A stretch of DNA of 64,000 bases. Origin: Bacteroidota bacterium (GTDB lineage: Bacteria > Bacteroidota > Bacteroidia > Chitinophagales > Saprospiraceae). The translations under genes and the position numbers were made by a program. Below, one piece after another: positions 1 through 64,000 of this stretch. Below the pieces are notes generated by a model, which saw only the letters and a list, made by a program, of their open reading frames with translations, did no database searches and was not told the DNA's origin. Position 1 is the first letter of the stretch. Every line of letters begins with the position of its first letter. The stretch spans positions 62,001-126,000 of the forward strand of contig JASBVF010000044.1 in the NCBI GenBank assembly GCA_030147525.1, given 5' to 3'.

Positions 1-89
1 CCGCCTACAAAGAATTGAAAGACGAAGAATTTACCTTCGAAGAAATTCAAATGGTGCGGCTGAAATTTATGTCGGAAATGGCCAATTGA
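1..89 (+). CDS. 3' end of an unidentified gene
   Basis: An open frame enters the window (first full codon at position 3) and stops with TGA at 87-89. The visible 28 residues begin AYKELKDEEFTFEEIQ and end in SEMAN. They are charged and probably helical, with no motif I can assign. The stop lies 3 nt before the GTAGGC-type palindrome that separates this gene from aroQ. It may belong to the same transcript as aroQ. Too little is present to suggest a function. Confidence 0.55.
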   Translation, partial: AYKELKDEEFTFEEIQMVRLKFMSEMAN

Positions 90-91
90 TT

Positions 92-169
92 GAGTAGGCC
101 GGTAGGCGAGCAGGCTGGCAGGCAAGTAAGCACGGCCTCCTACTCGCCTACCGGCTTACTTGCCTACTC
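92..169. repeat. Octad-repeat palindrome R1 (GTAGGC type)
   Basis: The left arm is five consecutive 8-mers: GAGTAGGC, CGGTAGGC, GAGCAGGC, TGGCAGGC, AAGTAAGC (92-131). The right arm, 140-169, is the inverted form (GCCTACCG, GCTTACTT, GCCTACTC units). The RNA would fold into a long imperfect hairpin. It ends 3 nt before the aroQ start codon, so it makes up essentially the whole aroQ leader. Related copies with the same unit lie at 26931-27034, 30970-30987 and 34331-34893. Confidence 0.85.
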
Positions 170-172
170 AAA

Positions 173-589
173 ATGAAAATTCTCATCATCAACGGCCCAA
201 ATCTCAATCTGCTCGGTACCCGTGAGCCGCACATTTACGGCAAGCGCTCGTTCGAGGAGTATTTTGAAACCCTCCAGCAGGAATACCCCGGTGTCATTCT
301 CCATTATTTTCAAAGCAACTCCGAGGGTGCCCTGATCGACCGGATTCACGAGGCAGGCTTCTCCTACCAGGGCATCATCATCAATCCCGGCGCTTACGCT
401 CACACCTCCATCGCCCTGGCTGACGCCATCGCAGCTATCGAAACACCGGTGGTTGAAGTTCACATTTCCAACACTTTTTCACGGGAAGAATTCCGCCACA
501 AGTCCATGACGGCGCCGTACTGCGTTGGCACCATCATCGGACTGGGGCTGAAGGGATACGATCTGGCGGTGGAGTATTTTATGTCGTGA
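173..589 (+). CDS. aroQ: 3-dehydroquinate dehydratase, type II
   Basis: A cytoplasmic shikimate-pathway enzyme that dehydrates 3-dehydroquinate to 3-dehydroshikimate. It has 138 aa, close to the usual 140-150 of the small dodecameric type II enzyme. It opens with the family signature GPNLNLLGTREP, giving active-site N10 and R17, with the catalytic Tyr at Y22 (IYG). NPGAYAHTS supplies N71 and H77. VEVHISN carries the proton-donor His H97. All catalytic positions are intact. The ATG at 173 is the only start that preserves the N-terminal beta strand, and it follows repeat R1 directly. The next gene downstream runs in the opposite direction. Identification is secure. Confidence 0.97.
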   Translation: MKILIINGPNLNLLGTREPHIYGKRSFEEYFETLQQEYPGVILHYFQSNSEGALIDRIHEAGFSYQGIIINPGAYAHTSIALADAIAAIETPVVEVHISNTFSREEFRHKSMTAPYCVGTIIGLGLKGYDLAVEYFMS

Positions 590-619
590 AATGGCTGCTG
601 GCCATCCGCACAGTTTTTT

Positions 620-1543
620 TTATTTCAAAATATTTTTCTTCAAATACGCCATGCTCCGACCCAGGCTGTCGAAGGCATCTTTCGGATTGTCGTGCTCGAT
701 GAACGGGTATTTTAGCCCCGCTTTTTTGGCGTTTTTAAAAATGCGTGGGAAATCGATCGAGCCGTCGCCCACCGGCTTCAGTGTCAGCATATCCTTGTCG
801 ATGTCCTTCACATGCCAGAGCGGGAAGCGGCCGGGGTGTTTTTTGAAAAGGGTCACCGGGTCGACGCCAGCTTTGATCGTCCAGGCAAGATCGAGTTCCA
901 TTTTCATCAAATCGGCCGGTATTTGCGAGAGGAACACCTCGTAGGGCGTGGAGTCGCCGATGGTTTTGAACTCCCAGTCGTGGTTGTGATAGACCAATTG
1001 CAAACCTGCCTTTTTACAGGCTTCGCCGGATTTTGTTAAAATCTGCACAGCTTCTGCCACTTCTTCGGGCGTATTGGTGGGAATGTTAGCACAAACGAGG
1101 TATTCGACGCCGCCCTCGGCGACGCTGTCCACCAGTTCCTGCATGTTCTCCTTCAGGTTTTTCATCGGCGGAATTTTGATGGGTTCACCTTTTTCGTCGG
1201 TGGGCATTTTGGTGCCGGGAGGCAGCTTGAACGGCGCTCCAAGTACGTGGTGTGCCCGCCATTTCATACCCATGCCTTCGAGCGTGGAGGCGAATTCTTT
1301 CGGTTTTTTACCATAAAAACCACCCTGCCTGCTGAAGGCCGACTCGATGTTTTTGTAGCCAATGTCTGCCAGTTTTTTCAGCGTGCCCTGCGTGTCCTGG
1401 TCGATGACGGCCATGAGGGTGTAGAGTTGTACACCGAGGTCGTATTGTTTTTTACCCAAAAACTCCAGGGCGGAAGGCCCCATGGCGAGGCTGCCCAGCG
1501 CCACGGCGCCGGACTGTTTGATGAAATTTCTCCTGTTGGTCAT
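620..1543 (-). CDS. Tat-exported sugar phosphate isomerase/epimerase-like TIM barrel
   Basis: A 307-aa protein starting TNRRNFIKQSGAVALG, a twin-arginine signal (RRNFIK) followed by a hydrophobic stretch, so it is probably exported folded to the periplasm. The rest has the xylose-isomerase-like AP-endonuclease-2 fold: DIGYKNIESAF near 60, LVYHNHDWEF near 185, MELDLAWTI near 220, LWHVKD near 250 and YPFIEHD near 290. These correspond to the metal-binding His, Glu and Asp strands of the family. It lies 30 nt downstream of the GH140-like gene and is the last gene of the carbohydrate block. The substrate is not predictable. Relatives include 3-keto-sugar and inositol-type isomerases. Confidence 0.85.
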   Translation of the reverse strand: MTNRRNFIKQSGAVALGSLAMGPSALEFLGKKQYDLGVQLYTLMAVIDQDTQGTLKKLADIGYKNIESAFSRQGGFYGKKPKEFASTLEGMGMKWRAHHVLGAPFKLPPGTKMPTDEKGEPIKIPPMKNLKENMQELVDSVAEGGVEYLVCANIPTNTPEEVAEAVQILTKSGEACKKAGLQLVYHNHDWEFKTIGDSTPYEVFLSQIPADLMKMELDLAWTIKAGVDPVTLFKKHPGRFPLWHVKDIDKDMLTLKPVGDGSIDFPRIFKNAKKAGLKYPFIEHDNPKDAFDSLGRSMAYLKKNILK

Positions 1544-1573
1544 TATCTTTCTTTTTATGAAATAATCAATTGT

Positions 1574-2971
1574 CTAAAGCCCCGGTACCACATACCCTTT
1601 CTCCAGGTCATCCAGGACCAGCACCCAGTCCGTCCGGTGGTCAGGCACAGGCGACCAGACGTAGGGCCGGGCGAATGTCTGCCAGCCTTTGTTGTCAAAT
1701 TCGCCGATACTCGTTGCCTTTCCCGTACGTGGGTCGTACCAGTGAGCGCTGATTTTTTTACCTGAAAATTTACCCAGATTCACCGTGACAGGCAGCCCGT
1801 GAGCTGTGTAAAAAAAAGCGTAGCCATCACCCCGGATGGCCGAAATATGGTCGAAGGCATTGTTACCCTCGTCCTGCAGCATAGACTGATCGGGCGCTCT
1901 GCCATCGGCAGGGCGGCTTTCCATCAGGGTTTTTAAAAAGCGCATCTGGTTGGCAGCGGTCAGGTCGAGCGCTTCCTGCCAGCCGTGCAGGTCAGCGAAG
2001 AAATGCTCGCCTTTTTGCGAAAAAAAGATGACCGGCCCACAGCCGTAGGTGTGCCCGCAAGCCCCTGCGAAAACGCTCTGCCAGGCCGCCCGGCGAACAT
2101 CCCAGGCACTGGCATAGCCGAGATTTTTAGCATCGAAACAAACAGGCATTTCCTCGTAAATCGCCTCGCCGTTCAAAAATGGCTTCACTGGCAGCTTTTT
2201 CCAGTCAGATTCCATGCGCTGCCAGACAGGCGTATCATTGCAGTGACCTGTTTGCAACATATTCATATCCAGCCAGTTATCCTCATGAAACCAGCGGGAC
2301 GAGGAGGCCTCGATTTGCTCCGGCTGGGGGTGAAAAGTCATGAACGCCTTGTCGTGACCTCCAACGCCTTCCGCCACACCTGCGGCCATTGCCCGCCAGA
2401 TTTCCACGTCCTGCGAGTCGTCCCTGGGGTCACGGTCGCCGCCGATGACCCAGATGATGTTGGTGCGGTTTCGGTAGCGGTTGCCGATCCATTTTCCATA
2501 GGTCCGGGCATTTTCCGGATTGAAAATTTCCGGGCCCACGCCCCAGGTATTTTTAAAAACCTTATCGCCCCAGGTGGGCAGCAGGGCGATGTAGAGGCCA
2601 TGCGCTACCGCCATGTCAATGAGCGTATCCACGTAGCGGAAATAAGCATCGTTGGGCTGGGTCGGGTCGGCATTGCGGAGCGGCAAATCGCCGTTTCGGT
2701 TGGGCACGTTCAGCACGTCGAGTTCAGCCAGCGCCACGGCCTGGATGACGTTGAAGCCCTGTTCCGCTCTTTTTTTAAAATACACCTCCGCTTCCGCCCT
2801 TGTCGTCCGGTGAAACAGCTCCCATGCCGTGTCGGCCAGCCAGAAGAAGGGTTTGCCATCGGCGGTGACGAGGTGGCGGTGGTCGTCGCTGACCTGCAAG
2901 CGGGGAAGTTGTGCAAAGGCATCCTGTAGCACCATCAACAGGCAGCAGGAAAGTAGAATTCGTATTGGCAT
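1574..2971 (-). CDS. Secreted glycoside hydrolase, DUF4038/GH140-like
   Basis: 465 aa with a cleavable signal peptide (hydrophobic residues 4-17, cleavage probably after AFAQ at 21). The mature start (HLVTADGKPFFWLADTAWE, then FNVIQ) is the typical opening of the DUF4038 TIM barrel found in apiosidase-type GH140 enzymes. The C-terminal 90 residues (AFFYTAHGLPVTVNLG, ISAHWYDPRTG) match the collagen-binding-like beta domain that usually follows DUF4038. Acid/base and nucleophile assignment cannot be made by eye. It sits 23 nt after the GH3 gene and 30 nt before the isomerase-like gene, consistent with co-transcription for breakdown of a plant or algal side chain. The family call is good; the exact activity is inferred. 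Confidence 0.82.
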   Translation of the reverse strand: MPIRILLSCCLLMVLQDAFAQLPRLQVSDDHRHLVTADGKPFFWLADTAWELFHRTTRAEAEVYFKKRAEQGFNVIQAVALAELDVLNVPNRNGDLPLRNADPTQPNDAYFRYVDTLIDMAVAHGLYIALLPTWGDKVFKNTWGVGPEIFNPENARTYGKWIGNRYRNRTNIIWVIGGDRDPRDDSQDVEIWRAMAAGVAEGVGGHDKAFMTFHPQPEQIEASSSRWFHEDNWLDMNMLQTGHCNDTPVWQRMESDWKKLPVKPFLNGEAIYEEMPVCFDAKNLGYASAWDVRRAAWQSVFAGACGHTYGCGPVIFFSQKGEHFFADLHGWQEALDLTAANQMRFLKTLMESRPADGRAPDQSMLQDEGNNAFDHISAIRGDGYAFFYTAHGLPVTVNLGKFSGKKISAHWYDPRTGKATSIGEFDNKGWQTFARPYVWSPVPDHRTDWVLVLDDLEKGYVVPGL

Positions 2972-2994
2972 GGCTTACTTATTTCAAGGTGCAT

Positions 2995-5328
2995 TCATTT
3001 TTTGTACCGGCTCACCCGCTCATCTTTGATCACCCCCTTCCAGTTCATTCCAAAGCCAAAATCGTAGCTGTGGCCCTCGCTGTCGGTGTGGCATTTCATG
3101 TCGTGCGGGGCATCTTCGGCCTGGCGTTCCACCTCGCTCATGCTGTCCGGCATTTGCATGGGCAGCAGGCCGGAAGGCTCAGTCTTGCCCGTTATGAGGT
3201 CGAGTATGGCCTGGTCCTGCACCCGGAAATTGACTAAAATGGCACTTGACTGTGATTCGAACTCGCTGAAAACCATCGGATTATCCACTGCCACGCTAAC
3301 GATAACGGGCTTGCCCTTCATTTTGGCGGCGGTCTCCGTCACCATGCCGAGGTCGGTCACGTTGGTGGTTTTTACGGTTTTGTCTTTGTAGCTGCGATTT
3401 GCAGAGTTTTCCTTCGGATCGCCTCCGGCAATGCTCACGGCACGGGCTTCGGTGGCGGTGTAGTCGCTGTATTGCAGGCTGATAGGCAGGTAGCCGTTGC
3501 CGCCCGCCCTGATGTCGGTGCTGTCGTAGCCGATGCCGGACTTCGGGCTTTCGATGAAAACAAGCGCCAAATCGGCCTTCTCTGGGTCGTCGGTCACATC
3601 GAAGTATTTTTTCACGACTTCAATGCTCACGGGGTAGTCCAGACTCTCGGGCGTTCTCATCCCGAGGAAATTGGTGCTGGCAGGCGTGAATTTCTTAGGC
3701 ACGTAGGCCACTTTTCTTTCTTTCACGGGTAAAACATTGCCCTTGTTTTTCAGCAAAACCTGCGATTTTAACTGCGCCTCGTAGCCCTCCTTCATGAACT
3801 CCGGCTTACCCACGATGGCCTTCGTTGCTGCCGGGTCGAGGTAAGGATTTTCAAAAAGGCCTGTCCGGAAAATATTGCGAAGCAAACGCAGGGCGCTTTG
3901 CTCCATGCGCTGCCGCATCCATTTTTCACCGTGCTCCTTCACGCCCATCTGGTAGGCGTCGAGGATGGGCTGTGCCTCGTTGTTGCCACCGAACTGGTCA
4001 ACACCCGCCATCAGCACTTTGTAGTGGCGCTCCGCAATGCTCAGGTGCTCCAGGCCCCAGGGTTTGCCGTCGACAAAGCTGTCCATCACCCGGTGGTCGC
4101 CCGTGATACCCCAGTCAGTGCAGGCCACGCCGTCGTAGCCGTATTTTTTGCGAAGCAAATCGTTGATAATGTAGGAGTTGTATGCATTGCCCACGTTCTC
4201 GCCGTTCTTCACGTCCTGGTTCCAGGAGATGGTGTAGTAGGGCATGATGGCCGAGGCCATTTTTGTTTTTCCACTCAACTTAAATGCGCCTTCGGTAAAC
4301 GGAATGAGGTGCTGATCGAACTGCCCGCCGGGATAAACGGCGAATTTCCCGATGGCGTAGTGAGCATCCCTGCCCGCCTCTCCGCTGCCGCCGCCGGGCC
4401 AGTGTTTTACCATGGCGTTGACGCTGCCGTAGCCCCAGCCGTCAGCGATTTCCTTGCTGCCCGTGGAAGTTTGAAAACCATTGCAGTAAGCCTCGGCCAT
4501 TGCTGCCGAGAGCCAGGGATTTTCCCCAAAAGTACCGCTAAAGCGCATCCAGCGTGGCTCCGTGGCGATGTCCACCTGCGGACTGAGCGCCGTGGCAATG
4601 CCCAGCGCCCGGTATTCGGTAGCGGCCACTTGCCCAAAACGTTCTACCAGCGCCGGGTCGAAAGTGGCGGCGAGACCGAGCGAGGCGGGCCACATCGAAA
4701 TGTTGCCGCCGGAACCTGCATTGTACTCGGCGCTGCTGACCGTGCCGTGCCGGGGATCGGAGCTGTTGTTGGCAGGTATGCCGAGGCCAGTTCCTTCGCA
4801 CAGCGCCTGCACGTTGTTGTTCCACTGTGCGGCTACCTCCGGCGAAACGACCGTTGTGATGAGTACGTGGCGTAGATTGTCTTTTGTCAAAAACTCAACC
4901 TGCTGGTCGGTCATGTCGGCAGGATTCGTTTCGCCCTGGGTGAAGGGTTTGCCTTTGTAGGTGCCTGCAAAATAACCACCCGACCGTGCGGGAATACTCT
5001 GGTGGCGGCTGTAAAGCATGAGGCCGGCAATCTGCTCGACGCTCATTTGCGAAGCCAGATTTTTTGCCCGCTCGTCGAAGGGCAGGCGCCAGTCTTCGTA
5101 CTTATCGAGTTTGCCGTTCTTGTTCAAATCCTTGAACGCCAGGCCATCCACCGTGAGGATGTTCACGCCTGAATCGGTGGAATAGGCGATGGTTTGGCCA
5201 CCTTTGTTTTGAATGGTGACAATGTTACCGTTGGTAGTAGTGGCCAACTTTTGCTGGGAAAACAGGGGTGTTGCGATGGCCAAAATGAAGGCTGCCAGCA
5301 AGTTTGAAATAAGTTTCATGTCGTTCAT
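2995..5328 (-). CDS. Secreted GH3 beta-glucosidase-like glycoside hydrolase
   Basis: 777 aa with a signal peptide (LLAAFILAIATPLFSQQ). The second ATG at 5319 (MKLISN) is an equally good start. An EF-hand-like calcium loop (DLNKNGKLDKYEDW, residues 67-80) precedes the catalytic (beta/alpha)8 domain. That domain includes VKHWPGGGSGEAGRDAHY near 307 and the nucleophile Asp405 in VACTDWGITGD. The alpha/beta sandwich domain follows (LLKNKGNVLPV near 528, and LLPMQMP near the C-terminus). The acid/base Glu cannot be fixed by eye. It probably releases terminal sugars from beta-linked oligosaccharides outside the cytoplasm, working with the GH140-like neighbour. No SusC/SusD pair is present in the window. 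Confidence 0.9.
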   Translation of the reverse strand: MNDMKLISNLLAAFILAIATPLFSQQKLATTTNGNIVTIQNKGGQTIAYSTDSGVNILTVDGLAFKDLNKNGKLDKYEDWRLPFDERAKNLASQMSVEQIAGLMLYSRHQSIPARSGGYFAGTYKGKPFTQGETNPADMTDQQVEFLTKDNLRHVLITTVVSPEVAAQWNNNVQALCEGTGLGIPANNSSDPRHGTVSSAEYNAGSGGNISMWPASLGLAATFDPALVERFGQVAATEYRALGIATALSPQVDIATEPRWMRFSGTFGENPWLSAAMAEAYCNGFQTSTGSKEIADGWGYGSVNAMVKHWPGGGSGEAGRDAHYAIGKFAVYPGGQFDQHLIPFTEGAFKLSGKTKMASAIMPYYTISWNQDVKNGENVGNAYNSYIINDLLRKKYGYDGVACTDWGITGDHRVMDSFVDGKPWGLEHLSIAERHYKVLMAGVDQFGGNNEAQPILDAYQMGVKEHGEKWMRQRMEQSALRLLRNIFRTGLFENPYLDPAATKAIVGKPEFMKEGYEAQLKSQVLLKNKGNVLPVKERKVAYVPKKFTPASTNFLGMRTPESLDYPVSIEVVKKYFDVTDDPEKADLALVFIESPKSGIGYDSTDIRAGGNGYLPISLQYSDYTATEARAVSIAGGDPKENSANRSYKDKTVKTTNVTDLGMVTETAAKMKGKPVIVSVAVDNPMVFSEFESQSSAILVNFRVQDQAILDLITGKTEPSGLLPMQMPDSMSEVERQAEDAPHDMKCHTDSEGHSYDFGFGMNWKGVIKDERVSRYKK

Positions 5329-5425
5329 ATTCTTATTTTTTTGACTAAAAAAGCTAAAAACGTGAGCTTAAAATACTGATAATCAATTTAAAAAGGGACT
5401 ATGCCACCTTTTTGTCCAACCCAGG

Positions 5426-8400
5426 TTACATCATTGTTTTATCCGCCCCCTGAAACATCACCTGCATCAGCACAAACAGCCCGGCCGGGCCACCGCCCTC
5501 AGCACCTTTGCAGACAAAATAAACATCCTGCCTACCCTTCGTCGATTTGAGCGGCGCAACTGCAATGGCAGGTTTCATGGAAGATGGCGGCGCACCCGCC
5601 TTCACTTCCGTCGGGGTAATCGGGGACGAAGTGCCGATGATCTCCCCGTCCGGTGACCCCAGGCGTACCTCCACGGTTCCGCCCATCATGCCGTAATTGG
5701 CTGGAGCGTTGGCGATGAAAGTCACGGCTCCCATGCCCGAAAGGTCCATTTGCCGGAAGGCCAGCCAGGCGCCGTCTTTCTGGGCGATGGCAATGTTCGT
5801 TTCGGTGCCCGGTATTTTCATTTTCATGATGTCTTTGATCTCGTCCGCTGCGGCCACGCTCAGGCTGGCATTGCGCAGCACCAGCACCTGCTCCGAGCGG
5901 ATGCCGGGGATGCCGTTGGCGCCCTTGTCGGTGTAAGCCGCCCGCAGGATGAAGATGCCCTGGTCGCTTTGCCCCTCCGGGATGGCCGTGGTGTAGCTAC
6001 CCTTCAGCGGCAGAGAACTGGCGGGCTTTTGTGTTAACCCGAGGATGTATTTCACCATTTTGGTCACGTCCTTGTCGGGAAGACTGGGGTGCGCAGCCAT
6101 CATCACTTCGCCCCAGACGCCGCCGCCGCCTTCTTTGACCTTTTTGGTCAAATATTGCAGGGCGTTTGGGTCGGTGCTGTATTTGTTTGAAATGTCCATG
6201 TAGGTGGGGCCAACGGATTTTTGACCTAACTGGTGACAGGAGTTGCAATCCGATTTGCCCATCAGGCTTTTGCCCAGCGAAGTGGCCGAAAGGTCGTCGG
6301 CGAACTTGTGCCCCTGCGCAATGATGGCCTTGTCAAAACCCTCCGCCAGATAGTCGATGGTCACGCTGACCGCCTCCGGTGAGATGCCGCCTGCCGCCGT
6401 GCTGCCGTCCTCCTTGTCGTTCACAATCACCTCGTAATCAAAGGATTGGCCGGGGAAGAAAAAGCCGGAATTACCGCTCGTGATGGCCACTTCCAAAACC
6501 GGCGGCTCATTGCCTGCCTGCACCTCCGTGGTGGAGACAGACTCGCCGCCCTGACCGTCGCTGACTGTCAGCTCGACCTTGTAGATGCCGGGCGTTTCAA
6601 ACGTGAAATCCATGTCGGGTGTGGTGAAAGTTTTCAAAGATTTGCCCTCGGGCGAGAGGACGTTCCACTTGAATTTCAGCTCGTCTTTGTCGTAATCCAC
6701 TGTGCCTTTGGATGAAAAACGGGCGGCGAACGGCACGGCGCCCTGCGTTTTATCTGCCTCGACTTTCACCTGAGGCTTGCGGTTGCCGGCCGTGTATTCG
6801 ATGCGAACAAGGCGGGCGTCAGGGTTGCCGGTGAACCAGGCAGTGCCGTATTCCAGCACGTACAAATCCCCATCCTTGCTAAATTCCATGTCGATGGGAT
6901 TGCTGAATTTGTGGCTGCCCATCACCGGCTCCATGCTCTCGTAGTTGCCGTCATTGTCCATCGTCACGGCCATGATCCAACCCCGCATCCAGTCGTAGAT
7001 CAGGAGTTTTCCGTTGAAATAGTCGGGCCAGGGGCGCTTTGCTCCTTTGAAATCTTCCGAGTAGAAAACGGGGCCTGCCATGGCATTCCGGCTGCCGCTA
7101 CCCACCAATGGAAACTCCTCCGACTCGGCATACGGGTACCAGATGAATGGATCGCTGACCGGCGGCAATTCCGTCAGGCCGGTGTTGTTCGGGGAGTTGT
7201 TGACGGGCCTGGCAGGGTCGTATTTTTCACCGCTTTTTTTGGTTGCAAAATCGTACTCGACGTAAGGCTGATTGTTTCCAACAAAATAAGGCCATCCAAA
7301 ATAACCTGCCTTCCGGGCCTGATTGACCTCGTCGTAACCCCTTGAACCATAAGGAATTGAATCGTTGTTGGCATCCGGCCCGACTTCGCCCCAGTAGAGG
7401 TAGCCTGTTTTTTTATCGACTGAAATGCGGTAGGGGTTGCGGTTGCCCATCACGTAGATTTCAGGGCGGGTTTTTTCCATGCCTTTCGGAAAAAGGTTGC
7501 CTTCCGGGATGGTGTACGAGCCGTCTGGCTGCACTTTGATCCGGATGATCTTGCCCCGCAGGTCGTTGGTGTTCGAAGAGCCTTTCTGGGCATCCCACGG
7601 GCTGCGGCCGGGGCGCTCGTCGTTGGGACCGTAGGCAAAGTCACGGGGGCTGGTATTGTCGCCTGTTGAAACGTACAAGTTACCCTGCGCATCGAAAGCA
7701 ATGGAACCGCCCGTGTGGCAGCACTGCTCCCGCTGAACAGGGATTTCGAGGATCACTTTTTTCGACTCCCGGACGAGGCTGGTCTCATTTTTCAGTTCAA
7801 AACGGGCCAACTCGTTCACAGCCCTGTCGCCGGCTGGCGAGTAGTAGAAGTAGATGAAGTTGTTTTTTTCAAAATCCGGGTCGAGCGCCACGCCGAGCAG
7901 ACCGTCTTCGGCTTCGGACTTTTTACCGTCCTTGTCGGTGTACTCGTGGCTGATGGGAATGGTGTCCACGACCATTGTTGCTTTCAACTCCTGGTCGTAA
8001 ATTTTAATGGCACCGTGCCGCTCGATGAAGAGTACGTTGCCACTGGGCAGGATGGCCAGTTCAATGGGCTCGTTCATGCCTTCGACAAGCGTCACTTTGT
8101 TAAAACGGTTCTCCTCTGGCATGCGGAGTGTTCGTACAGCGCTGTAATCCAACGGTTTAGGATTGCCGTCGTCGAGTACCCACTTCAGCCCGCCCCAAAC
8201 GTGGTTGAGGAACAGCGGCTCCGAAAACGACTCCACCGTGTGGCCCATCGCCGTGTAAAATGCCCGGCCACCATCGTACTCGTGGTACCAGGACATGGGG
8301 TGCGGATTGCCCATGTTGCCTTCTTTGTAGGTCGTTTCGTCGATGTTCACAAGCGGCTTAACGTCGGGATTCATTTGTTTGAAATTGTAAAACTCGTCCG

Positions 8401-8893
8401 TGCGCTTGAAGCGGTCCGGCAGCGAGTCGCAGGCCGGATGGTTTTTATCCACCACAAAAAACTCCCCCTCCTGCACGTTGGGGTTGCCGGGGTGGTCTTT
8501 GAAATAGGCGCCTGCCAGCTTGCCATACCAGGGCCAGCCGTACTCCGTGTCGGTGGCCGAGTGAATGCCGACCCAGCCGCCGCCTGCCTGGATGAAGCGC
8601 TCGAAATTGTTTTGTTGTTCCGGGTTCAGCACGTCGCCGGTGGTGTTGAGGAACACGACGGCGTGGTATTTTTTCAGGTTTTCCTCGTAAAAAGCGGAGT
8701 CGTTCTCCGTGGTATCCACCTGGAATTTATACTTCTCCGCCATGGCCAGCATGGCTGCCTTGCCCGCTTCGATGCTCTCGTGGCGGAAGCCTGCGGTTTT
8801 GGAGAAGACGAGGACACGGGGCGTTTCCTTTGCGCAGGAGGCGAATAGGAGCATGGAAAATAAAGTGATGAAAGTCAGAAGGTTAGCTTGCAT
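5426..8893 (-). CDS. ThuA / PQQ-type sugar dehydrogenase / PKD / cytochrome c lipoprotein
   Basis: A 1155-aa lipoprotein (lipobox LFAS-C, Cys20). Domains in order: ThuA-like glutamine-amidotransferase fold at about 26-245 (VLVFSKTAGFRHESI, GGWVGIHSATD); soluble glucose/sorbosone dehydrogenase beta-propeller at about 260-690 (LLGVALDPDF, EQCCHTGGSIAFD, GNLYVSTGDN, VMGNRNPYRI); PKD at about 700-790; a class I cytochrome c with CNSCH (C883, C886, H887) and a candidate Met ligand in VMMAAHPSLP; and a C-terminal carbohydrate-binding-like beta domain at about 1020-1155. It probably oxidises a sugar in the periplasm and passes electrons to its own haem. It is the first gene of the four-gene carbohydrate block. 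The architecture is recurrent in Bacteroidota and Planctomycetes, but the substrate is unknown. Confidence 0.88.
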   Translation of the reverse strand: MQANLLTFITLFSMLLFASCAKETPRVLVFSKTAGFRHESIEAGKAAMLAMAEKYKFQVDTTENDSAFYEENLKKYHAVVFLNTTGDVLNPEQQNNFERFIQAGGGWVGIHSATDTEYGWPWYGKLAGAYFKDHPGNPNVQEGEFFVVDKNHPACDSLPDRFKRTDEFYNFKQMNPDVKPLVNIDETTYKEGNMGNPHPMSWYHEYDGGRAFYTAMGHTVESFSEPLFLNHVWGGLKWVLDDGNPKPLDYSAVRTLRMPEENRFNKVTLVEGMNEPIELAILPSGNVLFIERHGAIKIYDQELKATMVVDTIPISHEYTDKDGKKSEAEDGLLGVALDPDFEKNNFIYFYYSPAGDRAVNELARFELKNETSLVRESKKVILEIPVQREQCCHTGGSIAFDAQGNLYVSTGDNTSPRDFAYGPNDERPGRSPWDAQKGSSNTNDLRGKIIRIKVQPDGSYTIPEGNLFPKGMEKTRPEIYVMGNRNPYRISVDKKTGYLYWGEVGPDANNDSIPYGSRGYDEVNQARKAGYFGWPYFVGNNQPYVEYDFATKKSGEKYDPARPVNNSPNNTGLTELPPVSDPFIWYPYAESEEFPLVGSGSRNAMAGPVFYSEDFKGAKRPWPDYFNGKLLIYDWMRGWIMAVTMDNDGNYESMEPVMGSHKFSNPIDMEFSKDGDLYVLEYGTAWFTGNPDARLVRIEYTAGNRKPQVKVEADKTQGAVPFAARFSSKGTVDYDKDELKFKWNVLSPEGKSLKTFTTPDMDFTFETPGIYKVELTVSDGQGGESVSTTEVQAGNEPPVLEVAITSGNSGFFFPGQSFDYEVIVNDKEDGSTAAGGISPEAVSVTIDYLAEGFDKAIIAQGHKFADDLSATSLGKSLMGKSDCNSCHQLGQKSVGPTYMDISNKYSTDPNALQYLTKKVKEGGGGVWGEVMMAAHPSLPDKDVTKMVKYILGLTQKPASSLPLKGSYTTAIPEGQSDQGIFILRAAYTDKGANGIPGIRSEQVLVLRNASLSVAAADEIKDIMKMKIPGTETNIAIAQKDGAWLAFRQMDLSGMGAVTFIANAPANYGMMGGTVEVRLGSPDGEIIGTSSPITPTEVKAGAPPSSMKPAIAVAPLKSTKGRQDVYFVCKGAEGGGPAGLFVLMQVMFQGADKTMM

Positions 8894-9088
8894 GGCAAGT
8901 ATTTGAAATTTGGTTGAAAAAAAGTATCGGAAGGTTTCAAAGGTCAGGAATTGCGAAGAAATAAAAAATTGAAAGTCAATTATTTACAAGTAGATGAAAC
9001 TGGCTATTCTGGCGATGAAAAGGGTGTGCACGCTAACTTGCAAATTGCTGTGATTTTACTTTTCGTTCAGACAAATTTTAAACATGCC

Positions 9089-9096
9089 TACCTTTG
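9089..9096 (+). promoter_or_regulatory. Bacteroidota -7 element for hldD
   Basis: TACCTTTG matches the TAnnTTTG consensus. A -33 TTTG at the right distance is not evident. Transcription would start near 9102, downstream of the upstream ATGs. This supports the GTG at 9119 as the hldD start. Confidence 0.55.
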
Positions 9097-9118
9097 CGAC
9101 CTCACAAAAAAATGGTTC

Positions 9119-10129
9119 GTGGATAAAATAATCGTAATCACGGGCGCTGCCGGTTTCATCGGAAGCTGCCTTCTCCAAAAACTCAACGACGAAAAATTAA
9201 CTAACCTTCTGCTGGTAGACGATTTTTCTAATCCGTTGAAAAACAAAAATTTAGCAGAAAAGAAATTTAAAGAAAAAATCCATCGGGATGACTTTTCGGC
9301 CTGGTTTGAAAAAAACGCCGGTCAGGTCGAATTCGTCTACCACCTCGGCGCACGTACGGACACGACGGAGCAAGACACCGCCATTTTTGACCGGCTTAAC
9401 CTCAACTACTCGAAAGCTATCTGGAATATTTGCTCCACAAACGGTATTCCGCTCGTTTACGCCAGCAGTGCCGCCACCTACGGCCTTGGGGAACACGGCT
9501 ACGACGATCGCCACAATATTGTTCCCAAGTTGAAACCCCTCAACCCCTACGGCATTTCAAAAAACGACTTCGATCACTGGGCCTTGCGACAATCGGGTGA
9601 GTTGCCTCATCCCTCATCCCTCATCCCTCATTCCTCTCCCCCCTTCTGGGCAGGTCTGAAATTCTTCAACGTCTACGGCCCCAACGAATACCACAAAGGC
9701 CGCATGGCCAGCGTCATTTTTCATACGGTGAAACAGATTCGGGAAACCGGAGGCATGAAACTCTTCCGCTCGCACCGCCCCGGCATTGCCGACGGGCATC
9801 AAAGCCGGGATTTCATCTATGTGAAAGACGTGGTGGATGTGTGCTGGTTTTTTTATAAAAACCGGAAAAACAGCGGGCTGTACAATGTTGGAACCGGCGA
9901 GGCACGCACATTCCTGGATCTGGCCGTGAACACATTTCGGGCGATGGATTTGGAACCGAATATTTCTTTCATCGATACGCCGGAAGATATCCGGGAGACG
10001 TATCAGTATTTTACCGAAGCCAACATGGCGAAACTGAGGACGGCTGGGTACGAGCAGCCGTTTCATTCGCTGGAGGAGGGGGTAGAGGACTATGTGAAAA
10101 ATTACCTTCTGAATGAAAAAAACTGGTAA
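9119..10129 (+). CDS. hldD: ADP-L-glycero-D-manno-heptose 6-epimerase
   Basis: Makes ADP-L-glycero-D-manno-heptose for the LPS inner core. The GTG at 9119 is chosen because the Rossmann motif (DKIIVITGAAGFIGS) starts there and because a TACCTTTG promoter lies at 9089-9096. The frame stays open upstream to 8951, but that part has no family similarity. This gives 336 aa. The SDR catalytic set is present: YASSAATYG and YGISK (YxxxK), and the HldD hallmark NVYGPNEYHKGRM follows PPFWAGLKF. Between ALRQ and PPFWAG there is an extra 15-residue segment (SGELPHPSSLIPHSS) encoded by 7-bp repeats (9605-9639). It looks inserted in frame. It is divergent from the sugar dehydrogenase gene. Confidence 0.93.
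   Translation: MDKIIVITGAAGFIGSCLLQKLNDEKLTNLLLVDDFSNPLKNKNLAEKKFKEKIHRDDFSAWFEKNAGQVEFVYHLGARTDTTEQDTAIFDRLNLNYSKAIWNICSTNGIPLVYASSAATYGLGEHGYDDRHNIVPKLKPLNPYGISKNDFDHWALRQSGELPHPSSLIPHSSPPFWAGLKFFNVYGPNEYHKGRMASVIFHTVKQIRETGGMKLFRSHRPGIADGHQSRDFIYVKDVVDVCWFFYKNRKNSGLYNVGTGEARTFLDLAVNTFRAMDLEPNISFIDTPEDIRETYQYFTEANMAKLRTAGYEQPFHSLEEGVEDYVKNYLLNEKNW
9605..9639. repeat. Heptad repeat (CCTCATC) inside hldD
   Basis: Units CCTCATC, CCTCATC, CCTCATC, CCTCATT and CCTCTCC are in perfect 7-bp register. Because 7 is not a multiple of 3, the units are read in different frames and give PHPSSLIPHSSP. The segment falls where HldD homologues normally have a short loop. It has the style of the intergenic heptad/octad arms elsewhere, but no facing inverted arm is seen. 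Confidence 0.7.
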
Positions 10130-10213
10130 ATGGCAACTTTAAATGCCTGAATACTTGCAACATGCAATTTTCCTGAGTACAAAAATCAAGCTAACTTAGC
10201 CCGGTAAAAATCT

Positions 10214-13201
10214 GTGTCCACCGTGAAAAAATCCTTCTCCCTACTCCTCGTCCTCCTCGCTTTCATCTTCGCTTCCGCAGCGCTCGGCAAGTACGAAGAA
10301 CCCAGGCCATTTCCCGCTATCGAATCCATTTTGAAAGAACAAGCTTGGGTGGACAGCGTCTTCACCATCCTCACGCCGGACGAGCGCCTCGGCCAACTCG
10401 TCTGGCTGCGGGCACACACCGACAAGGATGCCGCCTACGAAACCGCCGTCGATAACCTGGTGAAAAAATACAACCCCGGGGGGCTCTGCTTTTTTAACCC
10501 AACTGCCAAAGGCACCCCGGAAAAACAGGTGGAACTCACCAATCGCTACCAGGCCTCGGTCAAAAAAGTGCCCATGTTCATCACTATCGACGGCGAGTGG
10601 GGACTGGGCATGCGGATGAAAGGCACGGCGCTGAGTTTTCCCCGGCAGCTCATGCTCGGCGCTATCCAGGACAACAGTTTGATCTATAAAATGGGCGCTG
10701 AAATCGCCAAACACTGCAAGCGGGTAGGCGTTAACGTCAACTTCGCACCCGTTGCTGACGTGAACAACAACGCCGCCAATCCCGTCATCGGCTTCCGATC
10801 CTTCGGCGAAGACCGCTACAATGTGGCCGCCAAAGCTTACGAATACATGAAAGGCATGCAGGATAACGGCGTACTGGCCAGCGCCAAACACTTCCCCGGC
10901 CACGGCGACACGGACACCGACAGCCACTACGATCTGCCGCTCATCAACCACCCCATTGAACGGCTCGATAGCCTTGAACTTTTTCCTTTTAAAATACTCA
11001 TCGGGCAGGGCGTGGGCAGCATCATGATTGCCCACCTGAACGTGCCGGCCCTTGATGATGCCAAAAATTTGCCCACCACGCTTTCCCGCAAAGTGGTGAC
11101 GGATTTACTGAAAAACAAACTGAATTACAGCGGCCTCATCATGACCGACGCCCTCGAGATGAAAGGCGTCACCAAATTTCACGGCCCCGGAGAGGTGGAA
11201 GCCAAAGCCCTTGCCGCCGGCAACGATGTGCTGTTACTGCCCGGCGATGTGGATGCAGCTTTTAAAACCGTGAAAAAATGGCTGGCCGAGGGCAAACTCG
11301 ATAGCAACATGATCAACGCCAGCGTGAAAAAAGTACTCCGCTGGAAATATCGAATGGGCGCTACGACCTACGAGCCGCTGCCCGTCGAGGGCGTCCGGGC
11401 CGATGTGAACGACAACCGGGCTTTGGCCGTGAAACGGGAACTGATCGCCAATGCGCTGACTTTGGTAAAAAATGAGGGGGATTTATTGCCGTTTCGGGAT
11501 ATCGAAGGTTTACGAAACTTTGAAAGTTTCGCAAACCTGGACATCGCCTCGCTGGCCATCGGTGCCGGTTCGAACAACGTTTTTCAAAAAACGCTCAGCC
11601 GCTACAAAAACATCGAGACCTTCATTTCGGGCAAGGATATTTCTGCTTCGCAATGGGTTTTAAAACTCAAAGGCAAAGACGCCGTCATCGTCAGCCTGCA
11701 CGGCATGAGCCAGTTCGCCTCGAAAAACTACGGACTGACGGAAAGCACGAAAAATTTCATCGAAGCCCTCAGCAGGGAAACCCGGGTTGTGCTGGTGCTT
11801 TTCGGCAACCCTTACTCTGCTAAGTTTTTTGAAAAAACCAACAGCCTGCTCGTTGCCTATGAGGAAGACGACGAGGTGGAAGACCTCGCTGCACAGGCGC
11901 TTTTCGGGGCATTCCCGATCCGGGGCAAGCTGCCGGTGACGGCCTCCGAAGCGTTCAAAGGCGGCACCGGCATCGTCACTGAAAGCTTGCAACGCCTCGG
12001 CTACGGTCTGCCCGAAGAGGTGGGCATGAGCGCTGAAAAGCTGAAAAAAGTGGATGGCATCGTGGAGGAAGCGATTGCCGCAGGCGCTACGCCTGGCGCT
12101 GTGGTACTGGTGTCGAGGCAGGGCAAGGTGATTTTTCAAAAAGCCTACGGCAGCCACACCTACGACAAAAATGCGACGGAAACGAAGAAGGACGATATCT
12201 GGGATTTGGCAAGCATCACCAAAGTTGCGGCTTCCTCCATTTCACTGATGAAACTACAGGAGCAAGGCAAATTCAGCGTAGATGACCCCGTCGAAAAGCA
12301 CCTCCACGAGTTCGCCGGCACGAACAAAAAAGGTATCCCCCTCATCGACATGCTCACCCACCGGGCGAGGCTCACGCCGTGGATCAAGTTTTATGAAAAA
12401 ACCATTTCCAGCAGGCAAAAACCGCTGCCGGATTTTTACCAAAGCAAAAAAAGCGATGCTCACCCGCTGCCCGTCGCAAAAGACCTCTGGCTGAAAGCCG
12501 GCTATCCGGATGTAATCTGGCAGGAGATCAAGGACAGTCCGCTGCTCGATTCGAAGAGTTACAAATACAGCGACCTCGGCTTCTACATTGCCGGCGAAAT
12601 CGTGAAACGCCTGAGTGGACGCCCAATCGAAGACTATGTGCAGGAAACGTTTTACCAGCCGCTTGGTCTGCAAACGATGACCTATCGCCCGCTGGAAAAA
12701 TTCCCGCTCGACCGCATCCCGCCGACGGAGGAGGACGACTACTTCCGGGACCGCCGCATTCAGGGCTACGTGCATGACATGGGCGCAGCCATGCTCAACC
12801 AGGCGACCGGCCATGCCGGGCTTTTCAGCGACGCCAATGACCTGGCCATTTTGATGCAAATGCTTTTAAACAAAGGAACCTACGGGGGCAAAAAATATCT
12901 GAGCCCGGAAACGATTTATTTTTACACTTCTCGCTGCGTCGACTGCACCCGCCGTGCCATCGGCTTCGACATGCTTCAAAAAAATACGAAGTTCGAGAAT
13001 AACCTTTCGGAGAAGGCGAGTGATGAAACCTACGGCCACCTCGGTTTCACCGGTACAGCAGTCTGGGTGGACCCGAAGGAGGATCTGATTTACATTTTCC
13101 TCTCCAACCGGACCTACCCGACGATGCGGAACAACAAGCTGGGGAACATGAACACGAGGGTGCTGGTGCAGGATGCTGTGTATGAGGCGATTGTGAAATA
13201 A
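10214..13201 (+). CDS. GH3 beta-N-acetylhexosaminidase (NagZ-like) fused to a class C beta-lactamase-type serine hydrolase
   Basis: 995 aa from GTG 10214. A GTG at 10223 (VKKSFSLLLVLL) is an alternative that places the signal peptide at the start. The N-terminal GH3 domain has the NagZ His/Asp signature KHFPGHGDTDTDSH (residues 225-238) and nucleophile D312 in TDALEMKGV. The alpha/beta sandwich extends to about 600. The C-terminal serine hydrolase domain (about 610-995) has the SxxK nucleophile in ASITK (S667, K670), a YSD in place of YxN, and GHLGFTG as the third motif. This fusion is common in Bacteroidota and suggests peptidoglycan turnover in the periplasm: GlcNAc removal plus an amidase/esterase or D-Ala peptidase-like step. 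The stop codon abuts that of the convergent aldo/keto reductase. Confidence 0.9.
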   Translation: MSTVKKSFSLLLVLLAFIFASAALGKYEEPRPFPAIESILKEQAWVDSVFTILTPDERLGQLVWLRAHTDKDAAYETAVDNLVKKYNPGGLCFFNPTAKGTPEKQVELTNRYQASVKKVPMFITIDGEWGLGMRMKGTALSFPRQLMLGAIQDNSLIYKMGAEIAKHCKRVGVNVNFAPVADVNNNAANPVIGFRSFGEDRYNVAAKAYEYMKGMQDNGVLASAKHFPGHGDTDTDSHYDLPLINHPIERLDSLELFPFKILIGQGVGSIMIAHLNVPALDDAKNLPTTLSRKVVTDLLKNKLNYSGLIMTDALEMKGVTKFHGPGEVEAKALAAGNDVLLLPGDVDAAFKTVKKWLAEGKLDSNMINASVKKVLRWKYRMGATTYEPLPVEGVRADVNDNRALAVKRELIANALTLVKNEGDLLPFRDIEGLRNFESFANLDIASLAIGAGSNNVFQKTLSRYKNIETFISGKDISASQWVLKLKGKDAVIVSLHGMSQFASKNYGLTESTKNFIEALSRETRVVLVLFGNPYSAKFFEKTNSLLVAYEEDDEVEDLAAQALFGAFPIRGKLPVTASEAFKGGTGIVTESLQRLGYGLPEEVGMSAEKLKKVDGIVEEAIAAGATPGAVVLVSRQGKVIFQKAYGSHTYDKNATETKKDDIWDLASITKVAASSISLMKLQEQGKFSVDDPVEKHLHEFAGTNKKGIPLIDMLTHRARLTPWIKFYEKTISSRQKPLPDFYQSKKSDAHPLPVAKDLWLKAGYPDVIWQEIKDSPLLDSKSYKYSDLGFYIAGEIVKRLSGRPIEDYVQETFYQPLGLQTMTYRPLEKFPLDRIPPTEEDDYFRDRRIQGYVHDMGAAMLNQATGHAGLFSDANDLAILMQMLLNKGTYGGKKYLSPETIYFYTSRCVDCTRRAIGFDMLQKNTKFENNLSEKASDETYGHLGFTGTAVWVDPKEDLIYIFLSNRTYPTMRNNKLGNMNTRVLVQDAVYEAIVK

Positions 13202-14104
13202 TCACGGCACCGGGTACCCCTGCGACGCCACCAAAATCCTGAACCACTGCTCCGTCGACAGCTCCACTTCCAGCGCATCCACGGCCCGTTTCAGCCGCTC
13301 GATTTTACCGGTACCCATCACCGGGACGAACTTCGCCGGGTGTTTTAAAATCCACGCAAGCGCTACGAGATCGATGCCGTAGGCGCCCGTTTCACCGGCA
13401 ATTTCTTCCAAAACTACCTGCAAACGCTCGCCTCTCGAATCCTTCGGGTCGAACAGGTCGCCGCCGGCGAACGGCGACCATGCCATTGGTACGATGCCTT
13501 CTTTTTGAAAGAACTCCACGTTGCCGTTTTGGAGGTGTTCGAGGCAGTGGGGAGAGAATTCAACCTGGTTGGTTACGAGTTTTTGTTTAAAATGCCGTTG
13601 CAGCATCTGGAATTGCATCGGGCTGAAATTGGAGACGCCGAAGTAGCGAACCTTTCCGGATTTGTGCAGGTCTTCGAATGCCAGCGCAGTCTCTGCCGGG
13701 TCCATCAGCGGATCAGGGCGGTGTATGAGCAGGACGTCGATATGGTCGAGCCGCATGTTTTTCAGCGACTGATCGGCGCTTGCGATGATATGTTTGTAGC
13801 TGGTGTCGTAATGCCCGATTTTTCGGTCAGGGAACTTGTCAGTGTTGATTTTAATTCCACATTTGGTGACGACTTCCATGCGTTGGCGCAGGCCGGGCTT
13901 CAGTTTGAAAATTTCACCAAAAAGCGCCTCGCAAGTGTGGTTGCCGTAAATATCGGCGTTGTCGAACGTGGTGACGCCCATGTCGAGGGCTTCTTCGACG
14001 AAGCGCAGGAGTTGCTGGGGCGACATATCCCAATCATTGAGGCGCCAAAGGCCGTGGGCTATTCGGGAAAAGGACAGGTCGACGGTGAGTTGTATTTTTT
14101 CCAT
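13202..14104 (-). CDS. Aldo/keto reductase, YdhF-like
   Basis: 300 aa, a cytoplasmic NAD(P)H-dependent oxidoreductase. Motifs: GVTTFDNADIYG (catalytic Asp and Tyr, about 45-56), VTKCGI (Lys, near 80), DVLLIHRPDPLMD (His, near 123), FGVSNFSP and TNQVEFSPHCLEH in the middle, and ALAWILKHPAKFVPVMGTGK near the C-terminus, which binds the 2'-phosphate of NADPH. Length and motifs fit the AKR superfamily of YdhF type. It is the last gene of a tightly packed minus-strand run (21 nt after the acetyltransferase), and its stop directly abuts that of the upstream-facing GH3 gene. The substrate is unknown. Confidence 0.9.
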   Translation of the reverse strand: MEKIQLTVDLSFSRIAHGLWRLNDWDMSPQQLLRFVEEALDMGVTTFDNADIYGNHTCEALFGEIFKLKPGLRQRMEVVTKCGIKINTDKFPDRKIGHYDTSYKHIIASADQSLKNMRLDHIDVLLIHRPDPLMDPAETALAFEDLHKSGKVRYFGVSNFSPMQFQMLQRHFKQKLVTNQVEFSPHCLEHLQNGNVEFFQKEGIVPMAWSPFAGGDLFDPKDSRGERLQVVLEEIAGETGAYGIDLVALAWILKHPAKFVPVMGTGKIERLKRAVDALEVELSTEQWFRILVASQGYPVP

Positions 14105-14125
14105 AGTTGGTTGTTTTTCAGTTAT

Positions 14126-14695
14126 TTATTTCCAGTCCCACAAAACGATGTTCCATGAATCTGTTTCATCTTTAAAGGTATGAATCGTTTTGAACCCCAC
14201 CCGCTCGTGAGCTTTTTGGGAACGCACGTTCCGGGCAGCGATTTCCGTGATGCAAAAATCAAAGCGATGGACGTACAATTCCTTGTGCTTCAAATACATT
14301 TGATCAAAAATACCGGTGCCACGGTAGCCTTCAGCAATGCAGACCTGCCCCATGACATAGTATTCGTACGCTGCGATCTTCCGCTGCTGGTACTCAATCT
14401 TCCCGAACATGTCGAACATGGATTCCAGCACCGGAATCATTTCCCGGAATTCAGGCAGCATGACCAGCGCATATCCCACCACTTTTTCGCCGTCCCGGGC
14501 GATGACCTGCGGGATGGCCCGGTTCATTTTTTCCAGCAACTCAAAATTGTGCTGCACTGTAACGAAGCCCTGCGAAGCAGCGGTTTCAGGGGAAATGTTG
14601 ACTGGCAGATTGGCCTGTTGCAAAGCGAGTACCTGGCGGATGTCTTCCGGCCGGGAGGCGGTCGTGATTTGGATTGGGTGTTTTGTCATTTTCAA
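14126..14695 (-). CDS. GNAT family N-acetyltransferase
   Basis: 189 aa with the GNAT fold: substrate-binding start (ITTASRPEDIRQVLALQQANLP), beta4 (KVVGYALVMLPEF), the acetyl-CoA site in YVMGQVCIAEGYRGTGIFDQMY (V-x-x-x-x-R/Q-x-x-G-x-G form, near 113-130), and the C-terminal RNVRSQKAHERVGFKTIHTF typical of this superfamily. It acetylates an unidentified amine. It lies 16 nt after the DUF202 gene and 21 nt before the aldo/keto reductase, so all are probably co-transcribed with the cyclase gene. Confidence 0.88.
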   Translation of the reverse strand: MKMTKHPIQITTASRPEDIRQVLALQQANLPVNISPETAASQGFVTVQHNFELLEKMNRAIPQVIARDGEKVVGYALVMLPEFREMIPVLESMFDMFGKIEYQQRKIAAYEYYVMGQVCIAEGYRGTGIFDQMYLKHKELYVHRFDFCITEIAARNVRSQKAHERVGFKTIHTFKDETDSWNIVLWDWK

Positions 14696-14711
14696 ACCGT
14701 TTCAAAAAACA

Positions 14712-15002
14712 TCAGGTAACTTTTTCTGTGCTGGTTGAAGAGGCATTTTTGTGGAATTGGCGCATTTTATTTCGAACATAAATGAGCCGGTAAGTGCCCA
14801 CGGCCAGGATAAATGGTGAAATGATGACAAAGGCAAAGCCCAGTTCTTTCATTTCAAAAAACAAATCGAGCTTGACGATAGCGATACCGGCGCTCAAAAT
14901 GCCTGCGAAGGTTCTGAAATAGGCCAAAAATGTACGTTCATTGGCGAGCCGTGTTCTTTCGATGGCCAGGTAGTCCCTGGTGATGATTTTTTGATCCTCC
15001 AT
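14712..15002 (-). CDS. DUF202/YidH-family small membrane protein
   Basis: 96 aa. It opens with the DUF202 signature DYLAIERTRLANERTFLAYFRT (about residues 10-30), followed by two membrane segments (about 31-45, LSAGIAIVKL, and 54-73, FAFVIISPFILAVG) and a charged C-terminus. DUF202 proteins are small inner-membrane proteins without an agreed function; related domains serve as the membrane part of VTC/SPX proteins in eukaryotes. It is 19 nt downstream of the nucleotide cyclase gene, so it probably shares its promoter. Confidence 0.85.
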   Translation of the reverse strand: MEDQKIITRDYLAIERTRLANERTFLAYFRTFAGILSAGIAIVKLDLFFEMKELGFAFVIISPFILAVGTYRLIYVRNKMRQFHKNASSTSTEKVT

Positions 15003-15021
15003 TGCTCAGGTTTAATCCGGC

Positions 15022-16383
15022 TTAATCATTGGTTCTTCCCGGCTTTAATTTTTGAAACTCTTCTTCCGTGATGACGCCTTTTTTGCGAAGCGCTTCCAGC
15101 TTGTTGAGCTGCTCCAGTAAATCCTCGTCCTGATGGCTTTTCGACTGCAAAATATCGGGTTCGGCAGGTGGTAATTCTGCGGGCATCCGGTAGCCGTTTT
15201 TGGCAAATGCATCGAACAGCGGCGTAGTGCGCAGGTGGGCCAGGTCGTCGTGGGTGAGGATGCGGATTTGATCCTTCAAACCGAAAGCTACGGCGGAATC
15301 GAGGTGGTGAATGGCGTTTTCGGCCTCTTCGTTAAGTGAGTAGCAGCGGGCCAGCAGGAAATGAGCTTCCGGATCGTCGTTTTTTATTTCAACTGCTTTT
15401 TTCAAAAAAGCAATAGCGCCGTCGTAGTCGTACTCCCGGTATTCCACCAACGCCCGGTCTTTGTATTTTTCAAACTGCGTTTTCAACAGGCTTCTGTGCT
15501 CTTGCTCGCCAGTGGCAGCTTCTTCAGGTTGTTGCTGTGCCGGTATTTCCTGATTGTATTTTGCATCAAAATCTGCTTTGGACGAGGACCAAAGCAGAAC
15601 ACCATCGATGAAACTGACCACAGCAATGACCGGAATCAAGTTGTCCAGTCCCGGAATGATGAAAAGAGCGGCCAGCGTGAACGACAGGTAAATCATCCCC
15701 AGTTTTTTCTGTCCAAGATAGAAGCGATGTGTGCCGAAGATGCCGAAAAAAATGGCCAGCAATCCGGCCAGAAATTTTTTTCGACGGCCTTTCGAAGGCG
15801 TGATAGCCGACAGTTGCCGGGGCATTTTTGCAGACATAGACTTCGGAGGGGTAGCAGTTCCGAAGGCTTCCGGTGTTGAAATTCCTTCATTGGCAACGGC
15901 GAAAATCCCGACGTCCTGCTGCACATTTTTCAGGGAAAAACGGCCGAGTGAAGTCGTTCGGAATTTGCGGTTGTTTTTGATGTCATCGAATACTTTTTCT
16001 GAAATGAAGATGCCGCCCGGTACGCACAGCCCTTCGATTCTCGAAGCCACGTTCACGCCGTCGCCGTAGATATCTTCCTCGCTGTAGCTGATCTCGCCGG
16101 TGTGGATGCCGATCCGCAGTGGGATGGCCGGATCCTGTTTCAATTCCCGCTGGATTTCCACGGCGCACTCCACGGCAGCGCTGGAACTCGGGTAGATGCT
16201 CAGGGTGCCGTCGCCGTAGTATTGCAGGATTTTACCGTCGTATTTCTCCGTGTATTTTTTGAAAACTTCCCGGTGGCGGTCTCGCAGTTTAGCAGCAATA
16301 ACTTCGTCTTTTTGCATCATGGCGGTGTAGCCGACGATGTCGGTGAACATGACTGCGGCGAGGCGGCGTTTGATTTCTTTCAT
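15022..16383 (-). CDS. Class III nucleotide cyclase with TM2, TPR and SHOCT domains
   Basis: 453 aa. A class III adenylate/guanylate cyclase domain comes first (about 5-165), with metal-binding D15 in VMFTDIVGYT and D58 in YYGDG, then RIGIHTGE and DGVNVASRIE. A TM2 domain with two membrane helices follows (about 200-265; FGIFGTHRFYLGQKKLG is the hallmark). Then comes a TPR-like region (about 300-375; ALVEYREYDYDGAIAFLKKAVE) and a C-terminal SHOCT segment (LNKLEALRKKGVITEEEFQKLK). The catalytic domain is therefore N-terminal to the membrane hairpin and cytoplasmic. It probably makes cAMP (the base-selecting residues were not resolved). It is the first gene of a four-gene minus-strand operon. 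TM2 plus SHOCT with a cyclase is an unusual combination. Confidence 0.88.
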   Translation of the reverse strand: MKEIKRRLAAVMFTDIVGYTAMMQKDEVIAAKLRDRHREVFKKYTEKYDGKILQYYGDGTLSIYPSSSAAVECAVEIQRELKQDPAIPLRIGIHTGEISYSEEDIYGDGVNVASRIEGLCVPGGIFISEKVFDDIKNNRKFRTTSLGRFSLKNVQQDVGIFAVANEGISTPEAFGTATPPKSMSAKMPRQLSAITPSKGRRKKFLAGLLAIFFGIFGTHRFYLGQKKLGMIYLSFTLAALFIIPGLDNLIPVIAVVSFIDGVLLWSSSKADFDAKYNQEIPAQQQPEEAATGEQEHRSLLKTQFEKYKDRALVEYREYDYDGAIAFLKKAVEIKNDDPEAHFLLARCYSLNEEAENAIHHLDSAVAFGLKDQIRILTHDDLAHLRTTPLFDAFAKNGYRMPAELPPAEPDILQSKSHQDEDLLEQLNKLEALRKKGVITEEEFQKLKPGRTND

Positions 16384-16522
16384 TTCGAATAGTTGATATC
16401 TGTAGATCGTGTAGTAGGGAGTTTCTTAAATAATGATGGTAAAACTACTGAAATCTGCTGGTACATGAAATGACTTTTCCCTATCTGTATAACTCCTCGC
16501 CAATCTGGCAGCACAGCTCCGG

Positions 16523-16882
16523 TCACTGTTTCAGCATCCAGATGATCCGGTCATACGACACGGCGTAATGGATCAGCAGGATGGCCAGCATGGCCCAACT
16601 CCATTTTTCTGCTTTCAAATCATGTAGCGCCCACACCGCCAAACCGAAAAACACTGCTTCGGTCAGGAGCCTCACCAGTCCCGGTACAGCTACCGTTGCC
16701 GGGCCGGGATCGTTTGGCACTCGAAAGATACCCCAAATGGTCGCTGCAGCAAAGGGTAGTCCGATAGCGAGCATCCAGCGCTGCCAGCCCTGGCTCTGTT
16801 GCCAGCCCCAGGCGGCGAAAATGCCCAGCGCCGCTAATTCCAGTAAAAACCGGACGGCGAGATTGACGGGATGTGCATTCAT
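16523..16882 (-). CDS. YrdB/DUF2568-family membrane protein
   Basis: 119 aa from the ATG at 16882. The frame is open further upstream, but that part overlaps the lipoprotein gene at 16911-17348 and has no membrane character. Four hydrophobic helices are visible: NLAVRFLLELAALGIFAAWG, WMLAIGLPFAAATIWG, RLLTEAVFFGLAVWALHD and SWAMLAILLIHYAVSY. A conserved-looking FRVPNDPGPATVAVPG loop matches the DUF2568/YrdB family of small integral membrane proteins of unknown function. It lies 28 nt after the lipoprotein gene, probably co-transcribed. Confidence 0.82.
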   Translation of the reverse strand: MNAHPVNLAVRFLLELAALGIFAAWGWQQSQGWQRWMLAIGLPFAAATIWGIFRVPNDPGPATVAVPGLVRLLTEAVFFGLAVWALHDLKAEKWSWAMLAILLIHYAVSYDRIIWMLKQ

Positions 16883-16910
16883 GTTGAAATGGTTAAATTG
16901 AAACGACTTT

Positions 16911-17348
16911 TTAATCCCACACAAATTTCCACGCTCCGTCCGGTTGCTTTTGCCAAACCGTGTGAAAAATGCCCTCCGAACTGATCTTTTGCCCGGCCGT
17001 GTCCACTGCCGAGAACTGGTATTTGCCGTAAGTGTAGCCGAGGTCGCCCGATTTGGCAGCCACCACCTTGTCCGGCGACCACGAGAGTTGCACGCTGTCG
17101 AGGGTGCTTTTTTCAAAATAAGCCCGCATGGCGTCGTGCCCTTCGACGAGCGAATTGTTACGCATCATCACCGCATCTTCGGCGGCGAAGGCGAGAAACG
17201 CAGCAGGCACGCCCTGCTCCGCCGCCATTTTGGCGAAGGCCGCTTCGGCATCAGCGATTTCGGCTTCGGCCAGTGCCGATTGGTCAGGCGCTTTGCAACC
17301 GGCAAGCGCCAGCAGCAGGGCAGGGAGGAGAAGTTTGAGAAATTTCAT
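16911..17348 (-). CDS. NTF2-like (DUF4440/SnoaL-type) lipoprotein
   Basis: 145 aa with a lipobox LALAGC (Cys18), so membrane-anchored and extracytoplasmic. The mature part is a cone-shaped NTF2-like domain: an N-terminal helix (LAEAEIADAEAAFAKMAAEQG), FLAFAAEDAVMMRNN, EGHDAMRAYFEK, then strands ending in SEGIFHTVWQKQPDGAWKFVWD. That ending is the typical C-terminus of DUF4440/SnoaL-like proteins. No catalytic function can be inferred; many such proteins bind small hydrophobic ligands. It sits upstream of the YrdB-like gene on the same strand. Confidence 0.82.
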   Translation of the reverse strand: MKFLKLLLPALLLALAGCKAPDQSALAEAEIADAEAAFAKMAAEQGVPAAFLAFAAEDAVMMRNNSLVEGHDAMRAYFEKSTLDSVQLSWSPDKVVAAKSGDLGYTYGKYQFSAVDTAGQKISSEGIFHTVWQKQPDGAWKFVWD

Positions 17349-17386
17349 GGCAAAAAAAATCGTAAAAAATTCATGTGAATTCGTGG

Positions 17387-17980
17387 TTACAAACTTAACA
17401 ACCAGCCCGCAATGCTCAGCCTATCCCGCAGGGCCGGTTTCACCTCGTGTTCGATTTCATCCGCTTTGAAAAAGACAACCCGGCCGCCTTCCGGTTGGAT
17501 GATTTTTTCACCGCCGTCGAGGTAGAGTACCAACTCGCCGCCGTCCTCCGGCTGCCAGTCGTCGTTGAGGTAGCTGACGACGGAGAATTTGCGGCCCCGG
17601 TCGTTGTGGAACTGGTCGAGGTGGCGTTTGTAAAAGCTGCCCGTTTCATAAAAAGCGTAGTGAAATTCGTAGCCGTTGATGGCTGTGTAGCAGGTACGGT
17701 TGAGGTACTGCACGAAAGCGTCGATCTGGTCGAGGAACTGCCGCTCGAGCGGGCCGGGATTTTTTTCGTCGATCCACGAGATGAGATCTCCCCGCACTTT
17801 GAGGTTTTTTTGAAATGTGAAATGTTTGCCCACGCCGGCAGGGTGCATGGCGCCATCTTCGTGCCGGTGAAGCAGATTTTTTCTCAGACCGGCGACCAGT
17901 TCAGCGTCGAAAAAACCGGCGGCGGTGCCAAAATTTTCATCGAGAATGCCCTGGATGAGGGGTTCGAATTTTTCTTCCAT
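17387..17980 (-). CDS. 2-oxoglutarate/Fe(II) dioxygenase, prolyl-4-hydroxylase type
   Basis: 197 aa, probably cytoplasmic. The double-stranded beta-helix core carries the Fe(II) facial triad: H120 and D122 in YKRHLDQF, and H178 in ADEIEHEV, with a basic residue in ALRDRLSIAGW for 2-oxoglutarate. The intervening VVSYLNDDWQPEDGGELVLY is typical of SM-20/PHD-like prolyl hydroxylases, which act on proteins such as EF-Tu in other bacteria. The natural substrate here is unknown. Its start is only 63 nt from the first TACGA-N6-TCGTA operator of the divergent BlaI-type gene, so it could be co-regulated. Confidence 0.9.
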   Translation of the reverse strand: MEEKFEPLIQGILDENFGTAAGFFDAELVAGLRKNLLHRHEDGAMHPAGVGKHFTFQKNLKVRGDLISWIDEKNPGPLERQFLDQIDAFVQYLNRTCYTAINGYEFHYAFYETGSFYKRHLDQFHNDRGRKFSVVSYLNDDWQPEDGGELVLYLDGGEKIIQPEGGRVVFFKADEIEHEVKPALRDRLSIAGWLLSL

Positions 17981-18042
17981 GATTATTTTTTAAGCCGTGA
18001 AAGTAAGCTATCCGTCTGCATTTCAGTCAAATTTTATCCAAC

Positions 18043-18115
18043 TACGAAAAAAGTCGTACTAAAATTTGCATTTACGAACATCTTCGTATAAACTTGCACT
18101 ACGAAATTTATCGTA
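18043..18115. promoter_or_regulatory. Three BlaI-type operator palindromes
   Basis: Three copies of TACGA-N6-TCGTA lie at 18043-18058, 18073-18088 and 18100-18115, with start-to-start spacing of 30 and 27 bp. They flank and overlap the promoter of the BlaI-family gene. The second sits between the -33 and -7 elements and the third just past the -7 element. The shape (short inverted half-sites upstream of a BlaI/BlaR pair) fits autorepression by the adjacent regulator, though the half-site differs from the TACA/TGTA of Firmicute BlaI/MecI. Confidence 0.8.
18065..18096 (+). promoter_or_regulatory. Promoter of the BlaI/M56 pair
   Basis: TTTG at 18065-18068, 20 nt, then TAAACTTG at 18089-18096 (7 of 8 matches to TAnnTTTG). 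It is interleaved with operators 2 and 3, so a bound repressor would block it. The start codon follows 63 nt later. Confidence 0.65.
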
Positions 18116-18158
18116 GCAACCATCGGGATGAAAATTCCGTCTTTCAAACAAAAAAATA

Positions 18159-18548
18159 ATGTCAGAAAAATCAATTCCGAAGCCCACCGACGCCGAACTC
18201 GAAATCCTGCAAGTACTGTGGGAGCATGGTCCGTCGCCGGTGCGTTTCGTCAACGACGAACTCAGCGGGCGCCGGGAAGTGGGCTACACCACCACTCTTA
18301 AACTGATGCAAATCATGCACGACAAAGGCTTGGTCACTCGCAACACCGACGCCCGCAGCCACATCTACGAAGCTGCCCTCAGCCGGGAAGAGACCCAGCG
18401 CACGCTGCTCGATACGTTCGTTGACAACGTTTTCAGCGGCTCGGCGGCCAGCCTCGTCATGCAAGCCCTCGGCAACCGCAAAGCCTCAAAAGACGAACTT
18501 GACCAAATTAAAGCACTCATCGAGAGGATTGAAGGAAAGAAGGATTAA
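18159..18548 (+). CDS. BlaI/MecI/CopY-family transcriptional repressor
   Basis: 129 aa. The N-terminal winged helix is typical: KPTDAELEILQVLWEHGPSPVRFVND, then REVGYTTTLKLMQIMHDKGLVTR (recognition helix and wing, about 40-62). The dimerisation part follows (ETQRTLLDTFVDNVFSGSAASLVMQAL). It should bind the three TACGA-N6-TCGTA sites upstream and be relieved by the partner M56 protease. Its last codons and stop (RIEGKKD) are spelled by the left arm of an octad-repeat palindrome, so the C-terminal residues may not be conserved. The family call is secure; the inducing signal is unknown. Confidence 0.93.
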   Translation: MSEKSIPKPTDAELEILQVLWEHGPSPVRFVNDELSGRREVGYTTTLKLMQIMHDKGLVTRNTDARSHIYEAALSREETQRTLLDTFVDNVFSGSAASLVMQALGNRKASKDELDQIKALIERIEGKKD

Positions 18549-18602
18549 AGATCTGTCTCCCACCTTCAATCCACCTATCCTTCAATCCTCCAATCCTTCA
18601 AA
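18525..18602. repeat. Octad-repeat palindrome (CCTTCAAT type) between blaI- and blaR-like genes
   Basis: The left arm is AGGATTGA, AGGAAAGA, AGGATTAA (18525-18548), in exact 8-bp register and overlapping the end of the repressor gene, including its TAA stop. The right arm is CCTTCAAT, CCACCTAT, CCTTCAAT, CCTCCAAT, CCTTCAAA (18563-18602), ending 2 nt before the next ATG. The two arms are complementary in style and could form a hairpin in the bicistronic mRNA. Confidence 0.8.
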
Positions 18603-18604
18603 AA

Positions 18605-20707
18605 ATGGATTTCATCAATCAATTCATACCTGAAAACATTCTTTACGCCCTTGGGTGGACGGTTGTTCACTCGCTTTGGCAGGCGTTCATTGTGGCGCTG
18701 CTGCTGTCGGCTTACCTGTTGGCCTGGCAAAAAACGAACGCCCGGATGCGATACATCGCCGGCAACGTTGCCTTGGTTGCGATCCTGGTGACGGCAGTTG
18801 TAACGTTTTTCATCATGCTCGAAAAAATGGCCGTTGAGCCGGAGTTGGCGTCAAGCATGGTTATTCTCGACGAGATGATCACGGTGAATATTTTCGAAGA
18901 CGTTCAGGCAGCCGGTTTTAGCGATTATTTTAATGAAAACATGCCGCTGATCGTCACCGTGTGGCTCGTCGGGATGGTATTTTTTCTTTTAAAAATGGTC
19001 GGCGGACTGCTCTACCTTCAACGGCTGCGTCACCGCTACCTTTCGCCACTGCCCCGCCAATGGCAGGAAATGCTGGGCGCCCTGGCCGGTGAATTAAATC
19101 TTCAAAATCACATCCAACTGGCCGAGTCGGCGCTGGTGAAAGTGCCCATGGTGATTGGTTGGCTGAAACCGGTCATCCTCATGCCCGTCGGTGCAGTGAA
19201 CAGCCTGTCGGCCGAGCAGGTGGAGGCTGTCCTCGCCCACGAACTGGCGCACATCGCCCGGCATGATTTCCTGGTGAACCTGCTCCAGTCGGTCGTCGAA
19301 ATTCTGTTTTACTTCAACCCCGCCGTGTGGTGGATTTCCGCCAATGTGCGTACGGAGCGGGAAAATTGTTGCGACGACCTGGCCGTACAGCTTTGCGGCG
19401 ACTCCCTTGCGTATGCCAAATCGCTCGTTTCCCTCCAGGAAATGCACCAGGCGGCCCCGGCTTTTGCCATGCCGTTTTCAAGAAATAAAAATCAGTTACT
19501 CAACCGCATACAGCGGATTTTACAACCATCGCAAAACAAATCTAATGTTATGGAAAAATTATCAGCCACCTTGCTTCTGCTGGCAGCCGTCGTGATGCTG
19601 TCGGTGCAGGCCAACACGCCGTTCGGCAACTTGCTCCAAAGTGCAGTTTCTTACGAATCGCCCGAAGATTTTGATTACGACTTTGAAGACGACGGATTTA
19701 TCTACACCACTTACGACACTATTCCCGGTAAAAACCAGGAAACCCGCATCCACCGCAAAACGGACGAGGAAGAAATCGAGCTTCGCAAGAAAAACGGCGA
19801 GATCATTTACCTGAAAATCAACGGCGAGGAAATTCCTGCCGATCGCTACGCCGACTACCAGGATTTGATAGATGAAATGGACGTGCCCCCACCCGCCCCG
19901 CCTGCGCCGCCAGCACCTCCGGCTCCGCCTGCTCCCCGATTACGGGAAGCGCCGCCTGCTCCTCCGGCACCACCTGCTCCGCCAAGCCCTGAGACCCGTA
20001 CCCGGCGAATTATCACTCAAAAAGGCAGCAACGGTACCACGTTCATCATCGAATCGGAGGGAGGAAGCGACCCTGTAAAAATTAAGGTGAAAGATGGTAA
20101 AAAAGGCAAAATCATCATCAACGGCAAGGAGTTAAAGGGTTTGAAAAAAGGCGACAAAGCCATTGTTGTGGAAGAGGTTGCAGGAGGACCGGGTGGTATG
20201 ATCTGGCACGGCGACCACGCATTTTCATTTGTCATGCCGGAATTGGCGCCACTGAGCGAGTTACATTTTTCACCTGATGCCTACGTTTTCGAAATGGTTG
20301 AACCCAAGATTCACCTGCGGAGGCATTTTGCCCCTGAATTCAACGAAGACTGGATCGAGAGGCACCAATTGACCCAGGAAATGCAGGATCGGATGCGGGA
20401 CGGCAATCTGAGCGAGGAGTGGCTAAAAGAGTTTAGCGAGCGGATGGGGGAAAGTGAATTCCTGGCCCCGCAGGTGCTTGAATTGCAGGACTTAGAAGGC
20501 AGGATGAGTGAGCAAAAAGCCCGTCTGTTTGAACTCCAGGAGGAGATGAAACACCGGCAAATGGAACATCAGGAAAAAATGCATTTCCGGCAGGAAGAGC
20601 TTAAACAACGGCAGGAAGAACTCCTGCAACGTCGCCTTGAAATGAAAGAACGGGCGAAAGTCAGGAAGCGAATTATTCGCTTTTCTGAGGAGGATGGAGG
20701 AATGTGA
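18605..20707 (+). CDS. BlaR1/MecR1-type M56 metalloprotease with Pro/Ala-rich and coiled-coil tail
   Basis: 700 aa. Membrane helices at about 14-41, 52-72 and 113-137, and near 225-245, frame the M56 zinc-protease domain with H212-E213 and H216 in AHELAHIARHD and E251 in ERENCCDDLA. After a further helix (LSATLLLLAAVVMLSV) the extracytoplasmic part is unusual. It has an acidic stretch, two PPAPPAPPAPPAP tracts (about 425-460), an acid/basic central region and a long Met/Gln/Glu-rich coiled coil (about 630-690). There is no penicillin-binding sensor domain. It probably cleaves the neighbouring repressor on a signal other than a beta-lactam. It is part of a two-gene operon, with a strong terminator just after the stop. 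Confidence 0.88.
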   Translation: MDFINQFIPENILYALGWTVVHSLWQAFIVALLLSAYLLAWQKTNARMRYIAGNVALVAILVTAVVTFFIMLEKMAVEPELASSMVILDEMITVNIFEDVQAAGFSDYFNENMPLIVTVWLVGMVFFLLKMVGGLLYLQRLRHRYLSPLPRQWQEMLGALAGELNLQNHIQLAESALVKVPMVIGWLKPVILMPVGAVNSLSAEQVEAVLAHELAHIARHDFLVNLLQSVVEILFYFNPAVWWISANVRTERENCCDDLAVQLCGDSLAYAKSLVSLQEMHQAAPAFAMPFSRNKNQLLNRIQRILQPSQNKSNVMEKLSATLLLLAAVVMLSVQANTPFGNLLQSAVSYESPEDFDYDFEDDGFIYTTYDTIPGKNQETRIHRKTDEEEIELRKKNGEIIYLKINGEEIPADRYADYQDLIDEMDVPPPAPPAPPAPPAPPAPRLREAPPAPPAPPAPPSPETRTRRIITQKGSNGTTFIIESEGGSDPVKIKVKDGKKGKIIINGKELKGLKKGDKAIVVEEVAGGPGGMIWHGDHAFSFVMPELAPLSELHFSPDAYVFEMVEPKIHLRRHFAPEFNEDWIERHQLTQEMQDRMRDGNLSEEWLKEFSERMGESEFLAPQVLELQDLEGRMSEQKARLFELQEEMKHRQMEHQEKMHFRQEELKQRQEELLQRRLEMKERAKVRKRIIRFSEEDGGM

Positions 20708-20713
20708 TTTGAC

Positions 20714-20774
20714 TTTTTGATAAAAACAAAGCCCCGGCAAGTTCGACCTGCCGGGGCTTTGTTTTTATCAAAAA
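20714..20774. terminator. Bidirectional terminator, 26-bp perfect stem
   Basis: A perfect 26-bp inverted repeat (20714-20739 and 20749-20774) with a 9-nt loop. The GC core is GCCCCGGCA, flanked by A-rich and T-rich outer arms. It serves both the M56 gene and the convergent SPOR gene, whose stop is 3 nt away. Confidence 0.93.
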
Positions 20775-20776
20775 AA

Positions 20777-22567
20777 TCAAATGAAGCGATCAAGATGATT
20801 TCCGACCAATGCCTTCAGGGCTGCCAAACCGAGCGCTTTTGCTTCTCTTTCATTAAAACCTTCGTCCATAAAAAAGTCTTCGAAAAGCACCTCTGTTTGG
20901 AAGTAGCTGATTTTCAGTGCTGTAGCAACTTCAGTGAGCATAGGGTCACGGCTGGACCAGGCATCGATTCCTTTCCAGACGTTGGCGTTCCAGGCTTCGA
21001 GCGCTTTTCGTTCGTCGTCGCTGAGGGCTTTGGGAGCGAGGTAGAGGCGGGCGAGTTCCTGCTGGGCGTCAGCAGCTTTTGCTTCGCTGCACTGACCCTG
21101 GGCGCAGAGATCGTGGGCCATAACTGAAAGGACTTTCACCTCTTCCCATTCCCAGAAGCCACCACAGTTTTGCAGTTTCAGCTCACCGCTGTTGCTGGCG
21201 GAGGCAAATGCCTGAAGCGCCGGTCCGGGGTGCTTGCGGAACAACCAGCAGGGAGCTGCCGGCTTCTCTGAAGATGCCTGATGCACGTAGCTAAGGTGTT
21301 GAAGCAGCTGGCTGATATCGTAGTAGGCGTAGGTGGCATTGGGATCGAAGTTGGCGATACTGGACTTTTTGCTGGAGAATACCGTTTTCAGGGCGTCATT
21401 CATCAGCGTGTTCACGTCCCGGCTGGCGCCGTCCCTGACGAAGAGGAAATAGGCCCGGTAAGCTTTGGCGATGGGCGCTTTGGATGTTTCGAGTCCATCG
21501 AGGGCTGTTTTGGGGTCGTCCCAGAGTGTATTGATAAAATACTGCACAGTGCCTCGTGCGGCATCGTTGGAAGGCTGCGTAGCATATTTGGCGAGAATCC
21601 GGTATTTCTGGATTTGACGGTTGTCGTTGTAGGCCTGCTCGAAAGCAGTTTTGGTTCCCTTTCCGTAAAATCCATCGAGCGAACCTTTGTAAACGCCTTC
21701 GGATTTGAGCACTTTTTGAAGCTCAATGGCAGAAGTTCGTTTCACGCCGGCCCTGATATTAGGTATGTTGGGTGAAAACGAGATGACGGAAGCCGGTTCG
21801 GCAGCAATAGTTTTGGCAGGAGCGGGAGCGGCTTTGGCGGCAACTATTTCCACGCCTTTGGCAGTCAGCTCATCGCCGGTTTTTGACGGAGCAATGATGG
21901 TTACATCTTCATAGCCGACGGGTGTATCCGCTTTTCGGGCATCGGCCAGTGGCTGAGTTTCTTCCGGTTTTTCTGTGAAATCGAGCGGGATGAGCGGCTT
22001 TTTTGCGGCACCGCCGGTTTCGAATTCCGTGACTGCATGCAGCAGGGCATTGTTGACGTTTTTCACAAAAGCATCCTTGTATCCCAATTGCTGAATGCGG
22101 CCAAGTTGCGCTTTGGCCGTGGCTATGTCCGGAAAAATACCGGTGACGATTTTTACCTGGTTGCCGTTGAGGAGTACGTGGAGCGGCCCGGCTTGCGTAA
22201 GTTCTTCCCAGTTGATCTTATCGCCGGCACGCTTGGTAATGAGTTGGATGATGGTTACGCTTTGGCCGCCTTCAATGTTCAGGCGTGAGACAAAAGCATT
22301 GTCGTAGCCCCTTGATTTCAGGGTCTCGACAACCTTGGCGGCCTCCGCTTCCGAGCCGTAGCCGCCGATGAAGACGTCGGTGTAGTTGGAAGGCCGTTTG
22401 GTAGCGTAGACAAAACCCAGTGACTGGAGTTGGGTGAAATCAGAAGGTTTGGGGTTGACGAAGTTGCCGATTTGAACAGTGTATTCCGGCACGTCTTCCT
22501 GCGCAGTGGCCGTGGCTGTCATGAGTGCGAGGAAAGCCAGGGAAAAGAAACGGATTAAATATTTCAT
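20777..22567 (-). CDS. Secreted SPOR-domain protein with peptidoglycan-binding-like segment
   Basis: 596 aa with a signal peptide (FFSLAFLALMTATATAQ). Two or three SPOR-like repeats occupy about 28-170 (YTVQIGNFVNPKPSDFTQLQSLG, VFIGGYGSEAEAAKVVETLKSRGY, VKIVTGIFPDIATAKAQLGRIQQLGYKDAFV). SPOR domains bind denuded glycan strands at division sites. At about 278-315 there is a PG_binding_1-like segment (AIELQKVLKSEGVYKGSLDGFYGKGTKTAFEQ). The last 280 residues are helical with no recognised domain (a Trp/Cys-containing LQNCGGFWEWEEV patch). It probably acts at the cell wall in the periplasm. No partner gene is adjacent. Confidence 0.82.
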   Translation of the reverse strand: MKYLIRFFSLAFLALMTATATAQEDVPEYTVQIGNFVNPKPSDFTQLQSLGFVYATKRPSNYTDVFIGGYGSEAEAAKVVETLKSRGYDNAFVSRLNIEGGQSVTIIQLITKRAGDKINWEELTQAGPLHVLLNGNQVKIVTGIFPDIATAKAQLGRIQQLGYKDAFVKNVNNALLHAVTEFETGGAAKKPLIPLDFTEKPEETQPLADARKADTPVGYEDVTIIAPSKTGDELTAKGVEIVAAKAAPAPAKTIAAEPASVISFSPNIPNIRAGVKRTSAIELQKVLKSEGVYKGSLDGFYGKGTKTAFEQAYNDNRQIQKYRILAKYATQPSNDAARGTVQYFINTLWDDPKTALDGLETSKAPIAKAYRAYFLFVRDGASRDVNTLMNDALKTVFSSKKSSIANFDPNATYAYYDISQLLQHLSYVHQASSEKPAAPCWLFRKHPGPALQAFASASNSGELKLQNCGGFWEWEEVKVLSVMAHDLCAQGQCSEAKAADAQQELARLYLAPKALSDDERKALEAWNANVWKGIDAWSSRDPMLTEVATALKISYFQTEVLFEDFFMDEGFNEREAKALGLAALKALVGNHLDRFI

Positions 22568-22967
22568 GTGTCTTGACTTTGATTTTCAGTATTGAAAAAG
22601 CTGAATTGCATGATAATTAGGAGTGCCGGATGTTGCGCCCGTCACTTTTCCTGAATTATTACCATCAATTTTTTTTAGCCATCAAACAATCTCAACCATC
22701 ATAACTTGCTGAAAACCAATAACCGGGATTGAGAACGTAAAAGTAAGGCAATTTAATGTTTTAAAAGGAAACAAAAAATTGTACCTGAATAATGTTTTGA
22801 GGGAGTTAAGGGTTCATTTTGGCCGAAAAATGGAAAATATTTTGAATTTGGTACGAACCTTTTGAACGATCACTACCTTAATTGGGAGAATCAAATAATT
22901 CAGCCTATTGCGTAGTTCGACTTAATTTTCAAAACCATTTTTAAGAACCACGTAAACATTTTTAATC
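22568..22967. other. Intergenic region between divergent genes
   Basis: 400 AT-rich bases between the SPOR gene (minus) and the coiled-coil protein gene (plus). It must hold both promoters. A TTTG at 22847 and TACCTTAA at 22874 are a weak candidate (spacing 23). No ORF, RNA gene or repeat is recognised. Confidence 0.5.
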
Positions 22968-23957
22968 ATGAATAGCAACAATCCTTCTAACATGAATCAG
23001 TCAAATTCAAATAAGCAGAATTTCCTGGCCATAGCTGTCACTGTTGGTGTCATTCTTCTCGCAGTGATTGGTTTTCTGGCATACAGCAATATCAGCAAAG
23101 CAAGACAACTGGAGCAAACCGTTACGGAACTTAACGAGTCCGAGGATCTTCGCAAAGAACTGGAAACACAGTACAACACGGCACTCGCCGACCTGGAAGC
23201 TCAAAAAACGACCAACCAGGAACTGAACGCCATGATCGATCAGCAAAAAGCTGAACTCGAACAGCAGAAAAACAGAATTTCCGAGCTGTTGAGAAATAAA
23301 GGCAAGCTCGACAAAGCACGGGTTGAAATCGAAAACCTGAAATCTCAGGCCAGCGCTTACCTCGCTCAAATCGACAAGCTGAAAGCTGAAAATCAGGCGC
23401 TCGCAGGCGAAAACGCTCAGCTTTCCATGGCGAAAGACAGCCTCAACTCTAACCTTCAGCGCAAAACTGCTGAAAACGAAGCGCTTAGCTCTGCCAAGGC
23501 TCAACTGGTGAGCGAGAAAGACGCCCTCGTCAGCAAGGTGAATGTAGCTTCCGTTATTAAAATGAAGCAAATCACAGCTGTTGGTCAGAAGGTTAAAGGC
23601 AGCGGCAAGGTGAAAGACGAGAACTCTGCAAAGGGCGTCGATCAAATCAAAGTTTGCTTTACAACCCTCGACAACGCAGTTGCCAAGCCTGGTGTTGAAA
23701 AATTCTTCGTCCGCATCATCAATCCGCTAGGTGAAACACTGGCGATCGAAGATATGGGCTCCGGCATGATCACCAACAAGAAAACCGGCGAAGAAGTCCG
23801 CTTTACCAAAGTGGAAGAACTTGACTTTGCCAATGAGGAAGCGCAGTCCTGCATCGTTTGGGCTCCTACCAATCCTTCTTTCATGAAGGGTGACTATACG
23901 GTGGAAGTTTACAACAAAGGCTACCTCGCAGGTACGAGCAAACTGACGCTGAAGTAA
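22968..23957 (+). CDS. Membrane-anchored coiled-coil protein of unknown function
   Basis: 329 aa. An Asn/Ser-rich cytoplasmic start is followed by one membrane helix (about 19-42, FLAIAVTVGVILLAVIGFLAY). A long coiled coil covers about 45-190 (LEQTVTELNES through AENEALSSAKAQLVSEKDAL). A compact C-terminal beta domain covers about 200-329 (VKGSGKVKDENSAKGVDQIKVCFTTLDN, then GDYTVEVYNKGYLAGTSKLTLK). That C-terminal part occurs in Bacteroidota envelope proteins, but I cannot assign a function. The topology suggests the beta domain is held away from the inner membrane in the periplasm. It is monocistronic, with a clear terminator after the stop. Confidence 0.85.
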   Translation: MNSNNPSNMNQSNSNKQNFLAIAVTVGVILLAVIGFLAYSNISKARQLEQTVTELNESEDLRKELETQYNTALADLEAQKTTNQELNAMIDQQKAELEQQKNRISELLRNKGKLDKARVEIENLKSQASAYLAQIDKLKAENQALAGENAQLSMAKDSLNSNLQRKTAENEALSSAKAQLVSEKDALVSKVNVASVIKMKQITAVGQKVKGSGKVKDENSAKGVDQIKVCFTTLDNAVAKPGVEKFFVRIINPLGETLAIEDMGSGMITNKKTGEEVRFTKVEELDFANEEAQSCIVWAPTNPSFMKGDYTVEVYNKGYLAGTSKLTLK

Positions 23958-23982
23958 TAAAGACTTTTTAATTAACCTGTCG

Positions 23983-24018
23983 AAACACGGGCTGCACTTG
24001 CGGTCCGTGTTTTTTTTT
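23983..24018 (+). terminator. Rho-independent terminator
   Basis: Stem AAACACGG / CCGTGTTT with a 14-nt loop, followed by a run of nine T. It lies 26 nt after the stop of the coiled-coil gene. Confidence 0.88.
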
Positions 24019-24160
24019 GCCAAAAAATGAGCGGCGCACTTCTGCTGAGGCAGAGGGTGTTAGCGGCAGATAATGGAAGTGCTACTCAGGTTTTTCCCTG
24101 ATTGACCTAACTTGGCCCTCTCAAAACTGAATCCGGTCCGAACAATCGAATTTGAAGAAT

Positions 24161-24754
24161 ATGACAGACAATGCACTTTTAATTACCATCAAAAACCCTG
24201 AAAAAGGAAAAGTAAAAACCCGCCTTGCCGCAACGGTAGGGGAGGAGCGGGCGCTGGAAATTTACCTCGCTCTCCTGACTCATACCCGTGAGGTGGCGCA
24301 GCAGATGAGCGCTGACCGGTACTTGTTTTACAGCAATTTTGTGGATGAAAACGACGAGTGGGACGGGCGGTTTTTCACCAAAAAAAAGCAAAGCAGCGGC
24401 GATATCGGCGAGCGCATGGCGAATTGTTTTGCTGAAACATTACCGCAGCATGCAAAGGCTGTGCTGGTGGGCAGCGATATTCCCGGCCTGAGCCGTGAAA
24501 TTCTGGAACTGGCGTTTGAAAAACTGTCAGTGTTCGATTTTGTCATAGGCCCGGCAGAGGATGGAGGTTACTACCTTATAGGGATGAAAGTTTTCGAACC
24601 TGCTGTTTTTCAGGATATTGAGTGGAGCACGCCTGCTGTTTTTGAAAAAACAATCCAGAAAATGGAGGGGCTGGGGAAAACGTGGTTTCAACTGCCCATC
24701 CTCTCCGATGTGGACTACGAGGAGGATTGGGAGCAGCACGGGTGGGAGGTGTGA
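24161..24754 (+). CDS. DUF2064/TIGR04282-family glycosyltransferase-like protein
   Basis: 197 aa from the ATG at 24161 (MTDNALLITIKNP). A TTG nine bases upstream is in frame but unlikely. It is a nucleotidyl/glycosyltransferase-A fold protein: NPEKGKVKTRLAATVGEERAL at the start (nucleotide-binding loop), LVGSDIPGLSREILELAF in the middle and DFVIGPAEDGGYYLIGMK, which is the family hallmark. Members include CofC-like guanylyltransferases and transferases linked to arsenosugar synthesis. No arsenic or F420 gene is nearby, so the substrate is open. A TAACTTGG at 24107-24114 may be a weak -7 element. Confidence 0.88.
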   Translation: MTDNALLITIKNPEKGKVKTRLAATVGEERALEIYLALLTHTREVAQQMSADRYLFYSNFVDENDEWDGRFFTKKKQSSGDIGERMANCFAETLPQHAKAVLVGSDIPGLSREILELAFEKLSVFDFVIGPAEDGGYYLIGMKVFEPAVFQDIEWSTPAVFEKTIQKMEGLGKTWFQLPILSDVDYEEDWEQHGWEV

Positions 24755-24755
24755 G

Positions 24756-25286
24756 TTAGCTCGATTTTTCCTGCCGCTTTCGCTTGCGGTTAACTGCCCA
24801 AACGCCGATGGCCGGGAATGAAATGGCAAGGGCAATAAATAAAAATTCAGCCTTCAGCAGTAAGGAAATGATGAAGCCGATTACACCCGCAGCTACCATC
24901 ACCCAAATGTAAAGTTTTGAGTATTGCTTGCTTTCCTGCTCAAATTTTTCACCGGAAAACATGGTGATCTTTCGTTGCAGCAGGGCCTGCCTGAAATGCT
25001 CGAGGAAAGCTTCGAAATATTCCTCATCGATACTGGTGATGCGGTCGTTGACGAGGTTAAATGTGCAACTCACGAGACATCCTGTGCCGGTTTCGGTGAT
25101 GTCAACTTTCACCGAATCATTCAGCCGGGAAGGTGAAAGGACAGACTGCATTTCCAGGTATGTCCGGAAACGCAACCCGTCCTCGCTTTGCAGCCGGTAG
25201 TATTTGTGGAGCTGAAAATAATTCATGGTAAGGCTTTCCACTTCGGAGCGGCTAAGCCTTGTGTTGAATTGAATTTGTTTTACCAT
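24756..25286 (-). CDS. Hypothetical membrane protein
   Basis: 176 aa, not recognised. A soluble N-terminal half (about 1-110, VKQIQFNTRLSRSEVESLTMNYFQLHKYYRL) with alternating strands could be a SRPBCC-like or PH-like fold. Two closely spaced membrane helices follow (about 125-145, IWVMVAAGVIGFIISLLL, and 147-163, FLFIALAISFPAIGVWA), with a basic tail. It is convergent with the DUF2064 gene and 28 nt downstream of another hypothetical on the same strand, so the two are probably co-transcribed. Confidence 0.75.
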   Translation of the reverse strand: MVKQIQFNTRLSRSEVESLTMNYFQLHKYYRLQSEDGLRFRTYLEMQSVLSPSRLNDSVKVDITETGTGCLVSCTFNLVNDRITSIDEEYFEAFLEHFRQALLQRKITMFSGEKFEQESKQYSKLYIWVMVAAGVIGFIISLLLKAEFLFIALAISFPAIGVWAVNRKRKRQEKSS

Positions 25287-25314
25287 GATTTTCTGGAAGA
25301 AAAAGTTTTTGAAA

Positions 25315-25797
25315 TTACGCTGCGGTCAGCACGTCAATCACTGTTTTCAAAGTTACAAACATAGGTTCCTGGCCTTCCTGGGTCATCGTGAATGATTCGC
25401 CGTCCTCGTCTTCAGCTTCAGCGGAGAGGGCATCTTCAACAAATGCCAGCAGGTCTTCCTCCGGATAATTTTCAAAAAAAGCATCGAGCCGCTCCCGGAA
25501 GGGTTTGCCTTTCTGGGCCTCGAACAACTCCCAGTTTGCCTCTTCAGCCTCGGCGATTTCGTCGGGGGAGATGATGGACAGGTCCGGGTTTTCTTTTTCA
25601 ACGGATTTGAAAATGACCGTGGCGAGGTAGAGCATAAAGTCCTGCTCATCTTCCGTGAAAACGCCTTCGCTGTCGGTCATCAGGAAGGAAAGGAGTGCAG
25701 GCTGGCGTCCGCCAAAATCACGCACAGCTTTTTCGAAGTCAACTGCCTGGCTTTCGAATTGTTCAAGTACTTGTTCGATCGTTGATTCTGCAATCAT
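25315..25797 (-). CDS. Hypothetical acidic cytoplasmic protein
   Basis: 160 aa, strongly acidic and helical, with no signal peptide or membrane segment. Conserved-looking parts are TEDEQDFMLYLATVIFKSVEKENPD near 75 and FFENYPEEDLLAFVEDALSAEAEDEDGE near 115. I do not recognise the family. Similar short acidic proteins are scattered in Bacteroidota. It is upstream of the two-helix membrane protein on the same strand and divergent from the radical SAM gene. Confidence 0.75.
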   Translation of the reverse strand: MIAESTIEQVLEQFESQAVDFEKAVRDFGGRQPALLSFLMTDSEGVFTEDEQDFMLYLATVIFKSVEKENPDLSIISPDEIAEAEEANWELFEAQKGKPFRERLDAFFENYPEEDLLAFVEDALSAEAEDEDGESFTMTQEGQEPMFVTLKTVIDVLTAA

Positions 25798-25904
25798 GTT
25801 ATCTTGGTTGTGTTTAAATGGTCATTTAACTGGTGTAAAATTACTCGCAAATCCGGAATGACCAATGAACAACTGCGAATGACCAAATAATCTATTTTTG
25901 CCAA

Positions 25905-26930
25905 ATGAAAATTTACCTCCATGACACCCTGAATTTTTTCACCAAACTCACACCTCGCCGGCTGTGGAACGTGGTGAAAATTTTTACCTCCTACCACCTC
26001 ACCCGCTGGACGGGCCGCCCCATTCAGTGGGGGATGCCCATGACCATTTCGCTGGAGCCAACCACCGCCTGCAACCTCCGCTGCCCGGAATGCCCCAGCG
26101 GATTGCGTGCTTTCACCCGTCCGACTGGCAATCTGAAAGAGGATTTTTTTAAAAATACCATCGAAGAACTGCACCGGGATTTGCTTTACCTGATTTTTTA
26201 TTTCCAGGGCGAACCCTACATCAACCCGAAATTTTTGGATATGGTGAAACACGCCCGTGACAGGGGCATCTACACGATCACGTCCACCAACGGCCATTTT
26301 TTAAATGATGAAAACGCCCGGCGCACCATAGAGTCCGGCCTCGACCGGCTCATTATCTCCGTGGACGGCACCACGCAGGAAACTTACGAAAGCTACCGCA
26401 AGGAGGGCAACCTGGAGGTGGTTCTTCAAGGTGCCCGCAACGTGGTGAAATGGAAAAAAAAGCTGAAATCGAAGACGCCGCACCTCATTTTTCAGTTCCT
26501 CGTTGTGAGGCCCAACGAGCATCAAATCCCCGAAATTTACCGCCTGGCCGAGGAGATCGGCATTGACGAAGTCAAGCTGAAAACGGCCCAGGTGTACGAC
26601 TACGAACACGGCAACGACCTCATCCCGACCCTCGGCCAGTACGCCCGTTACGAAGAAAAACCCGACGGCACCTGGCGGGTGAAAAACGAACTCCTCAATC
26701 ACTGCTGGAAACTCTGGCACGCCTGCGTCATCACCTGGGACGGCCTCGTGGTGCCTTGCTGCTTCGACAAGGATGCCACGCACCGGCTGGGTGATCTGAA
26801 AAAACTTTCTTTTCGTGAAATCTGGCAAGGAGAGACTTACCAAAGTTTCCGGCGCTCGCTGCTGGCAGGACGTGACCAGATCGATATCTGCACGAACTGC
26901 ACGGAGGGGTGCAAGGTGTGGGCGGAGTGA
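25905..26930 (+). CDS. Radical SAM protein with SPASM-type C-terminus
   Basis: 341 aa. The radical SAM cluster motif CNLRCPEC (C56, C60, C63) follows MTISLEPTTA. FYFQGEPYINPKFLDM (the GGEP-like SAM motif) and ITSTNGHFLN, LIISVDGTTQETYESYR follow, giving the partial TIM barrel. The C-terminus has auxiliary-cluster cysteines: NHCWKLWHACVITWDGLVVPCCFD, then CTNCTEGC. This matches SPASM proteins that modify peptides or act in cofactor synthesis. No small precursor peptide is seen next to it. A TATTTTTG at 25893-25900 sits so close to the ATG that the mRNA could be almost leaderless. The stop is followed at once by the 36-bp palindrome. Confidence 0.9.
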   Translation: MKIYLHDTLNFFTKLTPRRLWNVVKIFTSYHLTRWTGRPIQWGMPMTISLEPTTACNLRCPECPSGLRAFTRPTGNLKEDFFKNTIEELHRDLLYLIFYFQGEPYINPKFLDMVKHARDRGIYTITSTNGHFLNDENARRTIESGLDRLIISVDGTTQETYESYRKEGNLEVVLQGARNVVKWKKKLKSKTPHLIFQFLVVRPNEHQIPEIYRLAEEIGIDEVKLKTAQVYDYEHGNDLIPTLGQYARYEEKPDGTWRVKNELLNHCWKLWHACVITWDGLVVPCCFDKDATHRLGDLKKLSFREIWQGETYQSFRRSLLAGRDQIDICTNCTEGCKVWAE

Positions 26931-27034
26931 GAAGTAGGCGAGTAGGCACGTAGGCCGGTAGGCGAGAAAGCGGACAGGTCAATTTTACTGCGGAGCTACT
27001 CGCCTACCGGCCTACGTGCCTACTCGCCTACTTC
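26931..27034. repeat. Octad-repeat palindrome R2, perfect 36-bp arms
   Basis: The left arm 26931-26966 and right arm 26999-27034 are exact reverse complements over 36 bp, separated by 32 bp. The left arm contains AAGTAGGC, GAGTAGGC, ACGTAGGC and CGGTAGGC in 8-bp register. It lies between two convergent genes and starts directly after the TGA of the radical SAM gene. The right arm contains the TAG stop (27028-27030) and last codons of the HD gene. It may act as a bidirectional terminator or a double-stranded RNA processing site. Confidence 0.93.
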
Positions 27035-28245
27035 CCTTTCGGGTAGCACAGATAAAATTTCTTCACAATCCTCGTTTGCAGGCCAAAGTCCGTGAGTTGC
27101 GACATGGGCGACACGGTGCCGTCTTTAAACAGGATTTTGATTTCATCTTTTGAAATATTGTAGGCGTGGTTCGTCTCTTCCCCGCTGAAAATGAGGTAGT
27201 CAAGATAGCCTTCGGGAAAGTTGCCGAAGCGACCATTCACCATGTTTTTAACTTCATTTAAATAGGCTGGTTCGAACGGCTGGTTTTTTAACTCGATTTT
27301 AAACAGCCGCCGATCGAGGATGCAGCTGGCGAGGTAGGCCAGCAGTGGGTCGCTGTTTCCGGTGAAACTTTTCAGTGCAGCGAAAATATCGTAGTCGTCG
27401 AGGCGGGCGAAGTGGCCGAGCATTTCATCGAGGTTTTTATCAAAATCTTCCAGCGTCACGTTTTGATACAGAAAAAAAGCCAGGCTGTGCGACACGTCGA
27501 GTTGCTCGCCGGCCAGGGCCAGTTCTTTGGCACGTTGGAGGGTTTTTACCAGCATTTGCTCGGCGGCCAGCACGGTTTTGTGGAGGTACACCTGCCAGTA
27601 CATCAGTCGCCGGGCGATGAGGAATTTTTCGATGGAATAGATGCCCTTCTCCTCCACGACCAGTTCGTCGTCTTTAACCGCCAGCATCTTGATGATGCGA
27701 TCGTATCCGATGACGCCCTCGGAGACGCCGGTGAAAAAGCTATCCCGGTTAAGGTAGTCCATGCGGTCCATGTCGAGCTGGCCGGAGATGAGCTGGTGGA
27801 GAAATTTTTTCGGGTATTCATCCTTAAAAATGCGGATGGCGAGGTCGAGTTTCCCCTCAAAAATTTCATTCAAACGCTCCATGAAACGCAGGGAAATTTC
27901 CTCGTGATGCACGTTGATGAGCGTGTGCTCCAGGGTATGCGAAAACGGCCCGTGGCCGATATCATGCAGTAAAATGGCGATGGAAACGGCTTTGGCTTCT
28001 TCCTCCGTGATCTCCACGTCCTTCGAGCGCAGCACGTCGATGGCCTGCCCCATCAGGTGCATAGCGCCCATCGCATGGTGGAAACGGGTGTGCAGCGCAC
28101 CGGGATAGACGTAGTTGGTCAGGCTTACCTGTTTGATTCTTCTAAGCCGTTGAAAATAAGGGTGTTCGACAAGGTCAAATAGCACATCGAAGGGGATGCT
28201 GATGAAACCGTAAACGGGGTCGTTGAAGATTTTTCTTTTGTTCAT
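27028..28245 (-). CDS. HD-superfamily phosphohydrolase, dNTPase-like
   Basis: 405 aa from the ATG at 28245 (MNKRKIFNDPVYGFISIPFD). The frame is open another 22 codons upstream, but those are spelled by a GTGTTTG repeat and should be ignored. Metal-binding residues: RFHHAMGAMHLMGQ (first His), AILLHDIGHGPFSHTLEH (HD, about 83-100), and LISGQLDMDRMDYLNRDS (distal Asp near 158). These match the YdhJ/SAMHD1-like branch of HD proteins, which hydrolyse dNTPs or related phosphates. The C-terminal SPMSQLTDF and YLCYPKGK are typical of the Bacteroidota version. The stop codon is provided by the neighbouring palindrome. Confidence 0.88.
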   Translation of the reverse strand: MNKRKIFNDPVYGFISIPFDVLFDLVEHPYFQRLRRIKQVSLTNYVYPGALHTRFHHAMGAMHLMGQAIDVLRSKDVEITEEEAKAVSIAILLHDIGHGPFSHTLEHTLINVHHEEISLRFMERLNEIFEGKLDLAIRIFKDEYPKKFLHQLISGQLDMDRMDYLNRDSFFTGVSEGVIGYDRIIKMLAVKDDELVVEEKGIYSIEKFLIARRLMYWQVYLHKTVLAAEQMLVKTLQRAKELALAGEQLDVSHSLAFFLYQNVTLEDFDKNLDEMLGHFARLDDYDIFAALKSFTGNSDPLLAYLASCILDRRLFKIELKNQPFEPAYLNEVKNMVNGRFGNFPEGYLDYLIFSGEETNHAYNISKDEIKILFKDGTVSPMSQLTDFGLQTRIVKKFYLCYPKGK

Positions 28246-28248
28246 GAT

Positions 28249-28325
28249 CGAGTGTTTGGGTGTTTGAGTGTTTGGGTGTTTGTGCCGGGGCCTCCGCAAA
28301 AACACAAACACTCAAACACACAAAA
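28249..28325. repeat. Octad-repeat palindrome (GTGTTTG type) in the HD-gene leader
   Basis: The left arm is GTGTTTGG, GTGTTTGA, GTGTTTGG, GTGTTTGT (28252-28283), in exact 8-bp register. A GC-rich 14-nt spacer follows, and then the inverted arm (ACACAAAC, ACTCAAAC, ACACAAAA) to 28325. It starts 3 nt upstream of the HD-gene ATG. The same unit recurs at 48693-48762 between atpA and atpH. Confidence 0.85.
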
Positions 28326-28541
28326 ATGAGGCGAATTTGCGGCCCTGTGCAATCATTTCGTCAAAAAAGCGTCGTTAAATAAGGTATGAAAATTGAAACA
28401 GTACAATTACGGCGGGTGCCGGCGGTTCAATCGGGAGAAAAATTAGCCGGAATCCGTTACCGTTAAGGTGTCGTTAAAGTTCAGCCCCCGGCTATGGACG
28501 ATCAAACAAAAACCTGTGAGAAAAGTATAATTGTTGTTGAA
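28326..28541. other. Intergenic region between divergent genes
   Basis: Part of a 353-bp gap between the HD gene and the S41 protease gene. A promoter for the protease follows at 28542-28572. The sequence contains several GTTAA repeats (GTCGTTAAATAAG, TACCGTTAAGGTGTCGTTAAAG, 28370-28475) of unknown meaning. No ORF or RNA gene is recognised. Confidence 0.4.
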
Positions 28542-28572
28542 TTTGCGTTACCGTGTTTGCCCCTTATCTTTG
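28542..28572 (+). promoter_or_regulatory. Consensus Bacteroidota promoter for the S41 protease
   Basis: TTTG at 28542-28545, exactly 19 nt, then TATCTTTG at 28565-28572. Both elements match the consensus fully. Predicted transcription starts near 28579, giving a leader of about 155 nt before the ATG at 28733. Confidence 0.85.
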
Positions 28573-28732
28573 AACCCGGAATTTTATTTCAGGAAAAAAG
28601 CGAACAGTGCAGCTCGGGCGGTGTTTTTATGCCAACCAATTTTTTTCCCGGATACCTGCTAAACGCTAAATTTCAGCAATGTCAGATCAATCAAATTCTT
28701 CGTCATATTTTAAAATCATAAAAGAAGTTATT

Positions 28733-30829
28733 ATGAAAAACAGAGGCCTTTTGCTTTCCTTGACGGCTGCGGCGGCAATTTTTCTTGCCTTTTACCTGCC
28801 CGTAAATAATGCCCAAAAGGAAGCGGCGCTGATGCAGTCCATTCTCACGGAATTGAATTATTATCACTACAAGCCGCTTGAGTTGGACGATAAACTTTCC
28901 GAAAAAATATATACCTTATTCCTTAACCGTATGGACGGCGCCCGCCGTTGGCTGACTCAGCCGGATGTCCAGCAGTTGGAGGCCTGGAAAACGAAGCTCG
29001 ACGACGAAGCCAATGAAGGTACCTTTACCTTCCTCGACCTGGCGGTGAAACTTCAGGAAGATGGTATCAAAAAAACACAGGATTGGTATCGTGAAATCCT
29101 GGCAAAACCTTTCGATTTTACAACAAATGAATCCTTTGAAACGGATGGTGAGAAAAAACCTTTTGCCAAGGATGACGCAACGCTGAAAGATTACTGGCGC
29201 CAGTCCATGAAGTGGGAGACCATGACCCGCCTCGCCGAGAAACTTGAAAAAAAGGAAAAGGGAGAAGAGAATTTTAAAGATAAAACTTACGAGGAACTGG
29301 AAGCAGAGGCCCGGAAGGATGTCCTGAAAGTGTACGATGACTGGTACGTTCGGCTCGAGAAGCGCAAGCGCAACGATTACTTGAGCATGTACCTCAACAC
29401 TTTTACCAATATTTTTGACCCGCATACGGAGTACTACGAGCCGATTGACAAGCAAAATTTTGACATTGGAATGTCCGGCCGTTTGGAAGGGATCGGCGCC
29501 CGTCTTCAAACTGACGGCGACCTTACCAAGGTGAGTGAGATCATCGTCGGCGGACCTGCGTGGAAGGAGGGAAAACTCGAAGAGAACGATAGAATTATGA
29601 AAGTAGCCCAGGGTGATGACCCTGAGTGGACGGATATCACCGGCATGGTGATCAACGATGTCGTTCAACTCATCCGGGGTAAGCCGGGTACGAAAGTGCG
29701 GCTTTCGGTAAAAAAAGCAGATGGCAGTACTAAGGAGATCGTCATCATTCGAGATGTGGTCATCATTGAAGAAGGCTTCGCAAAATCCCTGTTGATCGAA
29801 ACTGAGGAGAAGGAAACAATCGGTTACCTGCGCCTGCCGAAGTTTTACGCTGATTTTAACAACAGCAACGGACGCCGCTGTGCCGACGACGTTGCGGTAG
29901 AGTTGGAAAAACTCAAGCAGGCCGGCGTTCAGGGGATCATCCTCGATTTGAGGAGCAATGGCGGCGGTTCGCTGCGGGATGTGGTGAAAATGAGCGGATT
30001 CTTCGTGGAAGAAGGCCCCATCGTTCAGGTGAAATCCAGAACCCGGAAGGCGGAAGTACTCTCTGATGATGATCCGGGCGTGCAATACAGCGGGCCGCTC
30101 ATCGTGATGGTCAACCAGTTCAGCGCCTCGGCCTCTGAAATTCTGGCGGCTGCGTTGCAGGATTACGGCCGTGCCGTGATCGTCGGTACGGGAACTTCTA
30201 CTTTCGGAAAAGGTACGGTACAGCGTTTCTTCGACCTCGACGCCGTTATTCGTGGCAACCCTGAGGTGAAACCGCTGGGTGAAATCAAACTCACCGTGCA
30301 GAAATTTTTCCGGGTAAACGGCGGCTCTACGCAACTCCGTGGCGTGACGCCCGACATCGTGCTGCCCGACAACTGGCTCTACCTCGAAACTGGCGAGAAG
30401 GAAGAGGACTTCCCGATGGAATGGACGCAGATCGACCCGGTGCCGTTCAGCCAGAACGTGTACAGACCCGGTAATTTGAACAAAATCAAGGAAATGGCTT
30501 CCCTGCGCATCAACAAAAACGAGGTGCTGCTAAAAGCCAAGGAGCGGGCCATGCGCATCAAGCAGCAGCGTGACGACTCGCAGATCGTGCTGAACCTGGA
30601 TGCTTACCGCCAAAAGACGGCCCAGTGGAAAGCCGAAGACGAAGCTTACGATAAACTGTTTGAGGCCGAAGTCGTCACCGGCGTGAAAAACCTGACCGCC
30701 GATGTCGCCGGTATCGAAGCTGACGAGAGCAAAAAAGCCCGCAACGACGAGTGGGTGAAAGGCGTAAAAAAAGACGTTTACCTGCAGGAGACGCTGCATA
30801 TCATGCACGATATGCTGGTGTTGAAGTAA
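28733..30829 (+). CDS. Carboxy-terminal processing protease (Tsp/Prc type, S41A)
   Basis: 698 aa from the ATG at 28733 (MKNRGLLLSLTAAAAIFLAFYLPVNNAQ, signal peptide or anchor). An ATG 18 codons upstream (28679) is possible but adds a non-signal extension. Domains: helical N-terminal part (about 30-230), a PDZ inserted near 250-330 (GMSGRLEGIGARLQTDG, IVGGPAWKEGKLEENDRI), then the S41 core with catalytic S466 in FSASASEIL and K493 in TFGKGTVQ, eleven and 27 residues from the aligned D477/S466 pattern of E. coli Tsp. A C-terminal helical DUF3340-like domain follows. It probably degrades periplasmic proteins with exposed nonpolar C-termini. It has its own promoter and terminator. Confidence 0.93.
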   Translation: MKNRGLLLSLTAAAAIFLAFYLPVNNAQKEAALMQSILTELNYYHYKPLELDDKLSEKIYTLFLNRMDGARRWLTQPDVQQLEAWKTKLDDEANEGTFTFLDLAVKLQEDGIKKTQDWYREILAKPFDFTTNESFETDGEKKPFAKDDATLKDYWRQSMKWETMTRLAEKLEKKEKGEENFKDKTYEELEAEARKDVLKVYDDWYVRLEKRKRNDYLSMYLNTFTNIFDPHTEYYEPIDKQNFDIGMSGRLEGIGARLQTDGDLTKVSEIIVGGPAWKEGKLEENDRIMKVAQGDDPEWTDITGMVINDVVQLIRGKPGTKVRLSVKKADGSTKEIVIIRDVVIIEEGFAKSLLIETEEKETIGYLRLPKFYADFNNSNGRRCADDVAVELEKLKQAGVQGIILDLRSNGGGSLRDVVKMSGFFVEEGPIVQVKSRTRKAEVLSDDDPGVQYSGPLIVMVNQFSASASEILAAALQDYGRAVIVGTGTSTFGKGTVQRFFDLDAVIRGNPEVKPLGEIKLTVQKFFRVNGGSTQLRGVTPDIVLPDNWLYLETGEKEEDFPMEWTQIDPVPFSQNVYRPGNLNKIKEMASLRINKNEVLLKAKERAMRIKQQRDDSQIVLNLDAYRQKTAQWKAEDEAYDKLFEAEVVTGVKNLTADVAGIEADESKKARNDEWVKGVKKDVYLQETLHIMHDMLVLK

Positions 30830-30847
30830 AGGGGATGTTTGAAGGAT

Positions 30848-30887
30848 AAAAAAGCCTTTCGGAATGCGGTTCCGGAAGGCTTTTTTT
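30848..30887 (+). terminator. Rho-independent terminator
   Basis: A 17-bp stem (AAAAAAGCCTTTCGGAA with TTCCGGAAGGCTTTTTT, one G-T pair) with a 5-nt loop and a T-run, 18 nt after the protease stop. Confidence 0.9.
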
Positions 30888-30956
30888 GTGTCTGCTGTCA
30901 CCGGATTCTGTTCCTGTCCGTGACGATTGTGATGGCGAAGGCCAATATATATTAAG

Positions 30957-30998
30957 AGTTGGCAAGTTTGCGAGTAGGCCGGTAAGCTGAAAGGCTGG
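30957..30998. repeat. Degenerate GTAGGC-type repeat R5
   Basis: GCGAGTAGGCCGGTAAGC at 30970-30987 matches R1 and R3 units, with decayed units on both sides (GGCAAGTTT, AGGCTGG). No inverted partner remains. It is probably a remnant of the same element family. Confidence 0.55.
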
Positions 30999-31123
30999 TT
31001 ATCAACTATTTAGAGCCGGGCATTTTCGCAAACCACTTTTCTTTGAGCATAAATAGTGCGTTTGTTTCTTTGAAATAATCGAGACATTAACGTTTTTTTG
31101 CGCTCTTAAAATGCCTCATTCAA

Positions 31124-32209
31124 ATGGTCATATTAAAACTAATTGCCGGACTCATTCTGCTCGTCGCCGGAGCAGAAGCTCTCGTTAAAGGTGCCTCCAA
31201 AATTGCTGCTTTGATTGGTATTTCCCCACTTGTCATAGGGCTCACTATTGTGGCTTTAGGGACCAGTTCACCCGAACTGGCAGTCAGCATCAGTAGTGCG
31301 CTCGAAGGAAAGGCGGATATTGCGCTCGGCAACGTGGTGGGTAGCAATATTTTCAACATACTGTTTATTCTCGGCCTTTCTTCTCTCATCATTCCGTTGG
31401 TCGTACACCAGCAACTCGTCCGTTTAGATGTCCCTATCATGATAGGTTCCTGTCTGTTGGTGCTGCTTTTCGGTTGGGATGGCACGGTGCAACGATGGGA
31501 GGGGCTGTTACTCCTGTCTATCGGAATTGGATACACGGTATTTCTGATCAGGCAAAGCAGGAAAGAGAAGAATGAAGCAGTATTAAAAGAATATGAAGAT
31601 GAATTTGGCAAGGATAAAAAGATGGAAAAACCACCCATCTGGTTGCAGATAGTGCTGGTGCTTTCAGGATTAGGGCTGCTGGTTTTAGGTTCCGGTTGGC
31701 TGGTGGACAGTGCAGTAAGTATTGCCACAGCCATAGGCGTGAGCGAACTCGTGGTTGGCCTGACCATTATTGCGGCAGGCACCTCGCTGCCCGAAGTTGC
31801 AACATCGGTCATAGCCAGCGTAAGGAAGGAGGAGGATATTGCGGTGGGCAATGTAGTGGGCAGCAATATTTTTAACGTAGTTTTCATCCTTGGGCTTACG
31901 GCGATAGTGGCCCCCGGCGGTGTGCCTGTGAATACGGCAGCACTGAGTTTTGACATACCATTTATGACAGCAGTGGCAGTGGCTTGCCTTCCACTTTTTT
32001 TTACCGGCTACCGGATAGCACGATGGGAAGGTTTCGTCTTTGTCAGCTATTATGTTGCCTATACACTTTATATCATTTTAAAAACGAAACAGCACGCCTC
32101 ACTCGAACTATTTTCCAACACCATGATTTGGTTCGTTGTGCCGCTGACGGTAGTGACGCTGGTAGTGGTGACGATACGTGAACTCAAGCGTAATGGAAAC
32201 CAAACCTAA
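31124..32209 (+). CDS. Calcium/sodium antiporter, CaCA family (YrbG-like)
   Basis: 361 aa, inner membrane, ten predicted helices in two homologous halves. The alpha-1 repeat is ALGTSSPELAVSI near 45 with GNVVGSNIFNILFILGL near 70. The alpha-2 repeat is AAGTSLPEVATSV near 210 with GNVVGSNIFNVVFILGL near 245. The acidic residues of both alpha repeats (E of SPE and PE) are intact. A charged cytoplasmic loop (EYEDEFGKDKKMEKPP, about 155-170) joins the halves. It exchanges Na+ or H+ for Ca2+. It is slightly longer than E. coli YrbG (325 aa) because of an additional C-terminal pair of helices. It is monocistronic as far as can be seen. Confidence 0.92.
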   Translation: MVILKLIAGLILLVAGAEALVKGASKIAALIGISPLVIGLTIVALGTSSPELAVSISSALEGKADIALGNVVGSNIFNILFILGLSSLIIPLVVHQQLVRLDVPIMIGSCLLVLLFGWDGTVQRWEGLLLLSIGIGYTVFLIRQSRKEKNEAVLKEYEDEFGKDKKMEKPPIWLQIVLVLSGLGLLVLGSGWLVDSAVSIATAIGVSELVVGLTIIAAGTSLPEVATSVIASVRKEEDIAVGNVVGSNIFNVVFILGLTAIVAPGGVPVNTAALSFDIPFMTAVAVACLPLFFTGYRIARWEGFVFVSYYVAYTLYIILKTKQHASLELFSNTMIWFVVPLTVVTLVVVTIRELKRNGNQT

Positions 32210-32414
32210 TGAAAGGTGGTGTGCGAAAATGTCCCGTTGGTACAAGCTTCCTTCCTCTCCACCGAAGTCCGTCCCCGCATGCTGTTTAAAGTTTCAGAAC
32301 CACAAGTGCCTGGAGCCTTAGGCCAACACATAGAGGGAAGACCCAGCGTTGGGTGGAGAGACTTTTAAAGAATGGGCAGATGCATGCCGTAACGTTTTTT
32401 ATTGAAATCCCTCC
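32210..32414. other. Intergenic stretch of unknown content
   Basis: About 205 bp between the antiporter and the ABC-F promoter. A 50-codon frame beginning GTG and ending at a TAA near 32367 reads VVCENVPLVQASFLS and ends GRPSVGWRDF, with no known similarity. A 9-bp inverted repeat (CTCTCCACC at 32255, GGTGGAGAG at 32353) brackets it. It could be a decayed insertion or a small gene; I cannot decide. Confidence 0.3.
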
Positions 32415-32422
32415 TACCTTTG
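32415..32422 (+). promoter_or_regulatory. -7 element of the ABC-F gene
   Basis: TACCTTTG is a full match to TAnnTTTG, 40 nt before the GTG start. No clear TTTG -33 box lies at the right distance. Nearly all of the resulting leader is the octad repeat at 32429-32460. Confidence 0.6.
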
Positions 32423-32428
32423 CCGCCC

Positions 32429-32460
32429 AACTCAGTAACTCAATAACCCAATAACTCTTT
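32429..32460. repeat. Octad repeat (AACTCAAT type) in the ABC-F leader
   Basis: AACTCAGT, AACTCAAT, AACCCAAT and AACTCTTT run in exact 8-bp register and end 1 nt before the GTG start. It is single-armed; no inverted copy is visible upstream. The architecture matches the arms of the palindromes elsewhere. Confidence 0.7.
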
Positions 32461-32461
32461 C

Positions 32462-34329
<1,868 letters not shown>

Positions 34330-34336
<7 letters not shown>

Positions 34337-34370
34337 GCGAGTAAGCCGGTAGGCCGGTAGGCGAGTAGGA
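34330..34370. repeat. Left arm R3 of the palindrome flanking the four-helix-bundle gene
   Basis: Five 8-mers in register: AAGTAGGC, GAGTAAGC, CGGTAGGC, CGGTAGGC, GAGTAGGA (34331-34370). This is the same five-unit organisation as R1. It contains the stop codon of the ABC-F gene. A 21-bp section (34349-34369) is the exact reverse complement of 34872-34892 on the other side of the four-helix-bundle gene. Confidence 0.9.
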
Positions 34371-34443
34371 GGTCGGGTTAAGTTTTTAAATATTTGACTA
34401 TCATGGAGTTAGTACTCAGTTTTGGTTTTTAAAAATCAAAACT

Positions 34444-34830
34444 ATGGACTATCGGAACCTGCACGTTTATCAGAAGGCTTTTGCCTTGGCGATGGCAATT
34501 TTTCACATCACAAAACGATTTCCGAAGGAGGAGTTGTTTGGTTTGACCGGCCAAATACGAAGGAGTTCGAGGGCCGTCTGTTCCAACTTTGCCGAAGGCT
34601 ACCGGAAACGCCAATACCAGCCACATTTTTTAAGCAAACTTTCGGACTGCGACATGGAAAATACAGAAACCCAGGTTTGGTTGGATTTTTCAAGAGCCTG
34701 TGAATACATCACAGAGGAAGAGCACAAAAATCTTTTTGAAAAAAGCCTCGACGTGGGTTCCGGTTTAAACTATATGATGAATAACCCCGAAAAATTCCTT
34801 CCGAAAAGTTTAAAACAGGCAAAAAAATGA
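34444..34830 (+). CDS. Four-helix-bundle protein (S23/IVP family, TIGR02436-like)
   Basis: 128 aa. It shows the family pattern: start MDYRNLHVYQKAFALAMAIFH, helix 2 LFGLTGQIRRSSRAVCSNFAEGY (the RRSS-x-x-x-x-NFAEG signature, about 36-58), a middle helix after FLSKLSDCDMENTETQVWLD, and a last helix EEEHKNLFEKSLDVGSGLNYMM. Relatives are encoded in 23S rRNA intervening sequences and resemble the Avd accessory protein of diversity-generating retroelements. They bind nucleic acid, but their role is not settled. The gene lies in the loop of a large inverted repeat (R3/R4) of the GTAGGC palindrome family. No reverse transcriptase is present in the window. Confidence 0.93.
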   Translation: MDYRNLHVYQKAFALAMAIFHITKRFPKEELFGLTGQIRRSSRAVCSNFAEGYRKRQYQPHFLSKLSDCDMENTETQVWLDFSRACEYITEEEHKNLFEKSLDVGSGLNYMMNNPEKFLPKSLKQAKK

Positions 34831-34854
34831 AATGCCCCTTGAATTTATGGGTAG

Positions 34855-34893
34855 CGCCTGCTTGCCTACTGCCTACTCGCCTACCGGCCTACT
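34855..34893. repeat. Right arm R4 of the palindrome flanking the four-helix-bundle gene
   Basis: Inverted units (GCCTACT, GCCTACTC, GCCTACCG, GCCTACT) with 34872-34892 exactly complementary to 34349-34369. It begins about 25 bp after the stop of the four-helix-bundle gene. An A-run and a small hairpin follow. Confidence 0.9.
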
Positions 34894-34924
34894 AAAAAAA
34901 AGAGGTCAAAGCACAGCTTTGACC
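34894..34924 (-). terminator. Hairpin with T-run on the minus strand
   Basis: A 9-bp stem GGTCAAAGC / GCTTTGACC (34904-34924) with a 3-nt loop. Read on the minus strand it is followed by eight T. It would stop transcripts coming from the Hsp20 side before they reach the four-helix-bundle gene. Confidence 0.6.
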
Positions 34925-35044
34925 CCCTGAATAAACACCTAAAACCCTATTAATCTTTGGGAATTTTGAGATTGCCGGATGGTTTCAAATCGTCCGACGA
35001 ACTATTAAAGGTGGACTGTTTTAGAATTGTTCGGAAGAAATGCA

Positions 35045-35086
35045 AAAAAATTTTAAAGCCTGCCCCGATTGCACGGAGCAGGCTTA
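35045..35086 (-). terminator. Terminator of the Hsp20 gene
   Basis: On the minus strand AAGCCTGC...GCAGGCTT (8-bp core plus partial pairs) is followed by TAAAATTTTTTTGC. It lies about 33 nt after the hsp20 stop. Confidence 0.75.
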
Positions 35087-35118
35087 TCTGTTCGAGTTTC
35101 AGCCGTCTTTTTTAACAA

Positions 35119-35574
35119 TTAGCCAATCTCGATGGTGCGGGCCGGTTGCGGTTTAGCTTCCGGTTTTTTCTCCAGAATGACGTTCAGTACGCCGTTTTCG
35201 TAGCTGGCCTTGATGGCATTGCCGTCCACCGTTTCGGGCAGGTGGAAGTTGCGCTTGAATTCGAAGTAGTTGAACTCCCGGCGGGTGTATTTCTCGCCTT
35301 TGGTCTCTTCTTTAGCTTCTTTTTTTGCTGAAATCGTCAGCAGGTCGTTTTCAACTTTTACTTCGAAATCTTCCTTGCCAAGGCCGGGCGCTGCTACCTC
35401 GATCCGGTAAAAATCAACGGATTCGGCGATGTTCACCGCAGGGCTTTTTTGCTGGTGGTCGTTGCGGAAAGAAACGGGGAAATCGTTGTTGAAAAATTCA
35501 TTGAACATGTTGTCAATGACCTTGGAGGTGGCAGGTTTTCTGCTCGTTGTTGGAACAAAACTAATCAGGTTCAT
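35119..35574 (-). CDS. Hsp20/alpha-crystallin family small heat shock protein
   Basis: 151 aa, a cytoplasmic ATP-independent holdase. It has a short N-terminal arm (LISFVPTTSRKPATSKVIDNMFNEFFN), then the alpha-crystallin domain at about 44-140 (PAVNIAESVDFYRIEVAAPGLGKEDFEVKVENDLLTISA, and EFKRNFHLPETVDGNAIKASYENGVLNVILEKK). It has the conserved A-x-x-x-n-GVL element and a C-terminal tail ending RTIEIG with an I-x-I-type anchor (IEI). Length fits the family. It is monocistronic. No CIRCE-like operator is seen in the 237 bp upstream. Confidence 0.95.
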   Translation of the reverse strand: MNLISFVPTTSRKPATSKVIDNMFNEFFNNDFPVSFRNDHQQKSPAVNIAESVDFYRIEVAAPGLGKEDFEVKVENDLLTISAKKEAKEETKGEKYTRREFNYFEFKRNFHLPETVDGNAIKASYENGVLNVILEKKPEAKPQPARTIEIG

Positions 35575-35811
35575 ATTGATGGATTTTTATTATTTGTCTG
35601 TGATAGGGAGTGTTTGGAATTGAAAGCTAAGTAGCTCTGAACATGCAACCGCTCACTATCGAAGTACATCCGTCACTGATCAATTGACGTTCCAACCGGA
35701 ATTTTCTGTTGAAATGGCGGGGGAAGCAGGGTTTGTGACTGTCAAAATGACAAAAATATCGAAAATAGGCTGTCATATTGGCAAAATGGGCTTATTTGAT
35801 ATTTAAAGGCA

Positions 35812-36873
35812 CTACTTGACAGCGATCTGTTTTGTGAAATAAATTTTCTTGTCGATGCTGAAATAGTAATGGCCCTGGAAGTAAGCTGTGCCGTAGTAAA
35901 TCAAAGGGTCATAGGGCACACTGGCGGGGTAGATAATCTCCTGGGCTTTGCTGAAATCAGGTTTCTCAAGTTGGTAAGGTATGCCGAGCACCTCCTGCGT
36001 CAGCAACATGCCTCCAGTCACCTCCACCATGCGAAGACCCGAAGTTGGCTCCACTTTTTGCCAGGTAAGACCATTGTCATTGCTTACAGACAGGTCCGTG
36101 TTGCTGAAGCCCGTGATGTAAAGTTTGTTATTGAAAAAGAAAGCATCCCGCATCCATTGCGCAGAGATCTGTGTGACTTCGCCCTGTGGCGTAATTCTCC
36201 ATGCGCCTTCCCTTGCAGTCAGGTAAAAATTGCCATTTAAAAAGCGGAGATTGGACAGGTTTGCAAAATCAGCACTCAACTCATTCAGGTCAATACGATT
36301 GATGATGTTGACGCTGTTAAAGTCGCTGTGGCTCTGGTTCTGATTTATTTGAAACAGGAAAAACGCATACTTCCGGCTCGGGAAGACCCGTGTGGGCAAC
36401 AAAAAAAGCGTTCCGTCCTCGTTGAAGGCCCCAAGTGTTCGTGCCAGGAATTCGACTTCCAGAAAATTATCGGCCGGGCCGGCCAGGTCGTCAGCAAGAA
36501 ACGATACGATGGGTCCTGGATTTTTACAAAGGTGAAACTCCACGATTTGGCGGGTTTCGCTGTCGTTCGTCATTCGGACGAAAGTGTGCTGCGACAGAAC
36601 CGGAACACCTCGTGCGCCAAAAGTAGCATCGAGCTGGCGCTCCTCGATTAACTCGTTACTGGTGTTAAAACGGCAAAACTGGTTCTCTGAAAGGACGTAC
36701 AACTCGTCGCTGGTGGCGAAGAGTTTTTGGACGAGTCTTTCCGACTGGAAGTTGACGGTTTTCCAATCAGCTTCAGTATTGGTTGTTTGGTCGTCATCAA
36801 CCATAAAAGGGCGTTGGCAACCAACCATGAAAAAACAAGCAATCGCAAGGATGAGAGGGAGGAGGGTGTTCAT
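35812..36873 (-). CDS. Hypothetical lipoprotein, beta-propeller-like
   Basis: 353 aa with a lipobox FFMVGC (Cys19), so a surface or periplasmic lipoprotein. The mature region has repeated WD/Kelch-like blocks without a crisp consensus: ATSDELYVLSENQFCRFN, SNLRFLNGNFYLTAREGAWRIT, FFFNNKLYITGFSNTDLSVSNDNGLTWQKV (a BNR/Asp-box, about 265-280), and YYGTAYFQGHYYFSIDKKIYF. This suggests a six- or seven-bladed propeller. The function is unknown. It is monocistronic and divergent from the region before the PKD protease. Confidence 0.72.
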   Translation of the reverse strand: MNTLLPLILAIACFFMVGCQRPFMVDDDQTTNTEADWKTVNFQSERLVQKLFATSDELYVLSENQFCRFNTSNELIEERQLDATFGARGVPVLSQHTFVRMTNDSETRQIVEFHLCKNPGPIVSFLADDLAGPADNFLEVEFLARTLGAFNEDGTLFLLPTRVFPSRKYAFFLFQINQNQSHSDFNSVNIINRIDLNELSADFANLSNLRFLNGNFYLTAREGAWRITPQGEVTQISAQWMRDAFFFNNKLYITGFSNTDLSVSNDNGLTWQKVEPTSGLRMVEVTGGMLLTQEVLGIPYQLEKPDFSKAQEIIYPASVPYDPLIYYGTAYFQGHYYFSIDKKIYFTKQIAVK

Positions 36874-37438
36874 GCGTCCTGTTTAAAAAGTGGTGATTAA
36901 ATCGAAAGTCTTTAAAGAGCTGTAATCCAAAAATAACAAATCACAGGCAAAAAAGCGCAAATTTATAGCAATTGAATTAATGCAGCTCATTTATCAATCT
37001 TCCCTTTCAGATGCTGATGATGAAAAAACTGATGAAAAGCCCGTTACTTTTTTCATTGATCGCATTATTCTGGTTCATTTCCAGTGTTTTTTATTTAAAT
37101 GTGTTTGTTGCTGGAAAAATGGATTTGATTTTTATTGTATTTCGGTTTTCAACCAAATCAGCTTAGCACGGTTTTGGTGGTGGGGTGCCGAAGCAATCTT
37201 TTAATTCTTCAAGTCAGACAGATGACAAATAATATCAATTGGCTCCTTCCCAAGTGGCGTAAATACTGTTTTAATACTGTATTTTTGACCTCATTTTCAT
37301 CCGGCTTTTATCTCCTGCCCCTTAAGCTGACTGTTCAACTTCCCAGGCCAAATTTTAAGTATCCTTGAAGGCAATCCTCCAGAAAGCTTAATTCTTCAAT
37401 TATTATCATAGCTCAAACAAACTAATCCTCATTCACAC
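36874..37438. other. 565-bp AT-rich intergenic region
   Basis: Between a lipoprotein gene (minus) and the PKD protease gene (plus). It contains one small candidate ORF (37017-37166, listed separately). No consensus TAnnTTTG promoter, repeat or RNA gene was recognised. It probably holds the promoter of the large protease, whose leader may be long. Confidence 0.4.
37017..37166 (+). CDS. Possible 49-aa membrane microprotein
   Basis: ATG at 37017, TAG at 37164. The peptide starts MMKKLMKSPLLFSLIALFWF and continues ISSVFYLNVFVAGKMDLIFI, with one or two hydrophobic helices and a positively charged start. It could be a genuine small membrane protein, the signal-peptide remnant of a lost gene, or chance in AT-rich DNA. 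There is no similarity I know. Confidence 0.25.
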   Translation: MMKKLMKSPLLFSLIALFWFISSVFYLNVFVAGKMDLIFIVFRFSTKSA

Positions 37439-40400
37439 ATGATGCGTAACATTACTATTCTCTTACTCTTGCTACTGACGTTCTCCGCTTTTTCGCAAAA
37501 AGCAGAATTTCAGGGTAATCCGATCAAGTCGCTGGGAGATCCTGCCCTGGATGCTCAATTCAACCAGTGGGAGATTTATCAACTGGACATTCTTGCTTTC
37601 GACAACTTTGTCAAAAATGCCGGATCAAGCATGGAGTTCAGCCTGAAATTTGGCACTCAGAACTGGGATATCCAACTGGAGCCAAGAGATATTCGGGGGC
37701 CAAACTATGTGCTCTCCGTACTTTCTGACAAAGGTGTCCAATACCTGACTCCCGGGGAAAATATTACCTTCAGAGGGCAACTCCAGGGAAAAAACGGCGG
37801 AGCTGTCAGTCTGACTATTTACAAGGATTTTCTTTACGGGTTTGTCGAGAAAGGTGGCGACTACTTTTTTATCGAGCCGCTGTGGTACTTCAAGCCAGAT
37901 GCTCCGAAAGACAGATTTGTAATCTACGCAGCCTCTGATGTCAAGCCAAAACCCGGAGCCAAGTGTGGTTTTGATGAAATGTTGCAGCATGCCCCGCATG
38001 CTGAAGAATTGCTGGAAGGTCCGACAGTTGGTGCTGAGAAAATGGGCTGTAAGGAAGTAGACCTGGCTATTGCCTCCGATTTATCCATGTACAACAAGTA
38101 CGGCTCTGTATTCGCTGTTGAGTTTCACAACATCGGCGTAATGAACAATGTGCAGACCAACTACGACAACGAGTTCAACGATGAGTTGTCATTCGTGATC
38201 GTCGAGCAGTTTGTGGTTGAACCCCCGGCTACCGATCCATGGACGAACTCCACTAATGCTGCCGCATTACTGAATAGCTTTACTGCCTGGGGCCCTACCG
38301 GGTTTTCCCAGGTACATGATCTGGGCCAGCTTTGGACTGACCGTGACTTTCAGGGCGGAACCATTGGCATCGCATGGTTAAGCGCTGTATGTACTTCCAG
38401 CCGCTACCACTGCCTTCAGGATTTTTCATCTAATGCCAACCTGTTACGGGTGCTGACAGCCCACGAAATCGGGCACAACTTCAGTGCCACACATGATGCT
38501 TCCGGAAGCCCGACCATCATGGCCCCGGCTGTGAACAATACCAACAGTTGGTCGTCTCAGTCTATCAGCCAGATTAACAGCTATTACCCGACTCGGCCTT
38601 GTTTGACAAATTGTGCCTCTCTGCAGCCGCCTGTTGCCAGTTTCACTGCATCGCCAAGCTCAGGATGCGCACCGCTGGTCGTGACTTACTCGGACAACTC
38701 TCAAAACAGTCCGACCTCCTGGAACTGGACTTTCCCCGGAGGAAGCCCAAGCTCTTCCACCCAGCAAAACCCGACGGTAACCTATGCCACACCCGGCTCC
38801 TATAGTGCTACCCTGACGGTAACCAACGCTGCCGGCAGCAACTCTCAAACACAAAACGGCATCGTCAACGTACAGACCTCACCTACTTCATCCTTTACTT
38901 TTTCCAATGTAGGGCTGACGGTTATTTTTACAAATACATCGACGCCGGGAGCAACTAACTTTCTTTGGGATTTCGGAGATGGGAACACCAGCACACAGGA
39001 AAATCCGATTCACACTTACGCAGTGGATGGGTACTACACTGTGACGCTGTCTGCCAGCAATGCCTGCGGATCAATCCCGGCCAGCAGCGTAATTGCTGTT
39101 TTCACCACACCGACGGCAGGCTTCTTCGCTACGCCAACCTCAGGATGCGCAGGCATGACGGTTGCTTTTTCTGATCAAAGTTCATCTAATACTACCAACT
39201 GGAACTGGAGTTTCCCCGGAGGAACACCCTCCACTTCCACGCAGCAAAACCCGATCGTTACTTACGCCTCTCCGGGGACGTATTCCGTATCGCTGACTGC
39301 TTCGAACCCGGCTGGGTCCAATACTTTTTCACAACCGAACTACATCACGGTCAATACCATTCCCACGCCTGGATTCACTTACTCAGTGAGTGGAAATACG
39401 GTCACATTTACCAACAACTCGACCAACGCCACCAGTTACAGCTGGAACTTTGGTGATGGACAAACCAGCACTGCTGCGAATCCGACACATACCTATTCCG
39501 GCAATGGTACTTACACCGTCACACTGACAGCTACCAACAACTGCGGTCCGGCGACCACCTCTCAAACCGTTACGATCCTGCTGCCTCCAACAGCTGGGTT
39601 TACAGCCAGCACGACTTCCGGTTGTGCGCCGCTCACCGTTGAGTATAACAGCAGTACTTCCGAAAATGCAACGGCGTACGTCTGGTCATTTCCCGGTGGT
39701 ACGCCTTCCAACTCGGCATCGGCCAACCCGACGGTTGTTTACAATACGCCCGGTGTTTACAATGTAACATTGATTGTGTCAAACTCTGCGGGTAACGACA
39801 CACTTACCCAAACGAATTACATCAACGTTGCTCCGCAACCAACGCCAGGCTTTACCAGCAGCGTGAGCGGGCTGACGGCTACGTTTACCAATACCTCAAC
39901 CAATGCGACGAGTTACTTCTGGGATTTTGGCGACAGCCAAACAAGCACCCAAACCAATCCGACGCACACCTACGCCGAAGACGGCACCTACACGGTGACG
40001 CTGAGCGCTACAAATAACTGCGGAACGGTGACGACCACGCAAACCGTGACGATCGTAACACCGCCTACCGCTGGTTTTTCATCCAACGTAACTTCAGGCT
40101 GTGCACCGCTGACGGTTCAGTTTTCAAATGAATCTTCAGAGAATGCTACCGGGTTCGCATGGGAATTCCCCGGCGGAACGCCTGCAACTTCCTCAGTTGA
40201 AAATCCAACAGTTACCTACTCATCGGCAGGCTCTTACACTGTGACGCTGACCGTGACCAATGCTGCCGGCCAGAATACGATAACTCAAACGAATTACATC
40301 GTCGTCACCACCACGCCGGTAGCCGGGTTCAACGTTGCAACGAATAACGCAACGGCCACATTCACCAATACTTCCACCAACGCTACGAGCTACAACTGGG

Positions 40401-43204
40401 ACTTTGGCGATGGCCAGTCAAGTACCTCCTCCGATCCCGTACACACCTACGCCGAAGATGGTACCTACACGGTGACACTGAGCGCCACGAATAACTGCGG
40501 AACGGTGACGACCACGCAAACCGTAACGATCGTAACGCCGCCTACCGCTGGTTTTTCATCTAACGTAACTTCAGGTTGCGCACCGCTGACGGTTCAGTTT
40601 TCAAATGAATCATCAGAGAATGCCACCGGGTTCGAGTGGGAATTCCCCGGCGGAACGCCTGCAACTTCTACAGCTGAAAATCCAACCGTGACCTACTCAA
40701 CGGCAGGCTCCTACACTGTGACGCTGACCGTGACCAATGCTGCCGGGCAGAATACGACCACGGAAACGAACTACGTCGTTGTGTCGACGGTTCCGGCTGC
40801 CGGGTTCACTGCCACTACAAACGTGTTTGTGGCGAATTTCACCAATACGACTGCGAACGGTACGAGCTACAGCTGGGACTTTGGCGATGGTGAAACAAGC
40901 ACCTCCGCCAATCCGGTGCATACCTACGCCGCAGATGGTATCTACACGGTAACGCTGACGGCGACGAACGCCTGTGGCACGGATACATTCACGCAGGATG
41001 TTGAAATTACTTCACTGCCACAAGCTGGCTTTTCTGCCAGTGCAACCACCGGTTGTGCACCTTTCACCGTGCAGTTCAACGATCAATCGTCTTCTAACAC
41101 CACGGAATGGAACTGGAGCTTTCCCGGCGGTACGCCATCCAGCTCAACAGCCCAGAACCCGACTGTGACTTACAATGCTGTAGGCACCTACACCGTCACG
41201 CTGACAGTCAGCAACAGCTTGGGTGAAAACACCGTGACGCAGACAAACTACATCACCGTCAATACCACGCCAACTGCCGGTTTCACCAGCAGCACGAACT
41301 TGCTGACGGCTACTTTTGAAAATACTTCCGCCGGCGCAACCAGCTACGAGTGGGATTTTGGTGACGGTGAAACGAGTACCGAGGAAGATCCGTCGCATAC
41401 CTACGCCGAAGACGGCAACTACACCGTTACGCTTACGGCAACCAACGCATGCGGCTCTGTCACTTCCACACAGACAGTGGTAGTTGTTTCACTGCCAACG
41501 GCTGGCTTTTCTGCCAGTGCAACGGCCGGTTGTGCACCGTTTACCGTTCAGTTTACCAATGAGTCTTCTGAAAACGCCACTTCGTTTGCATGGCAATTCC
41601 CGGGTGGCATGCCTGCTACTTCCACAGCGGAAAACCCGTCGGTAACCTACTCAACAGCAGGGACCTACACTGTGACGTTGACCGTGAGCAACGCTGCCGG
41701 ACAGGATGTCGTCACCCAAACGGATCTGATCGTGGTCGATGATGTGCCTGTGGCTGGCTTCTCGGGTAGTGTAAACGAGCTGACGGTTACCTTCACCAAT
41801 AATACAACCAATGCGACCAGCTACGAGTGGAGCTTTGGCGATGGTGAAACGAGCACGGAAGAAAATCCGTCGCATACCTACGCCGAGGATGGAGTTTACG
41901 AAGTGATTTTGATCGCAACCAATGGATGTGGTTCCGTCACAGTGAAGGAAGTTTTCACCATCGTGACACCACCTACGGCAGGTTTCAGCGCTGTTGAAAC
42001 GACTGGCTGTGCTCCGTTTACGGTAGAATTCAGTAATGAATCCTCAGAGAATGCAGCGAGTTTCTCCTGGTCATTCCCCGGTGGCTCACCTGCTACCTCC
42101 ACGGAAGAAAACCCAGTAGTCACTTACAATGCAGCCGGTACGTACAGTGTTACGCTGACGGTTTCCAATGCTGCTGGCGATGATACTTTTACGCTGACGG
42201 ACTACGTATCGGTTAAACCGATGCCGGCTGCCAATTTCACTTTTGCAGTGAATGGCTCGACTGTCGATTTCACAAATACTTCCAGCAATGCGGCGAGCTA
42301 CGTTTGGAATTTCGGAGATGGCGAAAGCTCAACCGACCTGGATGCGCAGCATACCTACCAGATGGACGGCGTTTATACCGTGACGCTTACAGCCACCAAC
42401 GATTGTGGCAGCGTAACGGTAACCAAAACGGTAGTTATCGCTACCATGGGCCCGATCGCCGCATTCACGGCTTCAAATACAACCGGCTGCGCACCGCTGA
42501 CGGTGGTGTTTGAAAACCTGTCTTCTGCCAACTCCGAATCCTATGAATGGAGCTTCCCCGGTGGTGAACCTTCTACTTCAACGGCTGCTAACCCAACTGT
42601 TGTTTACAGTACACCGGGCGTGTACGATGTGACCCTGACGGCTATCAACGGGCAGGGTAGTAACACCGTCACGCAGACGAGCCTTGTGGTAGTCAACGGC
42701 GTTCCGTCAACCAGCTTTAACCATACCGTTGGTGACAGCGGCACCGTGACTTTCACCAACACTTCCACAGGAGCTACAACCTACAAGTGGGAATTTGGCG
42801 ACGGTGAAACCAGCACCGAGGAAAACCCGGTGCATACCTACTCGCAAAGTGGTGAATACATGGTCACGCTGACGGCAGAAAACGGATGCGGTTTCAGCAG
42901 CTCTACGATCACAGTTCAGGTGATGGTGACGAGCGTTGGTGAAATCCCCGGCATCAGTGAGTTCAACGTATTCCCGAACCCGAACAGCGGCCGTTTCACC
43001 ATGACGCTGAAGGGCGAGCCGCAGACTTCGTTGGAACTGAGCTTTACCAACGTACTCGGCCAGCGCCTGCTCAACGAAAAAGCAGACTTCCGCTCCGGCC
43101 AGATCAGCCGGGAGTTTTCATTCGGACAACTGCCTGCGGGCATGTACATCCTCCAGGTGAAATCCGGCGACAAAGCGATTTTCAGGAAACTGATTATAGA
43201 GTAA
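37439..43204 (+). CDS. T9SS-secreted reprolysin-like metalloprotease with 18 PKD domains
   Basis: 1921 aa with a signal peptide (ITILLLLLLTFSAFSQ). A propeptide-like region (about 20-190) is followed by an M12B-like zinc protease domain with H342-E-I-G-H346-N-F-S349-A-T-H352-D and Met-turn M361. The Gly of HExxHxxGxxH is replaced by Ser349. From about 395 to 1838 there are 18 PKD domains in nine alternating A-B pairs. A types have a Cys (SGCAPLTV) and SFPGG; B types have WDFGDG and an NxCG end. The last 80 residues (FNVFPNPNSGRF to KLIIE) are a type A T9SS sorting domain. It is probably exported and attached to the surface as a protease or adhesin, with PKD domains forming a long stalk. Segments at 39968 and 40445 are near-identical, a recent 477-bp duplication. 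Confidence 0.92.
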   Translation: MMRNITILLLLLLTFSAFSQKAEFQGNPIKSLGDPALDAQFNQWEIYQLDILAFDNFVKNAGSSMEFSLKFGTQNWDIQLEPRDIRGPNYVLSVLSDKGVQYLTPGENITFRGQLQGKNGGAVSLTIYKDFLYGFVEKGGDYFFIEPLWYFKPDAPKDRFVIYAASDVKPKPGAKCGFDEMLQHAPHAEELLEGPTVGAEKMGCKEVDLAIASDLSMYNKYGSVFAVEFHNIGVMNNVQTNYDNEFNDELSFVIVEQFVVEPPATDPWTNSTNAAALLNSFTAWGPTGFSQVHDLGQLWTDRDFQGGTIGIAWLSAVCTSSRYHCLQDFSSNANLLRVLTAHEIGHNFSATHDASGSPTIMAPAVNNTNSWSSQSISQINSYYPTRPCLTNCASLQPPVASFTASPSSGCAPLVVTYSDNSQNSPTSWNWTFPGGSPSSSTQQNPTVTYATPGSYSATLTVTNAAGSNSQTQNGIVNVQTSPTSSFTFSNVGLTVIFTNTSTPGATNFLWDFGDGNTSTQENPIHTYAVDGYYTVTLSASNACGSIPASSVIAVFTTPTAGFFATPTSGCAGMTVAFSDQSSSNTTNWNWSFPGGTPSTSTQQNPIVTYASPGTYSVSLTASNPAGSNTFSQPNYITVNTIPTPGFTYSVSGNTVTFTNNSTNATSYSWNFGDGQTSTAANPTHTYSGNGTYTVTLTATNNCGPATTSQTVTILLPPTAGFTASTTSGCAPLTVEYNSSTSENATAYVWSFPGGTPSNSASANPTVVYNTPGVYNVTLIVSNSAGNDTLTQTNYINVAPQPTPGFTSSVSGLTATFTNTSTNATSYFWDFGDSQTSTQTNPTHTYAEDGTYTVTLSATNNCGTVTTTQTVTIVTPPTAGFSSNVTSGCAPLTVQFSNESSENATGFAWEFPGGTPATSSVENPTVTYSSAGSYTVTLTVTNAAGQNTITQTNYIVVTTTPVAGFNVATNNATATFTNTSTNATSYNWDFGDGQSSTSSDPVHTYAEDGTYTVTLSATNNCGTVTTTQTVTIVTPPTAGFSSNVTSGCAPLTVQFSNESSENATGFEWEFPGGTPATSTAENPTVTYSTAGSYTVTLTVTNAAGQNTTTETNYVVVSTVPAAGFTATTNVFVANFTNTTANGTSYSWDFGDGETSTSANPVHTYAADGIYTVTLTATNACGTDTFTQDVEITSLPQAGFSASATTGCAPFTVQFNDQSSSNTTEWNWSFPGGTPSSSTAQNPTVTYNAVGTYTVTLTVSNSLGENTVTQTNYITVNTTPTAGFTSSTNLLTATFENTSAGATSYEWDFGDGETSTEEDPSHTYAEDGNYTVTLTATNACGSVTSTQTVVVVSLPTAGFSASATAGCAPFTVQFTNESSENATSFAWQFPGGMPATSTAENPSVTYSTAGTYTVTLTVSNAAGQDVVTQTDLIVVDDVPVAGFSGSVNELTVTFTNNTTNATSYEWSFGDGETSTEENPSHTYAEDGVYEVILIATNGCGSVTVKEVFTIVTPPTAGFSAVETTGCAPFTVEFSNESSENAASFSWSFPGGSPATSTEENPVVTYNAAGTYSVTLTVSNAAGDDTFTLTDYVSVKPMPAANFTFAVNGSTVDFTNTSSNAASYVWNFGDGESSTDLDAQHTYQMDGVYTVTLTATNDCGSVTVTKTVVIATMGPIAAFTASNTTGCAPLTVVFENLSSANSESYEWSFPGGEPSTSTAANPTVVYSTPGVYDVTLTAINGQGSNTVTQTSLVVVNGVPSTSFNHTVGDSGTVTFTNTSTGATTYKWEFGDGETSTEENPVHTYSQSGEYMVTLTAENGCGFSSSTITVQVMVTSVGEIPGISEFNVFPNPNSGRFTMTLKGEPQTSLELSFTNVLGQRLLNEKADFRSGQISREFSFGQLPAGMYILQVKSGDKAIFRKLIIE

Positions 43205-43228
43205 GAAAAACCTGTATGAAATCAACGG

Positions 43229-43260
43229 GGGCTTCAACCGGAAGGTTGAGGCCCTTTGTT
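43229..43260 (+). terminator. Terminator after the PKD protease
   Basis: GGGCTTCAACC / GGTTGAGGCCC (11 bp, one G-T pair) with a GGAA tetraloop and a short T-rich tail, 24 nt after the stop. Confidence 0.8.
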
Positions 43261-43261
43261 G

Positions 43262-43292
43262 TTTGGCTGTTTTAGCGGATGTGCTACTTTTA
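43262..43292 (+). promoter_or_regulatory. Promoter of the DUF4348-like gene
   Basis: TTTG at 43262-43265, 19 nt, TACTTTTA at 43285-43292 (last base differs from TAnnTTTG). Leader about 95 nt. Confidence 0.5.
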
Positions 43293-43393
43293 CCTGCTTT
43301 TTATAAAATATAGTACACAAAATTTCCGATACAAAATGTGAAGGTCAGCGCCTTTCAGACTTCTACATTCTGCATCGAAAACACAATATTTTA

Positions 43394-43840
43394 ATGAAAT
43401 ACATCACCCTGCTTTTCCTGCTTTTCCTGTTTTCTTGTAAAAACGATTCTCATTCCCATTCCCATGCTTCGGCTGAGGAGACTTCTGCGTCAGCGGTGCT
43501 GCCGGAGGGCTTTGCCGATTTTTACCAAAAATTTCACAGCGACAGTCTCTACCAGGTCGAGCATATCGTCTTTCCGCTGGAGGGGTTACCCGACCATGCC
43601 GACAGCCTTGCGATTGTAAATGAGGATTTCCGCTGGCAGGCTGAAGACTGGCAGATGCAGCGGCAGTTTGATTTTGAAATGAGCGAATTCCGCCGTCACA
43701 TCGTCCCGGTCAATGACATGATGGTGCTGGAACGCATCGTTCACCAAAGCGGAGAGTTTGGCATGGTGCGCCGTTTTGCCTTGCTTGGCGGGGAGTGGCA
43801 TCTGATTTACTACGCCGGCATGAACCGGCTGGCGAAATGA
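43394..43840 (+). CDS. Small lipoprotein, DUF4348-like
   Basis: 148 aa with lipobox LFLFSC (Cys15), followed by a His/Ser tract (NDSHSHSHAS) that could bind metal. The rest, FADFYQKFHSDSLYQVEHIVFPLEGLPDH through RRFALLGGEWHLIYYAGMN, resembles DUF4348, an NTF2-like extracytoplasmic domain with no known ligand. It may form an operon with the next gene (63 nt). Confidence 0.75.
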   Translation: MKYITLLFLLFLFSCKNDSHSHSHASAEETSASAVLPEGFADFYQKFHSDSLYQVEHIVFPLEGLPDHADSLAIVNEDFRWQAEDWQMQRQFDFEMSEFRRHIVPVNDMMVLERIVHQSGEFGMVRRFALLGGEWHLIYYAGMNRLAK

Positions 43841-43903
43841 TCACAGTGGACGGTCACGCCGTGCTCCTTTCACCGTAAACCTTCCACCAAAAAAAATCCA
43901 ACT

Positions 43904-44719
43904 ATGCTTTCAAAAGCTCTCATCGCCCCCTTTGTTTTTGGCGCATTGATTTTCCTTTACCTGGCCTGGGATGTCGGGTCGAGCTATGCCATCTATATGG
44001 TGCCTTGCGTCATCGGAATTGCAGTTGTTTACATGCTCAGCCCGCAGATCGACTGGTGGTGGCACCAGCGCAGACCGCCTGAGTTGCCAGCAATGCTTCG
44101 TCATTTGATCAATACACAATTTCCGTTTTACCAAAAACTGACGGTGGAGGAGAAAACCCGCTTCCGCAATCGCATGGTTTGGTACATGGAAGCAAACGAG
44201 TTCATGGCGCAGGGCATGGAAGAGGTGCCTTTGGATGTGAAGGGGGTAATTGCCGCTACGGTGGTGCAGCTGACTTTTGGGCAGGAAGATTACCGTCTGA
44301 GTAAGTTCGAACACATCATCGTATATCCACATCCATTTCCCTCACCGCAGTACCCTGAGCAGTGGCATGCGTCTGAAATTTTTGAGGAGGACGGTGTGAT
44401 CATGTTCTCCGCCGAGCAGTTGATGCCGGCGTTTTTACAGCCGCAGCGCTTTTTTTCCGTCGGGTTGTACGAGTACGCACGGGTGTTTCGCCGGTGCTAT
44501 CCCGGCGTGGTTTTTCCGGTTTTTGATGAAAACAGCTGGGCTGCACTGGAGCAGGTGAGTGGTTTTCAAAAAAGCTATGTCGAAAAATGGGTTGGCTTGA
44601 CCGATCTCGACGTTACTGCTGTAGCGGTGGTGTACTTTTTTGTTTTTTCTGAAAAATTCAAATCCCTTTTGCCGGAGGCATACGAAAAGTTAGCTGCTAT
44701 TTTTCAACAGCGACCCTAA
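43904..44719 (+). CDS. MtfA-like (M90) membrane protein lacking the zinc-binding motif
   Basis: 271 aa. Two N-terminal helices (about 5-22 and 27-45) are followed by a cytoplasmic domain with the MtfA/DgsA-like layout: LTVEEKTRFRNRMVWYMEANEF, VIAATVVQLTFG (about 114-126), HIIVYPHPFPSP and VFSEKFKSLLPEAYEKL at the end. Where MtfA peptidases have HExxH, this protein has LYEYARVFR (about 188-196): both His are lost, Glu190 remains. It is probably catalytically inactive. Its stop overlaps that of the convergent DoxX gene by 3 bases. Confidence 0.8.
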   Translation: MLSKALIAPFVFGALIFLYLAWDVGSSYAIYMVPCVIGIAVVYMLSPQIDWWWHQRRPPELPAMLRHLINTQFPFYQKLTVEEKTRFRNRMVWYMEANEFMAQGMEEVPLDVKGVIAATVVQLTFGQEDYRLSKFEHIIVYPHPFPSPQYPEQWHASEIFEEDGVIMFSAEQLMPAFLQPQRFFSVGLYEYARVFRRCYPGVVFPVFDENSWAALEQVSGFQKSYVEKWVGLTDLDVTAVAVVYFFVFSEKFKSLLPEAYEKLAAIFQQRP

Positions 44720-45135
44720 TCCCACTTGCCTTTTCCTTTGGAAAGGCTGTATTTTCCGGCACCCAGCAGTGCTGCGGCCATGCCGCCGAGCAAAATCAAA
44801 ACATTCAGCTCGATCATCCAGCCGCCAAAATCGTTGAGCTGAAAAGCGAGGTCCCGGTGAGCCACGACGACTGTCATCAGCATATTGAGCGCCACCAGCA
44901 GACCGGCAGGCCGGGTGAATTTTCCAAGTATCAGCATCAGCGGGGCCAACAATTCGCCGATGAAAGTGCCGTAAGCCAACCAGCCGGGGAAGCCATTGGT
45001 TGCAACCTGTTCAACCGTGGCAGTTATGCCGCCTTCAAGTTTCCATAAGCCATGCAGGAGCAGGATGAAACCAACGCCGAGACGAAGGGTAAGTTTGCCG
45101 AGGTCAGGATGGTCGAGAAATTTGTCTGTATTCAT
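44716..45135 (-). CDS. DoxX-family membrane protein
   Basis: 139 aa from the ATG at 45135 (MNTDKFLDHPDLGKLTLR). A frame extension upstream to 45201 lacks family features. Four helices: RLGVGFILLLHGLWKL, WLAYGTFIGELLAPLMLILG, PAGLLVALNMLMTVVVAH and MIELNVLILLGGMAAALLG. The GELLAPLMLILG and R-L-x-x-G start are characteristic of DoxX/DoxD-like proteins, linked in some species to thiol-redox membrane complexes. The role here is unknown. It is convergent with the MtfA-like gene. Confidence 0.87.
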   Translation of the reverse strand: MNTDKFLDHPDLGKLTLRLGVGFILLLHGLWKLEGGITATVEQVATNGFPGWLAYGTFIGELLAPLMLILGKFTRPAGLLVALNMLMTVVVAHRDLAFQLNDFGGWMIELNVLILLGGMAAALLGAGKYSLSKGKGKWD

Positions 45136-45251
45136 TAGCAAGGCGTTTTTAGTGAAACTTTGACCAAAAATAGGCTTCCCGTTGATTTTTGGCGCAATCA
45201 AAAACTTTTAGCCCGGGCCTTTGTCTAACTTCCGGACTAAAAAATTTCACC

Positions 45252-45962
45252 ATGAAAATCAGATACCTGCTGTTTTGCCTTGCTGCATTTTTTGCTTTGC
45301 AATGCAAGCCCCAAAAAGACCTCATTCCTACGCCGCAAAACCCACTGCCACCCAATGCATCTCCCTATTTGACCTACCTTGCCTTAGGCGATTCCTATAC
45401 CATCGGTCATTCGGTCGGGGTGAAACAGCGTTTTCCCGAGCAACTGGCCGACAGCCTTCGTCTCGATAGTTTCGACATCGGCCACGTCCGCATCGTGGCT
45501 AAAACCGGCTGGACGACGGATGAACTGAAAACGGGCATTGCCTCGACAGGAATTTCCGACTCGATTTATTCCTTCGTTTCGCTGCTCATCGGCGTGAACA
45601 ACCAATACCGGGGCCGCTCCGTGGAGAGCTATAAACCGGAGTTCACGGAATTGTTAAACCAGGCGATTGCTTTTGCCGGAGGCAACCGGGACCGGGTGTT
45701 TGTCGTCTCGATTCCGGATTATGCTTACACGCCCTTCGGCAATGGCAATACTTCCATCAGTCAGGGCATCGACGAGTACAATGCAGCCAATAAAATGATT
45801 TCGGAACAGGCTGGCGTCCGGTATTTTGACATTACTCCAATTTCGAGGAAAGGGCTGGAAGAGCCTCAGTTGGTGGCCGGCGATGGTTTGCATCCGTCCG
45901 GCGAGCAATACGCCCGTTGGGTAAACCTGATGTTGCCGGAGGTGAAAAAAATGCTGGAGTAG
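45252..45962 (+). CDS. SGNH/GDSL hydrolase lipoprotein
   Basis: 236 aa from the ATG at 45252, with lipobox FFALQC (Cys18). The SGNH blocks are present: block I LALGDSYT (nucleophile S48), block III LLIGVNNQYRG (Asn), block V DGLHPSGEQY (Asp and His). It is a lipase/esterase or acetyl-esterase in the envelope; substrate unknown. A preceding TAACTTCC (45231) may be a weak -7 element. It is the last plus-strand gene before the ATP synthase operon. Confidence 0.9.
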   Translation: MKIRYLLFCLAAFFALQCKPQKDLIPTPQNPLPPNASPYLTYLALGDSYTIGHSVGVKQRFPEQLADSLRLDSFDIGHVRIVAKTGWTTDELKTGIASTGISDSIYSFVSLLIGVNNQYRGRSVESYKPEFTELLNQAIAFAGGNRDRVFVVSIPDYAYTPFGNGNTSISQGIDEYNAANKMISEQAGVRYFDITPISRKGLEEPQLVAGDGLHPSGEQYARWVNLMLPEVKKMLE

Positions 45963-45974
45963 GGGAGGAGAGAT

Positions 45975-46044
45975 AGAAATTGGAAAATTGAGTTCAGCCT
46001 TCGACTGGCGTCATTGAATTTCCCAATTTCTAATTTCCAATTTC
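45975..46044. repeat. Heptad/octad-repeat palindrome (AATTTCC type)
   Basis: Left arm AGAAATTG, GAAAATTG (45975-45990). Right arm AATTTCCC, AATTTCT, AATTTCC, AATTTC (46017-46044). It sits between convergent genes, just before the shared terminator. Confidence 0.75.
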
Positions 46045-46045
46045 A

Positions 46046-46085
46046 AAAAAAAAGCGTGCCCGCAGATGCAGACACGCTTTTTTTT
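46046..46085. terminator. Bidirectional terminator
   Basis: Stem AGCGTG / CACGCT extended by A-run and T-run (46046-46058 with 46073-46085), 14-nt loop. It serves the SGNH gene and atpG, whose stop is at 46102. Confidence 0.88.
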
Positions 46086-46101
46086 GCTGTTAAAATATTT
46101 C

Positions 46102-46992
46102 TTAAGCACTTTCCAATGCCGCAGCACCACCCACGATTTCGAGGATTTCTCCTGTAATCGCTTCCTGACGGGCTTTGTTGTAGCTGAGTTTCAGCTCTTT
46201 CAACAAGTCGTTGGCATTTTCTGTGGCTTTGTCCATTGCTGTCATCCGGGCGCCATGCTCCGAAGCATGTGTATCGAGCAGACACTTCTGAAAAGTTGTT
46301 TGCAGAATGTTCGGAATCAGTGTTTCAAGCAGCTGGTTCATGCCCGGTTCGAAAACGTAGTCCGCTTTCATGCCATCTTCTTCGGCAGATTCCAGCTTGG
46401 CAACCGGAAGCCACTGTTCTGTCTCAGGGAACTGAGTAGCGGCATTCTTGAAACGGCCGTATGAAATTTCTACTGCATCGAATTCGCCTGCTTCAAACGC
46501 ATCCATCAAGCGCTGAGAAACCTGTGCTACGTTGTCGAAGCTAAGATCGCTGAACAGATCGACGTAATCCCTGATGATATGGATGTTGTTGTAGCGCTTG
46601 CGGAATACATCGAATCCTTTTTTGCCGATAGGCAAAACAGTCAGGTTACCTGCCTCGTGGACATCCGCATACTTTTTTTCGATGGTTGCAATGGCGGACT
46701 TGATAACGTTGGTATTGAAAGCACCGCAAAGCCCCCGGTTGGAAGTAACAACAACGATGCAAGCCTTTTTAACAGGCCGCTGCACGCCGAAAGAAGTGTT
46801 GGCCTCTCCGCCGAGGTTGGAAAGAATATTGCGGAGCATTTCGTTCAGTTTGTTGGCGTATGGCCGCATCTGCTGGATAGCCTGCTGTGCCCGGCGCAAC
46901 TTGGCAGCTGATACCATTTTCATTGCTTTGGTAATCTGCTGTGTATTCTGAACTGATACGATACGTTCCCGTACTGCTTTTAAATTAGCCAT
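46102..46992 (-). CDS. atpG: F1F0 ATP synthase subunit gamma
   Basis: 296 aa. The central rotor shaft subunit of F1. The N-terminal helix (ANLKAVRERIVSVQNTQQITKAMKMVSAAKLRRAQ) and the C-terminal helix (GARMTAMDKATENANDLLKELKLSYNKARQEAITGEILEIVGGAAAL) are the diagnostic coiled-coil pair. The Rossmann-like middle has VVTSNRGLCGAFN. Length is normal. It is the last gene of the operon in this window. atpD and atpC, which follow or lie elsewhere in other bacteria, are not present, because the next gene runs in the opposite direction. Confidence 0.97.
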   Translation of the reverse strand: MANLKAVRERIVSVQNTQQITKAMKMVSAAKLRRAQQAIQQMRPYANKLNEMLRNILSNLGGEANTSFGVQRPVKKACIVVVTSNRGLCGAFNTNVIKSAIATIEKKYADVHEAGNLTVLPIGKKGFDVFRKRYNNIHIIRDYVDLFSDLSFDNVAQVSQRLMDAFEAGEFDAVEISYGRFKNAATQFPETEQWLPVAKLESAEEDGMKADYVFEPGMNQLLETLIPNILQTTFQKCLLDTHASEHGARMTAMDKATENANDLLKELKLSYNKARQEAITGEILEIVGGAAALESA

Positions 46993-47003
46993 TGTGCTTT
47001 AAA

Positions 47004-47073
47004 CTATGAACCGTAAACGATGAAGGATGAACAATGAAACCTGGTGTTTCATCATTCATCGCCCATCATTTCT
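47004..47073. repeat. Heptad-repeat palindrome (CGATGAA type) between atpA and atpG
   Basis: Left arm: CTATGAA, CCGTAAA, CGATGAA, GGATGAA, CAATGAA (47004-47038). Right arm: GTTTCAT, CATTCAT, CGCCCAT, CATTTCT (47046-47073). Both run in exact 7-bp register. It would fold in the atp mRNA just 11 nt upstream of the atpG start. Confidence 0.88.
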
Positions 47074-47082
47074 GGTTAAAAC

Positions 47083-48669
47083 TCATTTCTTATACTGCTG
47101 CGCAAGTTCTCCGGCGAGTTTTTCAACGGTGGCCAGGGAATCTTCGCTAAGTTTACCTGCTTTGAAGTCTTTGAGAACTTCCGGGTGGAGTTTCTCCAGT
47201 TTCAGGAAGAAGATTTCTTCAAACTCCTGAACCTTATTTACAGGTACATCCTTGAGCAAACCCTTGGTACCGAGGTAGATAATTGCTACCTGCTTCTCAA
47301 CAGAAACCGGAGAGTACTGCGGTTGCTTAAGAATTTCAACGTTACGCTTACCTTTTTCGAGTACCGCTACGGTAGCAGGATCGAGATCGGAACCGAACTT
47401 GGAGAATGCCTCCAACTCACGGTACTGAGCCTGGTCGATCTTCAGCGTACCGGATACTTTCTTCATCGACTTGATCTGAGCAGAACCACCAACACGGCTT
47501 ACCGAGATACCTACGTTGATCGCAGGGCGGATACCGGAGTTGAAAAGGTTTGACTCAAGGAAGATCTGTCCGTCGGTGATAGAAATTACGTTGGTCGGAA
47601 TGTAAGCAGAAACGTCACCAGCCTGCGTTTCGATGATCGGCAGAGCCGTCAGCGATCCACCACCTTTCACGATACCTGCTTTTTTCAGGCTTTCGGGAAG
47701 GTCGTTCATGCTCTGAGCGATTTCGTCGTTGTTGATGACTTTCGCTGCACGCTCCAACAAGCGGGAGTGCAGGTAGAAAATGTCACCCGGGTAAGCCTCA
47801 CGGCCTGGCGGACGACGGAGCAGCAGCGATACCTCACGGTAAGCTACAGCCTGTTTGGAGAGGTCATCATACACGATGAGTGCCGGGCGGCCTGTATCAC
47901 GGAAGTATTCACCGATCGCTGCGCCTGCGTAAGGTGCGAAGAACACGAGCGGAGCAGGATCAGCAGCAGAAGCTGAAACGATCACGGTGTAATCCATGGC
48001 GCCGTTTTCTTCCAGTGTCTTGGCTACGTTGGCAACGGTAGAGGATTTCTGACCGGAAGCTACGTAGATGCAGAAAACAGGTTCTCCACGCTCGTAAAAT
48101 TCACGCTGGTTGATAATTGTATCGATGGCGATAGCCGTTTTACCGGTCTGACGGTCGCCAATGATCAACTCACGCTGGCCACGTCCGATAGGAATCATAG
48201 AGTCGATTGCCTTGATACCGGTTTGAAGCGGCTCGTTTACCGGCTGACGGTAAACAACACCGGGAGCTTTGCGCTCCAGCGGCATTTCGTACTTCGTGCC
48301 GCCGATCGGGCCTTTTCCATCGATGGGCTGACCGAGCGGATTTACCACACGACCTACCATTTCTTCACCCACTTCGATTGCAGCGATGCGGCCGGTACGG
48401 CGAACGGTGGAGCCTTCACGAATCTGGTCGCTTGGTCCCATCAATACGACACCCACGTTGTCTTCTTCAAGGTTAAGTACAACTGCCTGTACGCCGGTTT
48501 CAAATTCGACGAGTTCACCAGCCTGAGCTTTGTTCAGGCCATAAACGCGGGCGATACCGTCACCCACCTGGAGAACGGTACCTACCTCTTCCAATTCGGT
48601 AGCATTACTAAAGCCGGAAAGTTGCTGCTTCAGTATCGCCGATATTTCATCAGGTTTGACGTCAATCAT
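47083..48669 (-). CDS. atpA: F1F0 ATP synthase subunit alpha
   Basis: 528 aa. The non-catalytic nucleotide-binding F1 subunit. Walker A GDRQTGKT (171-178), the domain switch [30 protein letters not shown], and [16 protein letters not shown] (arginine-finger region near 385) are all intact. The N-terminal [14 protein letters not shown] binds delta. It follows atpH after an octad-repeat palindrome. A frame upstream of the ATG contains only repeat sequence. Confidence 0.98.
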
Positions 48670-48692
48670 GATATAAATATATTTGAGAATTT

Positions 48693-48762
48693 GAGTGTTT
48701 GTGTGTTTGAATGTTCGTGTGTTTTACTCAAACACATGAACACGCAGACCTTCGAACACTCC
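48693..48762. repeat. Octad-repeat palindrome (GTGTTTG type) between atpH and atpA
   Basis: Left arm: GAGTGTTT, GTGTGTTT, GAATGTTC, GTGTGTTT (48693-48724). Right arm: ACTCAAAC, ACATGAAC, ACGCAGAC, CTTCGAAC, ACTCC (48726-48762). It ends at the base before the atpH stop codon. Same unit type as the leader repeat of the HD gene at 28249-28325. Confidence 0.88.
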
Positions 48763-49332
48763 TTATTGCGCTAAAATTTGCGAGATATAAAGGTTATCCT
48801 TAAATTCTTTTTTTAACAATGACAGCTTGTGCGCCACACTTGCGTCGTAAAGTTTGTCTTCAAATTCAATAACAAAACCGCCAATCAGGTTTGGATCAAC
48901 CTTGGCAATAAGGTCCACGTTTTGATCGGTCGCTTTACTTGCCAACAGTTTCTGGCGGATATTTTCGATGGTGCTGTCGCTCAGCTTGGAAGCAGTAACA
49001 AGGTTGACAGTTGAAATCTTCTTGAGGCGCTTGTACTGTGTGATGAATTCCTCAGCTATTTCGATCAGACCGGCTTCCCGGCCTTTTCTTAGCAGGATAT
49101 TCAGAAACGCCATGGTCAGTTCGTCAGACTTTTCTTTGAACAGCTTGTTAAAAATCTGCTGCTTCTTGTCAGCCTTGATCACCGGGCTTTTAAGCATCAG
49201 CATGAAGTCCCTGTTTTTAGTGACCTCCCGGAAAGACTGAATGTCTTCCAGCACCCGCTCCAGCTTGCCCCTCTCATTTGCGAGGTCAATCAGCGACTTG
49301 GCATACCTTGTGGCTACTCTTTGATTACTCAT
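48763..49332 (-). CDS. atpH: F1F0 ATP synthase subunit delta
   Basis: 189 aa (family about 175-185). Peripheral stalk subunit joining alpha to the b dimer. N-terminal helical bundle QRVATRYAKSLIDLANERGKLERVLEDI. The C-terminal part, KVDPNLIGGFVIEFEDKLYDASVAHKLSLLKKEF, is the diagnostic delta/OSCP signature. It lies between atpF and atpA, separated from both by repeat palindromes rather than by the usual short overlaps. Confidence 0.96.
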   Translation of the reverse strand: MSNQRVATRYAKSLIDLANERGKLERVLEDIQSFREVTKNRDFMLMLKSPVIKADKKQQIFNKLFKEKSDELTMAFLNILLRKGREAGLIEIAEEFITQYKRLKKISTVNLVTASKLSDSTIENIRQKLLASKATDQNVDLIAKVDPNLIGGFVIEFEDKLYDASVAHKLSLLKKEFKDNLYISQILAQ

Positions 49333-49336
49333 CCTA

Positions 49337-49427
49337 ATTGGATATTGGATATTGACGATTGAAAATTAGTTTGTTGCAAACAGGTGAAGCCTGCCCAAAC
49401 ACTAATGGACAATTGCCAATCACTAAT
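49337..49427. repeat. Heptad-repeat palindrome (ATTGGAT type) between atpF and atpH
   Basis: Left arm: ATTGGAT, ATTGGAT, ATTGACG, ATTGAAA, ATTAGTT (49337-49371). Right arm: CACTAAT, GGACAAT, TGCCAAT, CACTAAT (49400-49427), all in 7-bp register. The last unit contains the atpF stop codon (49423-49425) and its final Asn codon. Confidence 0.88.
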
Positions 49428-49941
49428 TAAGCTTGATGTCTTTTACCAATCCGCTCACGAAGCTCTCCTGAGCGGTATCGCCTTTCAATTCCTTTTGGAG
49501 TACTTTCTCAGCGATATCGAGGGCCATGGTGCCGACCTGATTTTTCAGTTCGATCATTGCGGCCATTTTTTGATTTTCGATCTGTTCTTTCGCATTTGCG
49601 ACGATCTTTTGAGCTTCAATCTTTGCCTTTTCTTTGGCTTCTTCCACGATGCTTGTACCTGCATCTTTGGCTTCTTTCAAAATGAGTGCACGCTCTTCAC
49701 GGGCCTGAGCTAAAAGCTCTTCATTCTTTGCTTTCAGTTGTGCCATTTCCTCCCGGGTGCGCTTGGCATCATCCAAGGAGTTCTGGATGTCGGACTCTCT
49801 TTTCTTCAACGCTTCCATGATCGGACGGAATGCGAATTTGGCCATGAGCCACCAGAATATTACGAAAATGGCGGTTGTCCAGGCAATGAGTCCGAAGTCA
49901 GGTTTTATTACACTTAAGTCAATCAGGAAAATCATATCCAA
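49423..49941 (-). CDS. atpF: F1F0 ATP synthase subunit b
   Basis: 172 aa (a second ATG six bases in, 49935, is equally possible). One N-terminal membrane helix (FGLIAWTTAIFVIFWWLMAKFAF, about 16-38), then a long charged helix (MEALKKRESDIQNSLDDAKRTREEMAQL onward) that dimerises to form the peripheral stalk. It has the usual length. The final codon and stop lie in the heptad-repeat element, so the native C-terminus may have been altered by it. Confidence 0.96.
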   Translation of the reverse strand: MDMIFLIDLSVIKPDFGLIAWTTAIFVIFWWLMAKFAFRPIMEALKKRESDIQNSLDDAKRTREEMAQLKAKNEELLAQAREERALILKEAKDAGTSIVEEAKEKAKIEAQKIVANAKEQIENQKMAAMIELKNQVGTMALDIAEKVLQKELKGDTAQESFVSGLVKDIKLN

Positions 49942-50020
49942 AAGGTGTTAATTTTTTAATTAATAAGAAAGACGGGGGCAGGAGCCAACCGCTCTGCCAC
50001 CCGGTCTTTTGCTTTTTGGA

Positions 50021-50215
50021 TTAGCCTGCAACCAATGACAAGATGATCGCAATCAGGGCAGCACCTTCCACGAGGGCTGCTGTCAGGATCATGTTTGCAC
50101 GGATATCACCTACAGCTTCTGGCTGACGAGCGATGGCTTCCATAGCTTTAGAACCGATCAGACCGATACCAAGACCGGCGCCGATTACTGCTATACCCAT
50201 TCCAATTGGTGTCAT
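50021..50215 (-). CDS. atpE: F1F0 ATP synthase subunit c
   Basis: 64 aa, the shortest end of the family (usually 70-90). Two helices: Gly-rich GMGIAVIGAGLGIGLIGSKAM, the polar loop RQPEA, and MILTAALVEGAALIAIILSL with the ion-binding Glu50. No Ser/Thr follows the Glu, and the Gln of Na+-type rings is missing, so it should carry protons. It lies between atpB and atpF. Confidence 0.95.
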   Translation of the reverse strand: MTPIGMGIAVIGAGLGIGLIGSKAMEAIARQPEAVGDIRANMILTAALVEGAALIAIILSLVAG

Positions 50216-50241
50216 AATTAAAAGGTATTTATGATGAAATA

Positions 50242-51495
50242 TTAATGATGCGCTTCTTCTGTGGCTGCTCCGATGTAGGAGGCAGTCAACAGCGTAAATA
50301 CAAATGCCTGAATGAATGCTACCAGCAACTCGATGGACATCATGAACATCGTGAGCAATGTTGAACCAATGCCCGTACCAAGGCTTGGTGCTACCTGGCC
50401 TTTACCAAAAACAAAGATCAAACTCACAAACACCACAATTACAATGTGCCCTGCAGTAATGTTGGCAGCAAGACGAAGCATGAGGGTGAAGGGTTTGATG
50501 AAAATTCCAAGAAACTCCACCGGCGTCAGGATGAGTTTCACCCACGCTGGTGCGCCCGGCATCCAGAAAATATGCTCCCAGTAGTGCTTGTTTCCGCTGA
50601 AGTTAACTACGAAAAATGTGAACAGCGCCAGAACTCCCGTGAACGCCAGATTGCCTGTTACATTCGAACCACCGAGAAACGGAATTTGCCCGAAGAGGTT
50701 CAAGCCCAGGATGAAGAAAAACAGCGTCTGCAAAAATGGAAGGTACTGCTCCCATCTTGCACCGATGAACGGTTTCGCTACTTCGTCCTGGATGAAAAGG
50801 AATATCGGCTCGATGAATGACTGCAAGCCTTTAGGCGCCTGGCCTTCCCGCTTTTTGTAAGCGTTAGCGATGGAAATAAACATCCATGCGAGCAAGGCAA
50901 AAACGATTAACATTGACACCACATTTTTCGTAATTGAAAAATCATAGAATGAGGTGATGCCACCGCCAAACATGCCCCCGTCAGCTGTACTTTTGCTTTC
51001 GGCCAGGTAAAGTTTTTCATTGTGACAGACGTAAACCACGTCTTTCTCTTTGCCATCCTGCCCCGTTTCTACCTTAGGGATAAATCCGCTGATCTCTACT
51101 TCCCCGGTTGGGAAAGAAGGATCTGAGATACGTTTTACAGTACCCTCAACGAGTACAAAGCGGTCGACCGCTTTATGGCCGTTACCGTGGTGCCCGATTT
51201 CGAACTTGCCGGATGAAAATGTGTGCAGCCCTTCGCCGGGTACGTACAGGATACAAGGCAGCGGTATGCTTACAGGGCCAATGGTGTAGATGTTCTGATC
51301 AGAGACGTGGTGGAAGGCCGTCTTGCCAGGATCAAAGTCGTGGTCAACTTCCTCTCCGCAAAGCACTTCCGTGTGGTGCTCCTCTGTGGAACCTTCCGAA
51401 TGGCTTCCATTTGAGGAATGTTCACCGTGGTTCTGAGCGAATAAAAATGCAGTAAGAAATAAGGAGAAAATAAACGTCAGAGTATATCGGCGCAT
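50242..51495 (-). CDS. atpB: F1F0 ATP synthase subunit a with extended N-terminus
   Basis: 417 aa, about 150 longer than E. coli subunit a. It starts with a signal peptide (YTLTFIFSLFLTAFLFAQ) and a His/Glu-rich periplasmic stretch (HGEHSSNGSHSEGSTEEHH), then a beta-rich region (about 50-165). This is the usual Bacteroidota form. The channel helices follow. The essential Arg is R341 in TLMLRLAANITAGH, with the last helix LLVAFIQAFVFTLLTASYIG. It is the first gene of the operon, downstream of a consensus promoter at 51576-51605. Confidence 0.96.
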   Translation of the reverse strand: MRRYTLTFIFSLFLTAFLFAQNHGEHSSNGSHSEGSTEEHHTEVLCGEEVDHDFDPGKTAFHHVSDQNIYTIGPVSIPLPCILYVPGEGLHTFSSGKFEIGHHGNGHKAVDRFVLVEGTVKRISDPSFPTGEVEISGFIPKVETGQDGKEKDVVYVCHNEKLYLAESKSTADGGMFGGGITSFYDFSITKNVVSMLIVFALLAWMFISIANAYKKREGQAPKGLQSFIEPIFLFIQDEVAKPFIGARWEQYLPFLQTLFFFILGLNLFGQIPFLGGSNVTGNLAFTGVLALFTFFVVNFSGNKHYWEHIFWMPGAPAWVKLILTPVEFLGIFIKPFTLMLRLAANITAGHIVIVVFVSLIFVFGKGQVAPSLGTGIGSTLLTMFMMSIELLVAFIQAFVFTLLTASYIGAATEEAHH

Positions 51496-51575
51496 TGACT
51501 ACGATTTTTTTAAGAAAACTGAAAGGCACGTCCTACAAACTAGCTGTACTGGCACCCCCCTTTTCAAAAGCCGCG

Positions 51576-51605
51576 CAAAGGTAGGGAATCCCCCTTTTTT
51601 TCAAA
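51576..51605 (-). promoter_or_regulatory. Promoter of the ATP synthase operon
   Basis: On the minus strand, a TTTG box (51602-51605), 18 nt, then TACCTTTG (51576-51583). Both match the Bacteroidota consensus, with spacing one short. It is about 80 nt upstream of atpB. Confidence 0.75.
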
Positions 51606-51767
51606 AAGCGGATTTTACTTTTTTTGCCCACAGTGAAAATTGTTTTTTAATAGTTGAGAATCAACAGGTTAGAATCTACAAGGAGGCCTGGTTTTATGTT
51701 TCGGGTATTGTTTTAAATGAAAAACTAAGTTTCACACTTTGAAAAACCGGCAAAAGTTAATTCCGGA

Positions 51768-52469
51768 TCACGCAATTTTTTCCATTAGCTCCTGCCAGTT
51801 GTAAGTCAGGGTCGTTTCTGTTTCATTTTTTTTCAAAATTTCTAAAAAACGTTCCCGTGGGATGGCTACGGCGCCTAAACTGCGTAAATGCTTCGTTTGC
51901 TGCTGGCAGTCGATCAGCCAAAAGCCAAGCTTGTCCAGTTTTTTTACCAGCGTGACGAACCCGAATTTTGAGGCATTGCTCACATGGGTGAACATGGACT
52001 CTCCGTAGAAGCACCGTCCCAGTGCTATGCCATACAAACCACCCACCAATTCATCTTCCTGCCAAACTTCTACCGAGTGAGCATAGCCCATTTTATGTAG
52101 TTGACAGTAAGCCTTCACCATGTCGTTTGTTATCCAGGTGCCAAAGCCCTGACCTTTTCTCGGTGACCTGCATTGCTCGATCACAACCTCGAACTCTTGG
52201 TCAAATGTTACACGGAATTTTTTCTGGTTGAAATACGGACGCATGCTTTTGGATACTTTCAAGTCTTTTGGGAAAAGAACAAAGCGGGGGTCGGGCGACC
52301 ACCACAGAATGGGGTCATCCTCGTTGAACCAGGGGAAGATGCCTGACCTGTAAGCCAAAATCAACCGGTCGGGGGCTAAGTCGCCGCCAACTGCAAGAAT
52401 GCCTTCCTTGTTAGCCAGGTGGGGGGAAGGAAACGCAAGTTTATCTTCAGAAAGCCAGAATACCGCCAT
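51768..52469 (-). CDS. aat: Leucyl/phenylalanyl-tRNA-protein transferase
   Basis: 233 aa. Attaches Leu or Phe to N-terminal Lys/Arg of proteins, making N-degrons for ClpS/ClpAP. Signatures: FPSPHLANKEGILAVGGDL near the start, AYRSGIFPWFNEDDPILWWSPDPR, and VGGLYGIALGRCFYGESMFTHVSNASKFGFVTLVKKL, followed by GFWLIDCQQQTKHLRSLGAVAIPR. All are diagnostic. The last has TKHLRSLGA, the tRNA/aminoacyl pocket. It is monocistronic, convergent with none. The gap from 51606 to its stop has no feature besides the atp promoter. Confidence 0.97.
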   Translation of the reverse strand: MAVFWLSEDKLAFPSPHLANKEGILAVGGDLAPDRLILAYRSGIFPWFNEDDPILWWSPDPRFVLFPKDLKVSKSMRPYFNQKKFRVTFDQEFEVVIEQCRSPRKGQGFGTWITNDMVKAYCQLHKMGYAHSVEVWQEDELVGGLYGIALGRCFYGESMFTHVSNASKFGFVTLVKKLDKLGFWLIDCQQQTKHLRSLGAVAIPRERFLEILKKNETETTLTYNWQELMEKIA

Positions 52470-52569
52470 GTTAAATTTGGTTCGGTGTATGTCGCCTTGC
52501 AGATCGTGCTGAGAGGCAGTGAGTCAGATATCTGGCAAAATTATTAAATGTAAAAGGATTTTCTCTAAA

Positions 52570-52601
52570 AATAAAAATGGGGTGATGCATTGCATCACCC
52601 C
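52570..52601 (-). terminator. Terminator of the DUF4382 lipoprotein gene
   Basis: A perfect 11-bp stem (52579-52589 with 52591-52601) of GGGGTGATGCA, followed on the minus strand by ATTTTTATTTTT. Confidence 0.88.
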
Positions 52602-52646
52602 GTTGTAAGTTTTTTGAGTATGTTGGTTTTTTAATCTTTAGACTTT

Positions 52647-53624
52647 CTATGGTAACAGGCCCGTTACGATCACTGAAAGTGAAACGGTAGAATTGCTTTC
52701 TACGCTGACGCTGTTCAGGTCAATTCCCAGGTTGCCGGCAAGGTTCAGTTCCAACTCGCCTTTCAGTTCCATTTTGCCATCGTTGTCTTTGTCTTCGTAT
52801 CCGAAGAAGTGTAATTCGTAGTCACCTTCTTCCAGGAATGCAAGGGTGTAGTTGCCTTGTCCGTTAACATTTGCACTGGTCACGGCATTTTTAAAAGTTA
52901 CGTTACTGGCGCCTTGTCCTTGTATTTCCTGGCTCTTGTTAAAGGAGCCTTTTTTGTAAGCGTACACGACAATTTTTTCGCCGGCCAAACCGAGGTTGTC
53001 GCTACAGTTTCCACTCACTTTACCACTGTTCGCCTTGGTAACGAGGCGAAGCGAAGAGCGCAACTCGCTGTCTGTTACAAAATCGTATTTGTCATTGTTT
53101 TGCGGAGCTTCCTGGTAACGGATGGATTTGCGCAAGTCAAAATCCATGACAACATTGGTCGTGCTGCCCTCCTTTACTTCAAAGCTGCCTGAGTTGATCT
53201 TGAATTCGTTAGATGTGTTGGCAGATGACTTCAGGCTGTGCTTCACGTTGTCAGTTGTCAATACATAGCAGCCTGGCGAGTTGCCGCTGGCGTCAGTCTC
53301 GTAGTCGAGCACGAGCGATACGTTGCTGTAAGTGCCTGATTCCAACTCGGCAAGACCCAATGCTTTGGTGTCGCCATTCTGGTAAGCCATCAGGTCGATC
53401 GTTTGCTTACCGGAAAAATTGCTGATCGTTTTGCCATCCACTTTTACAGCGGTGACAGTAACAAATGCACCTTTCACGCTTGCGTCGTCAATCGGGCCGT
53501 CTGTAACTTCAAATTGTGCCTGTCCAGTTACGTTCGTGCCGTCGTCGTCTTTGGTGCAGTTAGTGAACAAAATGATGGTTGCGAGGAGCAGTGCTCCACT
53601 CAAAAAATGCTTCATGGTAGTCAT
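52647..53624 (-). CDS. DUF4382 lipoprotein
   Basis: 325 aa (the second ATG, 53615, is a possible start), lipobox LFTNC. The DUF4382 domain follows directly (GQAQFEVTDGPIDDASVKGAFVTVTAVKVDG, residues about 34-64), ending near 190 with SLRLVTKANSG. The C-terminal part is a CarboxypepD-regulatory-like beta sandwich (GLAGEKIVVYAYKKG, YTLAFLEEGDYELHFFGYEDKDNDGKMELKG) with a Ca-binding-like DKDNDGK loop. It is anchored in the envelope; function unknown. It is monocistronic with a strong terminator. Confidence 0.85.
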   Translation of the reverse strand: MTTMKHFLSGALLLATIILFTNCTKDDDGTNVTGQAQFEVTDGPIDDASVKGAFVTVTAVKVDGKTISNFSGKQTIDLMAYQNGDTKALGLAELESGTYSNVSLVLDYETDASGNSPGCYVLTTDNVKHSLKSSANTSNEFKINSGSFEVKEGSTTNVVMDFDLRKSIRYQEAPQNNDKYDFVTDSELRSSLRLVTKANSGKVSGNCSDNLGLAGEKIVVYAYKKGSFNKSQEIQGQGASNVTFKNAVTSANVNGQGNYTLAFLEEGDYELHFFGYEDKDNDGKMELKGELELNLAGNLGIDLNSVSVESNSTVSLSVIVTGLLP

Positions 53625-54177
53625 AAACTTGTTGTTTTAATTAAAGTGTACTGTTGGTGTTGACGAGACCCTCCTTCTTTTGATTAAGATAAATCAGACT
53701 TGAGAATCAGGGTGATTACTACATCGTGTAGTCCGTCTTCATCCAACTTTCCTGATATAAATTAGGTAAGTGTACTTTTCGATAAACAGCTTTTTTTTAA
53801 AATCAGGTGTTGATAAATCAGCGCAGTGCGCAGGTTTTCAATGACGTTGTAACTGGTTTACGATCACAGATAATTAGCAAAAAAAGTCCCACTCTCCCTC
53901 GGATACCAGGTCTTTATTCGTCGGGATATTCGGTATCAAGAGGGAGAGGGATGACTGAATATTTGACTAAACACAAAACGTATATGAAACCAATATTCTT
54001 ATGTCAAGAGTTATAAGATTTACTTCTTTTAGCAGCCTTCATTTCAGATGAAAAAGAACCGTAAATCTTATATATAACTATATAGGGTGAGTGCTTTTTT
54101 TGTTCAGTATTAAAGTGATTTTTTTGAAAAAAAATCTTTGTTTTAATTTTTGAATTAATTGATTAAATACTTGATAA
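53625..54177. other. 553-bp AT-rich intergenic region with a hairpin
   Basis: Between the DUF4382 gene start and the end of the M36 protease gene. It contains a long imperfect inverted repeat: TCTCCCTC + GGATACC at 53893-53907 facing GGTATC + GAGGGAGA at 53932-53947. It has no T-run, so it is not an obvious terminator. The last 130 bp before 54177 are very AT-rich. No ORF is convincing. Confidence 0.45.
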
Positions 54178-57100
54178 TCAATAACTTGAAACGATTACTT
54201 TTTCAAAAAAGACAGCCCTGCCGGTGGTAATTTTTAATAAATAAATATTTGCCGGAAGATCTGATATATCGACAGTATAATACATGTATCCTGCTGTATA
54301 TTTTTTTGATGAAAAAAGTTTGCCTGTTAAATCAAAAAAATCAACGTTTATATCCGTAGCAGGAGGCTGACCCCATTTCAGCGAAATCGCCTGAGATGCC
54401 GGATTTGGGAAAATATGAATCGTTTGTTCTTCAGCGTAAATTATCGCAAAAACGACATCCGAAAAATTCTCACGGCCATCAAAATCTACCTGTTTCAGGC
54501 GATAGTAATAGGCAGTGCTCGGCAGTGCGGTTTCATCAAAAAACTGGTAATTGTTTGTAAGCTGGCTATTTCCGGCGCCATCAATCCAAGCTATTTTGCT
54601 GAATGTTGTTTCCAGTTCGCTGCGGCGCTGAAGTTCAAAACCTGCATTGTTCAATTCACTGGCGGTAGTCCAGCGTAACAGGATTTTTCGGTTTTGGCTT
54701 TCCGCATTGAACCAGGTCATCTCAACAGGCAAGGCTCCCGGTTGAAAATACATGGTACCAACCTGCCCGACATCACCACTTTCGGCATAACCTTCGGAAG
54801 AAGTGGCATTGGCTGTATTGGTCAGGTTTTTTAAATCAAATAACTTGAAATCATCAAGATACCATCCTTCGCAGGCTGTCCCCGGTCCCGGCCCGTTGGT
54901 TGTGCAGGATTGAGTGCCTGAATTTGATGCAAAACGAAAGCGAATTGATTGAGATCCGCTCAACCCCGATAAGTCGATAATCGTATTGACATACCCTCCG
55001 CTGTACCCTGAGTATGCCCGCCTTCCACTCAATACTGAAAGCGGTACGGGCACGCCGATTGGAGTGGGCAAAGCTGCGAGCAGGACATTATTGTAGCTGT
55101 TTTTGATGATTCGATTATCAAGGTCCTCCCAGTTTCCGCCATTCAATCTTTCAATAACGCCTCCATCTACCCCGGCTTCAACATCGAACCATTGCCAGAA
55201 ACTGAGGTGGTTATTTTTTGCTCCATCCAGCGTCATCGTAAATGTGAGGGATGCATCGGTTGCTGTCGTTGGGTCAAGGTGCCACCAACAGCGGGTGCTT
55301 CCTGTGGATGTATTGGGGTTGTCGCAGTCGGTAAGCCAGGCGCCTGCCTGCACAAATCCCGGTGGGGCAATTGATTCTATAGGTTCATTGAGTTCAATTG
55401 TCGTCCAGGAGCCTGCATTGATAACTCCTGAAAATGTGCGGATGACCGAGCTGCCGACCGGGATCGAAGCTATGGCGGGGTAAGTCACTACATTTCCCTG
55501 AAGGCTGCCGTCGTTGGAAATAGTAGTAACGTCCAGGTTCGCATTTACCGGGTCTGTAATGGTTACGTTTGTCAGTGGTGCGGTTGAGTTGTTTTTTACC
55601 GTGATCGTGTAGGTCAGGCTTTCTCCCACTTCGGCCTCCAGTTTGTCCACGGTTTTTGTTACACGCATGGTCGGGTTGTCGAATGCTGCATTGCCACCGG
55701 CAGTTGCACTGACTCCAAGGCCACGCCTTGCGAAAGCTTCCCAGATTTTATCATTACCTGCGCCGGCGTACAGTGCATTGTTCGCAGCGATAATGGCATC
55801 CCGCATCTGCGGGAAGGATGGGCTGCAAGGGGTCATTTTCATTCCTTCAATCACGATTTTCAAAGCCCTGATATTACCGGCGGTGCTGCTGGTGTTGTAA
55901 ATATCCGGTTCGTAGCCGTATTCATTAATGAGTTGCCAGGTCATGTCCCAAAGCATGGTACACCAGACGAAGCCGGTGCCGTGAGGGTAAGTCATGTTTG
56001 GCACGTCGGCATAGGTGTAATCATTGCAATTGGCAGTGTTGCAATTCATGTTGGTAGTGTAATAGGCCGGGCGAATTCCTTCACCGTTGGCGCCCTGTGC
56101 CAACACGTAAGGACCAATGCTGCGAATGCCTTCTCCCAAAACGTTTTCTTCCAGCGTGCCGTTATTGTTCCGGTCGTCCATCGTCATCATCAGGCCGAAA
56201 TAGTCGCTCCAGCCCTCACCGCCCTGCTCGAAATTGTTCAGGCAGTTGACATTGCTGGCGCCACCTACCAGCCTAAATGAAATTCCGTGAGCGTATTCGT
56301 GTGAAATGATGGCATTGTCAAAATCACCATCGATAGCGCTGGACGGGTGCGTGTTCCATAAAAACATTCGCATGATTGGATTGGGAGCAGCTCCGCCTGA
56401 AGGTTCAGGTGGCGTGCTGAAACTTGCATTGTTCATGCCCCCTGCATCCTGTGCTCTTGCCAGAACGTAATCTCCGCCAAGCCCCATGCCGGTGGCATTA
56501 TTTTGCTGAAAATTACCGGCTGCCTCATTGAAACCATACAGGTAAGAGACATCATGACAGATATTGTTCCAGGCAAATAAATTGGTTACCGCATCTTCGA
56601 GAAAATCAGTGGCATCGGAGCTGCTGAGATCGTTCGTGTAATTGAAGTCTAGTGAAGTTGGGCAAGGTACGATTCCCGAAACATACGTTCCCCCGCTCGT
56701 TCTGGCGATACAAACCGGAGCTACAGGCGGATTCAAAGTGCCCGCTGCGCCATAAAATGCGTAAGTGTTATTGCCACGGGTGTAATTAAAATCAGGCGTA
56801 GGAATACTGGCGTCAGTATCATGCCATCCGTACGGAGATGCAGTGGCATTGATGATTTCAAGCCCTGTTTTCAAAGAACGTGTGCCGTAAACCGGCGATT
56901 CGACCGGCAACGAAAAAATATTGTATTGCCCGGCAAAGGAAGCTGCCGGCAACTCATCCGATAGGGGTTTGTCGTCGGAAGATTGTGATGTTTCGGAATA
57001 ATTCAGGGGCTGGGAAGGTAGGAGGGGGGCAGTTGATTCCTGACCAAACTGACAATGTACCGTGTAATTGTTTCGACTCAATTCCTCACCGGTGGCAGCA

Positions 57101-57609
57101 TCGATACGAATATCCCAAATGTCTTCACCGCCTGGAATCGGCACGGTAAACTCCCAGCAGTTTCGAAGTAAACCATCAGCATTCAACTCGAAAACTTGCC
57201 TGCCACGATCGGAAATTTCAGTATTGAGAATTTTGCCGGCTTTCCTGGCAGCCTCGGTAGCTGTGAGCGATGCGTTTCTGGTTTCAATTTTTTCATCCAA
57301 ATCAGCAATCAAATTGATGTTTTGGTGAAAAACTTCTCCTGCCGGCGTAAGATGAATGTTTGCCAAACCCTGTAAAACAGGAATTCCGCCGACCCGTTGC
57401 TGTAAATAAAAATGTGTCAGCCCGCTTTCGGAACTGACATGCCAGTCAGTAATGACAAGTTCTGAGATATCATTTTTTTTCAAGCCCCATTTCTCACAGT
57501 TTACCTCGATGTAACGAAGTGCTGTGCCGGGAGGTAGTTGTCCATAGTTAGTGTTTGTAAACAGCAACAACCCGAGGGCAGACATTGCTATTTTCTTCAA
57601 TGTTGACAT
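54178..57609 (-). CDS. M36 fungalysin-type metalloprotease with DUF11 and T9SS sorting domain
   Basis: 1143 aa with a signal peptide (MSALGLLLFTNTNYGQ). An FTP/PepSY-like propeptide (about 24-180; YLQQRVGGIPVLQGLANIHL, WDIRIDAATGEELSRNNYT) precedes the M36 catalytic domain. Zinc ligands are H437 and H441 in SHEYAHG and E465 in QGGEGWSD. A DUF11 repeat follows (VDKLEAEVGESLTYTITVKN, about 640-730), then a jelly-roll region, an FNAESQNRKILLRWTTASELNNAGFELQR linker common in T9SS cargo (fibronectin-like), and the type A sorting domain at the C-terminus (HIFPNPASQAISLKW to VIVSSY). It is secreted through the outer membrane and matures on the surface. Nothing flanks it closely. Confidence 0.92.
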   Translation of the reverse strand: MSTLKKIAMSALGLLLFTNTNYGQLPPGTALRYIEVNCEKWGLKKNDISELVITDWHVSSESGLTHFYLQQRVGGIPVLQGLANIHLTPAGEVFHQNINLIADLDEKIETRNASLTATEAARKAGKILNTEISDRGRQVFELNADGLLRNCWEFTVPIPGGEDIWDIRIDAATGEELSRNNYTVHCQFGQESTAPLLPSQPLNYSETSQSSDDKPLSDELPAASFAGQYNIFSLPVESPVYGTRSLKTGLEIINATASPYGWHDTDASIPTPDFNYTRGNNTYAFYGAAGTLNPPVAPVCIARTSGGTYVSGIVPCPTSLDFNYTNDLSSSDATDFLEDAVTNLFAWNNICHDVSYLYGFNEAAGNFQQNNATGMGLGGDYVLARAQDAGGMNNASFSTPPEPSGGAAPNPIMRMFLWNTHPSSAIDGDFDNAIISHEYAHGISFRLVGGASNVNCLNNFEQGGEGWSDYFGLMMTMDDRNNNGTLEENVLGEGIRSIGPYVLAQGANGEGIRPAYYTTNMNCNTANCNDYTYADVPNMTYPHGTGFVWCTMLWDMTWQLINEYGYEPDIYNTSSTAGNIRALKIVIEGMKMTPCSPSFPQMRDAIIAANNALYAGAGNDKIWEAFARRGLGVSATAGGNAAFDNPTMRVTKTVDKLEAEVGESLTYTITVKNNSTAPLTNVTITDPVNANLDVTTISNDGSLQGNVVTYPAIASIPVGSSVIRTFSGVINAGSWTTIELNEPIESIAPPGFVQAGAWLTDCDNPNTSTGSTRCWWHLDPTTATDASLTFTMTLDGAKNNHLSFWQWFDVEAGVDGGVIERLNGGNWEDLDNRIIKNSYNNVLLAALPTPIGVPVPLSVLSGRRAYSGYSGGYVNTIIDLSGLSGSQSIRFRFASNSGTQSCTTNGPGPGTACEGWYLDDFKLFDLKNLTNTANATSSEGYAESGDVGQVGTMYFQPGALPVEMTWFNAESQNRKILLRWTTASELNNAGFELQRRSELETTFSKIAWIDGAGNSQLTNNYQFFDETALPSTAYYYRLKQVDFDGRENFSDVVFAIIYAEEQTIHIFPNPASQAISLKWGQPPATDINVDFFDLTGKLFSSKKYTAGYMYYTVDISDLPANIYLLKITTGRAVFFEKVIVSSY

Positions 57610-57956
57610 GGCGACTTACTTTGTTTAGGCTCCGGTTTTCTGGAACACCGCTCTTTTGCAGGTTCAACCGGAAAAAAATGGAAGAAGCATAAATATAGCT
57701 TCTTCCACAACTATCTGACTTCTTTCCTAAAGGCTTTTTCTGGTTCTTTACCTAAACGATGGGGTAAAATTAGGTCAATGGGGAAGGGTAAATCGTCTCA
57801 TCTGATATTAGAAAGGATATGGGGAAAAAATGTTTACCTGACTTACGAGGAATGTGGCGGCATCGGTTTTCGGACGTTGTCTTTTTTTTTAATTTTTTTT
57901 GGAGGCTGATTTTCAATCTGTTGAAAACCAGTCATTTAACTGTATTTAAAAAAGTG
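57610..57956. other. Intergenic region
   Basis: Part of a 414-bp gap upstream of the M36 protease gene. It holds the protease promoter, which has no clear TAnnTTTG match. An isolated T-run (57883-57900) and the terminator of the next gene (57957-57999) border it. No ORF is supported. Confidence 0.4.
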
Positions 57957-57999
57957 AAAAAACCCACACGCCAGAGCTGGGGCGGCGGGTTTTTATTTA
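57957..57999 (-). terminator. Terminator of the lamin-tail-like T9SS cargo gene
   Basis: AAAAAACCCACACGCC facing GGGGCGGCGGGTTTTT, stem of about 13 pairs with one bulge. Read on the minus strand, an A/T-rich arm and T-run follow. It lies 25 nt from the stop at 58024. Confidence 0.75.
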
Positions 58000-58023
58000 C
58001 ACATACTATGAGAAAACAAACAA

Positions 58024-58896
58024 TTACTGCTTGAGAATTACTTTTGAAATACCGTCAAACCGCACCAGGTATTGTCCGGCAGGCAGCTGGCTCATGTCCA
58101 CTTCCGCAGACGCAGCGCCTTCGTTGAGTACAGTGCTGGAGATAAGTCGTCCGTTGAAATCGATTAACTGTACGGGCGTTGATTTGGCACGACCATCGAC
58201 CAAACGTACTTGCAGGCGGTCAGCTACGGGATTCGGGTAAACTATTAATTCAAAAGGTTGATTTGAATTTTGATTAAGTTTTTGAAAATCAGTGAATTGT
58301 GATGCAGTTCCGGTTTCGTTCTGAGCATTGGTGGCAGCTAAAATGACAGGAGGAATCAGGCCGAGTATTTGGTTCAGGTTCACACCGTCACGGGTGCTGT
58401 GTCCCGGAAGTGCCCAAACAAAATCGAGATAGGAAAGTCCTGTTCCGGTCAACTGAAGTGAATGGTTATTAAGTAACTGAACGCCAATAAATTGGGCAGT
58501 CAGTCCGTTTGCTGCGCCTTCAACGGCTGTCAATGCGCCTGCTCCACCGAAGCTAATAAATTGCTCTACTCCACCGTTAGGGTCGATGAGGGCGATACCA
58601 CCGCCGTTGCTGTTTTGATCAACATCGTACCAGATCGTGCCGTAGCCGTTTTGCTGGCTTGGAATTACTTGATTACCAAGGCTTTCTACCAGGCTGACAG
58701 TGCCATCCAGGTTGTACACAACAGCTGACCAGCCATCGAGACTGGAACCGGCTTCACCGGCAATTTCAAATCCACGGCCGGTGGGGTTGCTGGCCAGGTA
58801 ATTGACTTCATTGATAAAACTTGCAACCGACTGTGATTGGGCAGCAGACAAAAACAGGAAGAATGAAAAAATAGTAGATGAAAAGTACTTCTTCAT
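58024..58896 (-). CDS. T9SS cargo protein with lamin-tail-like domain
   Basis: 290 aa with a signal peptide (FSSTIFSFFLFLSAAQSQS). The N-terminal half (INEVNYLASNPTGRGFEIAGEAGSSLDGWSAVVYN, VWALPGHSTRDGVN) matches the lamin-tail/LTD-type Ig fold common in secreted bacterial proteins. The C-terminus, QPFELIVYPNPVADRLQVRLVDG through YLVRFDGISKVILKQ, is a type A T9SS sorting domain. It is small, probably a surface adhesin or structural component. It is monocistronic. Confidence 0.82.
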   Translation of the reverse strand: MKKYFSSTIFSFFLFLSAAQSQSVASFINEVNYLASNPTGRGFEIAGEAGSSLDGWSAVVYNLDGTVSLVESLGNQVIPSQQNGYGTIWYDVDQNSNGGGIALIDPNGGVEQFISFGGAGALTAVEGAANGLTAQFIGVQLLNNHSLQLTGTGLSYLDFVWALPGHSTRDGVNLNQILGLIPPVILAATNAQNETGTASQFTDFQKLNQNSNQPFELIVYPNPVADRLQVRLVDGRAKSTPVQLIDFNGRLISSTVLNEGAASAEVDMSQLPAGQYLVRFDGISKVILKQ

Positions 58897-58994
58897 GGCG
58901 ATTTTAGCTTGAAACGTTAATTAATGTGGTTTGAATCTAATAAAGGGAAGTCGCCAGAAAAGAATCACTGTCGGAAAGAAGTAGGGCAAAAGTA

Positions 58995-60527
58995 TTAATT
59001 GTTTTCTAGTAATGCAAGTGAAACAGGTATTTCGAAGTATTGGATCACATCCGTCAGCAACTTCCTTGTGGTTATAAGATTTGTTTTGCCGCTGGTTTGT
59101 TCAATGACGGCGGATAATTTTTTGACGTACTGGTCCCGCTGTGTTTCCAGCCATTTGGAGGCGTAGTAGAATCCGTGCAGCACCAGATCGTTCTCTGGGT
59201 TGACGACTTTTCCGGTTGTTGATTTTTTGTAACGCCGGTAGCTTCGCTCTACTTTTTCAAAATCTTTCAGGCAAAAGCCGGCCAGGATTAAATTCAGATA
59301 AATCGGATCAATGTAAGCGTGAAAGGGCACCTGCTGGTAAAATAGCAGTAGGTTTTCAAGCAGGTCGTAGCTTTCTGCTATTTCTTCCTTGCTCCCCAAC
59401 AACAGCAACCCGGAATAAATAGTGGTCAGATTGATATACTTAACAACGTATTCTTCTTTGAGCATTTTGTTTTCGAGAAGCGCAGTGCATTTGTTTTTCA
59501 AAAAACGCACTCGGGTTTTGGTTTCGTCCGGTAAAATTTCAAGGTGGTCTTCCCGGTAGCTGGTAAAATAATTTGTCACCAGGTGACTTGTCTGAATGGC
59601 AATAGAATTGATCTCCGGCAAATTGATAAAACTGTTCCAGAACAGGTCGTCTTCGCTTTGCTCAATGATAGCTGTGGCTTCATCGAGGACTTTTTCCGTG
59701 CTGAGTTGCCGGGCTGAAAAGTTCAGTTTCAGGAAAGTGAGCTTGGTGCGGATGTTGTGCAAATGCGGAAAAATGATGTAGTCGTATTTTTCCAGGGCTT
59801 CTTCGATGGATTCCATTTCCCTGAAATTTTCTTCCGTGTAAAAACTGGCGTCTCTGAACATGAACAGCAGATGGCAAATGCTCAATCTTGACAAAAGCTG
59901 GATGACCTGGCTCTGGTGCGACTTGTAGTTTTCAAAAAAAGCCAGCGTTTCAGGCACATTGTTTACTTCCTCCTTGCCTTTGTCCTTCAGCTTCCGGTAA
60001 ACGAAGAAGTTGATGTCGTTGATGATTTGTTTGAGTTTCAGCAGTTCTCCGATTCTTTCGTAGTAGCTCAAAGCGCCTTTGCTGGATTCAAGATAGCCTT
60101 CCCGCTGCGCCAAAAACCGCAGTACCTTCATTTCCGAATCAAAGTCCTCAATTTTTCCACTCACATCAAGTACCATTTCTGCCAGGCGTGTGGCAGCATC
60201 CAGTCGTCCCGTATTTACGAGATGCTGGATGCGGGTGATGTTGTTTTGCAGGTAGTCGGGATAGTTTCGGGCCAGGAAGCCGGTAAGTTTGAAAGTGTGA
60301 TGCGCCAGCTGGAAAAACTTTTTCATGTCTTTTTCGCCTTCAGGCTCATCGCCGTAAACGGCTTTGAAAAGTTTTTCACTCTCCTGTTCTTTTTCCATGT
60401 CCCGGTCGATGACATCGAGCAATGCCAGGGGGTAATAGGAGCGGATACTCAGGTTTTTCACGTGCTCCCGGAAGATGCCGAAATGAAAATCATCCAGCAG
60501 TTTTACCACCTTTTCAATCAATAGCAT
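58995..60527 (-). CDS. Large helical protein of unknown function
   Basis: 510 aa with no signal peptide, membrane segment or known catalytic motif. It is almost wholly alpha-helical, with weak TPR-like pairs (AATRLAEMVLDVSGKIEDFDSEMKVLRFLAQREGYLESSKGALSYYERIGELL, near 130-180, and IYLNLILAGFCLKDFEKVERSYRRYKK near 410-440). A low-complexity acidic loop (DMEKEQESEKLFKAVYGDEPEGEKDM) lies near 45-70. I do not recognise the family. Similar lone 500-aa helical proteins occur in Saprospiria. A small hairpin (CGGGGC / GCCCCG, 60562-60584) lies in its leader. Confidence 0.78.
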   Translation of the reverse strand: MLLIEKVVKLLDDFHFGIFREHVKNLSIRSYYPLALLDVIDRDMEKEQESEKLFKAVYGDEPEGEKDMKKFFQLAHHTFKLTGFLARNYPDYLQNNITRIQHLVNTGRLDAATRLAEMVLDVSGKIEDFDSEMKVLRFLAQREGYLESSKGALSYYERIGELLKLKQIINDINFFVYRKLKDKGKEEVNNVPETLAFFENYKSHQSQVIQLLSRLSICHLLFMFRDASFYTEENFREMESIEEALEKYDYIIFPHLHNIRTKLTFLKLNFSARQLSTEKVLDEATAIIEQSEDDLFWNSFINLPEINSIAIQTSHLVTNYFTSYREDHLEILPDETKTRVRFLKNKCTALLENKMLKEEYVVKYINLTTIYSGLLLLGSKEEIAESYDLLENLLLFYQQVPFHAYIDPIYLNLILAGFCLKDFEKVERSYRRYKKSTTGKVVNPENDLVLHGFYYASKWLETQRDQYVKKLSAVIEQTSGKTNLITTRKLLTDVIQYFEIPVSLALLENN

Positions 60528-60884
60528 AGTGATTCATTTAAGTAAGGAAGTCAAAAACGGACGGGGCGATTCCGTATTGCCCCGGATTTTTTGCTCATGT
60601 GTTCGAACTTATCAGATAGGGGCAGGATCAGTAGTCTTTCCGGGTAATTTTGAAGCATAGTTAATCAAAATATCGCCATGAAAAACAGAAATTTTAAAAC
60701 TGACGCAGTTCTGCACTACTCAAATAAAACCAGACGAACCGTGAATGCCAAACCGTTACCGCCCTGACGGATTGGGTTTTTGATGCAACCTGCTCTTAAT
60801 TACTACGGGAAAATGCCCGGTGCGGATTCCCACGAGACGATGAATAAACAACTGATCCGACGCCTGACCTAAAATCTGAAACAT
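60528..60884. other. Intergenic region between divergent genes
   Basis: 357 bp. It contains the GC hairpin CGGGGC-N11-GCCCCG at 60562-60584 and a 29-codon frame from ATG 60678 to TGA 60765 (MKNRNFKTDAVLHYSNK...), which is basic and could be chance. No consensus promoter is recognised. Confidence 0.4.
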
Positions 60885-61127
60885 ATGTTTAGCCTTTTGA
60901 ATTTCCCTTACAACTTGAAGGAAATGATGCAGGATGAAATTGATGAAGTATCGCTTGCGTCTTTTGAAGAGAAGTTAAAACAACTGCTGGAAACCAGGAA
61001 AAATTTAACCCGAAAAGAACTTGCAGACGCCATGGGGCTGGAAATGGAACAATGGCTCAAATGGCTGAAAAGTGCTGCTATTTCAACCGGGCTAAAATCA
61101 AAAATCGAGAATTTACCGGGTGGATAA
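60885..61127 (+). CDS. Small hypothetical protein with HTH-like segment
   Basis: 80 aa from ATG 60885 (a second ATG at 60924, MMQDEIDEVS, is also plausible). The middle, KLKQLLETRKNLTRKELADAMGLEMEQWLKWLKSAA, looks like a helix-turn-helix (LTRKELADAMGLEMEQW, about 42-58), as found in Xre-type regulators. It is short and lacks flanking features, so it may be a small DNA-binding protein or a fragment. A strong terminator lies 236 nt after the stop. Confidence 0.5.
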   Translation: MFSLLNFPYNLKEMMQDEIDEVSLASFEEKLKQLLETRKNLTRKELADAMGLEMEQWLKWLKSAAISTGLKSKIENLPGG

Positions 61128-61362
61128 ACCCCGTTTTTTCCCGAGCCTGAGCCCTTCCTGAAACTTTGTCTCTTTTCAAATAACGATTGAAAGGCTGATA
61201 TGTCTATGATAAAACTCCACACCGTAGGTTCAAGTTCTCAAATTTCAGAAAAATCATTGCTGCGGTTTGCTACCGTCCGCCATTAAACAGGAAGATAAAA
61301 ACGAACAGGAGAAATAGCTTGAAAATTATTGTTTTCATTTGGTTTTTGGGGAAATCCCGCTC
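61128..61362. other. Intergenic region, no gene seen
   Basis: 235 bp between the small HTH-like gene and a terminator. No convincing ORF, repeat or promoter. It may be the untranslated 3' part of the HTH-like transcript or contain a small RNA that ends at 61393. Confidence 0.35.
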
Positions 61363-61393
61363 GGCTGCCATCTTGATGGCGGCCTTTTTTTTT
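61363..61393 (+). terminator. Rho-independent terminator
   Basis: GGCTGCCAT / ATGGCGGCC (9 bp, one G-T pair), CTTG loop, nine T. It is far (236 nt) from the nearest upstream stop. Confidence 0.85.
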
Positions 61394-61497
61394 CTCGTTT
61401 ACCAGCCTACATCAGACCAAAAAGAAGAAGGTAAAACTTGCCTGCACCTTTGTTCCCGTCAACCAGATTTCACTAACCAACTCAAAATTTCATCGCC

Positions 61498-64000
61498 GTG
61501 AAAAAGTCCATTTTTTACATGAAGCACATCACCACAGCTTTGATCATCCTGATTTTCTGTCCGGCAGGTTTCGGCCAATCCAGCCTGCAAAAAATGCAGG
61601 AACGCAAACAATCCATTGAAAAAGACCCGAAAGTCGAGTCCGTCGAAATGGCGGTCAAACGGGGTACGCCCCAAACGATCCGTTTTGATGTTTCAAAGAA
61701 AGAAACCTACCAACTCAGGGATACCCGTCAATTACTGAAAGATTACCTCAGCCTCGGAACGGCCGACAAGCTGGAAGCCGTCAAAAATACCACGCACAAA
61801 AACGGCGTAAGTGTGGCTCGCTACCAGCAGTTTTACAAAGGAATCAAAGTTGCGCACGGGCAATACACTGCGCTGGCAAAAAATGACCAGCTCGCCGCCC
61901 TCACCGGTGAATTTTATGAAATAAAAAACCTGAAGACGAGCCCTTCGCTCTCCGAATCACAGGCGCTGGAAGCTGCCAAAAGTTTCATTGGAGCCGAAGA
62001 GTACGTCTGGGAATATGTTGAAAGCCTCTGGCGGGGCATGCTTTCGCCGGCCATGGTAGCGCAGATTGAACAAGCCTACGGTGAGTATTTTCCGAAAGGG
62101 GAACTCGTCATCGTTGATGACTTCAGCACGCCGGAAACAGATCTCGACCTGGCCTGGAAATTCAACATCTACGCCAACGAACCGCTGAGCCGCAGTTGGG
62201 TGTACGTTAATGCCCACGACGGCCGGATTATGCTCCAGGATGCGATCATCAAACACGCAACTGCCTCTGTGCAAACCCGTTACGGTGGTATTCAGACCAT
62301 CGGAACGACGCTTGTGCCGGGAGCAAACCCAAGCCCGGAATACGCCGGCGACGAGGATTATTACATCCTGCTTGACCAGACCCGTGGCAACGGCGTTCAA
62401 ACTTACGATATGAATGGCATCGGAGGTGCGCCCATTTCGGTAGCATTGCTCTACGCTCAGGCTACTGATTTTATCGATGATGACAACATCTGGACAACCG
62501 CCGAGCACGTGCGTGACCCTTCCCCAACAATCGAGGAAGGCATCAACGACGATGTTGCCTGGGATGCCCATTGGGGTGCCTCCATGGTGTACGACTACTG
62601 GCTGGAACGTCACGGCCGTTTGAGCTATGACGACAACAACGCCAAGATCAACAGCTACATCCATTACGGTGAAGGCTATGACAATGCATTCTGGAACGGA
62701 AGCGTAATGACTTACGGCGACGGGAGCTACAAAAATTTTGGCGCTTTCCAGATCAATGGTTTTGCGCCGCTGACCTCCCTCGACGTCTGTGGCCACGAGA
62801 TCGGCCATGCCGTTTGCTCCAACACCTCCGATCTGGTTTACCAGAAAGAAAGTGGCGCCATGAATGAGGGCTTCAGCGACATTTGGGCTGCTTGCATGGA
62901 AAACTACGTCATGGAACGTTTTTCGAACCAAACCTACACCTACCAGATTTGGGGCATCGGCGAACAGATTGACTTCCGCACCGGCCCCAACGACCCCAAC
63001 AATGCCCTTCGCTGGATGGACGACCCCAAGAGAGCCGGCGACCCGGACACCTACGGCGGAGCGAACTGGACCAACCCCAATTGCTCGCCTACGCTTGCCA
63101 ATGATTACTGCGGCGTTCACTCCAACAGCGGTGTTTTAAATAAATGGTTTTACCTGCTTACCGCCGGTAGCGGTACGGCACCTGACGACGGCGTGAACGA
63201 CAAAGGTGACACCTATACTGTGACGGGGCTTGGTTTCGACAAATCGGAACTCATCGCCTTCGGCACGGAAGTGTTGCTGACGCCAACGGCCACTTTCGCC
63301 GAAGCTCGGGCAGCCTCCATTTCTTACGTGCGGGCAGTGTACGGTCCTTGTTCTCAGGAAGAAGAGTCCGTGACCAATGCCTGGTACGCTGTGGGAGTAG
63401 GTGCTTCGTTCAGTTGCACCGGTACGGCAGTCAGCACCGGATTTTTGGTGACGGAAGAAAAAGTCAGCGAAGCAGCCGGCGGCCCCGGTTTCTGCGACGA
63501 CAGCAAAGCCATCACCGTGAAAGTGTTCGTCAACTCGCCCGTCAATTTCAACGTCGGTGTGGGAGGAACGGCAACACTGGGCAGAGATTACACTCTTTCC
63601 ACCACCAACATCACGCATGGCACAAATAATTTCATGGTGAAAAACATCACCATCAACCTCATCGACGACGCAGCAGCGGAAGGTACCGAGACCATCGTGC
63701 TGACCATTCCTGCCGGTGTCGGAGCCGTGGCCGGGAATGAAGTTTACACGCTTACCATCATTGATGACGACGTGGAGCCGGTGATTGGCATTGGTGATAA
63801 AAGCCTGCTTTACGAGCGCTTTTTGACGAATACCATTCCTTCAGGTTGGGGGGTAAAAACGAATGTGGGCAGCCTGAACACCTGGAAATTTGGCGGTTAC
63901 ATCGGCCGGGCTTTCATCAGCCTCACCGGTATTGCGCCGAATTACGAAGGGAACAACAATTCTACCGACCTCATCCTGCACACCGGCCTCGTTGATGCAC
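61498..64000 (+). CDS. M4 thermolysin-type metalloprotease with Calx-beta domain (5' part)
   Basis: Open to the window end, 834 codons seen. Start GTG 61498 (VKKSIFYMKHITTALIILIF), or ATG 61519; the signal peptide ends near GFGQ. An FTP/PepSY propeptide (about 50-240) precedes the M4 domain: H433-E434 and H437 in DVCGHEIGHAV, E457 in MNEGFSD, and a later His in DYCGVHSNSGVLNKWFYLL. A Calx-beta domain follows (about 655-760; AEGTETIVLTIPAGVGA, TLTIIDDD). The end is beyond the window, where a T9SS sorting domain would be expected by analogy with the M36 and reprolysin-like proteins. This would be the third secreted zinc protease in the window. Confidence 0.93.
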   Translation, partial: MKKSIFYMKHITTALIILIFCPAGFGQSSLQKMQERKQSIEKDPKVESVEMAVKRGTPQTIRFDVSKKETYQLRDTRQLLKDYLSLGTADKLEAVKNTTHKNGVSVARYQQFYKGIKVAHGQYTALAKNDQLAALTGEFYEIKNLKTSPSLSESQALEAAKSFIGAEEYVWEYVESLWRGMLSPAMVAQIEQAYGEYFPKGELVIVDDFSTPETDLDLAWKFNIYANEPLSRSWVYVNAHDGRIMLQDAIIKHATASVQTRYGGIQTIGTTLVPGANPSPEYAGDEDYYILLDQTRGNGVQTYDMNGIGGAPISVALLYAQATDFIDDDNIWTTAEHVRDPSPTIEEGINDDVAWDAHWGASMVYDYWLERHGRLSYDDNNAKINSYIHYGEGYDNAFWNGSVMTYGDGSYKNFGAFQINGFAPLTSLDVCGHEIGHAVCSNTSDLVYQKESGAMNEGFSDIWAACMENYVMERFSNQTYTYQIWGIGEQIDFRTGPNDPNNALRWMDDPKRAGDPDTYGGANWTNPNCSPTLANDYCGVHSNSGVLNKWFYLLTAGSGTAPDDGVNDKGDTYTVTGLGFDKSELIAFGTEVLLTPTATFAEARAASISYVRAVYGPCSQEEESVTNAWYAVGVGASFSCTGTAVSTGFLVTEEKVSEAAGGPGFCDDSKAITVKVFVNSPVNFNVGVGGTATLGRDYTLSTTNITHGTNNFMVKNITINLIDDAAAEGTETIVLTIPAGVGAVAGNEVYTLTIIDDDVEPVIGIGDKSLLYERFLTNTIPSGWGVKTNVGSLNTWKFGGYIGRAFISLTGIAPNYEGNNNSTDLILHTGLVDA

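What the first reader, a model, noticed from the sequence alone, without database searches (positions are those of the whole stretch)
34330..34893. Four-helix-bundle (S23/IVP) gene carried in the loop of a GTAGGC palindrome
The gene at 34444-34830 is bracketed by R3 and R4, which have 21 bp of perfect inverted identity and five-unit arms. The same arms occur without the gene at 92-169 and 26931-27034. Family members are known inside 23S rRNA intervening sequences, which are long stem-loops, sometimes with this ORF in the loop, that RNase III removes. Here the same layout sits between protein genes. A plausible model: gene-carrying copies are the active form and the short palindromes are empty derivatives. 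The protein could bind the hairpin DNA or RNA.
Basis: partly seen in the sequence, partly recalled or inferred. Interest (0 to 1): 0.88.

Follow-up and report, generated by a model that had tools for sequence, protein, structure and literature searches.

The report
Small gene inside matching repeat hairpins
A small conserved gene of unknown function sits between mirror-image arms made of a short repeated DNA word, and many related genes in other bacteria sit in arms of the same design with words of their own, which points to a little-noticed kind of gene-plus-hairpin element.

Summary
Confirmed, and wider than claimed. The S23/IVP gene (34444-34830) lies between inverted arms of 8-bp units; gene-less copies lie at 92-169 and 26931-27034. 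All 7 S23 genes of this genome lie in such arms, each with its own unit. In six named genomes of three phyla, 23 of 29 S23 genes tested have arms, against 22 of 812 mismatched pairs. S23 shows purifying selection and sits mostly sense-strand between codirectional genes (71 v 13). At several sites the gene stays while both arms change unit together. In a 464-kb sample, 17 of 26 gene-less palindromes carry the unit of one of the genome's own S23 genes. Between phyla, unit similarity follows S23 similarity although silent sites are saturated. Best reading: S23 recognises its unit and acts on its own arms and, in trans, on gene-less copies; 23S rRNA intervening sequences look like an rRNA-borne form. 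RVT_1 and Y1_Tnp genes are undetected in several S23-bearing genomes. A G-U wobble test gave no sign of RNA-pairing selection. Binding and movement are inferred.

The parts
34332..34369 (+). 5' arm (R3): about five 8-bp GTAGGCNN units; contains the stop codon of the upstream ABC-F-like gene
34444..34830 (+). S23/IVP four-helix-bundle gene, 128 aa
   Evidence: PF05635 E 3.6e-29, TIGR02436 E 4.9e-26
34855..34893 (+). 3' arm (R4): inverted GTAGGCNN units; 21 bp perfect match to the 5' arm
92..169 (.). gene-less palindrome of the same unit (R1)
   Evidence: closest own S23 arm is L001
26931..27034 (.). gene-less palindrome of the same unit (R2), 36-bp perfect arms, 32-nt loop
   Evidence: closest own S23 arm is L001
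18522..18601 (.). gene-less palindrome of GGATTGAA units, the unit of another S23 gene of this genome (L007)
28250..28324 (.). gene-less palindrome of GTGTTTGG units; matches no S23 arm of this genome
48682..48763. imperfect gene-less palindrome of TTTGAGTG-like units, by eye; not picked up by the scan

Best explanation
An S23 element is one gene plus a pair of inverted arms built of a tandem 7-8 nt unit (shown). It sits mostly between two codirectional genes and on their strand, so it can be read from the host transcript (position shown, expression inferred). The small S23 protein, a pentamer in a solved relative, recognises the repeated unit of its own arms, as hairpin RNA or extruded DNA (inferred from co-variation of protein and unit). 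It promotes copying or upkeep of the arms (inferred: both arms change unit together while the gene stays). It acts in trans on gene-less palindromes of the same unit, which are its non-autonomous derivatives (inferred from unit matching and from copy numbers). 23S rRNA intervening sequences with an S23 ORF would be elements of this kind that settled in rRNA genes (inferred).
For: 7 of 7 S23 genes of this genome in arms, seven units. Arms at score 14 or more in 61 of 111 loci v 27 of 1319 mismatched pairs, 15 of 20 further relatives' loci, 23 of 29 loci of six named genomes v 22 of 812; 7 of 8 plasmid loci at 20 or more. Tandem arrays in 168 of about 280 S23 flanks v 4 of 267 stretches 480-700 bp away; period 7 in 131, 8 in 29. 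dN/dS 0.03-0.30 in 37 of 45 same-site pairs that gave a ratio. Of 18 same-site pairs at 50-75% S23 identity with arms in both, 12 do not share a unit. 17 of 26 gene-less palindromes match own S23 arms better than all of 1000 draws of seven foreign arm sets. S23 number v palindrome density over 14 genomes: Spearman 0.84, p 1.6e-4. Cross-phylum, different-site pairs share a unit in 16 of 923 (identity under 0.40), 15 of 442 (0.40-0.50), 34 of 169 (0.50-0.60), 34 of 51 (0.60-0.75), with silent sites saturated.
Against: Roughly a fifth to a half of S23 genes, by sample, have weak, one-sided or no arms. S23 is not sufficient: three genomes with 5-6 S23 genes showed no gene-less palindrome in 100-200 kb and a fourth showed one. 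9 of 26 gene-less palindromes match no own S23 arm. The protein-unit signal above 60% identity rests on 15 loci, 12 with TTAGC units. S23 has no known enzyme domain, so a copying step needs host enzymes not identified here. No binding or movement was observed.
Confidence: 0.55

Rival explanations
1. RNA-processing element only: the arms form a stem in the operon transcript that RNase III cuts, which frees the S23 message from its neighbours as in 23S intervening sequences. Gene-less palindromes are copies that lost the gene, and the protein does not act on the arms.
For: Sense orientation in 71 of 84 loci with codirectional neighbours; arms paired in the predicted RNA, z -5.3; in Coxiella RNase III cuts in a stem with heptamers beside it (PMC4990558, passages).
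Against: No excess of G-U compatible mismatches in the arms: 146 v 156 in 108 loci, 84 v 98 in 74 loci. It does not explain why the unit follows the protein or the gene-less copies at many sites.
Confidence: 0.2
2. Passive repeats: slippage and template switching make and match the arrays, and S23 genes merely tolerate or attract them. The protein plays no part.
For: Arms within a locus are more alike than arms of different species at one site (31 of 53 v 48 of 174 at score 14), as DNA copying would give; no sign of selection on RNA pairing.
Against: Tandem arrays beside S23 but not 480-700 bp away (168 of about 280 v 4 of 267; the control stretches are largely coding); unit follows protein across phyla beyond silent saturation.
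Confidence: 0.12
3. Mobilised by another enzyme: S23 is a cofactor of a reverse transcriptase, as Avd is, or the palindromes are REP elements moved by a Y1 (RAYT) transposase.
For: PF05635 is homologous to Avd (PMC10053308, passages); 25 of 30 genomes have a Y1_Tnp match and 14 of 30 an RVT_1 match.
Against: No RVT_1 match in 16 of 30 genomes, among them G012 with 16 S23 genes, G003 and G008 with 8, G004 with 7, all at least 98% complete. No Y1_Tnp match in G021 (6 S23 genes, 98% complete), G013, G002 or G025. Only these two profiles were searched.
Confidence: 0.08
4. Regulatory sites: the palindromes are terminators or binding sites through which S23 controls the flanking genes.
For: Position at operon junctions and stop codons; purifying selection on S23.
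Against: GTAGGCCGGTAGGC has 67 hits here and none in 13 same-genus genomes; the content of one junction differs freely among relatives.
Confidence: 0.05

Closest known systems
23S rRNA intervening sequence (IVS) with S23p ORF, e.g. of Coxiella (PMC4990558)
   Same: S23 ORF on the sense strand inside inverted terminal repeats; heptamers (GACAGAT) before the ORF in Coxiella (passages)
   Different: Here the element lies between protein genes, the units differ from gene to gene, and gene-less palindromes of the same unit are dispersed in the genome
Intergenic heptamer arrays of Xanthomonas, Nostoc (PMC4692102) and of Beggiatoaceae, cyanobacteria, Bacteroidetes (PMC4679880)
   Same: Tandem 7-nt units, mostly intergenic; in Xanthomonas 70 and 75 cases of convergent inverted pairs (passages)
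   Different: Described without any S23 gene (term searches); here S23 genes lie inside such arms
REPIN-RAYT systems
   Same: By analogy only: a master gene with dispersed palindromes that share its flanks
   Different: No Y1 transposase in the element; Y1_Tnp undetected in some S23-bearing genomes; arms are tandem arrays whose word varies
Avd of diversity-generating retroelements
   Same: Homologous four-helix-bundle protein
   Different: Avd profile score 29.3 against a cut-off of 80; no reverse transcriptase near, one RVT_1 match in the whole genome

Membership tests
23S rRNA intervening sequence (IVS) | S23/IVP open reading frame | tested here: met
   PF05635 101.5 bits, cut-off 33.8
23S rRNA intervening sequence (IVS) | Inverted terminal repeats that form a stem around the ORF | tested here: met
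   21-bp perfect inverted match; arms paired in the RNA fold
23S rRNA intervening sequence (IVS) | Location inside a 23S rRNA gene | tested here: not met
   Lies between an ABC-F-like and an Hsp20-like ORF; no Rfam match in the window
23S rRNA intervening sequence (IVS) | Excision by RNase III | not testable with these tools
   Needs RNA end mapping
REPIN-RAYT | Y1 (RAYT) transposase as master gene | tested here: not met
   The gene matches PF05635 and bAvd only; 4 Y1_Tnp matches elsewhere in the genome
REPIN-RAYT | Dispersed palindromes that share sequence with the flanks of the master gene | tested here: met
   17 of 26 gene-less palindromes match own S23 arms
Diversity-generating retroelement (Avd) | Avd by its own profile | tested here: not met
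   NF033474 29.3 bits, cut-off 80; PF22296 36.8 bits, cut-off 40
Diversity-generating retroelement (Avd) | Adjacent reverse transcriptase | tested here: not met
   Only one RVT_1 match in the genome, on contig C33; the window is on C52
Intergenic heptamer repeat arrays | Tandem units of about 7 nt outside genes | tested here: met
   Own arms have period 8; period 7 in 131 and 8 in 29 of 168 arrays in S23 flanks

The most novel reading that the evidence does not exclude
S23 elements are a distinct class of one-gene elements, found across phyla, in which a small non-enzymatic pentameric protein recognises a 7-8 nt word repeated in its own inverted arms and drives the spread and joint rewriting of matching palindromes. 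Much of the scattered heptamer DNA of cyanobacteria, Xanthomonas and Bacteroidota is its gene-less progeny, and rRNA intervening sequences are its rRNA-borne branch.
Probability: 0.4. Interest if true: 0.95.

Novelty: new variant of a known kind. Interest (0 to 1): 0.85.

Why it matters
S23 proteins have no known function (stated in PMC4990558, passage), and scattered heptamer arrays have no known maker. The data tie the two together and give a simple rule to test: close S23 proteins go with the same repeated word, distant ones with different words. If S23 can spread or rewrite repeats without a transposase or reverse transcriptase of its own, that would be a new way for short sequences to multiply in genomes. 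Natural protein-word pairs read from genomes could also serve to study how small proteins read nucleic acids.

Tried and rejected
Wobble asymmetry as a sign of RNA selection: negative (74 loci, 84 v 98; 108 loci, 146 v 156). Reverse transcriptase or Y1 transposase as a needed partner: rejected on non-detection in S23-bearing genomes. A loop motif common to gene-less palindromes of different units: none seen by eye. Core-plus-spacer grammar: in period-7 arrays two variable positions are adjacent in 18 of 30 (10 expected), but three are contiguous in 6 of 28 (5.6 expected) and four in 7 of 22 (4.4 expected); period-8 numbers are small; not claimed. Five units for a pentamer: array length has its mode at 4.5 units (35 of 168), but the score threshold removes short arrays and the tail reaches 30.5 units; not claimed. 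Defence-gene library: no match for four S23 proteins. A first control held one very high value among mismatched pairs (272.5) that I did not trace; searches use only 250 bp beside the gene.

How loci were chosen: the 111 are 33 of 36 loci of this genome and its relatives (one search listed the best-scoring ones) and 78 of the 80 best matches to one protein, L040; five were dropped for short flanks. Three of the 111 (L057, L079, L150) have broken frames, so their 3' flank was taken inside the gene. L040 and L075 are one locus and both count; L075 was left out. The plasmid loci are 8 of 28 records. Of the 29 loci (30 fetched of 35 matches), six come from the loci by which I named the genomes. 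Phylum labels were set by me from record titles; unnamed relatives counted as Bacteroidota because L040, of a genome of the window's order, is identical to a named Bacteroidetes contig (L075). L083 was put by eye into the site group of L093. The two palindromes beside S23 in L003 were dropped before the count. Strand of L064 and L065 was chosen by the open frame.

Full report
What is in the window. An S23/IVP gene at 34444-34830 (PF05635 E 3.6e-29) lies between two tandem arrays of an 8-bp unit in opposite orientation, 34332-34369 and 34855-34893; 21 bp match perfectly. The 5' arm contains the stop codon of the upstream ABC-F-like gene. The same unit forms gene-less palindromes at 92-169 and 26931-27034. 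GTAGGC is in excess (41 against 15.8 +/- 4.1). GTAGGCCGGTAGGC occurs 67 times in the genome, in none of 13 same-genus genomes and in one of the 16 other relatives, so this unit seems to have spread recently in this lineage.

The rule in this genome. The genome has seven PF05635 genes. All seven lie in inverted arms with 7-8 nt periodicity, each with its own unit: GTAGGCNN, GGGGTGAAAGGTTTA, AATTAGTGAATTGGTA, GATTGCAGATT, AGTGAGAG, AATGTAGA and GGATTGAA (arm scores 21 to 63.5). Six of the seven lie between two genes on their own strand; by my reading of the translations these include nqrB and nqrC, preT and preA, lysS and ddl (names recalled, not searched). In the window and 400 kb of contig C54, periodic inverted arms with loops of 100-1500 nt were the two S23 genes there, two further pairings among the three hairpins around the C54 gene (these also span the neighbouring nqrC-like gene) and one T-rich pair.

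The rule elsewhere. Arms were scored by local alignment of the 5' flank with the reversed 3' flank. They reach 14 in 61 of 111 loci against 27 of 1319 mismatched pairs. Seven of eight plasmid loci (seven cyanobacterial, one Riemerella) score 20 or more, the eighth 11. Twenty more loci of three relatives gave 15. In six named genomes of Cyanobacteriota, Planctomycetota and Bacteroidota 23 of 29 reach 14 against 22 of 812; in the Nostoc genome all seven tested of nine matches do, with seven units. A tandem array lies in 168 of about 280 S23 flanks, period 7 in 131 and 8 in 29, against 4 of 267 stretches 480-700 bp away, which are largely coding. The rest have weak, one-sided or no arms. The 5' arm is rich in G: 877 G to 310 C in 74 S23 loci, 508 to 172 in 64 palindromes.

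Arms change, the gene stays. In 16 groups of loci the same two genes flank S23 in different genomes (53 loci). Of 18 same-site pairs at 50-75% S23 identity with arms in both, 12 do not share a unit. At one junction eight Bacteroidota genomes show units such as TGTGAGC, GGTATGA, TCAGCTA, TTGAGAA and TTAGCGG; arms reach 14 in six of the eight. cas6|S23|cas4 has TTAGCNN arms in Pseudanabaena (L067) and ACAGGTG arms in Anabaena (L069). Within-locus arms reach 14 in 31 of 53 loci; the 5' arm of one against the 3' arm of another at the same site does so in 48 of 174, mainly in groups that kept their unit. S23 proteins at one site are closer (mean identity 0.66 against 0.45) and the nearest relative is at the same site for 41 of 53; the other 12 may be replacement, separate insertion or old divergence. 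A likely replacement is L131 (Adhaeribacter), whose S23 groups weakly (84/89) with cyanobacterial ones and carries a TTAGC unit at a Bacteroidota site.

S23 works as a protein. dN/dS is 0.03-0.30 in the 37 of 45 same-site pairs over 62% identity that gave a ratio; many dS values are high, so ratios are rough. S23 proteins are mildly basic, median pI 8.8 in 138. Solved relatives 2gsc and 2rld have five chains each; PMC4990558 states that the Xanthomonas one is a homopentamer. Of 120 loci, 84 had two neighbours read as codirectional; S23 is on their strand in 71 and opposite in 13 (p 8e-11). Seven of the 13 are one site group, so the counts are not independent.

Gene-less palindromes belong to S23 genes. 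Of 26 gene-less palindromes in the 464-kb sample, 17 match one of the seven own S23 arm sets better than all of 1000 draws of seven foreign sets (79 held), and six of the seven S23 genes have such copies. One of the 17, at C54 325285, is AT-rich and may be chance. Over 14 genomes, palindromes per 100 kb rise with S23 number (Spearman 0.84, p 1.6e-4; 64 palindromes against 2 mirror controls). Genome size is a confounder: it gives 0.70 alone; the partial rank value is 0.72; S23 per Mb gives 0.46 (p 0.10); without the other same-genus genomes 0.66 (p 0.04). Three genomes with 5-6 S23 genes showed none in 100-200 kb and a fourth showed one, so S23 is not sufficient.

Unit follows protein. Among 86 loci with arms, shared 5-mers of the arms rise with S23 identity after removing GC difference (r 0.13, p 0.002), more between phyla (1585 pairs, r 0.21, p 0.001). 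At different sites and between phyla a unit is shared in 16 of 923 pairs below 40% identity, 15 of 442 at 40-50%, 34 of 169 at 50-60% and 34 of 51 at 60-75%. The last bin rests on 15 loci, 12 of them with TTAGC units, in Planctomycetota, Cyanobacteriota, Bacteroidota and one short arm of Chloroflexota. Silent sites in the 79 cross-phylum pairs of these 15 loci are saturated (median pS 0.86, no dS below 1), so an unselected repeat should not have kept its word. To me this is the strongest sign that the protein reads the unit.

Movement. The nqrB|nqrC junction is closed in G002; holds a gene-less hairpin in G001 (92% identical nqrB) with nearly the same loop as a hairpin here; and holds hairpin-S23-hairpin here. 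At the paralogous junction this genome has a hairpin of the same family, G008 one of another unit, G007 and G011 single arrays, G010 a long region with another inverted repeat, and G009 and G001 no insert. This shows repeated gain or loss but not how. An S23 gene can also be lost between the direct repeats of two hairpins, which would leave one gene-less hairpin (inference). RVT_1 is undetected in 16 of 30 genomes and Y1_Tnp in 5 of 30, including S23-bearing ones.

RNA or DNA. If pairing in the sense RNA were selected, G-U compatible mismatches in the arms should exceed their mirror types. They do not: 146 against 156. Matching arms are then more likely kept by DNA-level copying, although RNase III processing is not excluded.

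What is known. PMC4990558 (abstract, discussion and passages) describes the Coxiella 23S intervening sequence with an S23 ORF, a 28-bp terminal stem, RNase III excision and GACAGAT heptamers before the ORF: the same anatomy in rRNA. There the ORF is thought to decay and not to be made, unlike the selected genes here. PMC4692102 (passages and one section) reports inverted pairs of GGGAATC heptamers in Xanthomonas and GGGGA(C/T)T in Nostoc, with only few inverted pairs in Nostoc. PMC4679880 (abstract, one section, term search) reports TAACTGA heptamers in Beggiatoaceae, cyanobacteria and Bacteroidetes. Neither text holds S23 or four helix. PMC10910872 (one passage) has 23S rRNA IVP in a figure legend of a CRISPR survey; PMC10053308 (passages) notes the likeness of PF05635 to Avd. 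Searches, judged from their listings, showed no paper that joins S23 genes to unit-repeat arms. The library holds open-licence papers only, and a paper on small mobile repeats of cyanobacteria that I recalled is not held.

Verdict. A real and widespread association; matching of protein and unit supported; action in trans and spreading probable but inferred; mechanism open.

Noticed in passing
L067 and L069 (plasmids of Pseudanabaena and Anabaena): S23 elements lie between cas6 and cas4 genes. This may be why a CRISPR survey lists 23S rRNA IVP (PMC10910872, one passage).
   Followed up: partly
G000 contigs C1, C3, C6, C28, C31, C54, C57, near their ends: GTAGGCCGGTAGGC hits lie within about 600 bases of contig ends, so the repeats may break the assembly.
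   Followed up: no
L003 (G000:C54, 33410-34773): The S23 gene in the nqr operon is flanked by two complete hairpins whose loops are inverted copies of each other, with a third hairpin about 700 bp away.
   Followed up: partly
L178 (G009, after the lysS-like gene): A hairpin with GTAG at its foot stands before what looks by eye like a RAYT gene, a classical REP arrangement unlike the S23 arms.
   Followed up: no
L380 (Planctomycetales bacterium 10988): S23 gene with long inverted arms (alignment over about 107 nt, score 63) that show little tandem structure.
   Followed up: no
window 39875-41136: Direct repeats of a 477-bp coding unit, as in a large repetitive surface protein.
   Followed up: no
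window 32429-32457: A single array of AACTCAAT-like units just before the ABC-F-like gene, without a matching arm nearby by eye.
   Followed up: no
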